The notes beneath the pieces are model-generated. The model was not told the DNA's origin. It saw only the letters and a program-made list of their open reading frames with translations, and ran no database searches. From positions 868,001-932,000 of the forward strand of contig NC_016818.1 in NCBI RefSeq assembly GCF_000241955.1: a stretch of DNA of 64,000 bases, written 5' to 3'. The position numbers and the translations under genes were made by a program. This DNA is from Rahnella aquatilis CIP 78.65 = ATCC 33071. GTDB lineage: Bacteria; Pseudomonadota; Gammaproteobacteria; Enterobacterales; Enterobacteriaceae. Positions 1 to 64,000 of the stretch are shown here, piece by piece (positions within the stretch are counted from its first letter, which is position 1; the number at the start of each line of letters is the position of its first letter).

Positions 1-298
1 CTTCCTATCTTAGTTAACCTATTAATTGTCTTTTTACACTTATGCCAAGTGCGAACTAAATTTTATTATTTCTAAATGAGTGAGTTCCTCCACTTATGCT
101 GCCTCGCTTGCCCCCGTAGCCTTCTGCTACCTGTCTACTTTCCTCCTTTTCTGTGCAATTTTGTGGGCTTAAGTTGTTCTTTACACATCAATATAAGCTT
201 TGCTCCTATCTCATTTGAGTACACACCATCGATAGGTAAGTACTGCATTGTATCAACTATCAAATAAGGCTTGTTGTAACTCTAATGATAGACTATCG
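1..298. other. AT-rich stretch without a supported gene
   Basis: No reading frame here has a credible ribosome-binding site and coding-like composition. The only open frame (about 76-267 on the plus strand) has no Shine-Dalgarno motif and encodes a Cys/Phe/Pro-rich peptide that looks accidental. The stretch belongs to the integrated element, whose left end is outside the window. Confidence 0.4.
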
Positions 299-329
299 TT
301 AGGGTGACTTAATTGGTATTTAGGGTGAC
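299..329 (+). repeat. Direct repeats TTAGGGTGAC, two copies 21 bp apart
   Basis: TTAGGGTGAC occurs at 299-308 and again at 320-329, two helical turns apart, just before the serine recombinase start. A third related copy (TTTAGGGTGCCC) lies at 977-988, after the gene. The second copy also supplies the Shine-Dalgarno sequence of the recombinase gene. The pairing could be an operator or recombinase-binding subsites, and that function is inferred only from position. Confidence 0.45.
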
Positions 330-332
330 AGC

Positions 333-899
333 ATGAGCAAGTTTGGTTACATACGAGTATCAACCGCAGAGCAGAACACAGCACGTCAGGAAGCAGCATT
401 GGAGCCGCTGTGTGATGAGCTTGTAATAGATAAGGTATCAGGCAAGAGCACTGACAGACCGCAGTTACAACTCTTGTTACAGCGTGTGCGTACTGGTGAT
501 GAAGTGATAGTGAAGAGTGTTGATCGTCTGGCACGTAACACTAAGGATCTCCTCACAATATTAGATGAGCTGCTAGCCGCTGGTGTTACGGTTCGATTCA
601 TTGATAACGGAATGGAGTTCTCAGAAAACCCAACATCCCGATTCATGATCACTATGTTGGGTGCAGTTGGCGAGTTAGAGCGTAGCTTCATCCGTCAACG
701 CCAGTCAGAAGGAATTGCAGTTGCTAAGACAGAGGGCAAGTTCAAAGGTCGCAGCAAGAACAGCGTGTTACGACAAGAGGTGCAGAAGCTACTCGAACGC
801 GGCTTAAACAATGATGAGGTCGCTAAGCTGGCTGGTTGTGGCGTTGCAACCGTGTACCGTATTAAACGTGAACTCAACTCAGAACCCAGTAATACATAG
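333..899 (+). CDS. Serine recombinase (resolvase/invertase family)
   Basis: This 188-residue protein has the size of small serine recombinases that cut and rejoin DNA through a serine-phosphate link. The N-terminal domain opens with GYIRVSTAEQ, where Ser10 is the expected nucleophile. It continues with the family signatures DRLARNTKDL (about 68-77) and GAVGELERSFIRQRQSEG (about 110-127). The C-terminus carries a Hin-like helix-turn-helix (NNDEVAKLAGCGVATVYRIKRE). The start is supported by AGGGTGA five bases upstream of the ATG. The gene lies in the element whose integration is probably done by the tyrosine integrase at 7151-8365, so this enzyme may resolve multimers or invert a segment. No invertible segment was recognised. 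The family is certain; the exact role is not. Confidence 0.9.
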   Translation: MSKFGYIRVSTAEQNTARQEAALEPLCDELVIDKVSGKSTDRPQLQLLLQRVRTGDEVIVKSVDRLARNTKDLLTILDELLAAGVTVRFIDNGMEFSENPTSRFMITMLGAVGELERSFIRQRQSEGIAVAKTEGKFKGRSKNSVLRQEVQKLLERGLNNDEVAKLAGCGVATVYRIKRELNSEPSNT

Positions 900-1203
900 T
901 ACTGTAACTGTCTGTTTTTACTGTAAAGGTACTTAGAATAGCACTCTTAGGGGAAGAGGGGGACACCGCATAGGTGTTTAGGGTGCCCACTTAAAGGGGA
1001 GATGATAAGACTGTGTTCCCACCTGAGTATAATAGAGAGAATATTCAACCTGTGATTTATGAAATCACAAGTCGGATGAGCTTTCCCCATCAGCCATTCT
1101 GAGCAAGCCGAATAAACCCAAATGTAGAATCGCCAAGGTACATCACACTTAAGTGGTGCGCGTAGTTGCGTCTGGATATCGTGGGGTTTCGGTGGAGGAA
1201 AGC
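900..1203. other. Intergenic region with a third TTAGGGTG-type motif
   Basis: This roughly 300-bp gap between the recombinase and the next gene shows no convincing coding frame. It contains TTTAGGGTGCCC at 977-988, similar to the repeats before the recombinase, and then AAAGGGGAGATG at about 993-1004. The region may hold a recombination or regulatory site, but nothing more can be shown from sequence alone. Confidence 0.35.
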
Positions 1204-1995
1204 ATGTTTCAACTAGATGAATATGAATTACCAAAGCAGTTTAGTACCGATACCACACCGCCAGATCTTACAAAGATGGACGTACACTTTTGGGGCATGT
1301 TTCAACGTGGCTGGATTCCCTCAGCCAATGACTTACAAGCCCATTCACTAAAAGCACTGCACGGACGCTATAAGGATCTACACGGGCGAGATGATATGAA
1401 GACAGCGATAGCGGACAAGCTACGTGCTGAGAGCGCTATCAGACGTATTGCAATGCAGAATCCTAACCGAATTAGCCTGAACCAATCACAGGTTACGCTC
1501 GCGGTAAAAACCTCGCTTGATGTTTACCACACAGGCGAGACTCAACCTAGCATCAATATTGTACGTGACCTTTTACCCGGAAAGGAAGTTAAGCCCGTGA
1601 TGAGTCGCCCACAACAGCGTAAACGTATGAAGAAAGCCCTCAAAGCAAATGCCAGCCACCCCGCAGTAATAACAGCAGTTGCACAGGGAAATCCTATCCG
1701 CATGGATGCAGACACCCTGAGTTCCGGCCTAATGAGCCTCCAGAATGCTGCTATGGTTGTGCGCAAGCTGAATGACCATGAACAACGTCTTGCTGATATG
1801 GAAGCCCGCATGAAAGAGCTGGAAGCGTTTAAAGCCAGCACTGAGAAGCGTCACGCAATCGAGGATGCAGGACAAACGCCAGAGCAACGCGTCATCGAGT
1901 TACGCAAGCAGGGCCTAGGTTATAAAGCGATTCATTCAGCCACGGGGGTTCCTGCCAGTACCGTGCGCGATATGTGCAAGCGCAATTCGATTTAA
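1204..1995 (+). CDS. Putative DNA-binding protein of the integrated element
   Basis: The product is 263 residues and matches no family I recognise. The ATG at 1204 is preceded by a strong GGAGG (1193-1197) and is preferred over an upstream in-frame GTG at 1153. The middle is basic (RPQQRKRMKKALK). Residues about 190-230 (NDHEQRLADMEARMKELEAFKASTE) have coiled-coil heptad character. The C-terminus (RVIELRKQGLGYKAIHSATGVPASTVRDMCKR) looks like a helix-turn-helix of the resolvase/Sigma70-r4 type. This layout suggests a DNA-binding regulator, replication or partition-type accessory protein, which is an inference from layout. It is followed after 172 bases by the next gene on the same strand. Confidence 0.65.
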   Translation: MFQLDEYELPKQFSTDTTPPDLTKMDVHFWGMFQRGWIPSANDLQAHSLKALHGRYKDLHGRDDMKTAIADKLRAESAIRRIAMQNPNRISLNQSQVTLAVKTSLDVYHTGETQPSINIVRDLLPGKEVKPVMSRPQQRKRMKKALKANASHPAVITAVAQGNPIRMDADTLSSGLMSLQNAAMVVRKLNDHEQRLADMEARMKELEAFKASTEKRHAIEDAGQTPEQRVIELRKQGLGYKAIHSATGVPASTVRDMCKRNSI

Positions 1996-2167
1996 TGCCA
2001 GTATGGGTGTGGGCATCCGCACCCACCCGCACCCCCTGAACACCAAGAAAGTCTTATATATAAATATATATGTAACCCTTCTGCTTAAAAATACTCAGCC
2101 CCGCTGGGTACGCCCCTCCCCCCCCACCAATCCTGTCCGTACGCACTATCTACAAAAGGAGTTACCC

Positions 2168-2473
2168 ATGCCGATTCGTCAACCGAGTCACATACCAAGC
2201 CGTGTCTCAGGCAAAGCCAATACAACCTTTACTTACGTTGAACGCCAGACCATTCAGGACATTGCCCAGCGGATGCGAGGAGCGAATAAAAACCAACATA
2301 CTGAGTTACAAGCAGCCCTAGATCATCTGGTAGGAGATCGCGACTTAACCCCAGCAGATGCCCGCCTAATTGCTGTACACGCTGCTTACGGAGCTGCTGA
2401 CGGAAAAACAGGAGAAACAGGCGGCAATGATGCTTGGCAATCTCTTATCCCGACCCTGACAGACTCTGACTAA
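2168..2473 (+). CDS. Small hypothetical protein of the element
   Basis: This 101-residue protein is unrecognised. The start was set at the ATG at 2168 because AAAAGGAG lies at the right distance upstream. The open frame continues upstream to 2003, but that extension crosses a C-rich stretch with no start signal. The protein is hydrophilic and mostly helical, with the segment QTIQDIAQRMRGANKNQHTELQAALDHLVGDRDLTPADARLIAVHAAYGAADG. It has no signal peptide or membrane segment. It sits between the putative DNA-binding gene and the next hypothetical gene, all on the plus strand, so it is probably part of one transcription unit. Confidence 0.55.
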   Translation: MPIRQPSHIPSRVSGKANTTFTYVERQTIQDIAQRMRGANKNQHTELQAALDHLVGDRDLTPADARLIAVHAAYGAADGKTGETGGNDAWQSLIPTLTDSD

Positions 2474-2518
2474 TACTGCCTGAGTCGAGCTAGAACTAAC
2501 CAAACCAAAAGGAAAATC

Positions 2519-3475
2519 ATGAATAATCAATCCAGTAGCAACAAGAAAGTCACTGTTTTACCTACTCCCGACGCAGTGGTACATGCCGCTGTTGATGTTA
2601 AATCGACTGAGCAAACACAAAGCACTACTTCTCAGGTAACCGGTACGGATGCCTCTGCGCGTGCTCACGCAGGCCGTGGGGCTGTGCTTTCTGCATTAGA
2701 GTACGCGAGTAGTGTTGATGCAGCAGAGGGCATACAGGATCTTCCAGAGCTGTTCAAAGCGGTTGACTACCCGGCTGATGGATTGTCCCACGGCTACCGA
2801 AGTACTGCATACGGCCGCATTCGATTAGACCTGCGCGATATCACCCGCGACTGGCAGATTCATACTCAGAATGACCTTGATGATTTGTTGGGTGTGATTG
2901 CATCCGAGCTGGTCAATAAGATGAATCACCAGAAGCGTCACAATATCAATCGCATTGAGAATAACCGACTTCAAACGTTGGCTGATAAAGCTGCTGCGGA
3001 TTACAAGGTAATTGCGGATGGTTACATTCAGCAGTATCTACTTAGAAAGCGTTTCTCTGAGCCAGAAGTGCAAGAGCTTTTACAGATGGTAGCTGATAAC
3101 AAAATTGGCTTTGTTCGTGGCATTGTCGGTTCAGGTATCGACGTGCAGGCTGTACACGCAAGTATCGGTACTAATTGGAAAGCAGCGGCGGACGAATGGG
3201 CGAATAACACTACGCAAGCTGGCTCGTGCTCATTCAGCACCGGCGCCACCGATAACGTAGATGGTACATCATTTATTCTACAGGTTCGCCCTGCGGGTAA
3301 ATGGATTCTGTCAGCGTGGGCCGATGGTTCATGGTATCCGCTTCAAGCCTCACCAGTTGCCCTACCTGATGCACTATCTGACCGCGCCGTCATTGATTCC
3401 ATACGTGAAGCCCAGACTAAGCCCCGCCCAGTTACAGGTGATATCTTCATGGATGAATTGCAGTATGAACATTAA
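2519..3475 (+). CDS. Hypothetical protein of the element
   Basis: The product is 318 residues and I do not recognise the family. The start ATG at 2519 follows AAAAGGAAA. The first 60 residues are low-complexity (Ser/Thr/Gln/Ala-rich). They are followed by a mixed helical region with HNINRIENNRLQTLADKAAADYK near the middle and a Trp-rich C-terminal segment (PAGKWILSAWADGSWYPLQ). There is no signal peptide or membrane helix. Its 3' end overlaps the start of the downstream zinc-ribbon gene by 11 bases, which implies translational coupling. Confidence 0.6.
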   Translation: MNNQSSSNKKVTVLPTPDAVVHAAVDVKSTEQTQSTTSQVTGTDASARAHAGRGAVLSALEYASSVDAAEGIQDLPELFKAVDYPADGLSHGYRSTAYGRIRLDLRDITRDWQIHTQNDLDDLLGVIASELVNKMNHQKRHNINRIENNRLQTLADKAAADYKVIADGYIQQYLLRKRFSEPEVQELLQMVADNKIGFVRGIVGSGIDVQAVHASIGTNWKAAADEWANNTTQAGSCSFSTGATDNVDGTSFILQVRPAGKWILSAWADGSWYPLQASPVALPDALSDRAVIDSIREAQTKPRPVTGDIFMDELQYEH

Positions 3476-4064
3476 TCCCTTGCCGAACGGGCGACACCCG
3501 ACAAATCGAGAGCTGCAACTGATGCGTCTGGGGTATCCAGAGTATCAGCAACGACTCCTCAGCATTCACAAGAGTAACCCCCTGCGGTACAGCGCAATTA
3601 TGGATGGACGTAAACGGTTCTACCAACCGAACTGGTCATGCCCTACCTGTTTAAACTCTGAACGTTACACAAGAAATCTGGCCTGTGCTTACTGTGCAGG
3701 GCAGCGCGTCCGCTTGTGTTTCACCATCCTCGAAGGTGGATTATCTGTGTACAAGCCAACCTCAGAGGAGCGCTCTGAAATGTACCAGCAGCGTAAGCAG
3801 AAACTCATTTATAAACGGGATTTTAATCAGCGTCTGAAATTACTGGGTGATATCCGATGTGGTGGGTGGGAGTTCCGCTGCGGTGAATTCATTGGAAAGA
3901 ACCTTTCTGGAATTCAAGTTCAGATATCGCTGCATGAGCCTGACGCCTTCACAGTGCGGACTCTTTGCAAGCAGGATGCGAGCTTTGAATCCATCTGGAG
4001 TTACGTGCATGACCATTTAAGAATCCCCGATACAACCGGTAGAACAACCGGCACAACTAAATAA
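3465..4064 (+). CDS. Hypothetical protein with a four-Cys zinc-ribbon-like motif
   Basis: This protein of about 199 residues has a clear CxxC-x(13)-CxxC pattern near residues 56-75 (SCPTC ... ACAYC), the spacing of a structural zinc ribbon. The ATG at 3465 overlaps the preceding gene's stop. An in-frame ATG at 3453 is an alternative with a slightly distant AGGTGA. The open frame extends further upstream only as an overlap with the previous gene. The remainder is basic and unrecognised. Zinc ribbons of this form are common in nucleic-acid-binding phage and plasmid proteins, so a DNA- or RNA-related role is plausible but unproved. Confidence 0.6.
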   Translation: MNINPLPNGRHPTNRELQLMRLGYPEYQQRLLSIHKSNPLRYSAIMDGRKRFYQPNWSCPTCLNSERYTRNLACAYCAGQRVRLCFTILEGGLSVYKPTSEERSEMYQQRKQKLIYKRDFNQRLKLLGDIRCGGWEFRCGEFIGKNLSGIQVQISLHEPDAFTVRTLCKQDASFESIWSYVHDHLRIPDTTGRTTGTTK

Positions 4065-4093
4065 CCCCAGCGCCATTGCTGGGAGGAGACAGT

Positions 4094-4417
4094 ATGCGAA
4101 CTGAAACAAAACCAGCAGTAAGTGTCATTACCCCAAAGAAAATCCGTCGCTCGCGTTCCCGTGCGGTATCAGTACAACAGGCGGCGCGGTTTAACGCTGT
4201 GCTTTCACTGTGTGATAAATCCCCTTCGGGGCTTGTCTGGAAGGAGTGGAATAGAGGTGTTGGTGCTCGCAGTCGGGAGTGCGGCGAAACAGCCGGTTGT
4301 GAGAAAAGAAATTATCCAGGAATTTATCTCGTGGGGCTTGACGGCCAGCGGTGGTACAGCCGCGTTGTGGTTTCTGCATTAAAAGCATTGCATGAGGCTC
4401 ATAATGGCAACTTATAA
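4094..4417 (+). CDS. Small protein sharing the N-terminal domain of the nearby HNH endonuclease
   Basis: The product is 107 residues. ATG 4094 follows GGGAGGAG. A basic N-terminus (KKIRRSRSRAVSVQQAARF) is followed near residue 43 by SPSGLVWKEW. This is the same SPSGLVWK motif that opens the HNH protein at 4860-5357 and is typical of the lead-in domain of phage HNH enzymes. Further on, YLVGLDGQRWYSRVVVSALK aligns with WAVQIKGKKLAAHRVLWWLL of that enzyme. The catalytic HNH block is absent, so this looks like a nuclease-less paralogue or remnant. It overlaps the next gene by 14 bases. Confidence 0.6.
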   Translation: MRTETKPAVSVITPKKIRRSRSRAVSVQQAARFNAVLSLCDKSPSGLVWKEWNRGVGARSRECGETAGCEKRNYPGIYLVGLDGQRWYSRVVVSALKALHEAHNGNL

Positions 4418-4763
4418 CGAGGTACCTATAGTACGTACTCTGGAAGAACAGTTCTTATTAGCGGATGACTCACCCTCTGGCCTGCGGCATTGGGCGGGCG
4501 GGTGGATTGGCCCCGTTGCTGGTACCCCGTGCAATGTGTTCTACCCGTACTCGGAGGCTGAGCGCTTTGCTGGTCAGCATCTCTGCCCGATGGATTATGA
4601 GGTTCGTGTCCAGACCGGTTGGAATGTAGTAGATCTCGGTTTCACATACGACTGTTACGCACAGTACGAGGTGCTACCGGCCACGTCCGTGCGCGAGTAT
4701 CTCGAGCTTGTTCGCGAAATAGAACTACTTACTGCAATAGTGCTGATAGGTCGCACCCACTAG
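4404..4763 (+). CDS. Small hypothetical protein with a DSPSGL motif
   Basis: The product is 119 residues. The ATG at 4404 (GAGG six bases upstream) is preferred over an in-frame ATG at 4392. Residues 22-28 read DDSPSGL, echoing the motif in the two neighbouring proteins, but the rest (WAGGWIGPVAGT, FYPYSEAERFAGQHLCPMDYEV) is different and acidic. No known domain is recognised and there is no membrane segment. Its coding region starts inside the preceding gene, which suggests co-translation. Confidence 0.55.
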   Translation: MATYNEVPIVRTLEEQFLLADDSPSGLRHWAGGWIGPVAGTPCNVFYPYSEAERFAGQHLCPMDYEVRVQTGWNVVDLGFTYDCYAQYEVLPATSVREYLELVREIELLTAIVLIGRTH

Positions 4764-4859
4764 TAGACCTGTACCGCCCCAGAACTTTCTTTCCCATAAT
4801 TTAAATAGACAACTCACAAACTCATTTGGTGGGCTGCTGCATGATCATAAGGAATTCGG

Positions 4860-5357
4860 ATGAGTATATTCCCTAAAGAAATAACTGAAATACTGGCTGA
4901 TGTGCTGGCTCCTGATGTGCATTCACCTAGCGGCCTTGTTTGGAAATCTTCCGTAGCTAATAGGATTAAAATTCACGGTTATGCTGGTACTCACGGCAAA
5001 GATGGCTATTGGGCTGTACAGATTAAGGGTAAGAAACTGGCAGCTCATCGTGTGTTGTGGTGGTTATTAAATGGGGAGATTCCTGTGGGGCAATGCATTG
5101 ACCATATAGACGGTAACAGAGGAAACAACAGGCCGGAGAATCTGCGACTTTGTACGCGTGCTCAGAATAACTGGAACACTCATAAAAGGACTGGCAGGCT
5201 GCCGAAAGGAATTACCGCTGTTGGGGAAGCGTACCACGCACAGGTACAGACTAACGGCACCCGCTGGCGCGCACGCTCCAGAAATCTGGACACACTGACC
5301 AGAGCTGTGCAGGCGGTGCGGGCACAAATGCATGGCAACTTCACTTGTCATGGATAA
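4860..5357 (+). CDS. HNH homing-type endonuclease with AP2-like C-terminus
   Basis: This 165-residue protein has the standard layout of phage-type HNH endonucleases. It has an N-terminal SPSGLVWK lead-in (about residue 22), then HRVLWWLLNGEIP, then the HNH core CIDHIDGNRGNNRPENLRL (about 78-96, His-Asn catalytic pair), and QNNWNTHK. A C-terminal AP2-like three-strand domain follows (KGITAVGEAYHAQVQ ... RAVQAVRAQMHG). AAGGA lies seven bases before the ATG. Such enzymes nick DNA and promote their own spread or help mobile elements. Its close partner at 4094 lacks the catalytic block. Confidence 0.85.
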   Translation: MSIFPKEITEILADVLAPDVHSPSGLVWKSSVANRIKIHGYAGTHGKDGYWAVQIKGKKLAAHRVLWWLLNGEIPVGQCIDHIDGNRGNNRPENLRLCTRAQNNWNTHKRTGRLPKGITAVGEAYHAQVQTNGTRWRARSRNLDTLTRAVQAVRAQMHGNFTCHG

Positions 5358-5528
5358 CGCGGGTGGAATTGTGCCTCAATCAAAGCCAATTAGGAAAGAA
5401 GCAAGCTGCACATCACGTCATGGTTCCCAGAAGGAACTAGTGACCACCCAGAAGGCGTTAAGCACTTGTTTCACTTTGATTCAGGTTTTAAGGAGCGGTG
5501 AATATATTTCACTAGGCGGGAATTATAA

Positions 5529-6005
5529 TTAATTTTCGTCAACATTTACATACCCCGCCTTTAATAATTCCTGTACCAGTTTTGAAATTTCAGTTTCTTC
5601 AAGGTCACACAGCGGAAATTCATCTTTAGTGGATAACCTTTCCCTTATTGACTCAACTGCTGTGATGCATTCATTCTCTATGTTTGTTAGATAAACTTTT
5701 CGGCCATCGGTAACATCACCATATTCATTGAAGCTTTCAGAAATAATCATCATATCCCATTCACGGGAATGGTCGGTGCTGTCATAAATAAAAGGGAGTG
5801 CTTTTTTATTACTAGTCGATGTATTGATATCCTTTACTCGTTGGCTACCGGCTGGTTCTTTTATGTTGGGGTGCATTCCGAACAGGCATTGTACATGAAA
5901 TGTTATCCAAGCTAGCGGCACCAACGCTACCCAGAAAACGCCTACGATAGCAGCTATGATTAATATTACTGTCAAAGCATTAACCAGCCATAATGAAGTT
6001 ATCAC
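5529..6005 (-). CDS. Membrane-anchored hypothetical protein
   Basis: This 158-residue protein begins with a long hydrophobic segment (about residues 3-40, enough for one or two membrane helices) followed by a soluble acidic domain that ends in ELLKAGYVNVDEN. The start is a GTG at 6005, supported by GAGAGGT five bases upstream. No family is recognised. It lies on the strand opposite the HNH block and faces it. A role in entry exclusion or host-membrane alteration would be guesswork. Confidence 0.55.
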   Translation of the reverse strand: MITSLWLVNALTVILIIAAIVGVFWVALVPLAWITFHVQCLFGMHPNIKEPAGSQRVKDINTSTSNKKALPFIYDSTDHSREWDMMIISESFNEYGDVTDGRKVYLTNIENECITAVESIRERLSTKDEFPLCDLEETEISKLVQELLKAGYVNVDEN

Positions 6006-6197
6006 TAATACCTCTCTAAACGGTCTGTATGACGTTGTGACCGTGTCCGTTTTTTTATCGATCTAGTTGTACTCTTATACGAATAAAAGGCTATAGCGGC
6101 CTTCTGAGATTACTCTCAGGACAGAGTTACACGGCGCGAGCGTCCCCGCTACTTCTGTGCATTCAATATATAACCTGTGCATTATCCAAGTGAGTCG

Positions 6198-6485
6198 TCA
6201 GTCGCCCCATCGTTTCCCATTCTCTTCGACTGTATATGGGATATTGGGATTTCCAGCTTTCCATAAACGTAAGAATAAACTTATGTGCTTTGAGCAGGGG
6301 CCGGGATGTGCCGAAATACCATCCGTTGTTTCTATGATGCACGCGTTTGTGGTTTCTGGAGTTGGATTTTTTACAGGATATACGCTGAACGTATCAATAA
6401 ACCGAATTGTTACAGAACCCAAATCACTGGCAGATACTGCCACCGCACTAAATGATAGACCTAGTGCTAAAACTACTGTCTTCAT
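6198..6485 (-). CDS. Small predicted secreted protein
   Basis: The 95-residue product starts with a typical signal peptide (MKTVVLALGLSFSAVAVSASD, cleavage likely after VSA). The mature part of about 75 residues has two cysteines (ACIIETT and PGPCSKH) that could form a disulfide in the periplasm. The start at 6485 is chosen because it begins the signal peptide. A longer frame to 6530 would put 15 polar residues in front. The ribosome-binding site is weak (TGGGGT). The function is unknown. Confidence 0.5.
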   Translation of the reverse strand: MKTVVLALGLSFSAVAVSASDLGSVTIRFIDTFSVYPVKNPTPETTNACIIETTDGISAHPGPCSKHISLFLRLWKAGNPNIPYTVEENGKRWGD

Positions 6486-6764
6486 ACAACCCCATGCTTG
6501 GCAAGTTAGATAATTGATTACACGGGTCATTCTGGCAGCAATGGGGTCTCATTGATAATTGGTTTGATAGATCAATATCACCTTATCGATCGTCAAAAAC
6601 GATCGGTTGGAACAGTTCAAAAATAGTGCGATTTTTATGCTTTTGGTTCTGAGGAAAGCGAAGATTGTTATCTTAATAGCAGAGGGTCTAGTCAAGACAA
6701 CTGAACTGCGGATACGGGTATAATAAAAAGGGAGGCCAAAGCCTCCCCTTTGCGCATAGGTAAC
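6486..6764. other. Noncoding stretch with a small perfect hairpin
   Basis: A seven-base-pair hairpin CGATCGT-CAAAA-ACGATCG lies at 6587-6605. It is followed by A/T-rich sequence that may hold the promoter of the minus-strand secreted-protein gene. No CDS is supported here. Confidence 0.35.
6724..6747 (-). terminator. Intrinsic terminator after the repeat-containing small gene
   Basis: The perfect stem GGGAGGC / GCCTCCC (6730-6736 with 6741-6747) and a four-base loop are followed on the minus strand by TTTTTATT. The terminator sits 18 bases after the stop codon of the gene at 6765-7010. Confidence 0.8.
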
Positions 6765-7010
6765 TCAGCGTTTTTTGTCGGACTGCGAAACAACTGTTCC
6801 GGCAAGAGTGCGCGTTAAAGCAGCGGAACGAGGGTTATCCAAAGCTGCTGACGCTTTAGATTCCATTGAAGCACCCGTTTGTTTACTTGTGCCCGATTGT
6901 GCAAGAGCGGAACCAGCTAAGCTTCTTTGGAGTGCTGACGCGTTAGGGTTATTAAGAGTTTGTGCAGCCTGAGAGGCCACTGATTTAGAGGTTTGCTTTG
7001 AATTTGCCAT
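6765..7010 (-). CDS. Small protein built from two tandem repeats
   Basis: The product is 81 residues. It consists of two similar halves. The first holds AAQTLNNPNASALQRSLAGS (about 12-31) and ALAQS, and the second holds ASAALDNPRSAALTRTLAGT (about 52-71) and VVSQS. It is Ala/Ser/Lys-rich and hydrophilic, with no signal peptide. The start ATG at 7010 (MANSKQTSKS) is chosen over an upstream in-frame ATG at 7046. I recall similar short ALAGSALSQ-type proteins as common cargo of enterobacterial mobile elements, but their function is not known. It has its own terminator. Confidence 0.65.
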   Translation of the reverse strand: MANSKQTSKSVASQAAQTLNNPNASALQRSLAGSALAQSGTSKQTGASMESKASAALDNPRSAALTRTLAGTVVSQSDKKR

Positions 7011-7150
7011 CTTTAGACGCCTTATCGTTATTGAAGGGTTTTTCACTGCATGTGGTGTTTTTTATAAATACAAACACTACATGTAGATTTGACTGTATAT
7101 CTAAACAGCGGCCAGATCAAAGCTAATTTGGGTTAAAACCTCAAAAAGAT

Positions 7151-8365
7151 TCAGCCCTTCTTTTTAAAGGAGGTATCCCTTTGATAATCCACTAGTTCAA
7201 TGATCCGTTTTAATTCTTCAAGCTCAGCACCTTGACTATAAATCTGTTTAGCTAGTGTCTTCTGTGAATGTCCGACTAGTGCAGCTATCCGACTGTCGTC
7301 GATGTTTTGCCTGTCCAAACAAGTGATGAACATTCCCCTTAAGCTGTGAAAACATTGCCTGTCTGTAGCATTGGGCAATACCTCATTTCTTAACCGTGTA
7401 AATTGCTGACTGAACCACGGCCCACGCTTGGCATCTGCTCTTTTGATGGCGTTTGCTTTAGTCAGCAGGTATCGCCCATATTGCCCTTGCTCATTTATTC
7501 GTATGTACTTCTCAATTATGTTCGTCAATGCAGAATGAATCGGCACAAGCCTGATGCCTGCTTTTGTTTTAGATGCCTTTACTCGCAGGCACCTTACACC
7601 GTCAATTTCCTGCACGTCAGAGATCTCCAGAGAAGCGATCTCATTCAAGCGCATGCCTGAGTACCACCCAATCAAAATAACGTCCTGTAGATCTTCTGAG
7701 GCCGTTTTAATTAAGGTAGTGATCTCTTCATCTGTGAAAGGCTGATAGCTTTTAACTGTACTCTTAGCCTCAAGCCGATGACCAGTAAACGGAGAAGCGT
7801 CGGGGATGTCGTCATAGCAGCGGCGTGCATATTCATAAATTGAATTCAATCCTGATAGGTAATTCTGGATTGTCTGGACTGATTTATTCGACTTTAGTTC
7901 ACGTACGAACCGTGTCACATCGGTACGGGTGATATTCACTAAAAGGATGTCTCCCACTCCAATCTGTGCCAGAAATAATTTTGTAGAAAGGGCGTGCTTA
8001 CTCAACGTGCTAGGGCTTCGAGTATTTCTGTACTCAGCTAGATACTCACTAGTCACGGCTTGCAGCATTACCAGTGCGGCAGGGGACATAGCGCATGTTT
8101 GACCGAGTTTTTGTACAGCTAGAATGGCTCGATTTAACGCCGCGGTTTCAGTATCAATAGAATGCTTTTCTTTAACGTGGTTCCACTCCACAACTAATTG
8201 GTCGCGTACTTTTCTGGCCTTATGAACATCACGCTGCCCAGTGCTTTTTCTGAAAAGGAGCCGCCCGTTTGTTAAATGCCGCATATGCTTAGGCACTGAT
8301 ATTTGAAACATCCAAATGCCTGACTCGTGTTTGTACAGGTACTGATTACGTGCATTGCTGCCCAT
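7151..8365 (-). CDS. Tyrosine-type integrase of the integrated element
   Basis: This 404-residue protein belongs to the tyrosine recombinase family. The catalytic set is visible: Arg in YSGMRLNEIASLEISDV (about 240), the HSLRGMF box (His and Arg), and LVGHSQKTLAKQIYS with the second His and the nucleophile Tyr near the C-terminus. The N-terminal SAM-like core-binding region (about 95-190) precedes it. Its 5' end faces a 23-bp tRNA-Gly 3' end at 8449-8471, the usual position of an integrase beside its attachment site. This fits tRNA-targeted integration of the element at 1-8471. Confidence 0.92.
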   Translation of the reverse strand: MGSNARNQYLYKHESGIWMFQISVPKHMRHLTNGRLLFRKSTGQRDVHKARKVRDQLVVEWNHVKEKHSIDTETAALNRAILAVQKLGQTCAMSPAALVMLQAVTSEYLAEYRNTRSPSTLSKHALSTKLFLAQIGVGDILLVNITRTDVTRFVRELKSNKSVQTIQNYLSGLNSIYEYARRCYDDIPDASPFTGHRLEAKSTVKSYQPFTDEEITTLIKTASEDLQDVILIGWYSGMRLNEIASLEISDVQEIDGVRCLRVKASKTKAGIRLVPIHSALTNIIEKYIRINEQGQYGRYLLTKANAIKRADAKRGPWFSQQFTRLRNEVLPNATDRQCFHSLRGMFITCLDRQNIDDSRIAALVGHSQKTLAKQIYSQGAELEELKRIIELVDYQRDTSFKKKG

Positions 8366-8448
8366 AGCGTTATCCCATTCTCTGATGTAATATTCACGGC
8401 ATCAGCAATGGGATTAGGCACTTAGCGACTACTTTAACAGTACCTGTA

Positions 8449-8471
8449 TTCGATTCCCTTCACCCGCTCCA
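8449..8471 (+). other. Attachment site: 3' end of tRNA-Gly (CCC-type)
   Basis: The sequence TTCGATTCCCTTCACCCG continuing to CTCCA matches the T-loop, T-stem and acceptor 3' half of enterobacterial tRNA-Gly(CCC) (glyU) with about one change. The upstream part of a tRNA (D-arm, anticodon arm) is absent. This is what remains when an element integrates into a tRNA 3' end, and the intact tRNA is expected at the other end of the element, left of this window. The integrase gene begins 84 bases away. Confidence 0.75.
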
Positions 8472-8671
8472 AAAGCTTCTTCCCCAAATCTGTTCAATAT
8501 CCCAAAAAATTCACTGGTCAATCCCGCTTATTCGTATTTTCTGTACGACGTTTCTGCGCATCCAAATTTTTGAATCAAAAACTAAAAACGATGCAAAGCA
8601 GCTGCCTATACTGCGCAGGGAGAGAAGAAACATGAAGGCTTTCAAGCACGGTTGCTGAGTAAGAATTTGGC

Positions 8672-8712
8672 CAGCTCCCTCCCCTGCGAAGAGGAGGGTT
8701 GGGGTGGGGTAT
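8672..8712. repeat. REP-type repeat unit A
   Basis: The unit reads CTCCCTCCCCTGCGAAGAGG and on to GTTGGGGTGGGGTATT. The same unit occurs inverted at 38848-38889 and at 44696-44738. The inner palindrome CCCTGCGAAGGGG-type folds into a hairpin. It pairs with unit B at 8751-8790 to form one composite element. Confidence 0.75.
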
Positions 8713-8750
8713 TAAGGTCAGATCGCAATGCGGAAATATCGACTGTTTTA

Positions 8751-8790
8751 GGGTTTGCTAAACCCCCTCCCAGCCTCCCCCTTCGCAGGG
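8751..8790. repeat. REP-type repeat unit B, interrupted by a MITE
   Basis: The unit GTTTGCTAAACCCCCTCCCA...CCTCCCCCTTCGCAGGG is cut at 8790 and continues at 8948 (GGGGGAGGAGC). The intact counterpart lies inverted at 44638-44682. Joining the two halves restores the palindrome, so the intervening 157 bp are an insertion. Confidence 0.8.
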
Positions 8791-8947
8791 CTGTCTCTTA
8801 TACACATCTCAAATTACGGGGAAATGGCCGTAATTTGAGAAATATAGCTTACTGATTTTAAAAGAAATATTTTCGAGTTACTCAAGCGCGAGCTTAAAAT
8901 AATTCTCTTATAAAACAACAGTATAGAGACTTGTGTATAAGAGACAG
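8791..8947. mobile_element. 157-bp Tn5/IS50-like MITE
   Basis: The left end is CTGTCTCTTATACACATCT and the right end, read inward, is CTGTCTCTTATACACAAGT. These are 19-bp ends of the Tn5/IS50 type that share their first 16 bases. The 8-bp direct repeat TCGCAGGG flanks the element at 8783-8790 and 8948-8955. The interior has no transposase frame. It includes a perfect 13-bp-stem hairpin (8807-8819 with 8828-8840). It is therefore a nonautonomous element that would be moved by an IS50-related transposase. Tn5 itself gives 9-bp duplications, so the 8-bp repeat is slightly unusual. Confidence 0.85.
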
Positions 8948-9176
8948 TCGCAGGGGGAGGAGCACACTTGCAATCCCTGCAACTCCTTGCAAACCATTAA
9001 ATTTATCTGGAATCATCACCTCAGTTTCGTTCTTTGCCACTGGGTTTAGCTACGCGCTTTACGCTATAGTCGCGTCGCTGCGGTAAAATCTGCAGCCGGG
9101 CGTGAGAACTCGAAATCTACTGGAAAACGGCACAGTTTCTGTTGTGCATAAACATCAGCTTAGAATGGAGTTCTCA

Positions 9177-9260
9177 ATGAAAATACTTCAGTTTCCCACC
9201 TTTCTCCCTTTCCCACATTCCCCTGTGATCCTGACCTCAGGAGCACAACATCATGAATAA
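9177..9260 (+). CDS. Possible 27-residue leader peptide before the sfsB-like gene
   Basis: An ATG at 9177 is preceded by TGGAGTTCTCA (GGAG seven bases upstream) and opens 27 codons rich in Phe and Pro. The stop TAA overlaps the first codons of the sfsB-like gene. Size, Shine-Dalgarno and overlap would suit a translationally coupled leader. Nothing proves that it is translated. Confidence 0.25.
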   Translation: MKILQFPTFLPFPHSPVILTSGAQHHE

Positions 9261-9534
9261 TCACGACTGGCATCAGGCAGATATTATTGCGGCGCTGCGT
9301 AAAAAGGGTACGACATTGGCGGCGGTATCACGGGCTGCGGGGTTAAGTTCTTCGACGTTATCGAACGCGCTTTCGCGGCCGTGGCCGAAAGGGGAAATAC
9401 TGATTGGTCAGGCGATTGGCGTTCATCCTGCGGTGATCTGGCCAAGCCGTTATTACGACCCGAAAACACATCAGTTAATTGAACGCCGTACACGAAATCA
9501 TTTGGTGCAAATTATTGAGCGGGCAGGGCATTAG
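9253..9534 (+). CDS. sfsB: Ner/Nlp family DNA-binding regulator (SfsB-like)
   Basis: This 93-residue protein has the Ner-like lambda-repressor-type helix-turn-helix of phage Mu Ner and E. coli SfsB (Nlp). The domain (WHQADIIAALRKKGTTLAAVSRAAGLSSSTLSNALSRPWPKGE) fills residues 6-48 and is followed by IGVHPAVIWPSRYYD. SfsB is linked to sugar-fermentation gene control in E. coli. The start has CAGGAG ten bases upstream. It converges on argG, with a hairpin between them. A truncated second copy of the same family lies at 26602-26847. Confidence 0.85.
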   Translation: MNNHDWHQADIIAALRKKGTTLAAVSRAAGLSSSTLSNALSRPWPKGEILIGQAIGVHPAVIWPSRYYDPKTHQLIERRTRNHLVQIIERAGH

Positions 9535-9558
9535 TAATGATGATCATCCTGCCCGCTC
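9517..9558. terminator. Hairpin between convergent sfsB and argG
   Basis: The perfect 11-bp inverted repeat GAGCGGGCAGG / CCTGCCCGCTC (9517-9527 and 9548-9558) spans the end of sfsB and the gap before the argG stop. It is followed by GTTTA on the plus strand. It probably serves as a shared, weakly U-tailed terminator. Confidence 0.5.
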
Positions 9559-9575
9559 GTTTACGCTAACAGCAA

Positions 9576-10940
<1,365 letters not shown>

Positions 10941-11025
10941 TTAAATCCTGTATGAATGGGGTCTGTCTGCTTAAGGTTTCAATGCCTATATTGATATCGC
11001 AAAACCGGCGTCGGGTAAAAGGGAT

Positions 11026-11043
11026 TTTGCATATTTATGTAAA
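11026..11043. promoter_or_regulatory. Candidate ArgR box upstream of argG
   Basis: TTTGCATATTTATGTAAA resembles the 18-bp ArgR half-operator consensus (WNTGAATWWWWATTCANW), with the T/A-rich centre kept and about three mismatches. It is 89-106 bases before the argG start. A weaker second candidate with ATTCA lies near 11090-11108. Arginine-dependent repression through paired boxes is known for argG in E. coli. Confidence 0.5.
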
Positions 11044-11102
11044 TTTTATCGCATAACTATCTAGTTGTCATGCCCTCAAAGCGGCATTTGATTCAAAATT
11101 AT

Positions 11103-11444
11103 TCACTGTACGCGCAAGCCCTCGACACTCTGCAGGGGCAAAATCAGTACCGTTTTCAGGCTGTTTTCAATGCAACCGATAATCTCTTCACGCGGGCCGA
11201 GGCGCCAGTCATCGCCTGCATAAAACTCTTCCAGGATCTTATCCATACTTTCGATACTCTCAAATGCACGGATCAGGTAATAGCAGTCCGGAGTATGCAA
11301 TGAATTCCCAAATGACACGACATCGATTGCGCAGCGTCGATGTAAGGGAACGCTGATTTCCCTCATGATGCGATGAAACGCGGCTCCCATACCCGGTTGT
11401 AAGGTGTATTGCAGAATCTCTACGGTTCTTGTATCAGCACTCAT
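11103..11444 (-). CDS. NIPSNAP-domain protein
   Basis: This 113-residue protein has the ferredoxin-like alpha/beta NIPSNAP pattern: VEILQYTLQPGMGAAFHRIM at the start, then CYYLIRAFESIESMDKILEEFYAGDDW. Small NIPSNAP proteins are dimeric and of mostly unknown function, and some act as monooxygenase-like or stress-related proteins. The ATG at 11444 is supported by AGGGATGA. The open frame continues upstream without a start signal. It is transcribed in the same direction as argG. Confidence 0.75.
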   Translation of the reverse strand: MSADTRTVEILQYTLQPGMGAAFHRIMREISVPLHRRCAIDVVSFGNSLHTPDCYYLIRAFESIESMDKILEEFYAGDDWRLGPREEIIGCIENSLKTVLILPLQSVEGLRVQ

Positions 11445-11597
11445 TATCTCATCCCTGTTAAAAACCTGAGGTTTCAGCATACGCGAAAATGAGGGGTTTT
11501 TTGTCGCATCGTCCTTAAATTCCCTCCAGCGGCAGCACATCCAGCGGTTTCATGCGCCGCCAGCAGGGTGGTGCCGTTTCCGGCATTTGCCCGTACT

Positions 11598-11732
11598 ATG
11601 CATCAGTTCGACCAGTACGAAACCGCTTTTCCGCTGCGGAATTTATACGATGAGGTGATCGACGGTGTCGGGCTGGTGGGGCCGGAAAAGTGGATTAAAT
11701 CGCTGACCGGTAATCTGAAGTTATTGCGCTAA
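11598..11732 (+). pseudogene. C-terminal remnant of an unidentified gene
   Basis: A 44-codon plus-strand frame (MHQFDQYETAFPLRNLYDEV and on to SLTGNLKLLR, then TAA) has good coding character, and the frame stays open upstream to about 11520 without a start signal. It looks like the tail of a longer protein whose 5' part has been lost. The parent family was not recognised. A short genuine gene is the alternative. Confidence 0.35.
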
Positions 11733-11756
11733 CGTGTTGATGCTACGGGTATAAAA

Positions 11757-11787
11757 AAGACCGGATACAGGGGTCGTATTCGGTCTT
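11757..11787 (-). terminator. Terminator of sotB
   Basis: The stem AAGACCGGATAC / GTATTCGGTCTT (one G-U pair) with a seven-base loop is followed on the minus strand by TTTTAT. It is placed 20 bases after the sotB stop. Confidence 0.75.
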
Positions 11788-11807
11788 AGTTTTGTGCTAA
11801 TCCGTAT

Positions 11808-12992
11808 TCAGCTCGTCGCTTTCAGCTGCGGATAGCGTTTGAAAATCGTCAGACACCAGACGAACGCGACACAGCCGATCAGGCCACCGGCGTAGCCGAT
11901 ATTGCTCATTTCCAGATGCAGACTCACCTGATTACCGATCAGCGCGCCGGCACCGATACCGATGTTATAAATACCGGAAAGCAGCGCCATCGACACGTCG
12001 GTGGCGTCGGTCGCCAGTGCCAGCACGCGCACCTGCATTGCCAGGCCGATAATCATCATCGCCAGTCCCCAGATAACACACAGCACTGAAATGGCGACCG
12101 GACTCATCGCCGCCACAAACAACAGGAGCATGCTCAGTGTGACCAGCAGGATCGGGCCGCTGAGCATGGCTGCCGGGAAACGGTTGCCGAGCAAACTGAA
12201 CGCAATGCTGCCGAGAATACCCGCGCCGCCGAAAATCAGCAGCAGGAAGGTGGTGAAGTTTTCACCCATGTTGGCCACGCTCTGGATAAACGGTTCGATA
12301 TAACTGTATGCCGTATAGTGAGCGGTCACTATCAGTGCGGTCAGAAGATACATACCGACCAGCGCCGGACGGCGGAACAACATCGGCACGCTTTTCAGTG
12401 AACCGGTATGTTCACTTGGCAACGGCGGCAGCAGTTTAATCAGACAAATCAGCGTCAGCAGCGCAACGATGCCGATGCTCATAAAGGTGGTTCGCCAGCC
12501 AAGATACTGACCAATAAGCCGGCCCAGCGGTAAGCCGAGCACCATCGCCAGTGCGGTGCCGGTGGCTAACATACTGAGCGCCTGCGTTTTTTTACCGGCC
12601 GGTGCCACACGGATCGCCAGCGAGGCAGTGATCGACCAGAAAATGGCGTGGGCGAGGGCGATGCCGACGCGCGAGGCCACCAGACTCCAGAAATCCCAGG
12701 CGACGACAGATAACGCATGGCTGACGATAAACAAACTGAAGATGATGATCAGCAGGCGCTTTCGCTCAACATTGCGGGTCAGCAGCATCAGCGGCAGCGA
12801 CATCAGCGCGACGACCCACGCATAAATGGTCAGCATCAGGCCGACCTGCGCGGTCTGCATATTGAAACTGGTGGCGATGTCGGAAAGTAATCCGACGGGC
12901 ACAAATTCAGTGGTATTGAAGATGAATGCGGCAATAGCCATCATCACAACGCGAAGCCATGCTGTCCTGCGCGAAACGGTATCTGATTGCAT
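11808..12992 (-). CDS. sotB: Sugar efflux MFS transporter SotB
   Basis: This inner-membrane proton-driven exporter of arabinose/IPTG-type sugars is collinear with E. coli SotB (YdeA), with the same 394-396-residue length. Diagnostic segments are [60 protein letters not shown] and [16 protein letters not shown]. Twelve hydrophobic segments are visible. It stands alone with its own terminator, and no adjacent regulator is seen. Confidence 0.92.
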
Positions 12993-13164
12993 TGAAATTT
13001 ATGACTTATAAGAAGATGTTGAAGTCAGACATCTGTCTGGCAGATGCCTGTTGAGCGCATAGTGTGTTTTATTTGTTCGAAAAATGAAACAGAAAATTGG
13101 CCTATCAGATAAATCTTCAGGCGACAATTTTAGTGACGGAAACTGAGACGCAGGTCACTGTGTT

Positions 13165-13707
13165 TTATTGCGGATGCCAGCACCAGTGCCACGGCTCATA
13201 AATAAATCCCCAGGGATTATTCAGCGGAAATGACATCACAAAACCGAATCCGGCGGCGTGGGTTTGCAGCCACTGAAAAGCTTCTGTTTCACCAAAAACG
13301 CCGGTCACTTCGTCGCAGCCGGGGGTATTAATATCCACCGCGCAGCCGGTGTGATGTTCGCTGCATCCGGGCGGCGCCAGCGAGGTAAAGAAATCTTCCG
13401 GGGCGATGCCTGCCTGTTGTTTAGTGCGGATTAACTCAGCCTGATAGTTCAGGCTGCGCCAGGCGGAAACCAGATAAATCGCCACGCCGTCAGCGGCAGC
13501 CTGCTGTTTCATGGTGTGCCAGGCGGCAGCGGCGGGTACGGTCAGACGGTATATTTTACCGCTGTCGGCATCGGTTTCCGCCTCCACCAGTAAGTGCTCA
13601 CTTACTTCTTCAAAATACGGCAGTGTGCGGTGGGCGATAACCGCCGGATCGATATGCAGCTCCCGCAGTATCTGCTGCGTTTGCGCTTTGAGTTCCGCCT
13701 GGTTCAT
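13165..13707 (-). CDS. VanY-like D-alanyl-D-alanine carboxypeptidase
   Basis: This 180-residue protein has a peptidase M15B/VanY domain that removes terminal D-Ala from peptidoglycan precursors or their fragments. The zinc-binding motif SEHHTGCAVDI (His and Asp) and the second motif GFIYEPWHW (catalytic Glu, third zinc His) are both intact. SAWRSLNYQAELI is the typical substrate-binding segment. No signal peptide is visible, so it probably acts in the cytoplasm on recycled peptides. Its ATG overlaps the stop of the upstream hydrolase (ATGA), so the two are co-translated. Confidence 0.85.
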   Translation of the reverse strand: MNQAELKAQTQQILRELHIDPAVIAHRTLPYFEEVSEHLLVEAETDADSGKIYRLTVPAAAAWHTMKQQAAADGVAIYLVSAWRSLNYQAELIRTKQQAGIAPEDFFTSLAPPGCSEHHTGCAVDINTPGCDEVTGVFGETEAFQWLQTHAAGFGFVMSFPLNNPWGFIYEPWHWCWHPQ

Positions 13708-14534
13708 GCCGGTCCGTCCCCCGAACGGCCAATCACATCGTTCATGGCTTCCGTCATCGCTTTACCCGCTGAGCGCATCGACTGCTGATAGCGCGAAGCG
13801 GCAACAACAAATGCAGTAAGAAGCTGGGTATCCTGTGCATGTTGCTGATATTCAGGGTGCCATTGCACGCCAAGACAGAAATCATAGCCTTCGCATTCAA
13901 TGCCTTCGATCACGCCGTCGGGGGCATACGCGTTGATGATGCAGCCGGGTCCAACGGATTTCACGGCCTGATGGTGCGAGCTGTTCACCACGTAATTGTC
14001 ACGATCCACGCAGCGGCTGAGCAGTGAGCCTTCTACAATTTCTATCGGATGGCGTGCGCGTTTTTTACCGCCAGCGTTTTCGGTATCGACAGTGGTGCTG
14101 TGCTCAAGGGCATCGGGCAATGCATCGGGAATATGCTGATACAGCGTGCCGCCGGTTAATACGGCAAGTAACTGCTGGCCGCCGCAAATCCCGAGCAACG
14201 GCATATTGCGCTGCATGGCACCTTTGACGATGGCTTTTTCAAATTCGGTACGGGCGGGTTTCAGGCGAACCTGATCACTGGTTTGTTGTTCATTAAACAG
14301 TTCAGGCGGCACATCAAACGCCCCGCCGGTCACGACAATGGCGTCGCACAGCGCCAGATATTCATCGGCCAGCGCCGCGTGATGCGGCAAGGCCAGCGGC
14401 ACCGCGCCCAGTTCCGCCAGACTGTCCATATAATTCTGACGCAAGGCATACCACGGATAATCGGCATAGCCACCGGCTTCCTCGCTGTCGAGCGTTACCC
14501 CAATAACCGGTCTGGATTGAAATTTTGTCTGCAT
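13704..14534 (-). CDS. Class I glutamine-amidotransferase-like hydrolase (peptidase C26 / PuuD-like)
   Basis: This protein of about 276 residues belongs to the gamma-glutamyl hydrolase group (PuuD, folate hydrolase). The nucleophile Cys lies in LLGICGGQQLL and the His-Glu pair in VQWHPEYQ. The N-terminal RPVIGVTLDSEE strand and the IVVTGGAFDVPPELF segment are typical. The start at 14534 is preferred because AGGGA lies upstream, whereas the ATG at 14552 has no Shine-Dalgarno. Coupling to the VanY peptidase suggests a role in peptide or cell-wall-fragment breakdown rather than polyamine use, which is an inference from context. Confidence 0.8.
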   Translation of the reverse strand: MQTKFQSRPVIGVTLDSEEAGGYADYPWYALRQNYMDSLAELGAVPLALPHHAALADEYLALCDAIVVTGGAFDVPPELFNEQQTSDQVRLKPARTEFEKAIVKGAMQRNMPLLGICGGQQLLAVLTGGTLYQHIPDALPDALEHSTTVDTENAGGKKRARHPIEIVEGSLLSRCVDRDNYVVNSSHHQAVKSVGPGCIINAYAPDGVIEGIECEGYDFCLGVQWHPEYQQHAQDTQLLTAFVVAASRYQQSMRSAGKAMTEAMNDVIGRSGDGPA

Positions 14535-15003
14535 TCGCCTGAGTCCCTGCATTAAGATGAAAAACAGTCAGAAATTCACCATATCAAGTCGTGGTCGGCG
14601 CAAACAATATAAATTATCAATAGGTCATATTTTCAGGATTTAGCTCTGGTTTTCTCATCCGTTCAGGGGAGATGTCAGTGCATTTTCCGCGCTAACCCTG
14701 CGTTTTCCTGACAAAATTCCGGTCTTCGCTGACACTTCCTGATGCTTTTTTATCGCTGTCTTCAATATTGATTCTCATTGTGTTCTTAATATTACCTGCC
14801 GCCAAAGGATAAATTAGCGGGTATAATTCATCCTGCTGATAGAAATAGAAATTCTTAATTGCTAACGAAATCTTTACGTTGTCCTAAAAACAGCCAACCG
14901 TGGTTTTCAGGGATAATGTTTTTTGACTGATATTGAAAATCTCTGGTTGAAGGTCATTTTTCAGCTGTTTTCTCCTCATTAATACTGCGAAACCAAGAAA
15001 TTT
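14535..15003. other. Intergenic region between divergent operons
   Basis: About 470 bases separate the minus-strand hydrolase operon from mdtA. No CDS or strong terminator is seen. The A/T-rich parts at 14570-14620 and 14800-14880 probably hold the two promoters. TTTTCTCCTCATTAATAC near 14971 is only loosely similar to the E. coli BaeR box and was not scored as one. Confidence 0.4.
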
Positions 15004-16347
15004 ATGCTGCCGACTGCCTCGTCTCGTTCCAAAAAACGCACATTCCTGTGGGTTACTGTCGCCATTATCGTTGCTGCGATCCTGGTCTGGTTCTTTGCTT
15101 TCCACCAAAGTGCGTCTGATCCTTCTGCCCAGAAAAAGCCTGGCCGTAGCGGCATGCGCGCGATGCGTGGCCAGATGATGGCGGGAATGGCAACGCCGGT
15201 GCAGGCCGGAAAGGCCACCCAGGCTGACGTACCGGTGTATCTGCGCGCACTGGGCACGGTCGTGGCGAATGCCACGGTGACGGTGACCAGCCGGGTGGAT
15301 GGCCAGCTGATGAAGGTGTATTTCACCGAAGGTCAGAAAGTGGAGCAGGGGCAGTTGCTGGCGCAGATTGACCCGCGCAGCTATCAGGCGACCCTGGAGC
15401 AATATCAGGGCTCACTGGCACAGAATCAGGCGCTGTCGAAAAGTGCCGAACTGACGCTGGCGCGTTACCGCAAACTGTATGCTCAGGATTCCCTGGCGCG
15501 TCAGGATCTGGAAAGCCAGATTGCGACAGCCGGTCAGTACGCGGGTGCCGTCAAAGCCGATCAGGCACAAATCGCTGCGGCCAAACTGAATATTGAGTTT
15601 GCGAAAATTACCGCACCGGTCAGCGGGCATGTCGGTTTACGACTGGTCGATCCGGGCAACATGGTCACCAGCGGTTCCACCACCGGCATTGTCACCATTA
15701 CCCAGACTCAGCCGATTGCCGTGACCTTCAGTGTGCCGCAAAGCAATCTGCAAACCCTGCTCAAAGCGTTGCGGGGCGGCAATCAGTTGCCGACCACGGC
15801 TTTTGACCAGAGTGGCAGCGAAGTGCTCGGACAGGGCAAACTGCAATTTATCAGTAACGAAATTGACACCAGTACCGGCAGCATCAAGCTGAAGGCATTA
15901 TTCGATAATGCCGATGAAAAACTCTATCCGAATCAGTTTGTGAATGCCCGCTTACAGGTGGCGACGCTGAAAGACGCCACGGTGATCCCGGCGGCAGCCT
16001 TGCAACTGAGCAGCGACGGCGACTTTGTTTATGTCGTGAAAGCGGATAACACCATTGAACGGCGCAGCGTGAAATCCGGCCCGGATTTTGGTGATGACCA
16101 GGTGGCGATTTTGTCCGGCGTGAAGCCGGGCGAGCAGGTGGTGACCACCGGTATTGACCGTCTGAACAACGGCACTAAAGTCGACATTGTGACACCAGTC
16201 TCAGGTAATTCTGCGACTGCTGACAGTTCGTCGAAACAACGTGAGCAAAGCGGTGGCGTGGATAAGGCCACGACAGGTGCGGATAAAACGACTGTTGCTC
16301 CGCAGGCAAACCAAAACACTGCCGGTAAAGACAGCGGGTCTAAATGA
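15004..16347 (+). CDS. mdtA: Multidrug RND efflux adaptor MdtA
   Basis: This periplasmic adaptor links the MdtBC pump to an outer-membrane channel. The 447-residue protein has an N-terminal membrane anchor ([18 protein letters not shown]) and a Gly/Met/Arg-rich linker. It then has the lipoyl/barrel domains seen in E. coli MdtA ([52 protein letters not shown]). The tail after residue 400 is Ser/Thr/Gln-rich. ATGA overlap couples it to mdtB. The ribosome-binding site (AAGAAA) is weak. Confidence 0.93.
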
Positions 16348-19300
16348 ATCCTTCACGCCTCTTTATACTCCGGCCGGTCGCGACCATTCTGCTGATGGTC
16401 GCCGTGCTGTTGTCGGGAATTTTTGCCTACAACATGCTCTCGACTTCGGCGCTGCCGCAGGTCGATTACCCGACCATTCAGGTGACCACGCTGTATCCGG
16501 GTGCCAGCCCGGATGTGATGGCATCCGGCATCACCGCGCCGCTTGAGCGTCAGCTCGGGCAGATGGCGGGGCTGAGCCAGATGTATTCCACCAGCGCCAG
16601 CGGTTCTTCCATTATCACGCTGAAATTCTCGCTGGATTTGTCCCTCGACGTCGCCGAGCAGGAAGTGCAGGCGGCGATCAATGCTGCTGACAGCCTGCTG
16701 CCGAGCGATTTACCGAATCCGCCGACCTACAAAAAGGTCAACCCGGCGGATGCGGCGGTGCTGACGCTGGCTGCAACCTCTGAATCATTGCCGCTGACTA
16801 AAGTGCAGGATCTGGTGAATACCCGCGTGGCGCTGAAACTGTCACAGATTTCCGGCGTCGGTATGGTCACCCTGGCGGGCGGGCATCAGCCGGCGATCCG
16901 TGTGCAGGTGGATCCGCGTAAGCTGGCGGCGCATAACCTCAGCATGGAAACCATCAACACGCTGATCGGCAACAGCAACGTCAACGGTTCCAAAGGGGGC
17001 TTTGACGGCCCGCATCATTCGATCACTATCGATGCCAACGACCAGCTGCGCACCGCCGCTGAATACGGCAACCTGATTGTTAACTATGAAAACGGGGCGG
17101 CGCTGCGTCTGCGCGATGTCGCGACGCTCTCCGAAGCGCCGGAAAATCAGTACCTTTCTGCCTGGGCGAACAAACAACCGGCGATCATTATCAGCGTTCA
17201 GCGTCAGCCGGGCGCCAACGTGATTCAGGTGGTGGATGCCATCAAAGCACAACTGCCGAAATTGCAGGAAGCGCTGCCGGAATCCGTCAAAATCAACGTG
17301 ATTTCTGACCGGACACAAACCATCCGTGCCTCGATCAGCGATGTTCAGTTCGAACTGCTGCTGTCGATTGCGCTGGTGGTGATGGTCACCTTCCTGTTCC
17401 TGCGCAATGTCGCGGCCACACTCATTCCGAGCGTCGCCGTGCCGCTGTCGCTGGTCGGTACTTTCGGCGTGATGTACCTGTGCGGTTTCAGCCTCAATAA
17501 CCTGTCGCTGATGGCGCTGACCATTGCCACCGGCTTTGTTATTGATGACGCTATTGTGGTGGTTGAGAATATTTCGCGACGGCTGGAAGAGGGCGAAACG
17601 CCGATGCAGGCGGCGCTGAAAGGCTCGCAGCAAATCGGTTTCACCATTATTTCCCTGACCTTCTCACTGATTGCCGTGCTGATCCCGCTGCTGTTTATGG
17701 GCGACGTGGTAGGGCGTCTGTTCCGTGAATTCGCCATTACGCTGGCGGTGTCGATTCTTGTGTCGATGGTGGTTTCGCTGACCCTGACACCGATGTTGTG
17801 TGCTTATTTGCTGCGTCATACGCCGGAAGAAAAACAGAGCAAGTTTTACCGTAAAGGCGGTGAGTTTTTCGACAAAATGATCGCCGGTTACGACCGTATG
17901 CTGATCGTGGTACTGAACCATCAGAAACTCACGCTGCTGGTGGCCGCCGCGACGTTAGTGTTCACCGCGTTGCTGTATGTGATTGTGCCAAAAGGGTTCT
18001 TCCCGTCGCAGGATACCGGGATGATCCAGGGGATCACTCAGGCGTCGCAGGATGTTTCGTTCAGCGAAATGGGGCGTCGTCAGCAATTACTGGCCGCCGC
18101 TATTCTCAACGATCCTGACGTGGAAAGCGTGTCTTCTACCATCGGTGTGGACGGCAATAACACCAGCCTGAACAGCGGGCGTTTGCAGATCAGCCTGAAA
18201 TCGTTTGATGAACGCAGCGAACGTGCACCGGCGATCATTGAACGCCTGAAACAGGAAACCGCCGGTGTACCGGGCATTGAGCTTTATATGCAGGCTTCGC
18301 AGGATCTGACCGTGGACGATCAGGTGACGCCTAGCCAGTACCAGTTCACGCTTGATGATGCCGACAGCGAAAATCTGGTGGAATGGACACCGAAGCTGAC
18401 TGAGAAACTCAGTGCATTGCCGGCGTTCAGCGACGTGGTGAGCAACCTGCAAAATCAGGGGCAGATTGCTTATGTGGAACTGGACCGGGATGCTGCGGCC
18501 CGCTACGGTATTACGGCGTCTGACGTCGATACCGCGCTGTACAACGCCTTCGGTCAGCGACTGGTTTCCACCATCTTTACCCAGGCGAACCAGTATCGCG
18601 TGGTGCTGGAAGTGGCGCCGCAGTTCCAGCAGTCACCGGCCTCTTTTGATGATGTCTATCTGGCGACCAACAACAGCACATCGACCAGCGGTACGGTAGC
18701 GACAACGACGACGACCACCACGTCAACGACGTCAGACAGCGGTAATCCGACCACTAATTCCGGTGCCACTAACGGCATGGTCAAACTGACGTCGATTGCC
18801 AAAATTCATATGCGCACCGGCGCACTGTTGCAGGCGCGGCTCAATCAGTTCCCGGCGGTCACCGTCTCCTTTAACCTCAAAGACGGTTATTCGCTGGAAC
18901 AGGCGCAGCAGGCGATCAAAACCACCGTAGCCGATATCGCCATGCCGGACAGCATCACTTTGCGTTATCAGGGGGCGGCGGCCTCTTTTGAAAGTGCCAC
19001 CGGCAACACGCTGTGGTTGATCCTTGCCGCGCTGCTGACCATGTATGTCGTGCTCGGTATTCTGTATGAAAGCTTTATTCATCCGGTGACCATTCTGTCC
19101 ACGCTGCCGTCGGCGGCGGTCGGTGCGTTACTGTCGCTGATCTTTACCGGTACGGAATTCAGCCTGATCGCACTGATCGGGGTGATCCTGTTGATCGGCA
19201 TCGTGAAAAAGAACGCCATTATGATGATCGACTTTGCGCTGGATGCGGAAAATAAACAGGGATTATCGCCGCGTGAGGCGATTCACCAGGCGTGTTTACT

Positions 19301-19538
19301 GCGTTTTCGTCCGATCATGATGACCACCATGGCCGCGCTGCTCGGTGCGCTGCCGCTGATGCTGGCGAGCGGATCCGGCGCGGAACTGCGTCAGCCGCTG
19401 GGGCTGGTGATCGTCGGCGGTCTGATCTTCAGCCAGATCCTGACCCTGTTCTCGACGCCGGTGATTTACCTGATGTTTGACCGGCTTTCCCACCGCCTCA
19501 ATCCACGTCACCGGCGTGCAGCGAAGCAGGCGGAATAA
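16344..19538 (+). CDS. mdtB: Multidrug RND efflux pump subunit MdtB
   Basis: This is one of two RND subunits that form the B2C pump trimer in the inner membrane, driven by protons. The signature segments match E. coli MdtB ([59 protein letters not shown]). The length is 1064 residues against about 1040 in E. coli. The extra residues come mainly from a Thr/Ser-rich insert at about residues 772-813 in the periplasmic part. The start overlaps the mdtA stop, and mdtC follows directly after the stop. Confidence 0.95.
18672..18777 (+). repeat. Thr/Ser-rich low-complexity insert inside mdtB
   Basis: Runs of ACG/ACA/ACC/TCG codons encode a stretch such as [16 protein letters not shown] within MdtB. 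E. coli MdtB has no such stretch at this place. It lies in a periplasmic subdomain and keeps the frame, so the gene is probably functional. Simple-repeat expansion is a likely cause. Confidence 0.7.
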
Positions 19539-22500
19539 ATGAACATTTCGCGTTTCTTCATCTTCCGCCCGGTCGCGACATTGCTGCTGACGATGGCGAT
19601 ACTTCTGCTCGGTTTGCTTGGGTATCGCCTGCTGCCGGTGGCACCGCTGCCGCAGGTGGATTTCCCGACCATTCTGGTCAGTGCCAGTCTGCCGGGCGCC
19701 AGCCCTGAAACCATGGCGGCGACGGTTGCCACGCCGCTGGAAAGGGCGCTCGGGCAAATCGCCGGGGTAACGGAAATGACCTCGCGCAGTTCGCAGAGCT
19801 CGACCAGCGTTATCCTGCAATTCGATCTCGATCGCGATATCAACGGCGCGGCGCGTGACGTGCAGGCGGCGATCAACGCCTCCCGTGCATTACTGCCGAG
19901 CAGCATGCCGTCGCTGCCGACCTATCGTAAAGCCAACCCGTCGGATGCGCCGATCATCATGCTGGCGCTGACTTCGGCCACGCGCAGTAAAGGCGAGCTG
20001 TACGATATTGCCTCGAGCCAGTTGCAACAGAAAATCGCGCAGGTCAACGGCGTCGGGCAGGTTTCTCTGGTGGGGTCCGCGCTGCCGGGCGTGCGTATTG
20101 ATTTACGCCCGGAAGCGGTCACCTCTTACGGAATTTCCCTCGACACCATCCGCGCTGCCATTGCCGACAGTACCAGCAACCTGCCGAAAGGCTTACTGCA
20201 AGGGTCGGATCAGTCGTGGATGATTGAAGGCAACGGCCAGCAAAGTACCGCCGCGCAGTACAAAACGCTGATTGTCACCTACATTAACGGCTCGGCCATC
20301 CGCCTCAGCGACATCGCCAATGTGTATGATTCCGTCGAAGACAAATACAACGTCGGGTATTACAACAGCACGCCGTCGGTAATGATTGGCGTGACGCGCC
20401 AGGCTGGCGCGAACATGCTGGAAACCATTCAGGCGATTAAAGCCGCGCTGCCGCTGATGAAAGAAAGTCTGCCGGGTGACGTGCAGCTTAATCTGGCGCT
20501 GGATCGCTCGCCGAACGTTTCCGCTTCCCTGCGTGATACTGAAATGACCCTGATGGAAGCCACGCTGCTGGTGATCGCGGTGGTCTTTGTGTTCCTGCGT
20601 AACTGGAATGCGGTGCTGATCCCCGCCGTGGCGCTGCCGGTATCCCTGATCGGCACCTGTGCGGTGATGTATCTGCTTGGCTACAGTCTGGATAACCTCT
20701 CGATGATGGCGCTGATCATCTCCACCGGTTTCGTGGTCGATGACGCCATTGTGGTGCTGGAGAACATTACGCGGCATATCGAAGAGGGAATGGGACCGGT
20801 GCGCGCGGCGCTGAAAGGCGCACAGGAAGTCAGTTTTACCGTGCTGTCGATGACGCTGTCGCTGATCGCGGTATTCATTCCGATCCTGCTGATGGGCAGT
20901 ATTGTCGGGCGTCTGTTCCGCGAATTTGCGGTGACGCTCAGTGTCTCGCTTATCATCTCGATGCTGGTGTCACTGACCCTGACGCCGATGCTGTGCGCGC
21001 GTTTCCTCAAGCGTAAACCGCCGGTGGAAAAACGCCAGCCGCGCATTTACCGCATGATCGAACGCGGCCTGAATAAACTGCTGGCGGCCTATTCTGCCGC
21101 GCTCGGCTGGGTGATGCGCCATCAGCTGATCACGCTGGTGGGGTTATTCCTCACCGTGATCCTCAACTTCTATCTTTATACCGTGGTGGAAAAAGGTTTC
21201 TTCCCGGATCAGGACACCGGCATGCTGATGGGTATGTTGCGTGCGGATCAGAACACCTCGTTTCAGTCGATCCAGCCGCAGGTGCTGAAATACAGCAAGA
21301 TCATTCAGGATGATCCGGCGGTAGAAGCGGTGATGAGTTCGGCGGGCAGCGGCGGTTTTGGTTCACGCAACACCGCGACCTTCTTCGTGCGTCTGAAAGA
21401 TTTCGATAAACGCACCGCGACCGCCAATCAGGTGGCTAACCGTCTGATGATGGCGACCGGCAAAGAGCCGGGTGCGCAGTTGTTCCTGATGGCGGCGCAG
21501 GATCTGCATATCGGCGGGCGCAGTGCCAACGCGCAGTATCAGTACAGCCTGCAATCTGATGATCTTTCTGTGCTGCGGGAATGGGCGCCGAAAGTGCAGA
21601 AAGCCCTGGCGAAATTGCCGCAACTGACCGGCGTGGATTCCGATGCGCAGACCGGCGGGCAGGAGATCATGCTCAATATTGACCGGGATCGCGCCACGCA
21701 GCTCGGCGTGAACGTGAAGATGATCGACACCTTGCTCAATAATTCCTTCAGCCAGCGGCAGGTTGCCACGATTTACAAAACGCTGAACCAGTATCACGTG
21801 GTGATGAACCTGACATCCGACTACACCAGTAATCCGGATGTGCTGCATCAGCTGTATGTGGTGACGGATGCCGGTAATCAGGTGCCGTTGTCGGCGTTTG
21901 CCACCTTCAGCGGGGCGAATGCGCCGCTGTCGGTTTCCCATCAGGGACAGACGGCGACCACCACGATTGCGTTTAACCTCGCCGACGGGTACGCGCTGGA
22001 AGATGCGCAGGCGGCGCTGAAAACCGCCATGGCGCAAATCGGCCTGCCGGATACCGTTCATGGCAGTTATGCCGGTACGGCACAGGCGTTTGAAGCGCTG
22101 GCCAGTTCGATGCCGTGGCTGATCCTGGCTGCGCTGGCGGCGGTGTATATTGTGCTCGGCGTGCTGTATGAAAGCTATATTCACCCGCTGACCATTCTCT
22201 CCACGCTGCCTTCCGCCGGTCTGGGCGCGCTGTTACTGATGCTGATGACCAATACGCAACTGACGGTGATCGCACTGATCGGGATCCTGCTGCTGATCGG
22301 CATCGTCAAAAAGAATGCGATCATGATGATCGACTTCGCGCTCGACGCTGAACGGCGGCTCGGCCTGACGCCACAACAGGCGATCACCCAGGCCTGTCTG
22401 ATGCGTTTTCGTCCGATCCTGATGACCACGCTGGCGGCGTTCTTCGGTGCCTTGCCGCTGGCGATGGGCAGCGGCGGTGACGCGGATTTGCGCAGTCCGC

Positions 22501-22664
22501 TGGGTCTGGCGATTGCCGGTGGTCTGGCGCTGAGCCAGATCCTGACGTTATTCACCACGCCGGTGGTTTACCTGTATATGGATCGCACCAGCCGTGCGAC
22601 GCACCGTCTGTGGCAGCGACTGCGTCCTCACACGCCGCCGCCGGAGGCCCGTACACATGACTGA
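19539..22664 (+). CDS. mdtC: Multidrug RND efflux pump subunit MdtC
   Basis: This is the second RND subunit of the MdtBC pump, 1041 residues. Key segments are RPVATLLLTMAILLLGLLGY, FVVDDAIVVLENITRHIEEG, TPMLCARFLK and [21 protein letters not shown], the same as in E. coli MdtC (1025 residues). It follows mdtB without a gap and overlaps the outer-membrane channel gene by eight bases. All four genes therefore form one operon, probably translated in sequence. Confidence 0.95.
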   Translation: MNISRFFIFRPVATLLLTMAILLLGLLGYRLLPVAPLPQVDFPTILVSASLPGASPETMAATVATPLERALGQIAGVTEMTSRSSQSSTSVILQFDLDRDINGAARDVQAAINASRALLPSSMPSLPTYRKANPSDAPIIMLALTSATRSKGELYDIASSQLQQKIAQVNGVGQVSLVGSALPGVRIDLRPEAVTSYGISLDTIRAAIADSTSNLPKGLLQGSDQSWMIEGNGQQSTAAQYKTLIVTYINGSAIRLSDIANVYDSVEDKYNVGYYNSTPSVMIGVTRQAGANMLETIQAIKAALPLMKESLPGDVQLNLALDRSPNVSASLRDTEMTLMEATLLVIAVVFVFLRNWNAVLIPAVALPVSLIGTCAVMYLLGYSLDNLSMMALIISTGFVVDDAIVVLENITRHIEEGMGPVRAALKGAQEVSFTVLSMTLSLIAVFIPILLMGSIVGRLFREFAVTLSVSLIISMLVSLTLTPMLCARFLKRKPPVEKRQPRIYRMIERGLNKLLAAYSAALGWVMRHQLITLVGLFLTVILNFYLYTVVEKGFFPDQDTGMLMGMLRADQNTSFQSIQPQVLKYSKIIQDDPAVEAVMSSAGSGGFGSRNTATFFVRLKDFDKRTATANQVANRLMMATGKEPGAQLFLMAAQDLHIGGRSANAQYQYSLQSDDLSVLREWAPKVQKALAKLPQLTGVDSDAQTGGQEIMLNIDRDRATQLGVNVKMIDTLLNNSFSQRQVATIYKTLNQYHVVMNLTSDYTSNPDVLHQLYVVTDAGNQVPLSAFATFSGANAPLSVSHQGQTATTTIAFNLADGYALEDAQAALKTAMAQIGLPDTVHGSYAGTAQAFEALASSMPWLILAALAAVYIVLGVLYESYIHPLTILSTLPSAGLGALLLMLMTNTQLTVIALIGILLLIGIVKKNAIMMIDFALDAERRLGLTPQQAITQACLMRFRPILMTTLAAFFGALPLAMGSGGDADLRSPLGLAIAGGLALSQILTLFTTPVVYLYMDRTSRATHRLWQRLRPHTPPPEARTHD

Positions 22665-24105
22665 TCACACTGAAACTCATTACCCTGAAGCGAATCTGAT
22701 GACTCTGCAAAAAACACGTTTAATGGTGTTCCGTCTTGCCCCGCTGGCGCTGGCCTTACTGGTCAGCGCCTGTGCCGTCGGCCCTGATTACCAGCGGCCG
22801 GATGTGGCTATGCCAACGGCCTTTAAAGAAGCCAAAGGCTGGACGGCCGCGATCCCGAAAGATAATCAGGCCAAAGGCGACTGGTGGGCGGTGTATCAGG
22901 ATCCTGAGCTGTCGTCCCTGCTGACACAGGTGCAGATTTCCAACCAGAACGTTGCGCAGTATGCCGCGCAATACCGTCAGGCGCAGGCACTGGTGACACA
23001 GGCGCGTTCCGATTTGTATCCTTCCGTGGATGCGACCGTCGGCAGTACGCGCAATGGCACATCCACCTCCACCACCAACAGCCAGTCCGCACAATTGAGT
23101 GCAAGCTGGGAACTGGATTTGTGGGGCAAACTGCGCCGCACGGCAGAAGAGCAGGATGCCAGCGCGCAGGCCAGCAAGGCCGATCTGGCCGATGCCACGC
23201 TTAGTGCGCAATCCGAACTGGCGCAGGATTATTTTCAGCTACGGGTGATGGATCAGCAAATCGCGTTGTATAAGCAAAGCATCGACGCCTATCAGCGTTA
23301 TCTGACGGTGATTGAGAACCAGTATGCCGGTGGCAGCACCTCGCGTGCCACACTGGCGCAGGCGCAAACTCAGTTGGAAAGCACCAAAGCGTCGGCGCTG
23401 GATCTGCAATGGCAGCGCGCCCAGCTTGAGCATGCCATCGCCGTGCTGATCGGCAAACCACCGGCACAGTTCAGCCTCGCGGCACGTGACGTAAAACTCA
23501 ACCTGCCTGCGATGCCGGATGCGATTCCGTCGCAACTGTTGCAGCGCCGTCCTGATATCGCCGCTGCTGAGCGCACCATGGCCTCAGCCAATGCCGCCGT
23601 CGGTGTCGCGACCGCCGCGTACTATCCTGATCTGACCTTAAGCGCCAGCGGCGGCTTTGCCAGCTCGGCCTTCCACAACCTGTTCTCGCTGCCCAACCGT
23701 GTCTGGTCTTTAGGCCCGGAACTCAGCCAGACGGTACTGGATTTCGGTTCCACCCGTGGCAAAGTGGCACAGGCCGAAGCCGCGTATGACGCCGACGTCG
23801 CCAGCTATCGCCAGAGCGTGTTAACCGCGATGCAGGAAGTGGAAGATTATCTGGTCGAACTGCACACGCTGGACACCGAACTGGTCGCCCGTCAGAACGC
23901 CGCCGATGCCGCCAAAGAATCCGCCCGCGTGACCTACAACCAGTATCAGGCCGGGATGATCGACTATCTCGACGTCGCCACGACCGAAAACACCAGCCTG
24001 ACGCAACAGCAAAGCGTCCTGTCACTGCTCAGCACCCAGATGGTCACCAGCGTCAAGCTGATCGCCGCACTGGGCGGGGGATGGAACGGGGATGTGGGGA
24101 AATAA
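22657..24105 (+). CDS. Outer-membrane efflux channel (OprM/NodT family) of the mdtABC operon
   Basis: This lipoprotein channel of about 482 residues completes the tripartite pump. The signal ends LALALLVSACAVGPDYQRP, with Cys the lipid-attachment site. The two OEP repeats are present: SASWELDLWGKLRRTAEEQ in the first half and a PDIAAAERTMASANAAVGVA segment in the second. The ATG at 22657 has GGAGG about ten bases upstream and overlaps mdtC. An ATG at 22699 is an alternative and gives a shorter leader. E. coli has mdtD-baeSR here instead. The layout resembles the MuxABC-OpmB operon of Pseudomonas. Confidence 0.88.
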   Translation: MTDHTETHYPEANLMTLQKTRLMVFRLAPLALALLVSACAVGPDYQRPDVAMPTAFKEAKGWTAAIPKDNQAKGDWWAVYQDPELSSLLTQVQISNQNVAQYAAQYRQAQALVTQARSDLYPSVDATVGSTRNGTSTSTTNSQSAQLSASWELDLWGKLRRTAEEQDASAQASKADLADATLSAQSELAQDYFQLRVMDQQIALYKQSIDAYQRYLTVIENQYAGGSTSRATLAQAQTQLESTKASALDLQWQRAQLEHAIAVLIGKPPAQFSLAARDVKLNLPAMPDAIPSQLLQRRPDIAAAERTMASANAAVGVATAAYYPDLTLSASGGFASSAFHNLFSLPNRVWSLGPELSQTVLDFGSTRGKVAQAEAAYDADVASYRQSVLTAMQEVEDYLVELHTLDTELVARQNAADAAKESARVTYNQYQAGMIDYLDVATTENTSLTQQQSVLSLLSTQMVTSVKLIAALGGGWNGDVGK

Positions 24106-24292
24106 GAGAGGGTGAATTATCTCTGCACTAAGGGCACATGAAAATGTCTTTGGTGTAGAGATCGTTATTCATTTCAGTTTCAGCGCGAATGTTGCCATTC
24201 ATCTTTAAAAATAATATTACGTGCACAATACTTCCAGGTACTCGCTTCATAACGAAGTAAGATAGTTTTCATATGCGTTTTAACTCATTTTT

Positions 24293-24475
24293 TTATTTGT
24301 ATTTATCAAATTTTGATGTAAGTTTCGCAAAAATGAGAATCCAGATGATTACCGATGCCGCGCCTATCAACACGCCATACGAGGGAAAGATATAGATACA
24401 AAGCAGCCATGATGAAATAATAACAATAGGAAATAAAATGTCTGATAATAATAAAGATATTAAGCTTTTAAACAT
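24293..24475 (-). CDS. Small two-helix membrane protein (immunity-like)
   Basis: This 60-residue protein consists of two membrane helices (about 7-30 and 33-50) and a short basic tail. Its ATG overlaps the stop codon of the remnant effector at 24468-24683 by eight bases (ATGTTTAA), so the two were co-translated. A similar 62-residue two-helix protein follows the second effector copy at 25848-26036. Position and architecture suggest an immunity protein against a membrane-acting effector. No homologue was recognised. Confidence 0.55.
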   Translation of the reverse strand: MFKSLISLLLSDILFPIVIISSWLLCIYIFPSYGVLIGAASVIIWILIFAKLTSKFDKYK

Positions 24476-24683
24476 TATATTTGTCCCTTAACTCTTCATA
24501 AGCCTCATCTAAATTACGCAGCATTTTAGCCCTTACTTTCTTTATTACATCCTCTAATGCAGGTTCAATAAAATAATAAAAAATTTCTAATTCAGCGGTG
24601 TATAAGATTCCAGGCGTTTGGTAAGATTTAAATAGCACCACAGCCATCAGGATTATACAAGGGTAATTTCTGATTATGTGAGG
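24468..24683 (-). pseudogene. C-terminal remnant of a second effector copy
   Basis: A minus-strand frame, open only to a stop at 24684, reads YTAELEIFYYFIEPALEDVI near its middle. This matches YAQELEMMYFLIEPVFERAG in the effector at 25169-25845. The N-terminal two thirds are missing and there is no start signal. The remnant ends in the immunity-like gene, which it overlaps. It is evidence that two effector/immunity pairs once lay here in opposite orientation. Confidence 0.7.
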
Positions 24684-25168
24684 CTAGTAACGGCTATAAA
24701 TTTTCCTTAGTGAGTGACGGTTGATATCGACTACTTACGAGCGTAAATACTGGAGTGGCGCGCTAAATTTGGCCGTCTGAAGAGAGGTGATTTAATCGCC
24801 TAATTAGTAATAAATTTCTGAAAATTCCATTTTTAAAGGTTCTCCAATAGATTGTGAAAACATATGGGCATAACGTAATGGCTCTTTTTTAAATGGACTC
24901 AGCGGGTTTCATGCGCTACATAAGCCGAACTGTTGCCCGTCAGCCACTGGATTGATTTTCCGGTAAATGAGTATCGAACCGCTTTTCTACCACGCCAGGC
25001 ATCACATCCTGTACCGTGCTGCTGTCGTAACTAAAATTAGCGTTAGTGTTAGACATATACCCAAACCTATCTCTTAAGTTAAGAGACTTCTACTGTCTGG
25101 CTTTTCGTGGGGCCCACTCAATGGTAAATCGATCAGCATGGACTTAGTACCTTACGCAAGGAACGATT
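24684..25168. other. Noncoding or decayed stretch
   Basis: No intact gene is seen. The minus-strand frame at 24940-25056 is described separately. The rest shows scattered stops in all frames and looks like degraded coding sequence between the two effector copies. Confidence 0.4.
24940..25056 (-). pseudogene. Possible N-terminal gene remnant
   Basis: A 38-codon minus-strand frame begins MSNTNANFSYDSSTVQDVMP and ends at a TGA. Reading on in a shifted frame gives WLTGNSSAYVAHETR before another stop. This pattern fits a frameshifted and truncated gene start. The family was not recognised. Confidence 0.35.
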
Positions 25169-25845
25169 ATGTACGGTAACGATGAAATTATTAGTCATTT
25201 ACAGGCGAATAAAATTCTTGCACTAAAGCTAGATCACGCTGTAACTGCTGTCGGTCAGCAGGTCGCAAATCAAGTTGAAACATTAGGGAAGGGTGCTACC
25301 AGGCTGTTGTATTATACGTCCTGTTTTACCGATGAATATAACGATGTTTGCCAAAAACAAAAGACGGAAGATCTGCGCTTCAGGAACGGTGTCATTCGAA
25401 TTATCCAGAATGGTGATGTTGTCTATAATATGCTTCATATCTACTTTGAAGAAATATTTAAATACAAAACCAATGACCAATTAGAGTATATCAAAAAACA
25501 GCTCATGGCTGTGAATGTTCATATCGCCGCCAGCTCACTTACAGGGGCAGGATATGCTTTAGCGGCCGCATTGGATTGAGTCTAAGTGTGCAACTCAGCT
25601 CTCTTACGGGGCGTGCAGCTGGTACGGTTGCCGGTGTAGTGACTACGTATGGCTTGGTTCAGAAAGCGGTGGATAGTGCCCATCGTCTATCCGTTCGATA
25701 TCCCGCCTATTACGCAGCCCTTTATGCGCAAGAGCTGGAAATGATGTATTTCCTTATTGAGCCAGTGTTCGAACGCGCGGGTGCACTTGAAGTGCAATGG
25801 TCTGATTCCAACATCGCAAGTATCATTACTCGAATGATTCGATAA
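25169..25845 (+). pseudogene. Frameshifted candidate type VI effector (membrane-acting)
   Basis: Two frames (25169-25579, 136 residues; 25576-25845, 89 residues from a TTG) read as one protein of about 225 residues split by a one-base change near 25565-25575. Restoring the base gives a continuous hydrophobic Gly/Ala/Ser stretch (SSLTGAGYALAAAL then GLSLSVQLSSLTGRAAG). The C-terminus matches the remnant at 24468-24683. A two-helix immunity-like gene and hcp follow. Size and setting recall the pore-forming effector Ssp6 of Serratia marcescens, but homology is not shown. There is no slippery heptamer for programmed frameshifting. AAGGAA precedes the ATG. The alternatives are a sequencing error or two coupled genes. 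Confidence 0.6.
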
Positions 25846-25847
25846 CC

Positions 25848-26036
25848 ATGATTAAATATCTAAAGAAATTTCTACTGTGGCAACTAGCGTTTTTATCATC
25901 ACTGTACGGGCCTGTGGTTCTCACGATTATTTTCGCACTATTTCAGGGTTATTTTTTTCCTGATAGTCCCGTCTGGCCGATAGGCGTATTCGCCATAGTT
26001 ATGATTGTTATTTTTATACGTTACTGTAAATGGTGA
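25848..26036 (+). CDS. Small two-helix membrane protein (candidate immunity)
   Basis: The product is 62 residues. A basic N-terminus (MIKYLKKFLL) is followed by two membrane helices separated by FPDSPVWP. It starts two bases after the effector stop, so it is co-transcribed with it. A small hydrophobic neighbour right behind a membrane-acting effector is the usual form of a type VI immunity protein. Its paralogue-like counterpart is the 60-residue protein at 24293-24475. Homology between these two was not established by eye beyond size and layout. Confidence 0.55.
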   Translation: MIKYLKKFLLWQLAFLSSLYGPVVLTIIFALFQGYFFPDSPVWPIGVFAIVMIVIFIRYCKW

Positions 26037-26084
26037 CGGTCGAAAAATTAACCGCTGTTAAATTATCACTGATAAGGAAATTGA

Positions 26085-26564
26085 ATGTCCACACCCGCTC
26101 ACTTATGGCTTGAAGATGAAAATGGTTCTCCGGTTGTCGGTAGCTGCATGATGCCACTGCGTTTAGGTTCCATTGAGCTGAAATCATTCTCCCACGGTGT
26201 CACTATCCCCGTTGATTCTCAATGCGGAAAACTCACGGGTACGCGCGTTCATCGGCCTATCACGATAGTGAAAGAATTCGATCAGACTACGCCTCTCCTG
26301 TATCGAGCAGTGTGTGAAGGCCGAACCATGAAGAAGGCAATAATCAAGATGTACCGCATCTTGGAATCTGGCATCGAGGCCGAGTATTTCAATATCATCC
26401 TGGATAACGTCAAAATCACGACAATTTCACCCTACCTGGCTCCAGGCGGCATGAGCAGCACGCATCTGGAAACGCTAGAGTTACGTTATGAGGCGATCAC
26501 ATGGAAGTACACTGACGGAAACATTATCTACCGAGATTCATGGAATGACCGTTGTTGTGCATGA
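26085..26564 (+). CDS. hcp: Hcp-family type VI secretion protein (orphan)
   Basis: This 159-residue protein of the Hcp family (DUF796) forms the hexameric tube stacked in the type VI secretion sheath and often carries effectors in its lumen. It has the usual order of strands: STPAHLWLEDENGSPVVGS at the start, IELKSFSHGVTIPVD, HRPITIVKEFDQTTPLLYRA, and MSSTHLETLELRYEAITWKY near the end. AAGGAA precedes the ATG. No other type VI core gene is in the window, so this is an auxiliary copy tied to the preceding effector/immunity genes. Confidence 0.88.
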   Translation: MSTPAHLWLEDENGSPVVGSCMMPLRLGSIELKSFSHGVTIPVDSQCGKLTGTRVHRPITIVKEFDQTTPLLYRAVCEGRTMKKAIIKMYRILESGIEAEYFNIILDNVKITTISPYLAPGGMSSTHLETLELRYEAITWKYTDGNIIYRDSWNDRCCA

Positions 26565-26601
26565 CCACCGTTTTTATTTGCGGCACATTTCCCACAGGTA
26601 A

Positions 26602-26847
26602 AGAATAGCTAATGCCACCCGAGGTGGGTGCACCGGAAAACGGGGTACGACGCTGGCAGCGGTATCGCGCAGTGCGGGATTGAGTTCATCGACGTTGTCG
26701 AATGCGCTGTCGCGGTCATGGCCGAAAGGGGAGAAGGTGATTGCACAGGCGCTGGATGTGCATCCGAGCGTGATCTGGCCGAGCCGTTATTTTGATGCGC
26801 GGGAGGAGTTGGTAGTGAAAGTCATTCGGAATTCAGCGAAATCCTGA
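26602..26847 (+). pseudogene. Truncated sfsB/Ner-family gene
   Basis: In the frame beginning at 26641 the translation RGTTLAAVSRSAGLSSSTLS, then NALSRSWPKGE, matches the intact SfsB-like protein at 9253-9534 almost residue for residue. It continues IAQALDVHPSVIWPSRYFD and ends at TGA 26845-26847. The frame has no start codon or Shine-Dalgarno and its N-terminal 15-20 residues are missing. It is a fragment that may mark an insertion or rearrangement boundary. Confidence 0.85.
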
Positions 26848-26961
26848 GTGACGATGAGCTTTTTTGGAAGCTTTGCCGCAGCGATGAAAGTACAGAGTTG
26901 CTGATAAAACAGTAATCTATATTCTGCACACTGCTCTGTAAGTGAATACATTTTGTTCAGT

Positions 26962-26990
26962 GGCTACATGAGGGCTACAATGTAGCTACA
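26962..26990. promoter_or_regulatory. Inverted-repeat operator of the antitoxin gene
   Basis: GGCTACAT (26962-26969), GGCTACAA (26973-26980) and the perfect palindrome TGTAGCTACA (26981-26990) lie 25-53 bases before the antitoxin start. RelB/DinJ antitoxins repress their own operons by binding such palindromes, so this is the likely autoregulatory site. Confidence 0.5.
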
Positions 26991-27014
26991 CGACAAAATT
27001 GATCCGGAGGTTTT

Positions 27015-27272
27015 ATGACTGACACTGTTGTCAGAGCTCGAGTAACTTCAGCGTCAAAGGCTGCTGCAATGGCAAACGCAAAGGCAATGGGGTTGGATCT
27101 TTCGACAATCATTCGAATGGTTGTAAATAGGTTGGCTGTGAATGCTGAGCTACCCGTCGATTTGTTGCAGCCTAATGCAAAAACACTTCAGGCCATTCGT
27201 GATATGGAAAATGGAATTGGTGTTGAAAGTGTCGCAACGATTGAGGAGTTGAAGCACGATCTGGGATGGTGA
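27015..27272 (+). CDS. DinJ/RelB-family antitoxin
   Basis: This 85-residue protein has the RelB/DinJ ribbon-helix-helix at the N-terminus (DTVVRARVTSASKAAAMANAKAMGLDLSTIIRMVVNRLAV). Its toxin-binding C-terminal part ends IEELKHDLGW. CGGAGG lies before the ATG. In the usual operon a YafQ/RelE toxin follows within a few bases. Here only a stub of it is left (27276-27326). The antitoxin may still repress its promoter or neutralise related toxins elsewhere. Confidence 0.85.
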   Translation: MTDTVVRARVTSASKAAAMANAKAMGLDLSTIIRMVVNRLAVNAELPVDLLQPNAKTLQAIRDMENGIGVESVATIEELKHDLGW

Positions 27273-27275
27273 TAT

Positions 27276-27326
27276 GTGCTAAGGATTGTTTATCAGACAA
27301 GATTCAAAAAGGATGCGAAAAACGCC
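27276..27326 (+). pseudogene. YafQ/RelE toxin remnant (first 17 codons)
   Basis: Starting with GTG three bases after the antitoxin stop, the frame gives VLRIVYQTRFKKDAKNA, the typical N-terminus of a YafQ-type toxin. It then runs into the terminator of the neighbouring RND operon. The rest of the toxin is absent, so no toxin activity is expected. Confidence 0.75.
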
Positions 27327-27344
27327 GACTTCCGTCGGCGTTTC
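27316..27344 (-). terminator. Terminator of the minus-strand RND operon
   Basis: The perfect 10-bp stem AAACGCCGAC / GTCGGCGTTT with a four-base loop is followed by TTTTTCG on the minus strand. It is placed 15 bases after the outer-membrane channel stop. It also marks the edge of the decayed toxin gene. Confidence 0.85.
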
Positions 27345-27358
27345 CATTCACTCAAAAA

Positions 27359-28762
27359 TCACTCCTTCCAGCCGCCCCCTAAGGCTTTATACAAACTGAT
27401 GTCCTGATTCAGTTGGGCAAGCTGGGTGGTGATCAGTGTTTGCTGAGCAGAGTACAGGGAGCGCTGTGCGACCAGTACACTGAGGTAATTGTCGACACCG
27501 CCTTTGAAGCGCATCTGCGAGAGATCGAAGTTGCGCTGGTTGGCGTCGGCGTCCTGCTGGCGGGCCCGCAGTTCGTCTTTGTAAGTCGCCTGACCAGCTA
27601 AGCCGTCGGACACTTCCTTGAATGCCGTCTGAATCGCTTTCTCATAGTTAGCGATATCAATTTTTTTGGTGTCCTTCGCGATGTCGAGATTGGCCTGATT
27701 CACGCCGCCGTCGAAGATCGGGATGTTAACCGAAGGCATAAATGACCACGCGCCGGTACCGCCATCGAACAGTTTACTCAGGCTGCCGCTTTCAGTGCCT
27801 GCCGTGCCGGTCAGCGTGATGCTCGGGAAGAACGCCGCCCGCGCCGCGCCGATATTGGCGTTGGCAGCTTTCAGCGTATGTTCAGCGGAAATAATATCCG
27901 GACGGCGGGTCAGCAGATCAGAGGGCAAACCGGCCGGTGTCTGCGGGAATTTCCAGTCCTGTTGCAGGGTGGCGTTCGCCAGCAAACTCTGGGGGATGGT
28001 GGTGCCGACCAGCAGGGTCAGCGCGTTGACGTCCTGACGCACCTGGCGTGTGTACTGGGCGATATCGGCCTGCGCCGCGCGCACCGTGGTTTCGGCCTGC
28101 ACCAGATCCTGTGAGGTGTCGATGCCGGAATCGTAGCTGCGTTTGGTGAGTTCGTACGATTTTTTCTGACTGTCGGCGGTGCTGATTGCCAGTTTTAGCA
28201 GATCGTTATCCGCCGCCAGACTCAGATAGCCGGAAGCGACCTCAGACACCAGCGAGATTTGCGTGGCGCGCTGCGTGGCTTCTGTCGCCAGGTAAGTTTC
28301 CAGCCCCTGATCGCGCAGGCTGCGTAAGCGGCCAAACAGGTCAACCTCATAAGAGGTTACGCCCAGATTGGCACTGTATTGCTGATACGTCACTGGTCCG
28401 CTGGTTTGTGTTGAATACAATCCGCCCGGCAGATGCTGGTTAGTTTCACCGGCGCTGGCGTCGAGTGTCGGCAGCAGAGCGGCGCGGTCAATCTGGAAGG
28501 TAGCGCGTGCGGTATCGACGTTTAATGCCGCGACCCGCAGGTCGCGGTTGTTAGCCAGAGACATGCCAATCAGCTGCTTCATCGCCGGTTGATTGAAGAA
28601 GGCTTTCCAGCCGATATCCTGCGCAGCGCTGGTTTTCGCGCCATCCCAGTTGCTGGCGACCGGCAGTGCAGGGCGCTGATAATCAGGTTCCAGGGTACAG
28701 CCCGCCAGCAGGGTGAGTGAAAACGCGCTGACAAGCGACAGTGCGAAATGCGGTTTATTCAT
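27359..28762 (-). CDS. Outer-membrane efflux channel of a second RND operon (OprM/NodT family)
   Basis: This 467-residue lipoprotein has the signal [22 protein letters not shown]. It carries two OEP repeats ([51 protein letters not shown]) and ends ALGGGWKE. It forms the outer-membrane duct of the pump encoded just upstream, whose gene it overlaps by eight bases. It is only distantly like the channel at 22657-24105, so the two are not a recent duplication. Confidence 0.9.
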
Positions 28763-31700
28763 GGTGTGTGGCCTCTGGTGCAGGAAGCGCCTTATCGTGT
28801 TTTTTCGATTTGCGGGTGAACAGATTCACCACCGTGACGTAGAACATCGGCACGAAGAAGATCGCCAGGAAGGTCGCCGTGAGCATGCCGCCGACCACCG
28901 CCGTCCCGATGGAATGCTGGCTGCCCGCGCCCGCGCCACTGGAAATCGTCAGCGGGAATACGCCGAGGATAAAGGCCATTGAGGTCATGATGATTGGCCG
29001 GATACGCAGTTTGGCTGCTTCGATGGCCGCCTGGGTGACCGACATCCCTTCGTTCTCATGCAACTCTTTGGCGAACTCGACAATCAATATGGCGTTCTTC
29101 GCTGCCAGCCCGACGGTCGTCAGCAGGCCAACCTGGAAGAAGACGTCATTCGACAAGCCACGCAGCAGCACGGCACCGATGGTGCCTAAAATCCCCAGCG
29201 GTACCACCAGCATGACGGAGAACGGAATTGACCAGCTCTCGTACAGCGCTGCCAGACACAGGAACACCACGATCATCGACAGACTGTAAAGCGCCGGGGT
29301 TTGTGAGCCGGAAAGCTTCTCTTCATAGCTCAGACCATGCCATGCCACTTTGTAACCCGGTGGCAGTTTGGCCGCGATTTCCATCACCGCCTCGTTGGCA
29401 TCACCTGAGCTGTAGCCCGGTGCCGGTGAACCCATCAGTTCGACAGAAGACACGCCGTTGAAACGCTCATAACGCGGTGAGCCGTACACCCATTTGCCGC
29501 TGCCGAAGGCGCTCCACGGCACCATATCGCCGCTGGAATTACGGAAATACCAGTTGTTCAGATCTTCAGGCGTGACGCGGGAAGCCGCCTTGCCCTGGAT
29601 GTAAACACGTTTCACGCGGTCGTTGTACATGAACTGATTCACATACGCTGACCCCCAGGCCGCTGACAAGGTGTTGTTGATGTCATCGAGGCTCAGACCC
29701 AGCGCCTGCGCACGTTCATCGTCAATTTCCAGCTGATATTGCGGCTCATCTTCCATCCCGTTCGGACGCACAGCCGTCAGGCGTTTGTCCTGCGAAGCCA
29801 GTTGCAGGAACTGGTTACGCGCGGCCATCAGGGCTTCATGCCCCTTGCCGTTGGTGTCTTGCAGGAAGAAGTCGAAGCCGGTGGCATTACCGAGTTCCAT
29901 GACCGCTGGCGGAACGAAAGCAAATACGCGGGCGTCTTTGATCGTCGCGAAATGCGCCATCGCACGACCGGCCAGCGCCTGAACTTTTTGCGCGGCGGCC
30001 GGGCGGTCTGCCCAGGTTTTCAGCTGTACGAACGCAATCCCGACGTTCTGGCCTCGTCCGGCGAAGCTGAAGCCGTTGGCGGTAAACACCGAGGAAACGA
30101 TGCCGCTTTCCTGCGTCATCAGGTATTCCCGGACATTATCCAGCACCTGCTGGGTTCGTTCTGCCGAAGCGTTGGCGGGCAACGTCGCCTGAACAAACAT
30201 TACGGCCTGATCTTCATCCGGCAGGAAGGTGGTCGGCACGCGGGTGAACATAAAACCGGTGGCGATGACGATCAGCAGGTAGATGCCCATAAACAGACGG
30301 CGGCGGGAGATCACCGTGCCGACGGCGCGGGTATAGCGCATCGCGCCTTTATCGAAGTTACGGTTAAACCAGCCCGCAAAGCCTTTTTGGGCTTTCTCCT
30401 CGTCATTGTGTTTGATGATAGTGGCACACAGCGCCGGGGTGAAAATCAGCGCCATCAGCACCGAAAGCGCCATGGCAGACACGATGGTGATCGAGAACTG
30501 ACGGTAGATGATCCCGGTCGAGCCGCCGAAGAAGGCCATCGGCACCAGCACGGCAGACAGCACCAGGGCGATACCAAACAGCGCACCCTGGATCTGTTTC
30601 ATCGATTTAATGGTGGCGTCTTTTGGTGAGAGCTTTTCTTCCGTCATCACGCGTTCGACGTTTTCCACCACCACGATGGCATCGTCCACCAGCAGGCCGA
30701 TCGCCAGCACCATCCCGAACATGGTCAGGGTGTTAATGGAATAACCCGCTGCCGCCAGAATACCGAATGTCCCGAGCAGAACCACCGGCACCACCAGCGT
30801 GGTCACCAGCGTCGCGCGCAGATTTTGCAGGAACAGCAACATCACGCAGAACACCAGCACGATGGCTTCGATCAGCGTTTTCACCACTTCCTCAATCGAC
30901 GCGCTGACCACCGGCGCGGTCTGGTACGGGAACTCGACTTTCACGCCGGCGGGCAGAGAATCTTCCAGCCCGGCGATGGTTTCTCTTACTGCTCTGTCGG
31001 TGTCCAGCACGTTCGCGCCGCTTGCCAGACGCAGGGCGATAGCAGTAGACGGTCTGCCGTTAAAGGTCGAGGAGATGGAATAACTTTCCGGCCCCAGATC
31101 GACGTTGCCGACATCACTGAGACGCACCTGAGAGCCGTCTGCATTCACTTTCAGCAGTACGTTTTTGAACTGATGAATACTGTCGAAACGGGTTTTACCA
31201 ATGATCGTTGCGCTGAGTTTGCTGTCTTTGACCGTCGGCAGGCCGCCGAGGGAACCGGACGATACCTGCACGTTTTGTGCTTCTATGGCCGTGCTGACAT
31301 CACTTGGGACCAGCTGATATTTATACAGTTTTGCCGGGTCGAGCCAGATACGCATCGCGTATTCTGAACCGAGCAGCAGGAAGTCGCCGACGCCTTTGGT
31401 ACGCACGATCGGGTCTTCAAGTTTGGTCACCAGCAGGTTACTCAGATCCGAGTTACTCATTTTACCGTCGGTCGAAATCAGGCTGACCAGCAGCATGAAG
31501 TTGGCCTGATATTTGGCAATACGGATCCCCTGATTGACTACTTCGGTCGGCAGTTGCGATTCGGCCAGAGACACTTTGTTCTGTACCTGAACCTGCGCGA
31601 TATCCGGGTTGGTGCCCTGATCAAAGGTGGCAATGATGGTGGCGCTGCCGTCGCTGTTACTTTGCGATTCGATATAGCGCAGGTTATCCAGCCCGTTCAG

Positions 31701-31904
31701 TTGCTGTTCAATGACCTGAACCACAGTGTTCTGGGCGGTTTCCGCTGACGCACCCGGATAGGTGACGCTGACGGAAATTGCCGGCGGCGCGATATTCGGG
31801 TATTGGCTGATCGGCAGTTTCATGATCGACAGCGCACCGGCGAGCATGATGACGATGGCGACAACCCAGGCGAATATAGGGCGGTTAATAAAGAAAGTAG
31901 ACAT
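28755..31904 (-). CDS. HAE1-family RND multidrug efflux pump
   Basis: This 1049-residue inner-membrane proton-driven pump is related to AcrB/MexB/MexY. The first helix reads [20 protein letters not shown]. The TM4 proton-relay pair is in [18 protein letters not shown], and the end has [17 protein letters not shown] and the [17 protein letters not shown] segment. Twelve membrane helices and two large periplasmic loops fit the family length of about 1030-1050. It is the middle gene of an adaptor-pump-channel operon. Serratia SdeXY is a possible relative, but the exact orthologue is not fixed. Confidence 0.92.
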
Positions 31905-31913
31905 TCAGCTCAC

Positions 31914-33047
31914 CTATTGCGCGGAAGGATCGGTCATCGCGAGATTAGCCTGTTCGGCAGGGGCACTGGCTTTACGCTCGGTGGCATTCACTTTGGCACC
32001 CGGCCTGACGTTCTGTAATCCGTCGGTGATCACTTTGTCGCCATCGTTCAGGCCCTGATTCACCAGCCAGTTGCCGTTCATCATCTGACCGGTGGTGATG
32101 GAACGCTGTGCGACCGTGTTATCGGCGTTCACTACGTACACATACGGCGCGCCTTTCACGTCATGCATGATGGCTTCCTGTGGCACCAGAATGCCTTTGT
32201 CATCAATGCCTTGTTGCAGTTGGGCGTGAACAAACATCCCCGGTAACAATTCATCGTGCGGGTTCGGGAAGGAGGCACGCAGGGTGACGGAACCGGTGCT
32301 TTGCGACACGGTGACTTCGGAGAATTCCAGCTTGCCCGGCAGGGCATATTTGCTGCCGTCTTCCAGCGTCAGGGTGGCCTGGGCGGCGTTGTCACCGGCG
32401 CTTTGCAACTTACCGGAAGCCAGCGCACGGCGCAGTTTCAGCACGTCCAGCGAGGATTCGTTCACATCGACATAAATAGGATTGAGCTGATCGATGGTGG
32501 TCAGAGACGCCGTCTGGCCGCTGGTGACCAGCGCACCTTCGGTATACATCGAACGGCCTATGTGACCGGAGATCGGCGCGTACACTTTGGTGTATTGCAG
32601 ATTGACACGGGCGGTTTCGACATCCGCTGCGGCTTCCCGTTCGGCAGCGACGGCATCGTCATACTGCTGACGACTGACGGCCTGCGCCTCAACCAGCGGC
32701 TTGTAGCGGCGGGCGGTCGCATCGGCGCTTTTCCAGGTCGCCATGGCGCGGTCAAATGTCGCCTGATAGGTTGAGGGATCAATCTGATAAAGCTGCTGAC
32801 CGGCTTTGACTTCGCTGCCTTCCACAAACAGGCGTTTCTGGATCACGCCATTCACCTGCGGACGGACTTCCGCGCTGCGTACGGCAGTGGTGCGGCCGGG
32901 CAGGCTGGTGGTCAGGGTGACGGGCTGGCTGTGCAAAGTAACGACATTCACCGCAGGGGTCTGTGCTGCCGGGGAAGCAGAACTGGCGGAACCATCACAT
33001 GCACAAAGCAGTACCACTGTACTGACAGAAAGTAACTTGAGGCGCAT
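31914..33047 (-). CDS. RND efflux periplasmic adaptor lipoprotein
   Basis: This 377-residue member of the MexA/AcrA family has the lipoprotein signal MRLKLLSVSTVVLLCAC (lipid-attached Cys at residue 17), then LPGRTTAVRSAEVRPQVNGV. A lipoyl hairpin follows (QVNGVIQKRLFVEGSEVKAGQ, YAPISGHIGRSMYTEGALV). The start at 33047 is chosen because it opens the signal peptide. The frame runs on upstream to 33146 without a start signal. It lies nine bases before the pump gene. No regulator is adjacent. Confidence 0.88.
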   Translation of the reverse strand: MRLKLLSVSTVVLLCACDGSASSASPAAQTPAVNVVTLHSQPVTLTTSLPGRTTAVRSAEVRPQVNGVIQKRLFVEGSEVKAGQQLYQIDPSTYQATFDRAMATWKSADATARRYKPLVEAQAVSRQQYDDAVAAEREAAADVETARVNLQYTKVYAPISGHIGRSMYTEGALVTSGQTASLTTIDQLNPIYVDVNESSLDVLKLRRALASGKLQSAGDNAAQATLTLEDGSKYALPGKLEFSEVTVSQSTGSVTLRASFPNPHDELLPGMFVHAQLQQGIDDKGILVPQEAIMHDVKGAPYVYVVNADNTVAQRSITTGQMMNGNWLVNQGLNDGDKVITDGLQNVRPGAKVNATERKASAPAEQANLAMTDPSAQ

Positions 33048-33369
33048 AGAATTCACTCTTTTTGGGGAATTGAGAATAACCATTCTCAACAAGTCCTCCA
33101 CTATACGAGAGCGCCCGGTTTTCCGGTGTAAGGATATTGTCATCACCCATGTTTCGATATTTCAAAATATGAGAGAAATGTTGCTGTATAACCCCTTATT
33201 ATTGTGTGGTTTTGATCTTTTCGTGCAGTGCAAAATAGCAGGAAACTAGTTACTTAGTAAACTAATTAATATGCTCTAAGAATAATTAACAGATGAATAT
33301 TCTAAAAGTGAATGAATTGTTGGGTGTTAAAAAAGTGTGAAGTAAATCAAACAAATTTATACATTTTAA

Positions 33370-33523
33370 CCTGCTCCTTACCAGAAAAGGCTGAAGGATC
33401 CCGGTCACAGCCGTTACCTTAAGAGCCGAGAGCAAGCAGTTCTCACATTTGCTTGTTGCCAGCCGTTCTGAACAACGGCCAGTTGCAACCCCCGCGCCCA
33501 CAGTCCGATGTGGGCTTTTTTTT
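33370..33523 (+). ncRNA. Candidate small RNA with orphan terminator
   Basis: This plus-strand stretch of about 150 bases ends in a strong terminator (33496-33523), but no plus-strand gene precedes it: the adaptor gene upstream is divergent. It contains foldable segments, GCAAGCA/TTGCTTG near 33430-33456 and GCCGTT/AACGGC near 33461-33478. TTATAC at about 33358-33363 could be the -10 element. It could be an sRNA or an attenuated leader. The family was not recognised. Confidence 0.4.
33496..33523 (+). terminator. Strong intrinsic terminator
   Basis: The stem GCCCACA / TGTGGGC with a six-base loop is followed by eight T residues. It lies 64 bases upstream of the PTS operator and ends whatever transcript starts between the divergent adaptor gene and this point. 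Confidence 0.85.
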
Positions 33524-33587
33524 GTTTTACCTCCACACCTGCTTTCCTCCCGCAAAACTGTGATCCCTTTCATACTCCTGACTGTTA

Positions 33588-33607
33588 TGTCTATACAACT
33601 ATACATT
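33588..33607. promoter_or_regulatory. GntR-type operator before the PTS gene
   Basis: TGTCTATACAACTATACATT contains two CTATACA half-sites matching the perfect dyad TTGTATAG-TCAG-CTATACAA found upstream of the GntR-family gene (36055-36074). Identical half-sites before both the transporter and the regulator suggest control of both by that regulator. Confidence 0.65.
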
Positions 33608-33663
33608 CTGTGACTTAACTCAATTAACGGTTTATTTTTAGCCAGCGAATTGAGGGAAGACAG

Positions 33664-35265
33664 ATGATAAAACTTGGCAGCAAGGTACACGATCTGGGGA
33701 AAGCCCTGATGACACCTATCTCGGTGATTGCCGCCGCCGGGATTTTCTTAGGTCTGGCCGCCGCGTTGCAGAACCCGGCGGTGACCGGTGAAACCTTTAC
33801 CCAGATGAAAACATTGCAACTGGTGATCGGCTTTATCCGCCAGGTGTCGGGTGCGCTTTTTGCCAACCTGCCGCTGTTTTTTGCGGTTGCCACGGCAATG
33901 GGGCTGGCTAATGCAGAGAAGGCCACGGCGGCCTTTTCGGCTGTGATCGGCTTTGTCGGGTTGCACGTCGGGGTGAATTACAGCCTGCTGGCGCAGGGTA
34001 TTACGCCGGAAACCATTACCGTCGCCAAACTCACTGCAAAAGGCATGACCGAAAGCGACGCGATGATTTACGCCGCCGAATTCACCAACACGCTGGGGAT
34101 TTTCACCTACAACATGAGCGTGCTGGGCGGGGTGCTGGTCGGGTTAATCACCATGTGGCTGCACAATCGTTTCTATACCATCGTGCTGCCGACGGCGATC
34201 GCGTTTTTTGGCGGGCGGCGTTTTGTGCCGATTATCACCGTGCTGGTGCTGCCGATCGTCGGTGTGCTGATGTCGCTGATCTGGCCGACTGTTGCGCTGG
34301 GGATCCAGTGGATCGGCGAGCTGATCGGGCGCACGGGCGAGATCGGTACCTTTATTTATGCTGCGTCAGAACGTTTGCTGATCCCAACCGGTTTGCATCA
34401 CATCATTAATGAAACCGTGCGCTTTACGCCCATCGGCGGCGTGACAACAGTGGATAACCAGAGCATTGTCGGCGCGCTGAACATCTTTAATGCTGCACTG
34501 GCGAATCCGGGCCTGATCCCTGATGCGGTCACGCAGCAGGCGACGCGCTTCCTGGCGCAGGGGAAAATCCCGGTGATGATGTTCGGGTTACCCGCGGCGG
34601 CGCTGGCGATGTATCACTGCGCACGGCCGGAACACAAAGGCCGCGTGAAAGCGTTGATGCTGGCGGGCGCGCTGGCGTCGTTCACCACCGGGATCACTGA
34701 ACCTCTTGAGTTCTGCTTTATTTTCGTCTCGCCGGTGCTGTACATCCTGCACGCGGTGCTGACCGGTGTGTCGTTTGTGTTAATGCAGATGCTGCATGTG
34801 ATGATCGGTAACGTGCAGGGCGGGGCGATCGACTTCCTGATCTTCGGTGTGCTCGGCGGCAGCCGCACGCACTGGTGGTATCCGCTGATCCTCGGCATTT
34901 TCTATGCACCGCTGTATTACTTCACCTTCCGCTGGGTCATTTTGCGGATGCAGATAAAAACGCCGGGACGTGAGGATGAAAATGATGCCGAAGAACGTGC
35001 AAAACCGGCGCAGGGTACGGGCGAAAAAACCAAAAATATTATCATCGGACTGGGCGGCGAGGGGAATATTACGGCGGTTGATTGTTGTTTCACCCGTCTG
35101 CGTGTGAAGGTGAAAGATATGACTCAGGTACAGGATGGCACATTAATGAAAACCGGCGCGATGGGGGTGAAACGCATCACCGAAACGGACGTGCATGTCA
35201 TTTATGGCCCGCAGGTTGAACAGGTGGCAAATCTGGTGAAGGCGGAGTTGTCGGGCATTGCCTGA
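33664..35265 (+). CDS. PTS glucose/alpha-glucoside-type transporter IICB
   Basis: This 533-residue fused transporter takes up and phosphorylates a sugar. The EIIC membrane domain (about 1-430) starts KVHDLGKALMTPISVIAAAGIFLGLAAAL and includes PTGLHHIINE and GITEPLEFCFIFVSP, typical of the glucose/glucoside group. The EIIB domain (about 455-533) carries the phosphorylated Cys475 in DCCFTRLRVKVKD. MalX and AglA are similar in length and order, but the sugar cannot be fixed from sequence. A convergent GntR regulator six bases away and shared operators indicate specific induction. Confidence 0.88.
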   Translation: MIKLGSKVHDLGKALMTPISVIAAAGIFLGLAAALQNPAVTGETFTQMKTLQLVIGFIRQVSGALFANLPLFFAVATAMGLANAEKATAAFSAVIGFVGLHVGVNYSLLAQGITPETITVAKLTAKGMTESDAMIYAAEFTNTLGIFTYNMSVLGGVLVGLITMWLHNRFYTIVLPTAIAFFGGRRFVPIITVLVLPIVGVLMSLIWPTVALGIQWIGELIGRTGEIGTFIYAASERLLIPTGLHHIINETVRFTPIGGVTTVDNQSIVGALNIFNAALANPGLIPDAVTQQATRFLAQGKIPVMMFGLPAAALAMYHCARPEHKGRVKALMLAGALASFTTGITEPLEFCFIFVSPVLYILHAVLTGVSFVLMQMLHVMIGNVQGGAIDFLIFGVLGGSRTHWWYPLILGIFYAPLYYFTFRWVILRMQIKTPGREDENDAEERAKPAQGTGEKTKNIIIGLGGEGNITAVDCCFTRLRVKVKDMTQVQDGTLMKTGAMGVKRITETDVHVIYGPQVEQVANLVKAELSGIA

Positions 35266-35271
35266 CGGCGC

Positions 35272-36012
35272 TTAAACTTTAACTTTGGCATGGACGCTGA
35301 AGCCATAGTTTTTCTGGTTGTAGTAAACATCAGACACTTCAAACAGCGTGCCGTCAGTGAACGACACAATCGCGTGAGAATGCAGCACCGGCTGGTCGCG
35401 TGACAGGTTGAGCGCGAGGCGGATCTCGTTGGACGGCAGTTCTGCCGAAATCAGTTTGGTGCTGCCCGCAGGCTGGAAACCTTTCGAGCGGATATAGGCA
35501 TATTTTGACGAGGTCATGGCGGCGCGGGTGATATCCGGGAACCGGTCGCACAGCATCCAGCATTGTTCATACACAAACGGCTCATCACCCAGCAGACGCA
35601 GGCGGATCATAAAATAAACTTCAGTACCGGGCCGAATATTCAGCTCGCGGGCGATGTCTTCACTGGCAGGCATACGGCGAAATTCCAGCACCTGATTTTC
35701 AATGCGCTGATTATTTTCCTGGGCGACTTCGCTGGCGGTGAGATGCCGGTCGAGCGGCAGAATGATTTTCTGCTGTTTTGGCGGTTCAACCACAAAGGTG
35801 CCGCGACCACGAAAACGGGCCACACGCCCCTGACGCACCAGATAATCCACGGCCTTTCGCGCGGTCATGCGTGATACGCCATAGATCTCGCACATAGCGG
35901 CTTCGGTCGGGATCGGATCACCGGGGCGAATTTCACCGGTGCTGATTTTTTCGGTAAGTTGCTGCTCAATTTGCAGATAAAGCGGTGTGAACGAATTTTT
36001 ATCTATCTTCAT
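35272..36012 (-). CDS. GntR-family (HutC/UTRA) regulator of the PTS gene
   Basis: This 246-residue protein has an N-terminal winged helix (YLQIEQQLTEKISTGEIRPGDPIPTEAAMCEIYGVSRMTARKAVDYLVRQGRVARFRGRGTFV) and a C-terminal UTRA ligand domain (EVYFMIRLRLLGDEPFVYEQC). It probably senses a phosphorylated sugar. A perfect TTGTATAG/CTATACAA dyad 43 bases upstream of its start supports autoregulation, and the same half-sites precede the convergent PTS gene. Confidence 0.88.
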   Translation of the reverse strand: MKIDKNSFTPLYLQIEQQLTEKISTGEIRPGDPIPTEAAMCEIYGVSRMTARKAVDYLVRQGRVARFRGRGTFVVEPPKQQKIILPLDRHLTASEVAQENNQRIENQVLEFRRMPASEDIARELNIRPGTEVYFMIRLRLLGDEPFVYEQCWMLCDRFPDITRAAMTSSKYAYIRSKGFQPAGSTKLISAELPSNEIRLALNLSRDQPVLHSHAIVSFTDGTLFEVSDVYYNQKNYGFSVHAKVKV

Positions 36013-36054
36013 TAACCCTTACCTCCGATCCGTTTCAATTTCACTTAAGAATGA

Positions 36055-36074
36055 TTGTATAGTCAGCTATACAA
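36055..36074. promoter_or_regulatory. GntR-type operator of the regulator gene
   Basis: TTGTATAGTCAGCTATACAA is a perfect eight-base inverted repeat with a four-base centre, located 43-62 bases upstream of the GntR start. Two copies of its right half (CTATACA) occur at 33591-33605 before the PTS gene. Confidence 0.7.
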
Positions 36075-36133
36075 ACCAGCCAGCCACCCTGTTGGTTTTC
36101 TGCCCAAAATGGGTTTCAGCACACACAAAAAAT

Positions 36134-36159
36134 AAAGGTTGCTGACATCAGCAACCTTT
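36134..36159 (-). terminator. Terminator of the YddA-like gene
   Basis: The perfect 12-bp stem AAAGGTTGCTGA / TCAGCAACCTTT with a two-base spacer is followed on the minus strand by ATTTTTTG. It lies about 35 bases after the ABC protein stop. Confidence 0.8.
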
Positions 36160-36193
36160 CTGCATTTTGAAACCTTTTCGCCGGAATCAGGCG

Positions 36194-37948
36194 TTATTCA
36201 GGCAACAGCGCAGTGGAAGTGAATCCGCACGGGCCATTTTCCTGATTTTTGAAACGCCAGCAGTGCTGATGATATTTTGCGACCGAATTCCGGTGCGCCA
36301 CACTGATAACCGAGGTGTCCGGCAATTCGCTCAGCAGCAGAGCGTATACCTGTTGTTCGGTTTCGTCATCCAGTGCGCTGGTGGCTTCGTCGAGGAACAG
36401 CGTATCGGGTTTGATCAACAGCGCACGGGCAAAGGAGAGCCGCTGCTGTTCACCCGGCGAGAGGCGCTGGCTCCAGTTGGCGTAATCATCCAGAATTTCT
36501 ACCGCCGCCAGATGTGACAGACGGCATTGTGTCAGCACCTGTTGCAACCGTTCATCAGTATATTCACGGCTGGCGTCAGGATAACTGAGCGCATCGCGCA
36601 ACGTGCCAATTGGAATGTAACTGCGCTGTGGCAGGAACAGATAACGCTTACCCTCCGCCAGCGCAATATGGCCGGAGCCGTAAGGCCAGATACCGGCAAT
36701 TGCACGCAGCAGCGTTGATTTACCACAACCGGAAGGCCCGGCAATCAGCACGCGTTCGCCCGGTTGCATGGCAGCAGAAATATTGCAAAACAGCGGATTA
36801 CCGTTCGGCAGGTTCAGCGTCAGTTTATCAAGCTGTAAGGCGTGTTCGGTGCTTTTGCCTACGCTGATACCGCGCGGCTGAGCGTTAACCTGATCGATTG
36901 CCGCATTAAAACCGGCAAGACGGTTAACCGTGGCTTTCCAGTTTGCCAGATCGGTAAAGGCATCGATGAACCAGGACAACGCGCCCTGTACCTGACCGAA
37001 CGCTGAAGCAATCTGCATCAGCGCACCCATTTGAATGGCACCCGCGAAATAGCGCGGCGAGGCCACCAGGATCGGGAAGATATTGGCAAACTGTGCGTAA
37101 AAGTTGGTCGCGACGTTCAGACGACGGGTCACGCGCATGATTGACCACCAGTTGGTTTTGATGGATTCAAACTTGCCGGTCAGCTGGTCATGCTCGTTTT
37201 TCTCCCCGTGATAGAGCGCGATAGCGTCGCTGTTTTCACGAATACGGATCAGGCCAAAACGGAAGTTCGCCTCGAACCATTCCTGATTAAATCCGAGTCT
37301 TACCAGTGGCTTACCGATATACCAGATAATGAAGGAGCCGATGGCGGCATACAGCAGCGCAAACCACAGCATGTAGCCGGGAATTTCAAAATGATGGCCC
37401 GCGAGCATAAAATTCAGCGGCCCGCTGATGGACCACAAAATAAACACGAACGAGAACAGCGTCACCACGCTCGACAGCAGACCGAGCACCAGAGAAAGAG
37501 TCCCGCTGGTCAGAGCATTCAGGTCGTCGGAAATACGCTGATCGGGGTTATCCACCTGATGCTGATACTCCGTGTAATAATAGGCGTGATTGGTCAGCCA
37601 CTTCTCCATATACTCTTCTGTCATCCAGCGCCGCCAGCTCATTTGCAGGCCCTGCGTCAGATAAACCCTGTAGATGGCGATAACGATGAACAGCAGCGCC
37701 AGCCAGGTAAATTTCCACAACTGGGCTTTGAAAACCGGATAGTTTCTGTTTTGCAGCGCGTCATAAAAGACACGGTTCCATTCGTTAAACTGTACGCTGA
37801 GGTACACACCGGCCAGCGAAAGGATGATAATTGTGGTCAACATGCCCCAGGCACGCCACTTTTCTTCTGAGCGCCAGTAAGGCTTAATTAACTGCCAGAC
37901 GGCGCCCCATTGCGCCGATTTCCCAGGTTTTTTAGTCATAATAGCCAT
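36194..37948 (-). CDS. YddA/SbmA-like ABC transporter (permease-ATPase fusion)
   Basis: This half-transporter of about 584 residues has an N-terminal SbmA/BacA-like membrane domain with NPDQRISDDLNALTSGTLSLVLG (about 133-155). It has a C-terminal ATPase with Walker A GPSGCGKSTLLRA, signature LSPGEQQRLSFARAL and Walker B TLFLDEATSALD. It resembles E. coli YddA and the ABCD/vitamin B12-peptide transporters. The substrate is unknown. The start at 37948 (MAIMTKK) is a compromise: 37978 and 37939 are in frame and none has a good Shine-Dalgarno. Its own terminator follows. Confidence 0.85.
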   Translation of the reverse strand: MAIMTKKPGKSAQWGAVWQLIKPYWRSEEKWRAWGMLTTIIILSLAGVYLSVQFNEWNRVFYDALQNRNYPVFKAQLWKFTWLALLFIVIAIYRVYLTQGLQMSWRRWMTEEYMEKWLTNHAYYYTEYQHQVDNPDQRISDDLNALTSGTLSLVLGLLSSVVTLFSFVFILWSISGPLNFMLAGHHFEIPGYMLWFALLYAAIGSFIIWYIGKPLVRLGFNQEWFEANFRFGLIRIRENSDAIALYHGEKNEHDQLTGKFESIKTNWWSIMRVTRRLNVATNFYAQFANIFPILVASPRYFAGAIQMGALMQIASAFGQVQGALSWFIDAFTDLANWKATVNRLAGFNAAIDQVNAQPRGISVGKSTEHALQLDKLTLNLPNGNPLFCNISAAMQPGERVLIAGPSGCGKSTLLRAIAGIWPYGSGHIALAEGKRYLFLPQRSYIPIGTLRDALSYPDASREYTDERLQQVLTQCRLSHLAAVEILDDYANWSQRLSPGEQQRLSFARALLIKPDTLFLDEATSALDDETEQQVYALLLSELPDTSVISVAHRNSVAKYHQHCWRFKNQENGPCGFTSTALLPE

Positions 37949-38077
37949 GTGTAATCGATATGTTGTAAAGCCAATCATCCCAGAATGAGTGGCTCAGTGC
38001 GATAGGGCAATGAGCCACTTGTAAGGATGTTTTTCCAGCACGAAGCTCTGTAGACCACAAAAGTAGAAGGATGTTTG

Positions 38078-38794
38078 ATGAAAGTCGCAGTGAATTTACT
38101 GCTGGTGGCAGGATGTTTTGCCAGTGTTCAGGCGTTTGCCCAGATTGATGAACCGGATATCAATGCCGATTGTGTTAAAGCCGGAATTTATGCCGCTGCC
38201 GGAAAAGTGGCTTACCAGCAGGGCGATATGGGCAAAGCCCGGGACATTTTCCGTAATCAGGTCGCCTGGAGTGAGTTTTGCCATAAGCCGCAAGACCAGA
38301 TCGCCACGGCCTACAACAACATTGCGCTGACCTACATAAAGCAGGGCGATTATCTGAAAGCCAAAGCCTGGCTGATGCTGGCACCTGCTGACAAAAAATC
38401 ACAATACAACCTGAGCCAGATGCAGCCAAAACTGGCTGCCTTGCCGCCAGCGGAAAGTCCGGCAGGGATTTACTGGCAATATGCGGGATTTGGCAGCTGG
38501 AATATCCTCGAAGTGAAGGCCGAAGAGGCGCAGTTTAAAATCGATTTCAGTGGATTATATATGGGGCAGATGTCGCTCTATTATGGCCCGAACATGGGCG
38601 AATTTTCAGTGGTGACGGCCATTAAAGATAACCACGCGATTTACCATGAAACTGACGATGCCGCCGTTGCGGGCGGCGAGTGCAGCGTTGACATGAACTT
38701 CACGCCACAGAGCGTTAAACTTCACACCACCCATGACTGCGGTTTCGGTCACAACGTGCAGGCCGAAGGCGAATTTGTGCGGGTGACGCAGTAG
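38078..38794 (+). CDS. Secreted TPR-like protein
   Basis: The product is 238 residues. A signal peptide (MKVAVNLLLVAGCFASVQAFAQ) is followed by helical repeats of TPR type (AGIYAAAGKVAYQQGDMGKARDIF; TAYNNIALTYIKQGDYLKAKAWLML). A C-terminal half of about 110 residues is rich in strands and has two cysteines (GGECSVD and HDCGFGH). GAAGG lies just upstream of the ATG at 38078. It probably acts in the periplasm in protein-protein contacts. No specific homologue was recognised. Confidence 0.7.
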   Translation: MKVAVNLLLVAGCFASVQAFAQIDEPDINADCVKAGIYAAAGKVAYQQGDMGKARDIFRNQVAWSEFCHKPQDQIATAYNNIALTYIKQGDYLKAKAWLMLAPADKKSQYNLSQMQPKLAALPPAESPAGIYWQYAGFGSWNILEVKAEEAQFKIDFSGLYMGQMSLYYGPNMGEFSVVTAIKDNHAIYHETDDAAVAGGECSVDMNFTPQSVKLHTTHDCGFGHNVQAEGEFVRVTQ

Positions 38795-38847
38795 GTATTA
38801 AGGGGGAGCACCTCGTCAATGTACATTTCAACTTTTTGATTTTGCTG

Positions 38848-38889
38848 TAATACCCCACCCCAACCCTCCCCTTCGCAGGGGAGGGAGCC
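38848..38889. repeat. REP-type repeat unit A (single)
   Basis: TAATACCCCACCCCAACCCT...CCCTTCGCAGGGGAGGGAGCC is nearly identical to the units at 8672-8712 (inverted) and 44696-44738. It stands alone here, between the convergent TPR-protein and metallo-hydrolase-like genes. Confidence 0.8.
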
Positions 38890-38936
38890 GCTCGACGTAT
38901 GCCTTTAGCCGAAGAGGGCGCCGACTCAGGTCATAT

Positions 38937-39806
38937 TCACTGCGGCCACTTCATTTCGCCCTTCAATACTTTTGCGCTCAGTTCTAAAGAAGATTCTTCT
39001 TTCAGTTGCGGATAATGTTTTTTCATGGCGGCGATCAGCGCGGCGGAATCTTTCGCTTTCGGTAATTCTTTTTCCAGCGTCAGCAGATACTGGCGGGTGA
39101 ATTTCACCGATTCCAACGTTTTCGGCGCGCCCGGCAGGTAATGCCCCGGCACCACGGTTTCCGGTTTCAGAGCGGCAATTTCATCCAGTGCTTCTACCCA
39201 CTGTTTACGCGAGGTCGGCGTTTGCGTATCTGCTGTCCAGACATGCATGTTATTGCCATTCACCAGTACACCGCCCACCACTGCTTTCAGCGACGGGATC
39301 CACACAAACGTCCGCTCATCGTCCACACCCTTCACTTCAAATTTATGCCCTTCCAGTTCAAACGTTTTGCCTTGCAGCGCTTCGGGAACCACGACAGATT
39401 TTGGCGCGTTGTCTTTAAGCTGCGGGCCCCAGAACGCGACTTTGCCGTCTTTAGTGGCGTTGATCTGATTGAGGGTTGCCTGCGTGGCGATGATCTTTGC
39501 TTCCGGGAAGGCGGCATGAATGACATCCAGCCCGAAGTAATAATCCGGGTCGGACTGGCTGATGTACACGGTCGTCAGTTTCTTGCCGGTGGCTTTGATC
39601 ATCTCCACCAGTTTTTCGGCGTCATTACGCTGGAACTGTGCGTCGATCAAAACCGCTTCTTTGTCGCCGGTAATAATTTCAGAAGAAACCGGGAAAACGC
39701 TTTTTTCACCGGGGTTATACACGTCCATTTTCAGTGCACTGGCGGCGTGAGCAGACAGGCTGCTGCCCAGCAGCGCGGCGATTAACGTCAGGTGTTTGAG
39801 TTGCAT
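38937..39806 (-). CDS. Metallo-beta-lactamase-fold protein with degenerate metal motif
   Basis: This 289-residue secreted protein (signal MQLKHLTLIAALLGSSLSAHA) has the fold pattern of the metallo-beta-lactamase superfamily: SSEIITGDKEAVLIDAQFQ, LTTVYISQSDPDYYFGLDVI and ETVVPGHYLPG. The central HxHxDH metal motif is replaced by SQSDPDYYFG, so classical binuclear zinc binding at this place is lost or altered. Only the GHY histidine is clear. It is divergent from a LysR regulator that probably controls it. Confidence 0.8.
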   Translation of the reverse strand: MQLKHLTLIAALLGSSLSAHAASALKMDVYNPGEKSVFPVSSEIITGDKEAVLIDAQFQRNDAEKLVEMIKATGKKLTTVYISQSDPDYYFGLDVIHAAFPEAKIIATQATLNQINATKDGKVAFWGPQLKDNAPKSVVVPEALQGKTFELEGHKFEVKGVDDERTFVWIPSLKAVVGGVLVNGNNMHVWTADTQTPTSRKQWVEALDEIAALKPETVVPGHYLPGAPKTLESVKFTRQYLLTLEKELPKAKDSAALIAAMKKHYPQLKEESSLELSAKVLKGEMKWPQ

Positions 39807-39857
39807 AATATTTCCTCAGAAGCATAAATAATCACGTTCAGTAAGACTCTACTGTAC

Positions 39858-39895
39858 GTTGCATAATCCGCAGGAAAAACCGGATAATGCGCAAC
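39858..39895. promoter_or_regulatory. Inverted repeat between divergent genes (LysR-type site)
   Basis: GTTGCATAATCCG and CGGATAATGCGCAAC form an imperfect dyad around a ten-base centre, and another GTTGCATAA follows at 39912. It is located between the metallo-hydrolase-like gene and the divergent LysR gene, where LysR regulators usually bind. Confidence 0.5.
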
Positions 39896-39921
39896 TGTTT
39901 GTTGCATAAACCGGACGAATC

Positions 39922-40839
39922 ATGGACAGAATTACCGCTGCACAAGTGTTTGTTGCCATTGTTGAACGGGGAAGCATGGTCAGTGCCGCCGAATCGCTGA
40001 ATATGTCGCGGGCAATGGTGACGCGTTATCTGTCGGAGATGGAAAAGTGGTCGGGCGCACGCCTGTTGCACCGTTCCACCCGCAAACTCAGCCTGACGGA
40101 TGCGGGCGAAAATACGCTGGCGCGCTGCCGGAAAATGCTGTCGGTGGCGGCGGAAATGGGCAGCGTGGCGGACACAGGAAATGAAGCGTTACGCGGCTTG
40201 CTGCGTCTGAGCTGCTCGCCGTCGTTCGGGCAGGGTGCGGTGGTGATTGCGGTCAGCGAGTTTTTGCGGCGACATCCGCAGGTAAGCATTGATCTTCAGC
40301 TGGAAAGCCGGGCGATCAACCTGGTGGAAGACCGGATCGATCTGGCGCTGCGCATCACCAACGATCTGGATCCTAACCTGATCGCCCGGCCACTGGCGCT
40401 GTGTCCGTCGGTCGTCTGTGCATCTCCGGCTTATCTTGCCGCGCAGGGCACGCCGCAACATCCGCAGGATCTGGCGGTGCACAATTGTCTGACGTACACC
40501 TGGTTCGGCAAAAGCCTGTGGCAGTTTGAACGCCAGGGGGAACAGGTCGCGATTCCGGTGAGCGGAAACCTCAGTGCCAACGAATCGCTGGTACTACTTA
40601 CCGGCGCGGTGGAAGGCGCGGGGATCGTCATGCAGCCCTATTATTCGGCGGCACCGCTGATTGCCAGCGGCCAGCTTGTAGCCTTACTCAGCGAGTGGCA
40701 GCCACAGGAGATGGGGATTTATGCGATTTACATGTCACGGCGGCAAATGCCTGCGGCGTTGCGTGCGCTGCTCGATTTTCTGGTGGAGTGGTTTAAAAGT
40801 CATCCGCGCTGGCTGTCGCTGAAGGATGAAAAACACTGA
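39922..40839 (+). CDS. LysR-type transcriptional regulator
   Basis: This 305-residue protein has an N-terminal winged helix (DRITAAQVFVAIVERGSMVSAAESLNMSRAMVTRYLSEMEKWSGARLLHRSTRKLSLTDAG). Its C-terminal periplasmic-binding-protein-like inducer domain is of the CrgA/DsdC-like subgroup. It is divergent from the metallo-beta-lactamase-fold gene, which is the likely target. The ligand is unknown. Its stop is followed by a weak hairpin (GGAAC/GTTCC then TTTTT) near 40868-40879. Confidence 0.88.
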   Translation: MDRITAAQVFVAIVERGSMVSAAESLNMSRAMVTRYLSEMEKWSGARLLHRSTRKLSLTDAGENTLARCRKMLSVAAEMGSVADTGNEALRGLLRLSCSPSFGQGAVVIAVSEFLRRHPQVSIDLQLESRAINLVEDRIDLALRITNDLDPNLIARPLALCPSVVCASPAYLAAQGTPQHPQDLAVHNCLTYTWFGKSLWQFERQGEQVAIPVSGNLSANESLVLLTGAVEGAGIVMQPYYSAAPLIASGQLVALLSEWQPQEMGIYAIYMSRRQMPAALRALLDFLVEWFKSHPRWLSLKDEKH

Positions 40840-41057
40840 GCCGCTGGCAGGCGATGCCACCCTGGGAACGGTTCCTTTTTCGCTTTGCTGCATGTTATAC
40901 AATGTATTGTTATGTAAAGATTAATACGGATATCGGGTGATTTTCAGGCAGTAAGGGCACAGACTGCGTCTGGTCAAAAGTGTGATCAACGTGGTATTTA
41001 AGCCCTTCCGGCGCAATGCCGGAGCCTTTAATCATAACGATAATATCCGGAGTTTTT

Positions 41058-42221
41058 ATGCCTGTCGCACTCCTGGCACTGGCGCTCAGCGCGTTTGCCA
41101 TCGGTACTACTGAATTTGTCATCATGGGGTTGCTCCCTAACGTGGCGGGGGATCTGAATGTCAGTATCCCTTCTGCAGGCTGGTTAATCAGCGGATACGC
41201 GCTGGGCGTGGCGATCGGTGCACCGATCATGGCCGTGCTGACGGCAAAACTGCCGCGAAAGAAAACCCTGCTGCTGCTGATGAGCATCTTTATCATCGGA
41301 AATGTGATGTGCGCACTGTCGTACAGCTACGATTTCCTGATGCTGGCGCGTGTGATCACCGCGCTGTGCCATGGTGCATTCTTCGGGATTGGCGCGGTGG
41401 TAGCGGCAAGTCTGGTGGCGCCTAACCGCCGGGCCTCTGCGGTGGCGCTGATGTTCACCGGCCTGACGCTGGCTAACGTACTGGGCGTTCCGCTCGGTAC
41501 CGCGCTCGGACAGGCTTTTGGCTGGCGTTCAACGTTCTGGGTGGTGGCGGTGATTGGCGTGGCCTCGCTGTTCGCGCTGTATAAAAAGCTGCCAGATAAG
41601 AAAGAAGAAGAGCCGACCAATCTGCGTAAGGAAATCCGTGCGCTGGGCAGCCTGGGGTTATGGCTGTCGCTGTCGATCACGATTTTCTTTGCGGCGGCGA
41701 TGTTTGCGCTGTTCACGTATATCGCGCCGATCCTGACACAAATCACCGGCGTGTCTGAGCACGGTGTCAGCTGGACGCTGTTGCTGATCGGCCTCGGTCT
41801 GACCATCGGTAACGTACTGGGCGGGCGTCTGGCGGACTGGCGTCTGGGTATTTCACTGACCCTGACATTCCTGATGATCGCGATATTTTCCGTCCTGTTC
41901 AGCTATACCAGCGTGCATCTGCTGGCGGCGGAAATCACGCTGTTTATCTGGGCAATGGTGAATTTCGCGGCGGTTCCGGCGTTGCAGGTTAACGTGGTGA
42001 CCTACGGTAAAAACGCGCCAAACCTGGTGTCGACCCTGAACATTGCGGCGTTTAACGTCGGCAATGCGCTGGGGGCCTGGGTGGGCGGCGCGGTGATTGA
42101 ACGCGGAATGGGACTGGGCACCGTGCCGCTGGCGGCGGGAGGACTGGGCGCTATCGGTTTCGTACTGTGTGTGATCACTTTCCGCCGTGCGGCGAAGAAA
42201 GCGGAAAAAGTGGCCGCGTAA
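41058..42221 (+). CDS. MFS transporter (AraJ/YdhP-like)
   Basis: This twelve-helix inner-membrane transporter of 387 residues belongs to the DHA1/AraJ group. Signature segments are LSAFAIGTTEFVIMGLLPNVA near the start, AGWLISGYALGVAIGAPIMAVL, LCHGAFFGIGAVVAASLV and LTLANVLGVPLG. It is closer to E. coli YdhP than AraJ over the first 150 residues. ATG 41058 has CCGGAG six bases upstream, while the longer frame from 41016 lacks a start signal. The substrate is unknown. Confidence 0.85.
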   Translation: MPVALLALALSAFAIGTTEFVIMGLLPNVAGDLNVSIPSAGWLISGYALGVAIGAPIMAVLTAKLPRKKTLLLLMSIFIIGNVMCALSYSYDFLMLARVITALCHGAFFGIGAVVAASLVAPNRRASAVALMFTGLTLANVLGVPLGTALGQAFGWRSTFWVVAVIGVASLFALYKKLPDKKEEEPTNLRKEIRALGSLGLWLSLSITIFFAAAMFALFTYIAPILTQITGVSEHGVSWTLLLIGLGLTIGNVLGGRLADWRLGISLTLTFLMIAIFSVLFSYTSVHLLAAEITLFIWAMVNFAAVPALQVNVVTYGKNAPNLVSTLNIAAFNVGNALGAWVGGAVIERGMGLGTVPLAAGGLGAIGFVLCVITFRRAAKKAEKVAA

Positions 42222-42240
42222 TTCAGCCACAGAAAAGCGT

Positions 42241-42282
42241 AAAGGCCACGCGGGATTTCTCCGGCGTGGCCTTATTTTTTTC
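42241..42282 (+). terminator. Terminator between convergent MFS gene and lysR
   Basis: The stem AAGGCCACGC / GCGTGGCCTT with a loop of about twelve bases is followed by ATTTTTTTC on the plus strand. It lies 20 bases after the MFS stop and just before the lysR stop. Confidence 0.8.
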
Positions 42283-42285
42283 TGT

Positions 42286-43209
42286 TCAGCGCATCAGCGC
42301 GGCCTCGAGAAGCCCGGCAAAGCGTTGCGCCTGCTGATGGCAATGTTCGATAAATGTGGTGACCAGCGCCGAAGCGGGGCGGTGCAACGGCCGGATCAGG
42401 CTGACGGTAAAGGGTACGGCGACGCTGAATTCCCGCAGGACGAGTCCGTTGTCACAATAATCCAATGCAGTCAGCGGGTTGACGATCGACACGCCCGCGC
42501 CTTCCCGCACCATACTGCACACCGACGCGGCGCTGTGGGTTTCCATCACCAGCCGCCGTGTAACCTGTTGTTCCATAAATAACGTATCCAGCAGTTGCCG
42601 GTAACTGTCGGTCGCCGACAGGCTGATATAATTCAGCCCGCTGAAATCTTGTGGTGTGAGTCGCTGTTTTGCGGCCAGAGGATGTCCGGCAGGCAGCACA
42701 CACACTTCGTTCAGCGTCAGCAGCGTCTGCCGCTCGGTCCCGGCGGGCGTCTGGGTATTTTCCGTCAGTCCTAAATCATGGCGCTGCGCCGACAGCCATT
42801 CTTCCAGCAGCGGCGATTCCTGCGGCACGATATTGAAACTGACGTCAGGATAGCGGTCAAGAAACGGCTTACACACCGCAGGTAGCAGCGACTGGCTGAA
42901 TACCGGCAGGCAGGCAATCGACAGCTGCGCCTGCTCGAACTGACGGATGCCTTCCGCTGCGCTGATAATCCTGTCCAGCCCGTAATATGACCGCTGCACT
43001 TCCTCAAACAGCCGTAAACCCTGCACCGTCGGATATAACCGCCCGCGCAGGCGCTCGAACAGTTGTAAATCCAGCAGCTTTTCGCAGCGCGCCAGCTCGC
43101 GGCTGACCGTCGGCTGTGACGTATTGAGCAACGCAGCAGCTTCGGTCAGATTGCCGGTGGTCATTACCGCATGAAAAATTTCGATATGGCGCAGTGAAAT
43201 GGCTGGCAT
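42286..43209 (-). CDS. lysR: LysR, activator of lysA
   Basis: This 307-residue DNA-binding activator responds to diaminopimelate/lysine and turns on lysA. It is collinear with E. coli LysR: LRHIEIFHAVMTTGNLTEAAALLNTSQPTVSRELARCEKLL, then IACLPVFSQSLLPAV, NIVPQESPLLEEWLSAQRHDLGLTE and THSAASVCSMVREGAGVSIVNPLTALDY. The start at 43209 matches the E. coli N-terminus. The frame upstream to 43302 is not supported. It is divergent from lysA, as in E. coli. Confidence 0.95.
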   Translation of the reverse strand: MPAISLRHIEIFHAVMTTGNLTEAAALLNTSQPTVSRELARCEKLLDLQLFERLRGRLYPTVQGLRLFEEVQRSYYGLDRIISAAEGIRQFEQAQLSIACLPVFSQSLLPAVCKPFLDRYPDVSFNIVPQESPLLEEWLSAQRHDLGLTENTQTPAGTERQTLLTLNEVCVLPAGHPLAAKQRLTPQDFSGLNYISLSATDSYRQLLDTLFMEQQVTRRLVMETHSAASVCSMVREGAGVSIVNPLTALDYCDNGLVLREFSVAVPFTVSLIRPLHRPASALVTTFIEHCHQQAQRFAGLLEAALMR

Positions 43210-43343
43210 GGTTTCATCCGCTAAGCGATGACAAGAGTCCATATCATAAATGAATAGACTGGCCTGAAATAGATATTTTATCGCCAGTCCGCCACGCGGC
43301 ATACTGAGGGAAATATAACTGAATTCACCTGACGGAAAATCTT

Positions 43344-44603
43344 ATGCCACGCGCTCTGAACGACATGACTACCGCGCTTAACGCCGCGAATTTACGGGCT
43401 CTGCCGCAACAATTTGGCTGCCCTGTGTGGGCGTATGACGCGGAGATTATCAAAGCGCGCATTGCCCAGTTGCGTCAGTTTGACGTGATTCGTTTTGCGC
43501 AGAAAGCCTGTTCTAATATTCATATCCTGCGCCTGATGCGCGAGCAGGGAGTGAAGGTCGACTCCGTTTCTCTGGGCGAAATTGAACGTGCGCTGGTGGC
43601 CGGTTTTATTCCGGGCGGCGAAGACAGCGAGATTGTGTTTACTGCTGACGTACTGGATCAGCCGACACTGGAACGCGTGACAGCGCTGGATATTCCGGTG
43701 AACGCCGGTTCCATCGACATGCTCAGCCAGATTGGCCAGCACAAAGCCGGCCATCCGGTGTGGCTGCGTGTTAATCCGGGCTTCGGTCACGGCCACAGCC
43801 AGAAAACCAATACCGGCGGTGAAAACAGTAAACACGGGATCTGGTATGCCGACTTACCGCAGGCGCTGGCTGAGATCGCCCGTTACGGTCTGAAACTGGT
43901 GGGCATTCATATGCATATCGGTTCCGGCGTGGATTATGGTCACCTTGAGCAGGTTTGCGATGCGATGGTGCGTCAGGTGATTGAAACCGGACAAGATATT
44001 GAAGCTATCTCCGCCGGTGGCGGTCTGTCGATCCCGTATCATTTTGAAGAAGAATCCATTGATACCGGCCACTATTTTGGCCTGTGGAACCGGGCGCGTG
44101 AGCAGATTGCGGCGCATCTCGGGCATGAGATTAAACTGGAGATCGAACCGGGGCGTTTCCTGGTGGCGGAATCCGGCGTGCTGGTGGCACAAATCCGTGC
44201 GGTAAAAAACATGGGCAGCCGTCACTTTGTGTTGTGTGACGCGGGCTTTAACGACCTGATGCGTCCGGCGATGTACGGCAGCTATCATCATATTTCACTG
44301 TTACCGGCCGATGGTCGCGATGTGAGCGGGCAACCGCTGACTGATGCCGTGATCGCCGGTCCGCTGTGTGAATCCGGTGACGTGTTCACCCAGCAGGCAG
44401 GCGGCGGAGTGGAAACCTTCCCGCTGCCGCCGGTCAATATCGGTGATTATCTGGTGTTCCACGACACCGGTGCTTACGGCGCATCGATGTCATCCAACTA
44501 CAACACCCGTCCTTTGCTGCCGGAAGTGTTGTTTGAGAATGGCGTGCCACGACTGATTCGTCGCAGGCAGACGGTGGAAGAGTTAATTGCTTTAGAACTG
44601 TAA
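43344..44603 (+). CDS. lysA: Diaminopimelate decarboxylase
   Basis: This PLP enzyme converts meso-diaminopimelate to L-lysine, the last step of the pathway, in the cytoplasm. The 419 residues compare with 420 in E. coli. PLP-lysine lies in RFAQKACSN. Further motifs are HMHIGSGVDY, EPGRFLVAESGV, and GPLCESGDVF, which holds the active-site Cys from the partner subunit. It is divergent from lysR, its activator. The following 180 bases hold a composite REP element. Confidence 0.97.
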   Translation: MPRALNDMTTALNAANLRALPQQFGCPVWAYDAEIIKARIAQLRQFDVIRFAQKACSNIHILRLMREQGVKVDSVSLGEIERALVAGFIPGGEDSEIVFTADVLDQPTLERVTALDIPVNAGSIDMLSQIGQHKAGHPVWLRVNPGFGHGHSQKTNTGGENSKHGIWYADLPQALAEIARYGLKLVGIHMHIGSGVDYGHLEQVCDAMVRQVIETGQDIEAISAGGGLSIPYHFEEESIDTGHYFGLWNRAREQIAAHLGHEIKLEIEPGRFLVAESGVLVAQIRAVKNMGSRHFVLCDAGFNDLMRPAMYGSYHHISLLPADGRDVSGQPLTDAVIAGPLCESGDVFTQQAGGGVETFPLPPVNIGDYLVFHDTGAYGASMSSNYNTRPLLPEVLFENGVPRLIRRRQTVEELIALEL

Positions 44604-44637
44604 TCTTTGCTCCTGAATATCAGCGACGGTCTGCTTT

Positions 44638-44738
44638 GCTCCTCCCCCTGCGAAGGGGGAGATTGGGAGGGGGTTTAGCAAACAACCCAGTTGTCATTAA
44701 TACCCCACCCCAGCCCTCCCCTTCGCAGGGGAGGGAGC
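44638..44738. repeat. Composite REP element (units B and A)
   Basis: Unit B (44638-44682) and unit A (44696-44738) together form a near-palindromic element of about 100 bp with ends GCTCC and GGAGC. It is the inverse of the element at 8672-8962, which is interrupted by the MITE. Each unit can fold into a strong hairpin around CCTGCGAAGG. The element lies between lysA and the convergent PTS IIA gene. Confidence 0.85.
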
Positions 44739-44776
44739 CGATCGAGTTGCCTTTACTTCTTCGCAAAGCAGGGAGC

Positions 44777-45094
44777 TTACTTATCAAACATCTCTTTTCT
44801 CAGTAACACGATCTCTTCTGCCAGATCACGGCACAGCATGGCGGTCATCAGATGATCCTGCGAGTGCACCATGATCAGATTCACCGGAATTTTGCCCACG
44901 CCTTCATCCAGGCCAATCAGTTGTGTCTGTACTTTGTGCGCAACACGCGCCGCGTCGTCAGAGGCTTTCAGCATCGCATCGGCCTGCGCCCACTCTTTTT
45001 TACGCGCGTGCTGAATCGCCATCATGGCGTTAGAGCGTGCTTCTCCGGCGTTGATCAATAACTCCATCACCGTTTGTTCCAGATCGAATTCCAT
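44777..45094 (-). CDS. PTS IIA component, lactose/cellobiose family
   Basis: This 105-residue phosphocarrier belongs to the Lac/Chb family. It takes phosphate from HPr on His77 (in VHSQDHLM) and passes it to the IIB protein at 48192-48509. It has the triple-helix bundle pattern with GEARSNAMMAIQHAR and DHLMTAMLCRDLAEEIV. The start ATG at 45094 has GGAG upstream. It is divergent from the rest of the system, sharing a 277-bp control region with two operator-like palindromes. Confidence 0.9.
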   Translation of the reverse strand: MEFDLEQTVMELLINAGEARSNAMMAIQHARKKEWAQADAMLKASDDAARVAHKVQTQLIGLDEGVGKIPVNLIMVHSQDHLMTAMLCRDLAEEIVLLRKEMFDK

Positions 45095-45104
45095 CGAAAA
45101 CTCC

Positions 45105-45122
45105 AAATTGGTATACCAGAAA
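45105..45122. promoter_or_regulatory. UxuR/ExuR-type operator 1
   Basis: AAATTGGTATACCAGAAA matches the known UxuR/ExuR consensus (AAATTGGTATACCAATTT) except at the last bases. It lies just upstream of the IIA Shine-Dalgarno. A UxuR-like regulator is encoded in the same cluster (48548-49321). Confidence 0.75.
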
Positions 45123-45136
45123 AGTGTGAATTCATC

Positions 45137-45154
45137 ATATTGGAATTCCAATAT
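45137..45154. promoter_or_regulatory. UxuR/ExuR-type operator 2 (perfect palindrome)
   Basis: ATATTGGAATTCCAATAT is a perfect 18-bp palindrome with the ATTGG...CCAAT arms of the first site. Its centre is 32 bp (three helical turns) from the centre of site 1. The two together suit cooperative binding by a dimeric GntR regulator across the divergent promoters. Confidence 0.75.
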
Positions 45155-45371
45155 TCACATGTGAGAACGCTGTCACAGAAATTAATTCGTATTCCGCTAT
45201 TTTTTGGCATGCCACATTGCGTAATTATTCCCGCAATATGGCCGACAGGATGATTTACAGAACCGGAATCTGACCCTGCTTCGTGCGACACCTTTATTCC
45301 TCATTCAATATAAAAGGTGAAGACGAAACCAACACCTGTGCAGTATAGAAAAAAGAAAATGAGGTGCTGTC

Positions 45372-46715
45372 ATGTCACTGAAAGACCGCTTTATCGATTC
45401 TCTGGGGGGATTCGCCAATACCTTTAATAGCTTCAGATATATCATGGCTATTAAGGCGTCTTTTATCACGTTAATGCCCGTCATTATTGTGGGGGCATTC
45501 TCAGTTTTAATTTCAAATATGGTGATGGATCCGAAAAACGGATTAGCCCACTTTGAAATGTTCTCCTGGCTGGCCATGCTCAAACCGATCATGAGCAGTA
45601 TTAACTACGCCACGCTCAGTTTTCTGACCATCGGTGCGGTGTTTTTAATTGGTATCGAACTCGGGAAAATTAACGGCTCACGCTCGTTATTTCCCGGCCT
45701 GCTGGCGGTGATTTGTTTTATTGCCGTCACGCCGACTACCGTCGATATGATGGTCAACGGCCAGATGCAGGAAGTGAAAGATGTGCTGGCAAAACAGTTC
45801 TCCGATACGAAAAGTCTGTTCCTCGGCATGTTTATTGCCATTCTGTCGGTCGAGATTTATTCCCGTCTGGAACGGGTTAACGGCCTGCGCATAAAAATGC
45901 CGGAGAGCGTACCGCCCAATGTGTCGGCCTCATTTTCGGCACTGATCCCCGCCATTATTACCGTGGTTCTCGTCGCCACCTTCGGCTTTGTATTCCACCG
46001 CGTCACCGGCATGTATCTGTATGACGCGGTGTATCAGGTGATCCAGCGTCCGCTGGAATCGGTGATGCAGAGCCTGCCGGGTATTCTGTTGCTGATGTTT
46101 GTCGCACAGCTGTTCTGGGTGATTGGTATTCACGGCAACCAGATGATTAAACCGATCCGCGAACCGCTGTTGCTCGGTGCAATCATGGTTAACATGACTG
46201 CGTTTGAGCAGGGCCACGAAGTGCCGAATATCATCACCATGCCGTTCTGGGATGTGTATATGAGCATCGGCGGTTCCGGCTGCACTATCGGTTTGCTGCT
46301 GGCGGTAATGATCGCTACCCGCCGTAAAGAGATGCGCGAAATCGCCAAACTGTCCCTCGGGCCGAGCTTCTTCAACATCAATGAACCGGTGATTTTCGGT
46401 ATGCCGATTATGCTCAACCCGATCCTGGCAATTCCGTTCATCATCACGCCGCTGATTACCGGCACCATCGGCTACTTTGCCACCAGCCTCGGATTCGCCG
46501 GACGTGCGGTGGTGATGGTGCCGTGGACCACGCCGCCGATCATCAACGCCTGGTTGTCGACAGCCGGTTCCATGGGCGCGGTGGTTACCCAAATTGGCTG
46601 CATCGCGGTGGCGGTGCTGATTTATCTGCCGTTCGTGAAAGTGGCCGCGCGCCGTGCCGATCAGGCGCAGCTGGAAGCCATGCAGCAGAGCCAGAAACAG
46701 GCTGCCACGGCGTAA
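45372..46715 (+). CDS. PTS IIC component, lactose/cellobiose family
   Basis: This 447-residue membrane permease belongs to the Lac family (CelB/ChbC). It carries the N-terminal DRFIDSLGGFANTFNSFRYIMAIKASFITLMPVIIVGAFSVL and the segment SFFNINEPVIFGMPIMLNPILAIPF, which holds the conserved NEP and substrate-binding residues. MVPWTTPPIINAW is near the C-terminus. It begins the plus-strand transcription unit IIC - phospho-glucosidase - IIB - regulator. Confidence 0.92.
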   Translation: MSLKDRFIDSLGGFANTFNSFRYIMAIKASFITLMPVIIVGAFSVLISNMVMDPKNGLAHFEMFSWLAMLKPIMSSINYATLSFLTIGAVFLIGIELGKINGSRSLFPGLLAVICFIAVTPTTVDMMVNGQMQEVKDVLAKQFSDTKSLFLGMFIAILSVEIYSRLERVNGLRIKMPESVPPNVSASFSALIPAIITVVLVATFGFVFHRVTGMYLYDAVYQVIQRPLESVMQSLPGILLLMFVAQLFWVIGIHGNQMIKPIREPLLLGAIMVNMTAFEQGHEVPNIITMPFWDVYMSIGGSGCTIGLLLAVMIATRRKEMREIAKLSLGPSFFNINEPVIFGMPIMLNPILAIPFIITPLITGTIGYFATSLGFAGRAVVMVPWTTPPIINAWLSTAGSMGAVVTQIGCIAVAVLIYLPFVKVAARRADQAQLEAMQQSQKQAATA

Positions 46716-46740
46716 AACCATCCGGAAAAAGAGGGACGTT

Positions 46741-48177
46741 ATGAGCAAGGTTTCAATCGCCATTCCAGACGGATTTATTCTCGGTGCCGCCGCCTCTGCG
46801 TGGCAGACCGAAGGCTGGAGCGGCAAAAAAGACGGGCAGGATTCGTATCTGGATCTCTGGTACAAAAATAACCGCCACGTCTGGCACAACGGTTACGGCC
46901 CGGCGAAAGCCACCGATTTCATCAACCGCTATCAGGAAGATGTTGCGCTGATGAAAGCCAGCGGGCTGAGCCATTACCGCACGTCCGTCAACTGGTCACG
47001 CTTTCTGACAGATTATGAACTGGGCATAGTCGATGAAGAGTACGCCGCGTATATCGACGACCTGCTCGATGAGATGAAGCGCAATGGCATCGAGCCGATG
47101 CTGTGCCTGGAGCATTACGAATTACCGGCGTTTCTGATGGAAAAATACGATGGCTGGAGCTCGAAAAAAGTCGTCGATCTGTTCGTGCTGTACGCGGAAA
47201 AAGTCTTTGAACGCTTTGCCGGAAAAGTCAGCCGCTGGTTTACCTTCAACGAACCGGTTGTGGTGCAGACCCGCGTCTACCTGGACGCCATCCGCTGGCC
47301 GTTCGAGCAAAACACTGCGAAATGGATGCAATGGAATCACCACAAAGTGCTGGCGACCGCCAGAGTCGTCGAGCTGTTTTATCGCAAAGGGTATAACGCC
47401 TCGGGCACTGTCGGTGTGATTTTAAATCCGGAAGTGACCTACGCCCGCTCAACGGCAGCGCATGATCAGCGGGCGGCGTATTTATACGATTTATTCTATA
47501 ACCGCGTATTTTTGGATCCGATGATTAACGGGGAATATCCTCAGGAACTGTTGGAATTACTGGAAAAGCACGGTGTACATTTCGATTATACAGAAGCGGA
47601 ACTGGCGGTTATCCGTCATAACACCGTGGATGAAGTGGGGATTAATCTTTATTATCCGCACCGGGTGAAAGCACCGTCCCGCGAATGGAATAAAGGCACA
47701 CCATTCCATCCGGCGTATTACTACGAACATTTCGAATTGCCCGGACGCCGGATGAATAAATCGCGAGGCTGGGAAATCTATCCGAAAATTATTTATGACA
47801 TGGCGATGCGCATTAAAGCGGAATACGGAAATATTTCGTGGTTTGTGGCTGAAAACGGCATGGGTATCGAAAATGAAGGTCAGTTTCGCGATGCCGTCAG
47901 CGGGGAAATTCAGGACAACTATCGCATTGAATTTATTGCCGAGCATCTTTACTGGACATTAAAAGCGCGGGAAGACGGCGCCAATTGTCAGGGATATATG
48001 CTCTGGGCCTTTACCGATAATGTCTCGCCAATGAACGCCTTTAAAAACCGTTACGGGCTGATCGAGATTGATCTTGAGAACAATCGCGATCGCCGTCAGA
48101 AGAAATCATCTCACTGGTTTAAATCGCTCAGTGAAAGTGGTGTGTTGTCTTTAACGCTCGATGACCAGGAAAAATAA
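46741..48177 (+). CDS. 6-phospho-beta-glucosidase (GH1)
   Basis: This 478-residue cytoplasmic enzyme hydrolyses phosphorylated beta-glucosides imported by the PTS. The GH1 catalytic residues are visible: the acid/base in TFNEPVV (about residue 168) and the nucleophile in WFVAENGMG. LGAAASAWQTEGW and HYRTSVNWSRF are typical substrate-site segments. The start ATG at 46741 has GAGGGA upstream. The frame from 46654 overlaps the IIC gene and is not needed. Confidence 0.92.
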   Translation: MSKVSIAIPDGFILGAAASAWQTEGWSGKKDGQDSYLDLWYKNNRHVWHNGYGPAKATDFINRYQEDVALMKASGLSHYRTSVNWSRFLTDYELGIVDEEYAAYIDDLLDEMKRNGIEPMLCLEHYELPAFLMEKYDGWSSKKVVDLFVLYAEKVFERFAGKVSRWFTFNEPVVVQTRVYLDAIRWPFEQNTAKWMQWNHHKVLATARVVELFYRKGYNASGTVGVILNPEVTYARSTAAHDQRAAYLYDLFYNRVFLDPMINGEYPQELLELLEKHGVHFDYTEAELAVIRHNTVDEVGINLYYPHRVKAPSREWNKGTPFHPAYYYEHFELPGRRMNKSRGWEIYPKIIYDMAMRIKAEYGNISWFVAENGMGIENEGQFRDAVSGEIQDNYRIEFIAEHLYWTLKAREDGANCQGYMLWAFTDNVSPMNAFKNRYGLIEIDLENNRDRRQKKSSHWFKSLSESGVLSLTLDDQEK

Positions 48178-48191
48178 CCTAAGGAAACACT

Positions 48192-48509
48192 ATGAAACGA
48201 ATCGTTTTAGCCTGTTCGGCAGGGATGTCCACGTCGCTGGTGGTCACCAAAATGGAAAAAGAAGCCGCTGCCCGTGGCATGGAATTTCAGATTTACGCGA
48301 TCCCTGAAAACAATCTGCGCGATGAACTTGAAGCCTATGGCCGCGATATTGTCGTCGTGCTGCTCGGCCCGCAGGTACGTTTTAAACTGGCGGAGAATAA
48401 AAAGCTGACTGATGAGCACGGCATTCCGATTGCGGTGATCGACATGGTGGCTTACGGCACGTTAAACGGTGCAAAAGTGCTGGATCAGGCGTTATCTCTG
48501 ATACAGTAA
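48192..48509 (+). CDS. PTS IIB component, lactose/cellobiose family
   Basis: This 105-residue phosphotransfer protein takes phosphate from the IIA protein on Cys8, in the P-loop ACSAGMSTSLVV, and gives it to the sugar. The rest has the expected alpha/beta Rossmann-like order (VVVLLGPQVRFKL, PIAVIDMVAYG). TAAGGAAACACT precedes the ATG. It completes the split PTS with IIC upstream and IIA on the other strand. Confidence 0.93.
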   Translation: MKRIVLACSAGMSTSLVVTKMEKEAAARGMEFQIYAIPENNLRDELEAYGRDIVVVLLGPQVRFKLAENKKLTDEHGIPIAVIDMVAYGTLNGAKVLDQALSLIQ

Positions 48510-48547
48510 CATCCGGTCTTTTTTGTTTTTTGCATCAGGGTGATTGT

Positions 48548-49321
48548 GTGGAAAAAGGTGTGGTTTCGCAGGACAGAAAGCAGTATCAGGAAATCGGGCA
48601 TGACCTGCGTGAGCAAATCAAGCAAGGGCATTTCGCTGTGGGATCCCGCCTGCCGCCCGAACGTAATATGGCGGAAAACTACGGCGTCAGCCGGACGATT
48701 GTGCGCGAAGCCTTACTGATGCTGGAACTGGAGGGCACGGTGGATATCCGTCAGGGTTCCGGCGTGTACGTGATCCGCATTCCTTCACAGGAAGAAGGCG
48801 AAGACGAACTGATGTATCAGGGGCAGATCGGCCCCTTTGAAATCTTACAGGCACGGCAGTTGCTCGAAAGCAATATTGCCGCGTTTGCCGCCAAAATGGC
48901 GACCAAAGCGGATATCGAAAATCTGCGCCGCACGCTGGATCAGGAACAAATCGCCATCGTTGCCAACGACGAAAGTGGCGATAATGACCGGTTGTTCCAT
49001 CTGCTGATTGCCGGTGCGACACAAAACCAGATGCTGCTCGATTCGGTGAAAAATATCTGGATGCACCGCGATTCCAGCCCGCTGTGGAAACAGTTACACA
49101 GCCATATCGCCACCCGCGGGTACCGCCTGAAATGGCTGGCTGATCATCAGAATATTTTGGCCGCACTGCGCCGCCGCGACGTCATGGGTTCGTATCAGGC
49201 GATGTGGCAGCACATGGAAAATGTGAAAAATACGCTGATGGAATTGTCGGATGTGGATGCGCCGGAGTTTGACGGCTATCTGTTTGAATCTGTGCCGATT
49301 TTTCAGGGAAAGATGGTCTGA
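48548..49321 (+). CDS. UxuR/ExuR-like GntR (FadR-group) regulator
   Basis: This 257-residue regulator has a winged helix (YQEIGHDLREQIKQGHFAVGSRLPPERNMAENYGVSRTIVREALLMLELEGTVDIRQGSGVYV) and a FadR-type C-terminal domain (GPFEILQARQLLESNIAAFAA). It is similar along its length to E. coli UxuR, including WQHMENVKNTLMELSDVD and FDGYLFES near the end. The GTG start at 48548 has AGGGTGA five bases upstream. It probably controls this PTS through the palindromes at 45105 and 45137. Its ligand is more likely a beta-glucoside phosphate than a uronate, which is an inference from context. Confidence 0.88.
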   Translation: MEKGVVSQDRKQYQEIGHDLREQIKQGHFAVGSRLPPERNMAENYGVSRTIVREALLMLELEGTVDIRQGSGVYVIRIPSQEEGEDELMYQGQIGPFEILQARQLLESNIAAFAAKMATKADIENLRRTLDQEQIAIVANDESGDNDRLFHLLIAGATQNQMLLDSVKNIWMHRDSSPLWKQLHSHIATRGYRLKWLADHQNILAALRRRDVMGSYQAMWQHMENVKNTLMELSDVDAPEFDGYLFESVPIFQGKMV

Positions 49322-49326
49322 ACACG

Positions 49327-49776
49327 ATGAAGATTATTAACCTGAGTGAACGGCCCGAATTTCAGGACGCGGTCACAGACTGGCTTTGGCAGGCATTTGG
49401 CAGCGAAAACAGCCGGGAGTTTTTTGCCAGCGTGGTGCGAAGCAGCCTGTCCGGCGCAGATTTGCCGCAAACCTTTATCGCACTCGAAGGCGATAAACTG
49501 GCCGGAACCGCGGGCCTGTGGCGCTGCGATTTAATCAGCCGTCAGGATCTTACCCCGTGGCTGGCGGCGTTATACGTAGATGAGGATTTCCGTTCGTGCG
49601 GGCTGGGGCAGCAGTTACAGACCTTTGTGCTGGAACAGAGCCGCCGCAGCGGCTTCCGGGAGTTGTATCTCTACGCTGAATTTACCGGCTATTACGAGCG
49701 TTTTGGCTGGAACTACATTGGCGATGCGCTGGATTATCCGGACAAGCCGGTACGCGTCTATCACCAGTCACTCTAG
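49327..49776 (+). CDS. GNAT-family N-acetyltransferase
   Basis: The product is 149 residues. It has the GNAT fold with acetyl-CoA-binding segment AALYVDEDFRSCGLGQQLQTFVLEQ (RxxGxG-like, about 77-101) and FTGYYERFGWNYIGDAL near the C-terminus. It follows the GntR regulator by five bases and overlaps the convergent galR by four. The substrate is unknown. Confidence 0.82.
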   Translation: MKIINLSERPEFQDAVTDWLWQAFGSENSREFFASVVRSSLSGADLPQTFIALEGDKLAGTAGLWRCDLISRQDLTPWLAALYVDEDFRSCGLGQQLQTFVLEQSRRSGFRELYLYAEFTGYYERFGWNYIGDALDYPDKPVRVYHQSL

Positions 49777-50780
49777 GTGTTTGACGGGCCGCTCACCGAG
49801 TGACGACGTACCAGCGTCGGGCTGAACATATGGGTGGTTTCCGGTAACGGCTGACCATTTGCCAGCGCTAACGCCAGTTGCGCCGCCTGATTTGCCATCG
49901 CCACCACCGGATAACGAACGGTGGTCAGACGCGGGCGCAGGTAACGTGAAATCAGCACATCATCAAAGCCAATCAGCGAAATTTCGCCCGGCACATCAAT
50001 ACTGTTATCGCTTAATACCGATAACGCACCGGCGGCCATCGGGTCGTTGTAGCAGGTCACTGCTGTAAATCCTTTGCCCAATCCCAGTAAATCGGCCATG
50101 GCTTTTTCGCCACCGATTTCATCGGGTTGCGCGTACGCAATCAGCTTGTCATCCACCGGAATGTTGTGTTCGGTGAGGGCGTCGATATAGCCCTGAAGCC
50201 GGTCGCTGGCATCGGAAATGCCGTGGTTGGAACATAAAATCGCGATGCGCTGATGGCCGGCCTGAATGAGGTGGCGCGTCGCCAGCCAGGAACCGTAGCG
50301 GTCATCGAGTGCAATACAGCGCTGTTCGAAACCCGGCAACGTGCGGTTAATCAGCACCATGCCGGGGATTTGCTGCATCAGGCTGGTCAGCTCATCTTCC
50401 GGCAGCATTTTGGCGTGAACCACTAACGCCGCACAGCGGTGACGGATCAGTTGCTCAATGGCCTGACGTTCTTTTTCAACGTTATGGTAGCCGTTACCAA
50501 TCAGCAAAAAATTGCCAGTGGCGTACGCGACCTGTTCAACGGCTTTGACCATCGCGCCGAAAAAAGGGTCGGAAACATCGGCCACGATCAGCCCCAGCGT
50601 TTCGGTTGCCTGTTGGGCAAGGGCACGGGCGTTGGCATTCGGATGATATTGCAGATGTTGCATGGCGTTCTGTACGGCTTCCCGCGAACTGTCACTGGCT
50701 TTCGGGGAATGGTTAATCACGCGTGAAACGGTCGCAACCGATACGCCTGCCAGTTTTGCTACATCCTTAATCGTTGCCAT
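49773..50780 (-). CDS. galR: Galactose operon repressor GalR
   Basis: This LacI-family repressor responds to D-galactose and represses galactose uptake and breakdown genes. The 335 residues are almost collinear with E. coli GalR: MATIKDVAKLAGVSVATVSRV, then ALAQQATETLGLIVADVSDPFFGAMVKAVEQVAY, FLLIGNGYHN, and the C-terminus SPTLVRRHSVS. A GalR-box-like site lies 21 bases upstream of its start, suggesting autoregulation. In E. coli galR is the near neighbour of lysA and omrAB/aas. Here those genes are more distant because of inserted blocks. Confidence 0.95.
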   Translation of the reverse strand: MATIKDVAKLAGVSVATVSRVINHSPKASDSSREAVQNAMQHLQYHPNANARALAQQATETLGLIVADVSDPFFGAMVKAVEQVAYATGNFLLIGNGYHNVEKERQAIEQLIRHRCAALVVHAKMLPEDELTSLMQQIPGMVLINRTLPGFEQRCIALDDRYGSWLATRHLIQAGHQRIAILCSNHGISDASDRLQGYIDALTEHNIPVDDKLIAYAQPDEIGGEKAMADLLGLGKGFTAVTCYNDPMAAGALSVLSDNSIDVPGEISLIGFDDVLISRYLRPRLTTVRYPVVAMANQAAQLALALANGQPLPETTHMFSPTLVRRHSVSGPSNT

Positions 50781-50800
50781 AACACTTCCATTTTCCGTGA

Positions 50801-50816
50801 GGGTAATCGTTTACAC
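50801..50816. promoter_or_regulatory. GalR operator upstream of galR
   Basis: GGGTAATCGTTTACAC matches the GalR/GalS consensus GTGTAANCGNTTACAC with one or two mismatches. It is 21-36 bases upstream of the galR start codon. Confidence 0.7.
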
Positions 50817-50913
50817 TGACCAGTTTTGCGGAAAAGACCGGTGGCTGCAAGGATGCTGATCGCAACTTTTTGATGTAAGCGCGATGTAACGGGAAAAGAT
50901 CGTGCAGCTTTTA

Positions 50914-50947
50914 CGCCCCGCCCTGCGAAAGGGCGGCGGGAGCGGGG
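50914..50947. repeat. Diverged REP-like palindrome
   Basis: CGCCCCGCCCTGCGAAAGGG and on to CGGCGGGAGCGGGG folds around the same CCTGCGAAAGG core as the other repeats of the window, but its arms are different. It is placed between galR and the LysR gene. Confidence 0.6.
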
Positions 50948-50996
50948 TAAATGGCGAAACGCTGGACCACGTAAACGCCATTCCTCTTGCCTCTGT

Positions 50997-51917
50997 CTAC
51001 ACCTTTCCTTCTTCCTTAATCCACTGCATAAAATCATCGATAAACACTCTTGTTTTAAGCGGCAGCAGTTTATTGGGCAGGGTGATGGCGTAGGTGTTGC
51101 GCGGCAGGGGATTCTCCACCCGCCATTCAGGCAAGACGCGACGCAATTTACCATTAGCGATATAGCGGTTGGCGATGAAAGTAGGGATCAGCGCAATGCC
51201 GACACCTTGCAAGATGGCATCAATCATGGCGTCACTGTTATTGATCATCAGCCGTGGAACCAGCGTCACGGTCTCCATGATTTCATTGTGCCAGAAACGC
51301 CATGGACCGCGAAATTGCCGTTCATCGGGGAAAAAAATATTGTGTTTGATGAGCCCTGCCGGGAAATCCGGCAGCGCTTCGTCGTAATCCGCAGCACAAA
51401 CCAATACGTAATCAATAGGCATCAGGGCACGGGCGACCATATTCTCCGGCGGGCTTTCGGTGACGCGCAGTGCCAGATCGTAAGCGTCCTGCGTCAGATT
51501 CGTGACCCGATCGGTCAGCGACAGCTCGACGTTTATTTCGGGATAGCGGCGTAAAAATCCGGGCAAAAAGGGTGTGAGAAGGATCTTACCGAGTGTGTTA
51601 GGCGCGGTGATGCGCAAAACACCCTGAGGAGTATCACTGAAGCTATCAGCCCGGGAGAAAAGTGTCTGCGTAGCCGATAGCACCGTCAGCGCCTGCTGGT
51701 AAATTTCCAGTCCGACCTCGGTTATGGCGACAGAGCGGGTCGAGCGGGTAAATAGCACCACATTGAGGCGCTTCTCCAGCCGGTCAATCATCCTGCTCAC
51801 CGAAGAGGGTGCCAGCGAAGTCTCCCGTCCTGCCGAAGAAAAACTCCCTTTTTCAACCACCTGGATAAAAACGGACAAACTGGGAAGTAGTTCGGCTAAC
51901 TCATTTGTGCTTTTCAC
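50997..51917 (-). CDS. LysR-type regulator divergent from the hil-like cluster
   Basis: This regulator of about 306 residues has an N-terminal winged helix (LPSLSVFIQVVEKGSFSSAGRETSLAPSSVSRMIDRLEKRLNVVLFTRSTRSVAITEVG) and a C-terminal inducer domain. The GTG start at 51917 (AGAGC upstream) is preferred over the ATG at 51962, which has no Shine-Dalgarno. It faces away from the cluster 52037-58103 with about 120 bases between them, the usual setting for control by a LysR activator. The ligand is unknown. Confidence 0.85.
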   Translation of the reverse strand: MKSTNELAELLPSLSVFIQVVEKGSFSSAGRETSLAPSSVSRMIDRLEKRLNVVLFTRSTRSVAITEVGLEIYQQALTVLSATQTLFSRADSFSDTPQGVLRITAPNTLGKILLTPFLPGFLRRYPEINVELSLTDRVTNLTQDAYDLALRVTESPPENMVARALMPIDYVLVCAADYDEALPDFPAGLIKHNIFFPDERQFRGPWRFWHNEIMETVTLVPRLMINNSDAMIDAILQGVGIALIPTFIANRYIANGKLRRVLPEWRVENPLPRNTYAITLPNKLLPLKTRVFIDDFMQWIKEEGKV

Positions 51918-52036
51918 GCATAGCTCTTTTGTTTCTGGAATATCTATCCAAATTATCATCAAGCCGTATGATGTTCAACAGAGGCAATCTCTGGTGAGAA
52001 TTGGCCATAATAGTCAATTTATTTAATGGGTTAGCT

Positions 52037-53008
52037 ATGTCAGACCAAACGGTTATTGAACGGATACGCCAGCACGATGTGCTGAATGTTGGAGTTAGTC
52101 TGGGTTTTAAAGGTTTGTCGTTTCGTAATGTATTGCACAATTGCTGGGAAGGGTTCGACATTGATTTAGCCCGTGCGGTAGCGGTGGCAGTATTAGGTGA
52201 TGTCGGAAAAATTCATTATATGCCATTGCAGTCCGGTGACCGGTTTCGGGCGCTGCGTGACGGAGTGATTGACCTGGGGTCATTTAATTCCAGCATTACC
52301 TTCCAGCGTGAAGCAGAGTCAGACGTCAGTTTTGTTCATCCGATGCTGTTTGATGGCGAAGTGCTGATGACGCCGGCGAGTAATTTGCTCGAACCCGTTG
52401 AACAGGCATTGTATACCCGCGAGCGCCGGATAGCGGCCATGCGCGGATCCACCACCGAAGAGAACCTGAAACGTTACTTTGGACATTTAAATCTCTCCTG
52501 CGAGATCCGACTGTTTGATTCGCCTACTCAGGCCCGTCAGGCTTATCAGCAAGGTGAATGCAATATCTACTGTCTCGATTCCTATTTGCTGGCCGGCGAA
52601 CGTGCTCAGCTGCAAGACAAAGAAGCGCATATTATCTTGCAGGATCGCATCTCGCTGGAAGCCATGTCACCTGCTGTGTCCTCTCATGACACGCAGTGGC
52701 TGAAAGCAGTGACCTGGATCATGCGTACGCTGATAGAAGCGGAAAACTTACAGGTCACCAGCAAAAACATTCTTGAAATGAGTCAGGAGGCGACGGGTTA
52801 CCTGCACACCTTCCTTTACCCGTCAGAGCAGCATTGTAAAAATCTGGGGCTGCGTCCTGATTTTATCCGCGCGATCATTCATCAGGTGGGCAATTACGGG
52901 GAAATATTCCAGCGTAATTTGGGCAAATACTCAGAGCTTAACCAGCCGCGCCGGGATAATAATTTATGGTCACAAGGGGGAATGCTGTATTCGCCTTTAT
53001 TCATCTGA
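52037..53008 (+). CDS. Cytosolic AapJ-like amino-acid-binding protein homologue
   Basis: This protein of about 323 residues aligns with general amino-acid ABC substrate-binding proteins (AapJ/BztA). It has LNVGVSLGFKGLSF, then WEGFDIDLARAVAVAVLGDVGKIHYMPLQSGDRFRALRDGVIDLGSFNSSITFQRE and MRGSTTEENLKRYFG. It has no signal peptide and no ABC permease neighbour. The conserved DxCRA Cys of the transporter group is replaced (DLARA). A cytoplasmic binding or enzymatic role (as in cyclohexadienyl dehydratases derived from this fold) is more likely than transport. First gene of the cluster. Confidence 0.75.
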   Translation: MSDQTVIERIRQHDVLNVGVSLGFKGLSFRNVLHNCWEGFDIDLARAVAVAVLGDVGKIHYMPLQSGDRFRALRDGVIDLGSFNSSITFQREAESDVSFVHPMLFDGEVLMTPASNLLEPVEQALYTRERRIAAMRGSTTEENLKRYFGHLNLSCEIRLFDSPTQARQAYQQGECNIYCLDSYLLAGERAQLQDKEAHIILQDRISLEAMSPAVSSHDTQWLKAVTWIMRTLIEAENLQVTSKNILEMSQEATGYLHTFLYPSEQHCKNLGLRPDFIRAIIHQVGNYGEIFQRNLGKYSELNQPRRDNNLWSQGGMLYSPLFI

Positions 53009-53085
53009 TATCTGATTTATACAGACCCTTTTAATAACAATTTTTTGTGCGTTTATCATTTTAATATTTCTTTGGCAGGAACATC

Positions 53086-53979
53086 ATGAGTGAGTTATTG
53101 GCAGAAAAACAGCAAGAGATAGTATTGTCCGGTTCAGTAAAAAATAATTTCGGTTATTTAGAGACGCAGCCTGATAGTGTCGATTTTAGCATTATCAAGA
53201 ATATTATTCTGCACGGTCATCATCAGGGTAATGTTCTGTATATCATCCGTAATTTTGCGAATAAAAAAATCTGTCAGGATGTGGCTGAAAACTTTAATCA
53301 GATGGTCAATCGCAACGGGGGCGGAAACCGCGCCGATGACGGTTTTGTTCTGACCAATCAGATTGGCGCCACGCAGTTTTCACGTAACGGTGAAAACTAT
53401 ATGGCGGAAGTGAACCGGGTCAACGCCAGTGTGGCAGAACTGATGTCCGTCGCGGACAGTTATGCCACCGAATCGCTGTTCCTCAACCGCACGCTGGAAG
53501 ATTTATTCCTTGATGAAGGCATCCATTTTGGTCCGGCGCGTTATAAGAATTCTTACGCCTGTTTTGCCACGTTCCGTCGCTGGCTGGATAACGGTGTCAT
53601 GTCGCTGATGCCGCATGAAGACCGCGCCCAGCTTAAGTTTGCGCAGCAGGATGATTTTGAAATTGCCGATGCCATGACGGTGACCGCGTTTAATGTGTGC
53701 CTGGAAGCGGCGCAGGGCGGTGGCGAATTGAAAATGTGGAACCTGGATCCGGATGAGCCATGCCGGGCCCGCTTTGGCGTGACGGACACCGGTTATCCCT
53801 ATCCTCCGCACCTGTTGCAGGGCGTGGAATCACTCTCCGTGCGGCTGAATGCCGGGGATATTTACTTCATGAACGCCTGCCATCTGCACGGCGTCAGCAG
53901 CGTGAGTCAGGGAAGTCGCCTGACGGCCGGGCGCTTTATTGGCAGACTGAATAATAGCAAAGTGGTGTACTGGACCTAG
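53086..53979 (+). CDS. HilA-like Fe(II)/2-oxoglutarate dioxygenase (PF13640 type)
   Basis: This 297-residue oxygenase has the double-stranded beta-helix metal triad His177-x-Asp179 (in LMPHEDRAQ) and a distal His near 266-268 (NACHLHGVSS). An Arg follows (LTAGRF) for 2-oxoglutarate. It stands directly before a PF10014-type dioxygenase gene. Tandem genes of these two families define the hil operon of Pantoea ananatis, where HilA hydroxylates L-isoleucine at the 4'-carbon. The substrate here is inferred from this arrangement. AGGAACATC precedes the ATG. Confidence 0.8.
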   Translation: MSELLAEKQQEIVLSGSVKNNFGYLETQPDSVDFSIIKNIILHGHHQGNVLYIIRNFANKKICQDVAENFNQMVNRNGGGNRADDGFVLTNQIGATQFSRNGENYMAEVNRVNASVAELMSVADSYATESLFLNRTLEDLFLDEGIHFGPARYKNSYACFATFRRWLDNGVMSLMPHEDRAQLKFAQQDDFEIADAMTVTAFNVCLEAAQGGGELKMWNLDPDEPCRARFGVTDTGYPYPPHLLQGVESLSVRLNAGDIYFMNACHLHGVSSVSQGSRLTAGRFIGRLNNSKVVYWT

Positions 53980-54041
53980 CGGAAGTGAATTAATCATGGT
54001 GATTCATTCTCTCTTTGTCCTGAATTAATAACGAGTCTTAT

Positions 54042-54773
54042 ATGGAATATGTTAATCATCTTGCGGCCGGGGGATATGCATTTATTCCCGGCAGTTATTA
54101 TCAAACGTTGCCTGATGTAAATTACGCGAATAAAGATAATTTTCTTTCTGAACTTGAACAGTTAAAACTGGCGTATGAACAACTGACGCTGGACCCTTAT
54201 TCTGCGGGAAATCGCTGGCGCGGTTATGCGCAATGCCGTCGCAATCCGCAGGGTGAACTCAGTTTTGGTCATTTTACGGAATATAAGCAAACTAAAAAAT
54301 ACAATCCGGATACCGGCGGTATTGTTCGCCATTATCCTTTGCTGCCCGAAAATATTACCGCTAACCGCCTGATGCAGGCGATTTTGCAGGATGACATCGC
54401 TTTTGTTGAAGCCTACGGGCGTATCGGGCCAATGGAAGAACTGAGTGTCGGCATTCATTTATTCCGCTATGAAGCGCAGTGCGATGCGCCCGCGTACAGC
54501 TCACCCGTCTGGCTGCATAAAGATGATGAGGATGTGGTGTTTGTTCACCTGATCCATGCCTCCGCCAACATGCTGGGGGGCGACAATCTGATTGCCCCGA
54601 ACCCTAAAAATATTGAGCGGGTGCTGCGCCTCGAGGCGCTATTCGACACGCTGGTGGTCAATCACGACAAATACCATGCTGTGACACCCATCGGCTGCCG
54701 CCAGCCGGGGGAGACGGCACTGCGTGACATCATTCTGGTAACGTTCCAGCGCACGATGAGGGAAGCAGCATGA
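54042..54773 (+). CDS. HilB/IDO-like Fe(II)/2-oxoglutarate dioxygenase (PF10014)
   Basis: This 243-residue member of the isoleucine-dioxygenase/BsmA family has the start NHLAAGGYAFIPGSY, NRWRGYAQCRRNP, and the metal motif His159-x-Asp161 in PVWLHKDDEDVVFVHLIH. A distal His (about 212, in HDKYHAVTPI) is followed by ALRDIILVTF with the 2-oxoglutarate Arg. In Pantoea, HilB hydroxylates the HilA product at C-4. Here it follows the HilA-like gene by 62 bases and overlaps the SDR gene, so a cascade is likely. Confidence 0.85.
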   Translation: MEYVNHLAAGGYAFIPGSYYQTLPDVNYANKDNFLSELEQLKLAYEQLTLDPYSAGNRWRGYAQCRRNPQGELSFGHFTEYKQTKKYNPDTGGIVRHYPLLPENITANRLMQAILQDDIAFVEAYGRIGPMEELSVGIHLFRYEAQCDAPAYSSPVWLHKDDEDVVFVHLIHASANMLGGDNLIAPNPKNIERVLRLEALFDTLVVNHDKYHAVTPIGCRQPGETALRDIILVTFQRTMREAA

Positions 54774-55501
54774 GCCTGAAACATAAAGCATTTATCACGG
54801 GTGCCTCCAGTGGTATCGGTCAGTCGATGGTGGCGGCCTATCTGGCTGCCGGTTATGCGGTAGAGGGCATTGACTGTTCCCCGTCCGTTTTCGCCAATGA
54901 ACCTGACTACGTTCATCACCAGCTGGATATTACCGATTCAGTGCGCCTGGATGGCGTGTTTGAAGCAGCAGAATACGCCAGCGATAACAATGTCTTAATA
55001 AACTGCGCCGGTACACGTGAAATCTGCCGTATCGATGAATTATCCCTCTCACTGTGGGAACGTGTTTTTGCCGTCAACGTGACCGCCAGTTTTGTTGCCG
55101 GACGTGCATTCTGTCAGCAACTGGTTCGCCATAACCTGCCGGGCAATGCCGTCAATATCGCCTCGGTTTCCGGCCTGATGGGCGAGCCTGACCGCACCGC
55201 CTATGTCTCTTCAAAGCACGCCGTGATCGGCCTGACGAAACAGCTGGCGCTGGAATACGGCAAACACCACATCCGGGTGAATGCCATTGCGCCCGGCGTT
55301 ATCCGCACACCGCTCACTGAACCCTACTATGACAACCCGGCACAGATGGAGAAGATCCAGCGGGGTCAGTTCCTGCCTGTGCTGGGCGAAACGCAGGATG
55401 TGGCACAAGCGGCAATGTATCTCACCTCTTCTGATGCGCGATTTGTGACCGGCTCCACGCTGGTGATCGATGGCGGCTGGACGATTGGTAAAGACCTTTA
55501 A
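54770..55501 (+). CDS. Short-chain dehydrogenase/reductase of the hil-like cluster
   Basis: The product is 243 residues. The NAD(P)-binding TGxxxGIG loop is in ITGASSGIGQSMV and the NCAG motif follows later. The catalytic Ser/Tyr/Lys set is in NIASVSGLMGEPDRTAYVSSKHAVIG. The C-terminus reads FVTGSTLVIDGGWT. It starts with ATGA overlap on the HilB-like gene, so it is co-translated. It may oxidise a hydroxyl group made by the dioxygenases, which is an inference from order. Confidence 0.88.
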   Translation: MSLKHKAFITGASSGIGQSMVAAYLAAGYAVEGIDCSPSVFANEPDYVHHQLDITDSVRLDGVFEAAEYASDNNVLINCAGTREICRIDELSLSLWERVFAVNVTASFVAGRAFCQQLVRHNLPGNAVNIASVSGLMGEPDRTAYVSSKHAVIGLTKQLALEYGKHHIRVNAIAPGVIRTPLTEPYYDNPAQMEKIQRGQFLPVLGETQDVAQAAMYLTSSDARFVTGSTLVIDGGWTIGKDL

Positions 55502-55548
55502 TCCGATGGCCGGCATAACGGCCACAACTGACTTGCAGGAGTTTTATT

Positions 55549-56805
55549 ATGAACAACACCTATATTTTGATCCTTGGCGGCGAGTTTGCTTTACGTGAGC
55601 GTGTGCTGGCGGGGGCGTTACGTGCCTCAGGAGGAATGCGGGTACTGACAATGGCAAAAAACCGTACCACGCCGACAATCAAATTTTTCGACGGCTTTTT
55701 ACCGGGGGATGTCGCCGATGCAGAAGCTGTGCTGCGTGCTGTGCAGGCTCATCAACAGGAAACCGGTGAAACCCCTGCGGCGGTGATCCCGATGAATGAT
55801 TTCACCGTGCGCGCCGCCAGCCTGCTGACGGAGCATTACCCGCTTTACGGCAATGATTGCCAGACAATCACTAACTGCCGTGACAAATTTGTGATGAAGC
55901 AGATCCTGCAAGCTGCGGGTCTGCCGGTGCCGCGTTTCGCTGCGTTTCGCACCCTCACTGAACTGAAAAAACTGATCGCGGAGTTCGGTCTGCCGGTGGT
56001 GATTAAACCCCGTGAACTGGCGGGTAGCCTGGGCGTGTTGAAAATCAGTCACGAACAGGAAATCGAAGAAGTGTTCGCCCGCTGCGTTACCGATGTGATT
56101 TCACTCAATGGTGAATCCTTTGCGCCGGAAGACTTGTTCCAGGTCGAGGAGTATATCCCGGCGTGGCAGGAAGTCAGCGTTGAGGTGATCAATCAGGGCG
56201 ACTATCACCGGGCGATGGCTGTTACCGACAAATACCTGGGTGAAGAGCCGAATTTTGTTGAGGTGGGCCACAGTATGCCGTCGCTGCACAGCGACAATCA
56301 GGCACTGCGTGACATCGCTGAACGGGCCTGTCATGCACTGGGGATCCGTTACGGGGTGGCGCACTTTGAAGCACGTATTACGCCTGCCGGGGAGATCAAA
56401 ATCATCGAAGTGGGGGCGCGTACCGGCGGCGACACCATCATGGATCTGGTGGAAAGAACCTACGGTATCAACCCGTATGAACTGCACGTACTCAGCCATC
56501 TGAACAAACTTAAACCGCTGCCGGAGACGCTCAAACCTCGCGGCCTGAGCGCCGTCGCTTTTATTAAAGCCGACGTTGGCGTGATTGAGAAAATCACCTT
56601 GCCCGCCAGCCTGCCAGCTCACGTGGTGAATATGCAGGTTACCGCTAAGCCGCTGGATCTGTCGAAAAAGCTGGTGTCGTGGAAAACCCGTGAAGGTTCT
56701 ATCGAGTATTTCTGGCCACAGCGTGCCGCAGAACAGGGTTTTGACGAGCACTTAACGATTGCCGATCAATACGCCCGATCGCTGTTTACCCTTCGTCAGG
56801 TCTGA
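55549..56805 (+). CDS. ATP-grasp carboxylate-amine ligase
   Basis: This 418-residue ATP-grasp enzyme is of the type that joins amino acids (BacD-like L-amino-acid ligases). The ATP-grasp core is visible: VVIKPRELAGSLGVLKI (about 146-162), FQVEEYIPAWQEVSVEV and GVAHFEARITPAGEIKIIEVGARTGGD (metal/ATP ligands). In the cluster it would couple a hydroxylated amino acid to a second amino acid or acid. AGGAGTTTTATT precedes the ATG. Confidence 0.85.
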   Translation: MNNTYILILGGEFALRERVLAGALRASGGMRVLTMAKNRTTPTIKFFDGFLPGDVADAEAVLRAVQAHQQETGETPAAVIPMNDFTVRAASLLTEHYPLYGNDCQTITNCRDKFVMKQILQAAGLPVPRFAAFRTLTELKKLIAEFGLPVVIKPRELAGSLGVLKISHEQEIEEVFARCVTDVISLNGESFAPEDLFQVEEYIPAWQEVSVEVINQGDYHRAMAVTDKYLGEEPNFVEVGHSMPSLHSDNQALRDIAERACHALGIRYGVAHFEARITPAGEIKIIEVGARTGGDTIMDLVERTYGINPYELHVLSHLNKLKPLPETLKPRGLSAVAFIKADVGVIEKITLPASLPAHVVNMQVTAKPLDLSKKLVSWKTREGSIEYFWPQRAAEQGFDEHLTIADQYARSLFTLRQV

Positions 56806-56864
56806 TATCACCCGAGCCACCTCATGCGGGGTGGCTTCCGAACTTTTTTAAGGAAAGCAATGAT

Positions 56865-58103
56865 ATGAACAGTGATCGTTTTGGATTAAAACGTTTCGTC
56901 TTTTCCCGCTTTGCCGGGTCACTGTGCGATCAGTTTTTGCTGTTTGCCGTGCCGCTGGCCATTTTGAAAGCGACCGGTTCTTTAACCTTTTCCTCGCTGG
57001 CATTCGTGATTGAATGGCTGCCGCGCATTCTGTTTTTCCCACTGTCAGGTTTTCTGGCTGACCGTATCAGGCCCCGTTTTATCTTCTTTAACGTGGAAGC
57101 CGGACGCTGCGTGTTAATGGTGGTCGCTTTCCTGACCCTGACCTTTCATCCCGGCGCCACATTCCCGGTGCTGGCGGTCATGATGGCGCTGCTGTCGGTG
57201 GCCTATGTCCTGAACTTTGTTGCCACCGAAGCTTTGTTACCGCGCCATATCCCCGCAGAAACTCTGCCGAAAGCCCATTCCATGTTACAGGGTGTCGACC
57301 AGACCACGCAGGTTCTGGGCCCTGCGCTGGCAGTGGCAATTTCCGTTTATGGTGGCGTCGGGGCGATTTTAGCCTGTGCAGCCGTGCTGTTTGCTGTCTC
57401 TGCCATCAATTATCTGTTCCTCAAAACTCATGACCTTGAAGTTACTGAGAAGATGAGTCTACGTTCAATTGTGCAATCAAACATTACGGCGATTCAGGTG
57501 CTCAGGCAGAATAAAATCCTGCTGCATCTGTGTGCGCTGACCTGGGTAGTGAATCTGGTTTACGGTGCGGCGCTGGTGGTGAGTGCGGCGGTGATCCTCA
57601 AAGAGTTTCATCTGCCTGAGAGTTACTTTGGCGTATTACAGACCTCGGCAGCGCTGGTCACCATCATTACGTTTTTCTTTGTGCCGCGAATTGCCAGACG
57701 CTTTGGGCTTTCCACGCTGGGAACCCTGTCGTTTTGCGGCATGATATTGTCAGGTGCGCTGATGTCGCTTTCACTCGATTATGCGATGTATCTGGCAGGT
57801 TACGCATTACTGATGGCTTTTGACGGTGCATTCAGCGTCTACCTGCGTACCTTACGCAGCCAGATTATTCCGCAGAAACATCTGGGAAAAACCATGGGGC
57901 TGATTGGCCTGATGAACATGTGTTCGGTCCCCGTTAGCGGCCTGGCGGTGACAGTGCTGGCAGGAAGCTTTATGCCGTTGCAAATCATCGGCATCATACT
58001 GATTTTTGCGCTGATATTAGGACTGATGCTGATCGTCATTGGCCGCCGTGCCTTCGGCTACCACAGCTGGCTGCCGCCGGTCATCGCGCAGCCGCAGGCC
58101 TGA
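56865..58103 (+). CDS. MFS exporter of the hil-like cluster
   Basis: This 412-residue protein has about twelve membrane helices. Features include FSRFAGSLCDQFLLFAVPLAILKATGS near the start, PLSGFLADRIRPRFIFF in the loop between helices 2 and 3, and a second-half repeat. It resembles BacE-type and enterobactin-exporter-like MFS proteins of antibiotic clusters. As the last gene of the operon it probably exports the product and gives self-protection. AAGGAAAGC precedes the ATG. Confidence 0.85.
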   Translation: MNSDRFGLKRFVFSRFAGSLCDQFLLFAVPLAILKATGSLTFSSLAFVIEWLPRILFFPLSGFLADRIRPRFIFFNVEAGRCVLMVVAFLTLTFHPGATFPVLAVMMALLSVAYVLNFVATEALLPRHIPAETLPKAHSMLQGVDQTTQVLGPALAVAISVYGGVGAILACAAVLFAVSAINYLFLKTHDLEVTEKMSLRSIVQSNITAIQVLRQNKILLHLCALTWVVNLVYGAALVVSAAVILKEFHLPESYFGVLQTSAALVTIITFFFVPRIARRFGLSTLGTLSFCGMILSGALMSLSLDYAMYLAGYALLMAFDGAFSVYLRTLRSQIIPQKHLGKTMGLIGLMNMCSVPVSGLAVTVLAGSFMPLQIIGIILIFALILGLMLIVIGRRAFGYHSWLPPVIAQPQA

Positions 58104-58130
58104 AAGGATCATCTCTTTTCAAACGATAAA

Positions 58131-58154
58131 TAATGGGGAGAAAATCCCCTTTTC
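58131..58154 (+). terminator. Short terminator after the hil-like cluster
   Basis: GGGGA-GAAAA-TCCCC followed by TTTT lies about 30 bases after the MFS stop. The stem is only five base pairs, so termination may be partial. Confidence 0.55.
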
Positions 58155-58240
58155 TGTTTATCCACATTTGTGCTTTGAGTTATCAGCGCCGTGAATGGTA
58201 TTTTTAAAGTCACTTATCTGCGCTGAGAAAAATAGAAAAT

Positions 58241-60499
58241 ATGTCGATAAAACGCTATCCGCAACTGGCCCACTGGGGCGCTTATACCGCCGTGGTGGAA
58301 GATGGCCGGTTGATCCGCTGCGAGCCTTATCAGGCCGATGCCGATCCTTCCCCTTTACTCGATTCCATTGCGCCGCTGGTCTATTCCGACAAACGTATCC
58401 GCAAACCGGCAGTGCGCCGTTCGTGGCTGAAACACCGCGAAAACAGCGATCGCTCGCTGCGTGGCCGTGAAGATTTCGTCGAAGTGGACTGGGATCAGGC
58501 GCTGGATCTGGTGGCTGAAGAGAATAAACGCGTGCGTGATCGTTACGGCGCTTCCGGTATTTTTAACGGCTCTTACGGCTGGTCATCCGCCGGACGTTTG
58601 CATCATGCCCGTTCTCTGGTGCGCCGTTTTTATTTCACCGGCGGCGGCGGGGTAGATCAGCAGGGCAACTACAGTTGGGGCTCGGCGCAATTTTTTCTGC
58701 CGTACGTTATCGGCACTTTTACCCCGCTGACCGGACGTGTGACCTCGTGGCCAAGTGTGGTCGAGCACGCTGACATTCTGGTGGCGTTTGGTGGGCTGGC
58801 GCTGAAAAATGCACAAGTGGCGTCCGGCGGCGCGGTGGAACATACCCTGAAACCGGCGCTGGAACAGCTGGCGAAGAAAGGCACCCGCGTCATTAACATC
58901 AGTCCGATGCGCGACGACTGTCCGGAATTCGTCAATGCAGAGTGGATCCCGATCCGCCCGAATACCGACGCCGCGCTGATGATGGCCGTCGCCTATGAAA
59001 TTCAGCGCCGCGATGCGCAGGACGACGCGTTTCTTGCCAGCCACTGTGTCGGTTATCCGCAGCTTGCCGCCTATCTGCGTGGCGACACGGACGGCATCCC
59101 GAAAACCCCTGACTGGGCGAGCGACATCACCGGCGTACCGGCTGAACGTATTGCGCGTCTGGCTGACGACCTGATCGGGGTGCGCAGCTTTATTACCTGT
59201 TCTTATTCGGTGCAGCGCGCCCACCGCGGTGAGCAACCTTACTGGATGATGATCGCCCTCTCTGCCATGCTCGGGCAGGTCGGTTTGCCGGGCGGCGGTT
59301 TCTCTTTCGGTCACGGTTCGATGAACAGCGTGGGTAATCCGCGTTATGACACGCCGGGGCCAGCCGTCAGTGCCGGGCCGAACCCGTCTGGTTTGTCGAT
59401 CCCCGTGGCGCGCATCAGCGACATGCTGCTCAATCCGGGCCAGCCGTATGAATTCCAGGGCGAGACGCTCACTTACCCCGATATTCATCTGGTGCACTGG
59501 GCGGGCGGCAATCCGTTCCATCATCATCAGCAACTGAACCGTCTGGTGGAAGGCTGGCAGAAGCCGGATACCGTGATTGTGCAGGATAACGTCTGGACGC
59601 CAGCCGCGCAGATGGCCGATATCGTGCTGCCTGCGACCACGTCGCTGGAACGTAACGATATCGGCGGATCGTCCCGTGACCGCTTCGTGCTGGCGATGCA
59701 TCAGGCCATTGCGCCACAACACCAGGCGCGTAACGATTTTGATATTTTCGCAGACATTGCGGATCGTCTCGGTTACCGCGAGCAGTTCACTCAGGGGCGT
59801 AATGAGGATCAGTGGCTGCGCCATATTTACCGTCAGTGCGGCGAAGCGCAAAAAGGTACCGGCGTGGAATGGCCGGATTTTGAAACCTTCTGGGAGCGCG
59901 GTTTTGTTGAACTGCCGGTGCCGGAAAAAGATTACGTGTTCTTTGAGGCATTTCGTAAAAGCCCGCGCGCTAATCCGCTGGGGACGCACAGTGGCAAAAT
60001 CGAACTGTTCTCCGAAACCATCGCCGGTTACGGCTATGAAGATTTCGCACCGCATCCTGAATGGCAGCCGCCGGTGGAATGGCTGGGGGCAGAAAGTGCG
60101 AAACAGTGGCCGCTGCACCTGATTTCCATTCAGCCGAAAGATCGTCTGCACAGCCAGCTTGATCAGTCGCCGCTGGCGCAGGCGAACAAAACGGCCGGTA
60201 AGGAAACCCTGTTCATGCATCCGGAAGATGCCCTCAGCCGTCAGCTTAAGGACGGCGACCGGGTGAAAGTGCACAATGCGCGCGGCAGTTGTCTGGCGGG
60301 CGTGTCGCTGAACGACGGGATCACGCGTGGTGTGGTGCTGATGTCCACCGGCGCCTGGTTTGATCCGGGCTTTGGCGGCCAGTGGCAGGAAACCGAGCAG
60401 GCGGGAAACCCGAATGTGCTGACGCTGGATATCGGTACGTCGCGCCTGACGCAGGGGCCGAATGCCATGAGTTGCTTGGTCGAGGTGGAAATTATTTAG
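58241..60499 (+). CDS. Molybdopterin S/N-oxide reductase (BisC/TorZ-like)
   Basis: This 752-residue molybdoenzyme is related to biotin sulfoxide reductase BisC. The serine molybdenum ligand lies in NGSYGWSSAGRLHHA. MGD-binding segments follow (GQVGLPGGGFSFGHGSMNSVGNP; WAGGNPFHHHQQLNRL; LPATTSLERNDIGG). There is no N-terminal [4Fe-4S] motif or Tat signal, so it acts in the cytoplasm, as BisC does. The substrate (biotin sulfoxide, methionine sulfoxide or other) is not fixed by sequence. It has a terminator at 60519-60547. Confidence 0.85.
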   Translation: MSIKRYPQLAHWGAYTAVVEDGRLIRCEPYQADADPSPLLDSIAPLVYSDKRIRKPAVRRSWLKHRENSDRSLRGREDFVEVDWDQALDLVAEENKRVRDRYGASGIFNGSYGWSSAGRLHHARSLVRRFYFTGGGGVDQQGNYSWGSAQFFLPYVIGTFTPLTGRVTSWPSVVEHADILVAFGGLALKNAQVASGGAVEHTLKPALEQLAKKGTRVINISPMRDDCPEFVNAEWIPIRPNTDAALMMAVAYEIQRRDAQDDAFLASHCVGYPQLAAYLRGDTDGIPKTPDWASDITGVPAERIARLADDLIGVRSFITCSYSVQRAHRGEQPYWMMIALSAMLGQVGLPGGGFSFGHGSMNSVGNPRYDTPGPAVSAGPNPSGLSIPVARISDMLLNPGQPYEFQGETLTYPDIHLVHWAGGNPFHHHQQLNRLVEGWQKPDTVIVQDNVWTPAAQMADIVLPATTSLERNDIGGSSRDRFVLAMHQAIAPQHQARNDFDIFADIADRLGYREQFTQGRNEDQWLRHIYRQCGEAQKGTGVEWPDFETFWERGFVELPVPEKDYVFFEAFRKSPRANPLGTHSGKIELFSETIAGYGYEDFAPHPEWQPPVEWLGAESAKQWPLHLISIQPKDRLHSQLDQSPLAQANKTAGKETLFMHPEDALSRQLKDGDRVKVHNARGSCLAGVSLNDGITRGVVLMSTGAWFDPGFGGQWQETEQAGNPNVLTLDIGTSRLTQGPNAMSCLVEVEII

Positions 60500-60518
60500 G
60501 GTAGTTTTTAAATGTTTA

Positions 60519-60547
60519 GCCTGATTTATGATAAATCGGGCCTATTT
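60519..60547 (+). terminator. Terminator of the molybdoenzyme gene
   Basis: The stem GCCTGATTTAT / ATAAATCGGGC with one G-U pair is followed by CTATTTT. It lies 20 bases after the stop. Confidence 0.7.
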
Positions 60548-60627
60548 TCACCACTGGTTACATTTTGCGGGATTATGTTGCGATTGCCTGCTGGCGGTGG
60601 TTCTCATAAACCAGCTAAATTGAACGT

Positions 60628-60720
60628 CCCAGAGGTATTGATTGGTGAATCATCAACGTGCTCTGTATGTTGATACCGATTAAATTTGCACCAACCTACG
60701 CGGATGCGTAGGTTTTTTTT
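60628..60720 (+). ncRNA. omrA: OmrA/OmrB small RNA
   Basis: The 5' end CCCAGAGGTATTGATTGGTG is identical to the conserved seed region of E. coli OmrA and OmrB. The 3' end GCACCAACCTACGCGGATGC leads into the GTAGG terminator stem with a T9 run. The middle differs. Omr RNAs, with Hfq, repress outer-membrane proteins and are activated by OmpR. GTTACATTTTGCGG near 60557 resembles an OmpR site and CTAAAT near 60614 a -10 element. As in E. coli, it lies directly before aas. Only one copy is present, so assignment to A or B is arbitrary. Confidence 0.92.
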
Positions 60721-60857
60721 TACCTCAATTCCGGCACGCCGATCAGTTCCCTCCTAAACTCTCTCTGACTGTCGTCATTTTTCAGCGGCTTATAGTATGC
60801 TGTTTCCCCAACCTTTTTCTTTCAAGATCAGGGATGACACATAAGGAGATGGCAAAT

Positions 60858-63023
60858 ATGTATAACTTTCTTTTCGCCGCATTCAGGTGGCTTTTCCGCC
60901 TGATGTTCAGGGTTACCGTGACCCCGGTGAAAAACAATTATGATTACCCGCGTTTAATCCTCACGCCAAATCATGTCTCGTTTATCGATGGCATGCTGCT
61001 GGTGCTTTTCCTGCCGATCAAACCGGTATTTGCGGTGTACTCCGACATCACGGAAAGCTGGTTTATGCGCTGGCTGAAACCCTACGTGGATTTCATGCCG
61101 CTGGATCCGACCAAGCCGATGGCGATTAAGCATCTGATCCGCGAAGTGGAGAAAGGGCGTCCGGTGGTTGTGTTCCCGGAAGGTCGTATTACGGTTACCG
61201 GTTCATTAATGAAGATTTATGACGGCGCGGCCTTTGTGGCGGCGAAGTCTGGCGCAACGGTGATCCCGGTGCGTATCGACGGGCCGGAATACACGCCGTT
61301 TGGCCGGCTGTTCGGCAGCTTTAAAATCCGCTGGTTCCCGAAAGTCACCATCAATCTGTTACCACCGACCAGGATTGCGATGCCGGATGCACCGCGTTCC
61401 CGCGAGCGACGTGTTCTCGCCGGTGAGCAACTGCATAAAATCATGATGCAGGCGCGTATGGATACCCGCGAGCCGGAAACTTTATATCAGGCATTGTTGT
61501 CCGCGCAAACCCGTTATGGCCGCCGCAAACCCTGCATCGCCGATATCGCCTTCAAAGAAGATTCCTATCAGGGCCTGCTGAAAAAATGTCTCGGTGTCAG
61601 CCGTATCCTGCAACGTTTTACCCGTGAAGGTGAGCATGTCGGGATGCTGTTGCCAAATGCCACCATTATGGCGGCGGCGCTGTTTGGCGCGTCAATGCGT
61701 AACCGTATTCCGGCGTTGCTTAACTACACGGCGGGTGCCAAAGGGCTGCAAAGCGCCATGAAAGCGGCGCAGATCAAAACCATTATTACCTCCCGCCAGT
61801 TCCTTGAGAAAGGCAAACTGACGCATCTGCCGGAGAACGTGCCGGAGGCGAACTGGGTTTATCTGGAAGATTTGAAAGACACGGTGACCACGCAGGATAA
61901 GCTGTGGATCCTGTTCCATCTGGTTTTCCCGCGCCGCGCGATGTTGCCGCAACAAGCCGATGATGCGGCACTGGTACTGTTTACCTCCGGTTCTGAAGGC
62001 AATCCGAAAGGTGTGGTGCATTCACACGCCAGTCTGCTGGCTAACGTCGAGCAAATCCGTACCGTTGCTGACTTCACGCCGCGTGACCGGTTTATGTCGT
62101 CGCTGCCGCTGTTCCACGCCTTCGGCCTGACGGTCGGATTGTTAACGCCGCTGCTCACCGGTGCCCGCGTGTTCTTGTATCCGAGCCCGCTGCATTACCG
62201 CATTGTGCCGGAGCTGGTTTACGACCAGAACTGTACGGTGCTTTTCGGCACCTCAACGTTCCTTGGAAACTATGCCCGCTTTGCGCATCCGTATGATTTT
62301 GCACGGTTGCGGTATGTGGTCGCCGGAGCGGAGAAACTGGCAGAGAGCACCAAAGAAATCTGGCAGAACAAATTCGGTATCCGCATTCTGGAAGGCTACG
62401 GCGTGACCGAGTGCGCACCGGTGGTGGCGATCAACGTACCGATGGCGACCAAAGTGAATACCGTCGGCAAGATTTTGCCGGGTATGGAATCTCGTCTGAT
62501 TACCGTGCCGGGCATTGAGGAGGGCGGACGTCTGCAACTGCGCGGGCCGAACATCATGAAGGGTTACCTGCGCGTTGAAAATCCGGGCGTGCTGGAAACA
62601 CCGCAGGCTGAAAATGCCGCAGGCGAAATGCAGGCGGGCTGGTATGACACCGGCGATATCGTCACGCTGGATGAAAAAGGTTTCTGCACCATTCGTGGCC
62701 GCGTGAAACGTTTTGCCAAACTGGCGGGGGAAATGGTCTCGCTGGAAAGTGTCGAACAACTGGCGATCAGCGCCTCACCGGATAAACAGCACGCGGCGAC
62801 GTCCCGCAGCGATGCCAGCAAAGGCGAGGCGCTGGTGTTGTTTACCACCGATCCTGAATTACGTCGTGATGCGTTAAGTAAAGCCGCCCGTGAGCTGGGG
62901 CTGCCGGAACTGGCCGTGCCGCGTGAGATTCGCGTCGTTAAAGCGTTACCGTTGCTCGGCAGCGGTAAACCCGATTTTGTCACCCTGCGCGAGATGGCAG
63001 AGAACCCGGAGAGTGAGGCATGA
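60858..63023 (+). CDS. aas: Bifunctional acyl-ACP synthetase / 2-acyl-GPE acyltransferase
   Basis: This 721-residue inner-membrane enzyme activates fatty acids on bound ACP and re-acylates 2-acyl-lysophosphatidylethanolamine. The N-terminal acyltransferase has [11 protein letters not shown] (NHxxxxD) and [23 protein letters not shown]. The C-terminal AMP-ligase has [17 protein letters not shown] and [15 protein letters not shown]. It is collinear with E. coli Aas. The start at 60858 fits AAGGAG nine bases upstream and the E. coli N-terminus. ATGs at 60834 and 60849 are in frame but less suited. Confidence 0.93.
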
Positions 63024-64000
63024 GTCAGCCTTTAACGGCGGCCGCAGGGCCGCTGATGTCAAAGAGTATGACGGCGGTGATCGTGGCGCAGTTCCTGTCG
63101 GCCTTCGGTGATAACGCGCTGTTGTTTGCCGCGCTGGCGCTGATTAAACAACAGCTTTACCCCGACTGGAGCCAGCCCGTTTTACAAATGGCGTTTGTGG
63201 CGACGTATATCATCCTCGCGCCGTTTGTCGGGCAGTTTGCCGACAGCTTCTCGAAGGGCCGCGTGATGATGGTCGCTAACCTGCTGAAACTGGCGGGTGC
63301 GGCGGTGATTTGCGCCGGACTGAATCCGTTCCTCGGCTATACGCTGGTCGGCATTGGCGCTGCGGCTTATTCACCGGCGAAATACGGCATTCTGGGCGAG
63401 ATCGCCAGTGGAGAACAACTGGTGAAAGCCAACGGGCTGATGGAAGCGTCTACTATTGCCGCGATCCTGCTGGGTTCTGTGGCCGGTGGCGCACTGGCTG
63501 ACTGGAGCATTCTGGCGGCGCTCGGTATCTGTGTGCTGGCGTATGGCGCGGCAGTGGCGGCAAACTGGTTTATTCCGAAGCTGAACCCGGCGCGTCCGGG
63601 GCAGTCGTGGAATCCGGCAAAAATGAGCCGGACGTTTTTCTCTGCCTGCAAAGCCTTGTGGCAGGATGGCGAAACCCGCTTCTCGCTGGTCGGTACCAGC
63701 TTGTTCTGGGGCGCGGGCGTGACGCTGCGTTTCCTGCTGGTGCTGTGGGTTCCCGTGGCGCTGGGCATCACCGATAACAAAACCCCGACGTTGCTGAATG
63801 CGATGGTGGCGATCGGGATTGTGTTTGGTGCGGGCGCGGCGGCGAAGTTAATCCGTCTGGAAACCGTGAAACGCTGCCTGCCAGCAGGTGTCGCCATTGG
63901 TATCGCCGTGGTGGTCTTTGCGCTGCAAACCAGCATGGTGAGTGCTTACATTGTGCTGGTAGTGGTGGGGATTTTAGGCGGCTTCTTTGTGGTGCCGCTG
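63020..64000 (+). CDS. lplT: Lysophospholipid transporter LplT (partial, runs off the window)
   Basis: This inner-membrane MFS flippase moves lysophospholipids to the cytoplasmic face for Aas. The first 327 codons are present: [92 protein letters not shown], as in E. coli. ATGA overlap couples it to aas. The 3' end is beyond the window. Confidence 0.95.

What the first reader, a model, noticed from the sequence alone, without database searches (positions are those of the whole stretch)
50997..58103. Hil-type dioxygenase cluster with ligase and exporter: probable small-molecule biosynthesis operon
Seen: a divergent LysR gene and a plus-strand unit made of a signal-less AapJ-like protein, tandem PF13640-type and PF10014-type Fe/2OG dioxygenases, an SDR, an ATP-grasp ligase and an MFS exporter. 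Several genes overlap or lie close together. Known: tandem hilA/hilB dioxygenases of these families hydroxylate L-isoleucine in Pantoea ananatis, and a dipeptide antibiotic has been proposed as the product. Inference: the operon makes a hydroxylated amino acid, oxidised by the SDR, joined to another amino acid by the ATP-grasp enzyme and exported by the MFS protein.
Basis: partly seen in the sequence, partly recalled or inferred. Interest (0 to 1): 0.8.

Follow-up and report, generated by a model that had tools for sequence, protein, structure and literature searches.

The report
Known isoleucine-hydroxylating antibiotic-type operon
This is the already described hil operon of plant-associated bacteria, which hydroxylates isoleucine and probably turns it into a small exported antibiotic; new here are relatives that dropped the producing genes but kept the exporter, and a binding protein that seems to have moved from outside the cell to inside.

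Summary
Window 50997-58103 holds hilR(-), hilP, hilA, hilB, hilC, hilD, hilE(+). HilA and HilB exceed NCBI's equivalog cut-offs. Gene order is the same in six related loci of Rahnella, Enterobacillus and Pantoea ananatis. I found no report of the product.

Two additions. (1) In 3 of 14 genomes of the genus, hilP-hilD are deleted in place, while hilR, the promoter region and an intact hilE remain. The three form one clade by flanking genes, and hilE shows strong purifying selection (dN/dS 0.05-0.09). A Pantoea plasmid also carries hilR-hilE without hilP-hilD beside it. This resembles resistant non-producers and supports a toxic product with HilE as export/immunity. (2) HilP, published as extracellular, has no signal peptide and lacks the presumed disulfide pairs of periplasmic AapJ in 40 of 40 sequences, but keeps the amino-acid-binding Arg and Asp. 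It is probably a cytosolic binding protein or enzyme.

The parts
50997..51962 (-). hilR, LysR-type regulator, divergent
   Evidence: PF00126/PF03466; 74% identical in the Enterobacillus and P. ananatis loci
51967..51979 (+). candidate HilR-operator block TATGATGTTCAAC in the hilR-hilP intergenic region
   Evidence: exact in 9 of 11 aligned intergenic regions, one mismatch in one, absent from L068 (place checked); binding not tested
52037..53008 (+). hilP, signal-less AapJ-type amino-acid-binding protein (323 aa), probably cytosolic
   Evidence: PF00497; no leader; presumed disulfide Cys pairs lost; predicted fold matches 4z9n, TM 0.93
53086..53979 (+). hilA, L-isoleucine 4'-dioxygenase (hydroxylase; H177, D179, H268)
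   Evidence: NF041274 582 bits against cut-off 500; ligands invariant in 9 of 9 aligned
54042..54773 (+). hilB, 4'-hydroxyisoleucine 4-dioxygenase (H159, D161, H212)
   Evidence: NF042428 446 bits against cut-off 350; ligands invariant in 4 of 4 aligned
54770..55501 (+). hilC, short-chain dehydrogenase with Y145xxxK, proposed to oxidise the hydroxylated isoleucine
   Evidence: PF13561/PF00106; motif
55549..56805 (+). hilD, ATP-grasp L-amino-acid-ligase-like protein
   Evidence: PF13535; best solved relatives BL00235 and BacD
56865..58103 (+). hilE, MFS exporter, proposed self-immunity
   Evidence: PF07690, TIGR00900 below its cut-off; kept with hilR but without hilP-hilD in 3 of 14 genus genomes
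58135..58149 (+). terminator-like hairpin and T run after hilE
   Evidence: consensus match only, number of such matches near chance level

Best explanation
It is a Rahnella copy of the hil operon. HilA hydroxylates L-isoleucine at C4' and HilB at C4 (shown in P. ananatis, inferred here by orthology). HilC then oxidises the diol, most likely at C4 as in its published relative AMKP reductase (inferred). HilD joins the product to another amino acid, which masks it (inferred from the BacD/BL00235 relation). HilE exports it and protects the producer (inferred, now with genomic support from regulator-exporter remnants that keep hilE under purifying selection without hilP-hilD). HilR controls the unit from the divergent promoter (inferred). 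HilP works inside the cell as a binder, or less likely a converter, of a pathway amino acid, and is not the extracellular sensor that was proposed (inferred).
For: HilA/HilB equivalog scores over cut-off. Same seven-gene order in 6 of 7 related loci. Published activities of the P. ananatis proteins (PMC3684760). Intact Fe ligands with Asp in place, so hydroxylase rather than halogenase (the halogenase rule is recalled). HilD's best solved relatives are dipeptide ligases. In-place deletion of hilP-hilD with hilR, promoter and hilE kept in G001, G009, G010; HilB has no match in those genomes; they form one clade by galR+aas (100/100); hilE dN/dS among them 0.047-0.087 against 0.034-0.089 among three full operons, while hilR is looser (0.166-0.190 against 0.014-0.045). 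Pantoea sp. S18 plasmid with hilR-hilE and no hilP, hilA, hilB or hilD match in the 12 kb read on either side of the record's origin. HilP without leader or disulfide pairs.
Against: No product, target or activity is shown for any Rahnella protein. The core variant L068 has hilR, hilP, an EamA exporter, hilA, hilB, hilC and no hilD/hilE match, so a dipeptide is not needed for every member. The hilE gene tree does not recover the remnant clade (G009 sits with G005 at 80/82), so recombination could have refreshed hilE, and part of the dN/dS signal could predate the deletion. hilR looks relaxed in the remnants. HilE could export something else.
Confidence: 0.72

Rival explanations
1. The operon makes a free oxidised or lactonised hydroxy-isoleucine signal (furanone or homoserine-lactone analogue), not an antibiotic.
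For: Second hypothesis of Smirnov et al.. The variant L068 shows no ligase or MFS gene beside the core.
Against: Keeping regulator plus exporter in non-producers is what a toxic product predicts and is not readily predicted for a signal.
Confidence: 0.15
2. HilE is a general exporter kept in the remnants for unrelated reasons, and the remnants are ordinary decay caught midway.
For: MFS exporters are often broad (general knowledge). hilR shows relaxed constraint in the remnants. The hilE tree does not recover the remnant clade.
Against: hilE dN/dS is as low in remnants as in full operons, no stops in 3 of 3; flanks of the three differ by 5.5-6.2%, so the deletion is not very recent if it happened once; a separate hilR-hilE pair lies on a Pantoea plasmid.
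Confidence: 0.2
3. HilP is a moonlighting or still exported receptor that senses an extracellular signal, as published.
For: Family membership PF00497, predicted fold as AapJ.
Against: No leader seen in 42 informative HilP-like proteins, presumed disulfide pairs lost in 40 of 40; no ABC permease or ATPase gene in the operon. Non-classical export is not excluded.
Confidence: 0.08

Closest known systems
[quoted passage not shown] 2013, PMC3684760)
   Same: Carrier list and gene names hilRPABC plus hilD, hilE in the Fig. 1 legend; orthologs 65-79% identical in P. ananatis LMG 2665
   Different: None seen in the operon itself (the figure is not held, only its legend). The regulator-exporter remnants and HilP's cytosolic features were not in the parts that I read (parts 1, 3, 4 of 5)
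Bacilysin operon bacABCDE (compared in the Fig. 5 legend of PMC3684760)
   Same: ATP-grasp dipeptide ligase plus exporter after amino-acid-modifying enzymes
   Different: Starts from isoleucine through two Fe/2OG dioxygenases, not from prephenate; product unknown
IDO operon of Bacillus thuringiensis (AMKP; from PMC3684760)
   Same: PF10014 dioxygenase plus SDR plus exporter acting on isoleucine
   Different: Hydroxylase, reductase and exporter only; its RhtA-type exporter resembles the EamA gene of L068
AapJ periplasmic L-amino-acid-binding protein (4z9n; own genome C1:4396430-4397368)
   Same: Predicted fold and alpha-amino-acid ligands kept in HilP
   Different: AapJ has a leader and four conserved Cys; HilP has no leader and no Cys pair
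Cyclohexadienyl dehydratase (an enzyme evolved from an amino-acid SBP; passages of PMC7683729)
   Same: Precedent for an SBP fold becoming a dehydratase; appears among fold matches

Membership tests
hil operon | core of hilR, hilP, hilA, hilB, hilC | tested here: met
hil operon | tandem HilA and HilB orthologs | tested here: met
   NF041274 and NF042428 over cut-off
hil operon | dihydroxylation of L-isoleucine | not testable with these tools
   shown for P. ananatis in PMC3684760
Fe/2OG hydroxylase (HilA) | HxD...H ligands with Asp present | tested here: met
   H177, D179, H268 invariant in 9 of 9
BacD-type L-amino acid ligase (HilD) | ATP-grasp domain with similarity to known dipeptide ligases | tested here: met
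   PF13535; BL00235 6.6e-19, BacD 4.9e-14
BacD-type L-amino acid ligase (HilD) | NCBIfam equivalog of alanine-anticapsin ligase | tested here: not met
   58.6 bits against cut-off 850: a relative, not BacD itself
BacD-type L-amino acid ligase (HilD) | dipeptide formation | not testable with these tools
   no assay
periplasmic solute-binding protein (HilP) | export signal | tested here: not met
   no leader from the 52037 start; hydropathy and inspection, no dedicated predictor
periplasmic solute-binding protein (HilP) | alpha-amino-acid-binding Arg and Asp | tested here: met
   R91 and D181 invariant in 36 of 36 rows of A1; their role in the pocket is recalled from LAO/GlnBP
cyclohexadienyl-dehydratase-like enzyme (HilP) | catalytic acid residue and activity | not tested
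   residue correspondence was not worked out

The most novel reading that the evidence does not exclude
The hil product is a masked electrophile. HilC oxidises 4,4'-dihydroxyisoleucine at C4; the 4'-hydroxyl is then beta to a ketone and is eliminated, helped or contained by the cytosolic AapJ-derived HilP, giving a 3-methylene-4-oxo amino acid (Michael acceptor). HilD hides it in a dipeptide and HilE exports it. Rahnella and Pantoea populations therefore hold producers, hilR-hilE immunity-only cheaters and sensitive hil-less strains. Signal-less relatives of AapJ would be a recurring intracellular part of amino-acid-antibiotic operons (also in Streptomyces methylaspartate-mutase operons).
Probability: 0.2. 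Interest if true: 0.72.

Novelty: new member of a known kind. Interest (0 to 1): 0.45.

Why it matters
The product of the hil operon was open in 2013 and I found no later answer. The genus now offers three natural states at one chromosomal site (full operon, regulator plus exporter only, nothing), a ready comparison for testing whether the product is an antibiotic and HilE its immunity. HilP, if cytosolic, would be an uptake receptor recruited into biosynthesis.

Tried and rejected
Halogenase reading of HilA (Pfam WelO5 hit): rejected because the metal-binding Asp is present. HilP as a mere truncated AapJ: rejected because the clade is separate (SH-aLRT 99) and has also lost the Cys pairs. hilR-hilE as ancestral two-gene state: rejected because G010 keeps both the 5' end of hilP and the 3' end of hilD at the junction, and G001/G009 keep the hilP 5' end. 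Two independent deletions: not needed, as the left breakpoint is the same and the three are one clade; the right ends differ, so they are not excluded. HilP as a proven enzyme: not concluded; CDT-like structures appear as fold matches but below AapJ.

Led nowhere: HilA/HilB on plasmids gave only distant hits. H21 (Ensifer) is an ordinary-looking ABC operon. Paper searches on Streptomyces methylaspartate operons and on Rahnella non-producers gave nothing relevant by title and abstract. PMC11350110 (Pantoea antibiotic clusters) was searched for six terms; dioxygenase and isoleucine do not occur in its main text. Shared contig lengths as a proxy for co-location: 20 of 43 HilP-like against 0 of 31 AapJ-like hits share a longest-contig length with a HilA or HilE hit. 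Numbers were typed: 43 of 44 HilP-like hits (P0020 has no contig), 31 of 76 AapJ-like hits listed, HilE hits P0121-P0204 (the weaker P0205-P0226 left out); P0077 was mistyped (7125 for 5899), and neither number is in the other lists. This is circumstantial.

Rows dropped: the HilP tree and Cys counts use sequences of 300 residues or more and leave out P0086-P0120; one search listed 120 of 635 hits.
Full report
Observation. The open frames at 50997-58103 are as described. Pfam and NCBIfam give LysR, SBP_bac_3, WelO5-type and PF10014 dioxygenases, SDR, ATP-grasp and MFS. HilA scores 582 bits against NF041274's cut-off 500 and HilB 446 against NF042428's 350. The window lies in a 5.45-Mb genome, G000 C1:868001-932000; the nearest named loci are Rahnella. 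hilB and hilC overlap by 4 bases and the other gaps are 77, 62, 47 and 59 bases.

What it is. The same seven-gene order occurs in L012-L015 (Rahnella), L017 (Enterobacillus tribolii) and L018 (P. ananatis LMG 2665), 6 of 7 loci; L016 is cut at its contig end inside hilB. Smirnov et al. 2013 (PMC3684760; I read parts 1, 3 and 4 of 5) describe this operon, name Rahnella aquatilis CIP 78.65 among its carriers, show that P. ananatis HilA makes 4'-hydroxyisoleucine and HilB 4,4'-dihydroxyisoleucine, and propose a dipeptide antibiotic by analogy with bacilysin, or alternatively a signal. A later paper used both enzymes on isoleucine (passages of PMC8948231). A search for 'dihydroxyisoleucine' found 6 papers, 5 of them listed; judging by titles and abstract starts only the 2013 paper is about this operon. 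Among the 4 papers with at least three of 'hil operon', isoleucine, dioxygenase and Rahnella, only the 2013 paper holds 'hil operon'. I found no report of the product; subscription papers are mostly not in that library.

The family is rare. HilA over the cut-off: 1 of 369 genomes of the class sample (the window's own) and 2 of 394 of the order sample (own and G493). HilB over the cut-off: 7 of 59 genomes, own included, all of the same genus; three more had weak matches only. HilP-like matches at E <= 1e-60: 5 of 392 of the family sample.

Active sites. HilA keeps H177, D179, H268 in 9 of 9 aligned sequences and HilB H159, D161, H212 in 4 of 4. HilC has YxxxK at 145. HilD's best solved relatives are the L-amino-acid ligases BL00235 (6.6e-19) and BacD (4.9e-14), far below the BacD equivalog cut-off.

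Three states of one site in the genus. All 14 genomes searched have galR and aas. In G000, G003, G005 and G008 the two lie about 10.05 kb apart, as in the window. In six (G004, G006, G007, G011, G012, G013) they are only about 2.8 kb apart; in the three of these that were fetched and aligned (G004, G006, G011; L099, L103, L104) the alignment stops at window position 50882-50904 and resumes at 58152 or 58166, so no hil gene is left at the site. G007 and G012 carry hil elsewhere. G002 has hilB-hilE beside aas, but its contig ends inside hilB, so its hilA, hilP and link to galR were not seen; I labelled it 'full'. In G001, G009 and G010 the hilP-hilD stretch is gone, and hilR, its promoter region and a full-length hilE remain (hilE 95-98% identical, no stops). 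The left breakpoint is near codon 9 of hilP in all three. G010 keeps the end of hilD; G001 and G009 lack it. HilB has no match in those three genomes. HilE is present in 10 of 14, HilB in 7 of 14. The galR+aas tree puts the three together at 100/100. hilE dN/dS among them is 0.047, 0.087, 0.063, against 0.034-0.089 among three full operons (window, L012, L014); hilR is 0.166-0.190 among them against 0.014-0.045. So the exporter looks kept under full constraint and the regulator under looser constraint after loss of the biosynthetic genes. Against this, the hilE tree does not recover the three as a clade (G009 with G005 at 80/82, most forks open), so recombination is possible and the dN/dS values need not all date from after the deletion.

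On plasmid NZ_CP142690.1 of Pantoea sp. S18 a HilR homolog (63%) and HilE (69% and 81% in two pieces split by the record's numbering origin) lie divergently. In the 12 kb read on either side of the origin no hilP, hilA, hilB or hilD match was found; the only HilC match is a 27% SDR. Its chromosome and the rest of the plasmid were not searched for hilP-hilD. The HilR alignment includes one in-frame stop, at its 4th codon, upstream of the annotated start at the 11th.

In four Streptomyces-type plasmid loci an SBP without a leader by inspection follows methylaspartate mutase and precedes asd, ask and an oxygenase. The two entered into the tree lie on the AapJ side of the split, so loss of the leader there may be separate; both lack the Cys pairs too.

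Variant. L068 (G981) has hilR, hilP, an EamA exporter, hilA, hilB, hilC (52-54% identical enzymes) and no hilD or hilE match in the 19.5 kb read. This fits a core that makes an amino acid, with either a free-amino-acid exporter or a ligase-plus-MFS module. Eight HilP-like sequences form their own subclade; four share a contig length with a HilE hit and none with a HilA hit, which hints at clusters with another front end.

Regulation. The 13-base block TATGATGTTCAAC between hilR and hilP is exact in 9 of 11 intergenic regions, the three remnants included, has one mismatch in L017 and is absent from L068. Promoter matches in the region are at chance level (7 found, 7.0 expected).

Verdict. The finding is real and largely known. 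Steps shown elsewhere: HilA, HilB. Steps inferred: HilC, HilD, HilE, HilR, HilP. New and testable: the regulator-exporter remnants and the intracellular nature of HilP.

Noticed in passing
P0011, P0239: Salmonella enterica (subsp. salamae by one source's name) has proteins 68% and 67% identical to HilP and HilA.
   Followed up: no
L030, L067, L118, L119: Streptomyces-type plasmids carry an operon of methylaspartate mutase, signal-less SBP, semialdehyde dehydrogenase, aspartate kinase and a 2OG-type oxygenase (plus an EamA/DMT exporter in two), product unknown to me.
   Followed up: partly
window 58241-60499: A bisC-family molybdopterin reductase lies between hil and aas; it is present also at the three aligned sites without hil.
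   Followed up: partly
window 24001-26000: Low-GC stretch (41%; neighbouring 2-kb blocks 60% and 50%).
   Followed up: no
L013, L015: In two Rahnella loci the full hil operon lies away from the galR-aas site, so it has moved or been acquired more than once.
   Followed up: partly
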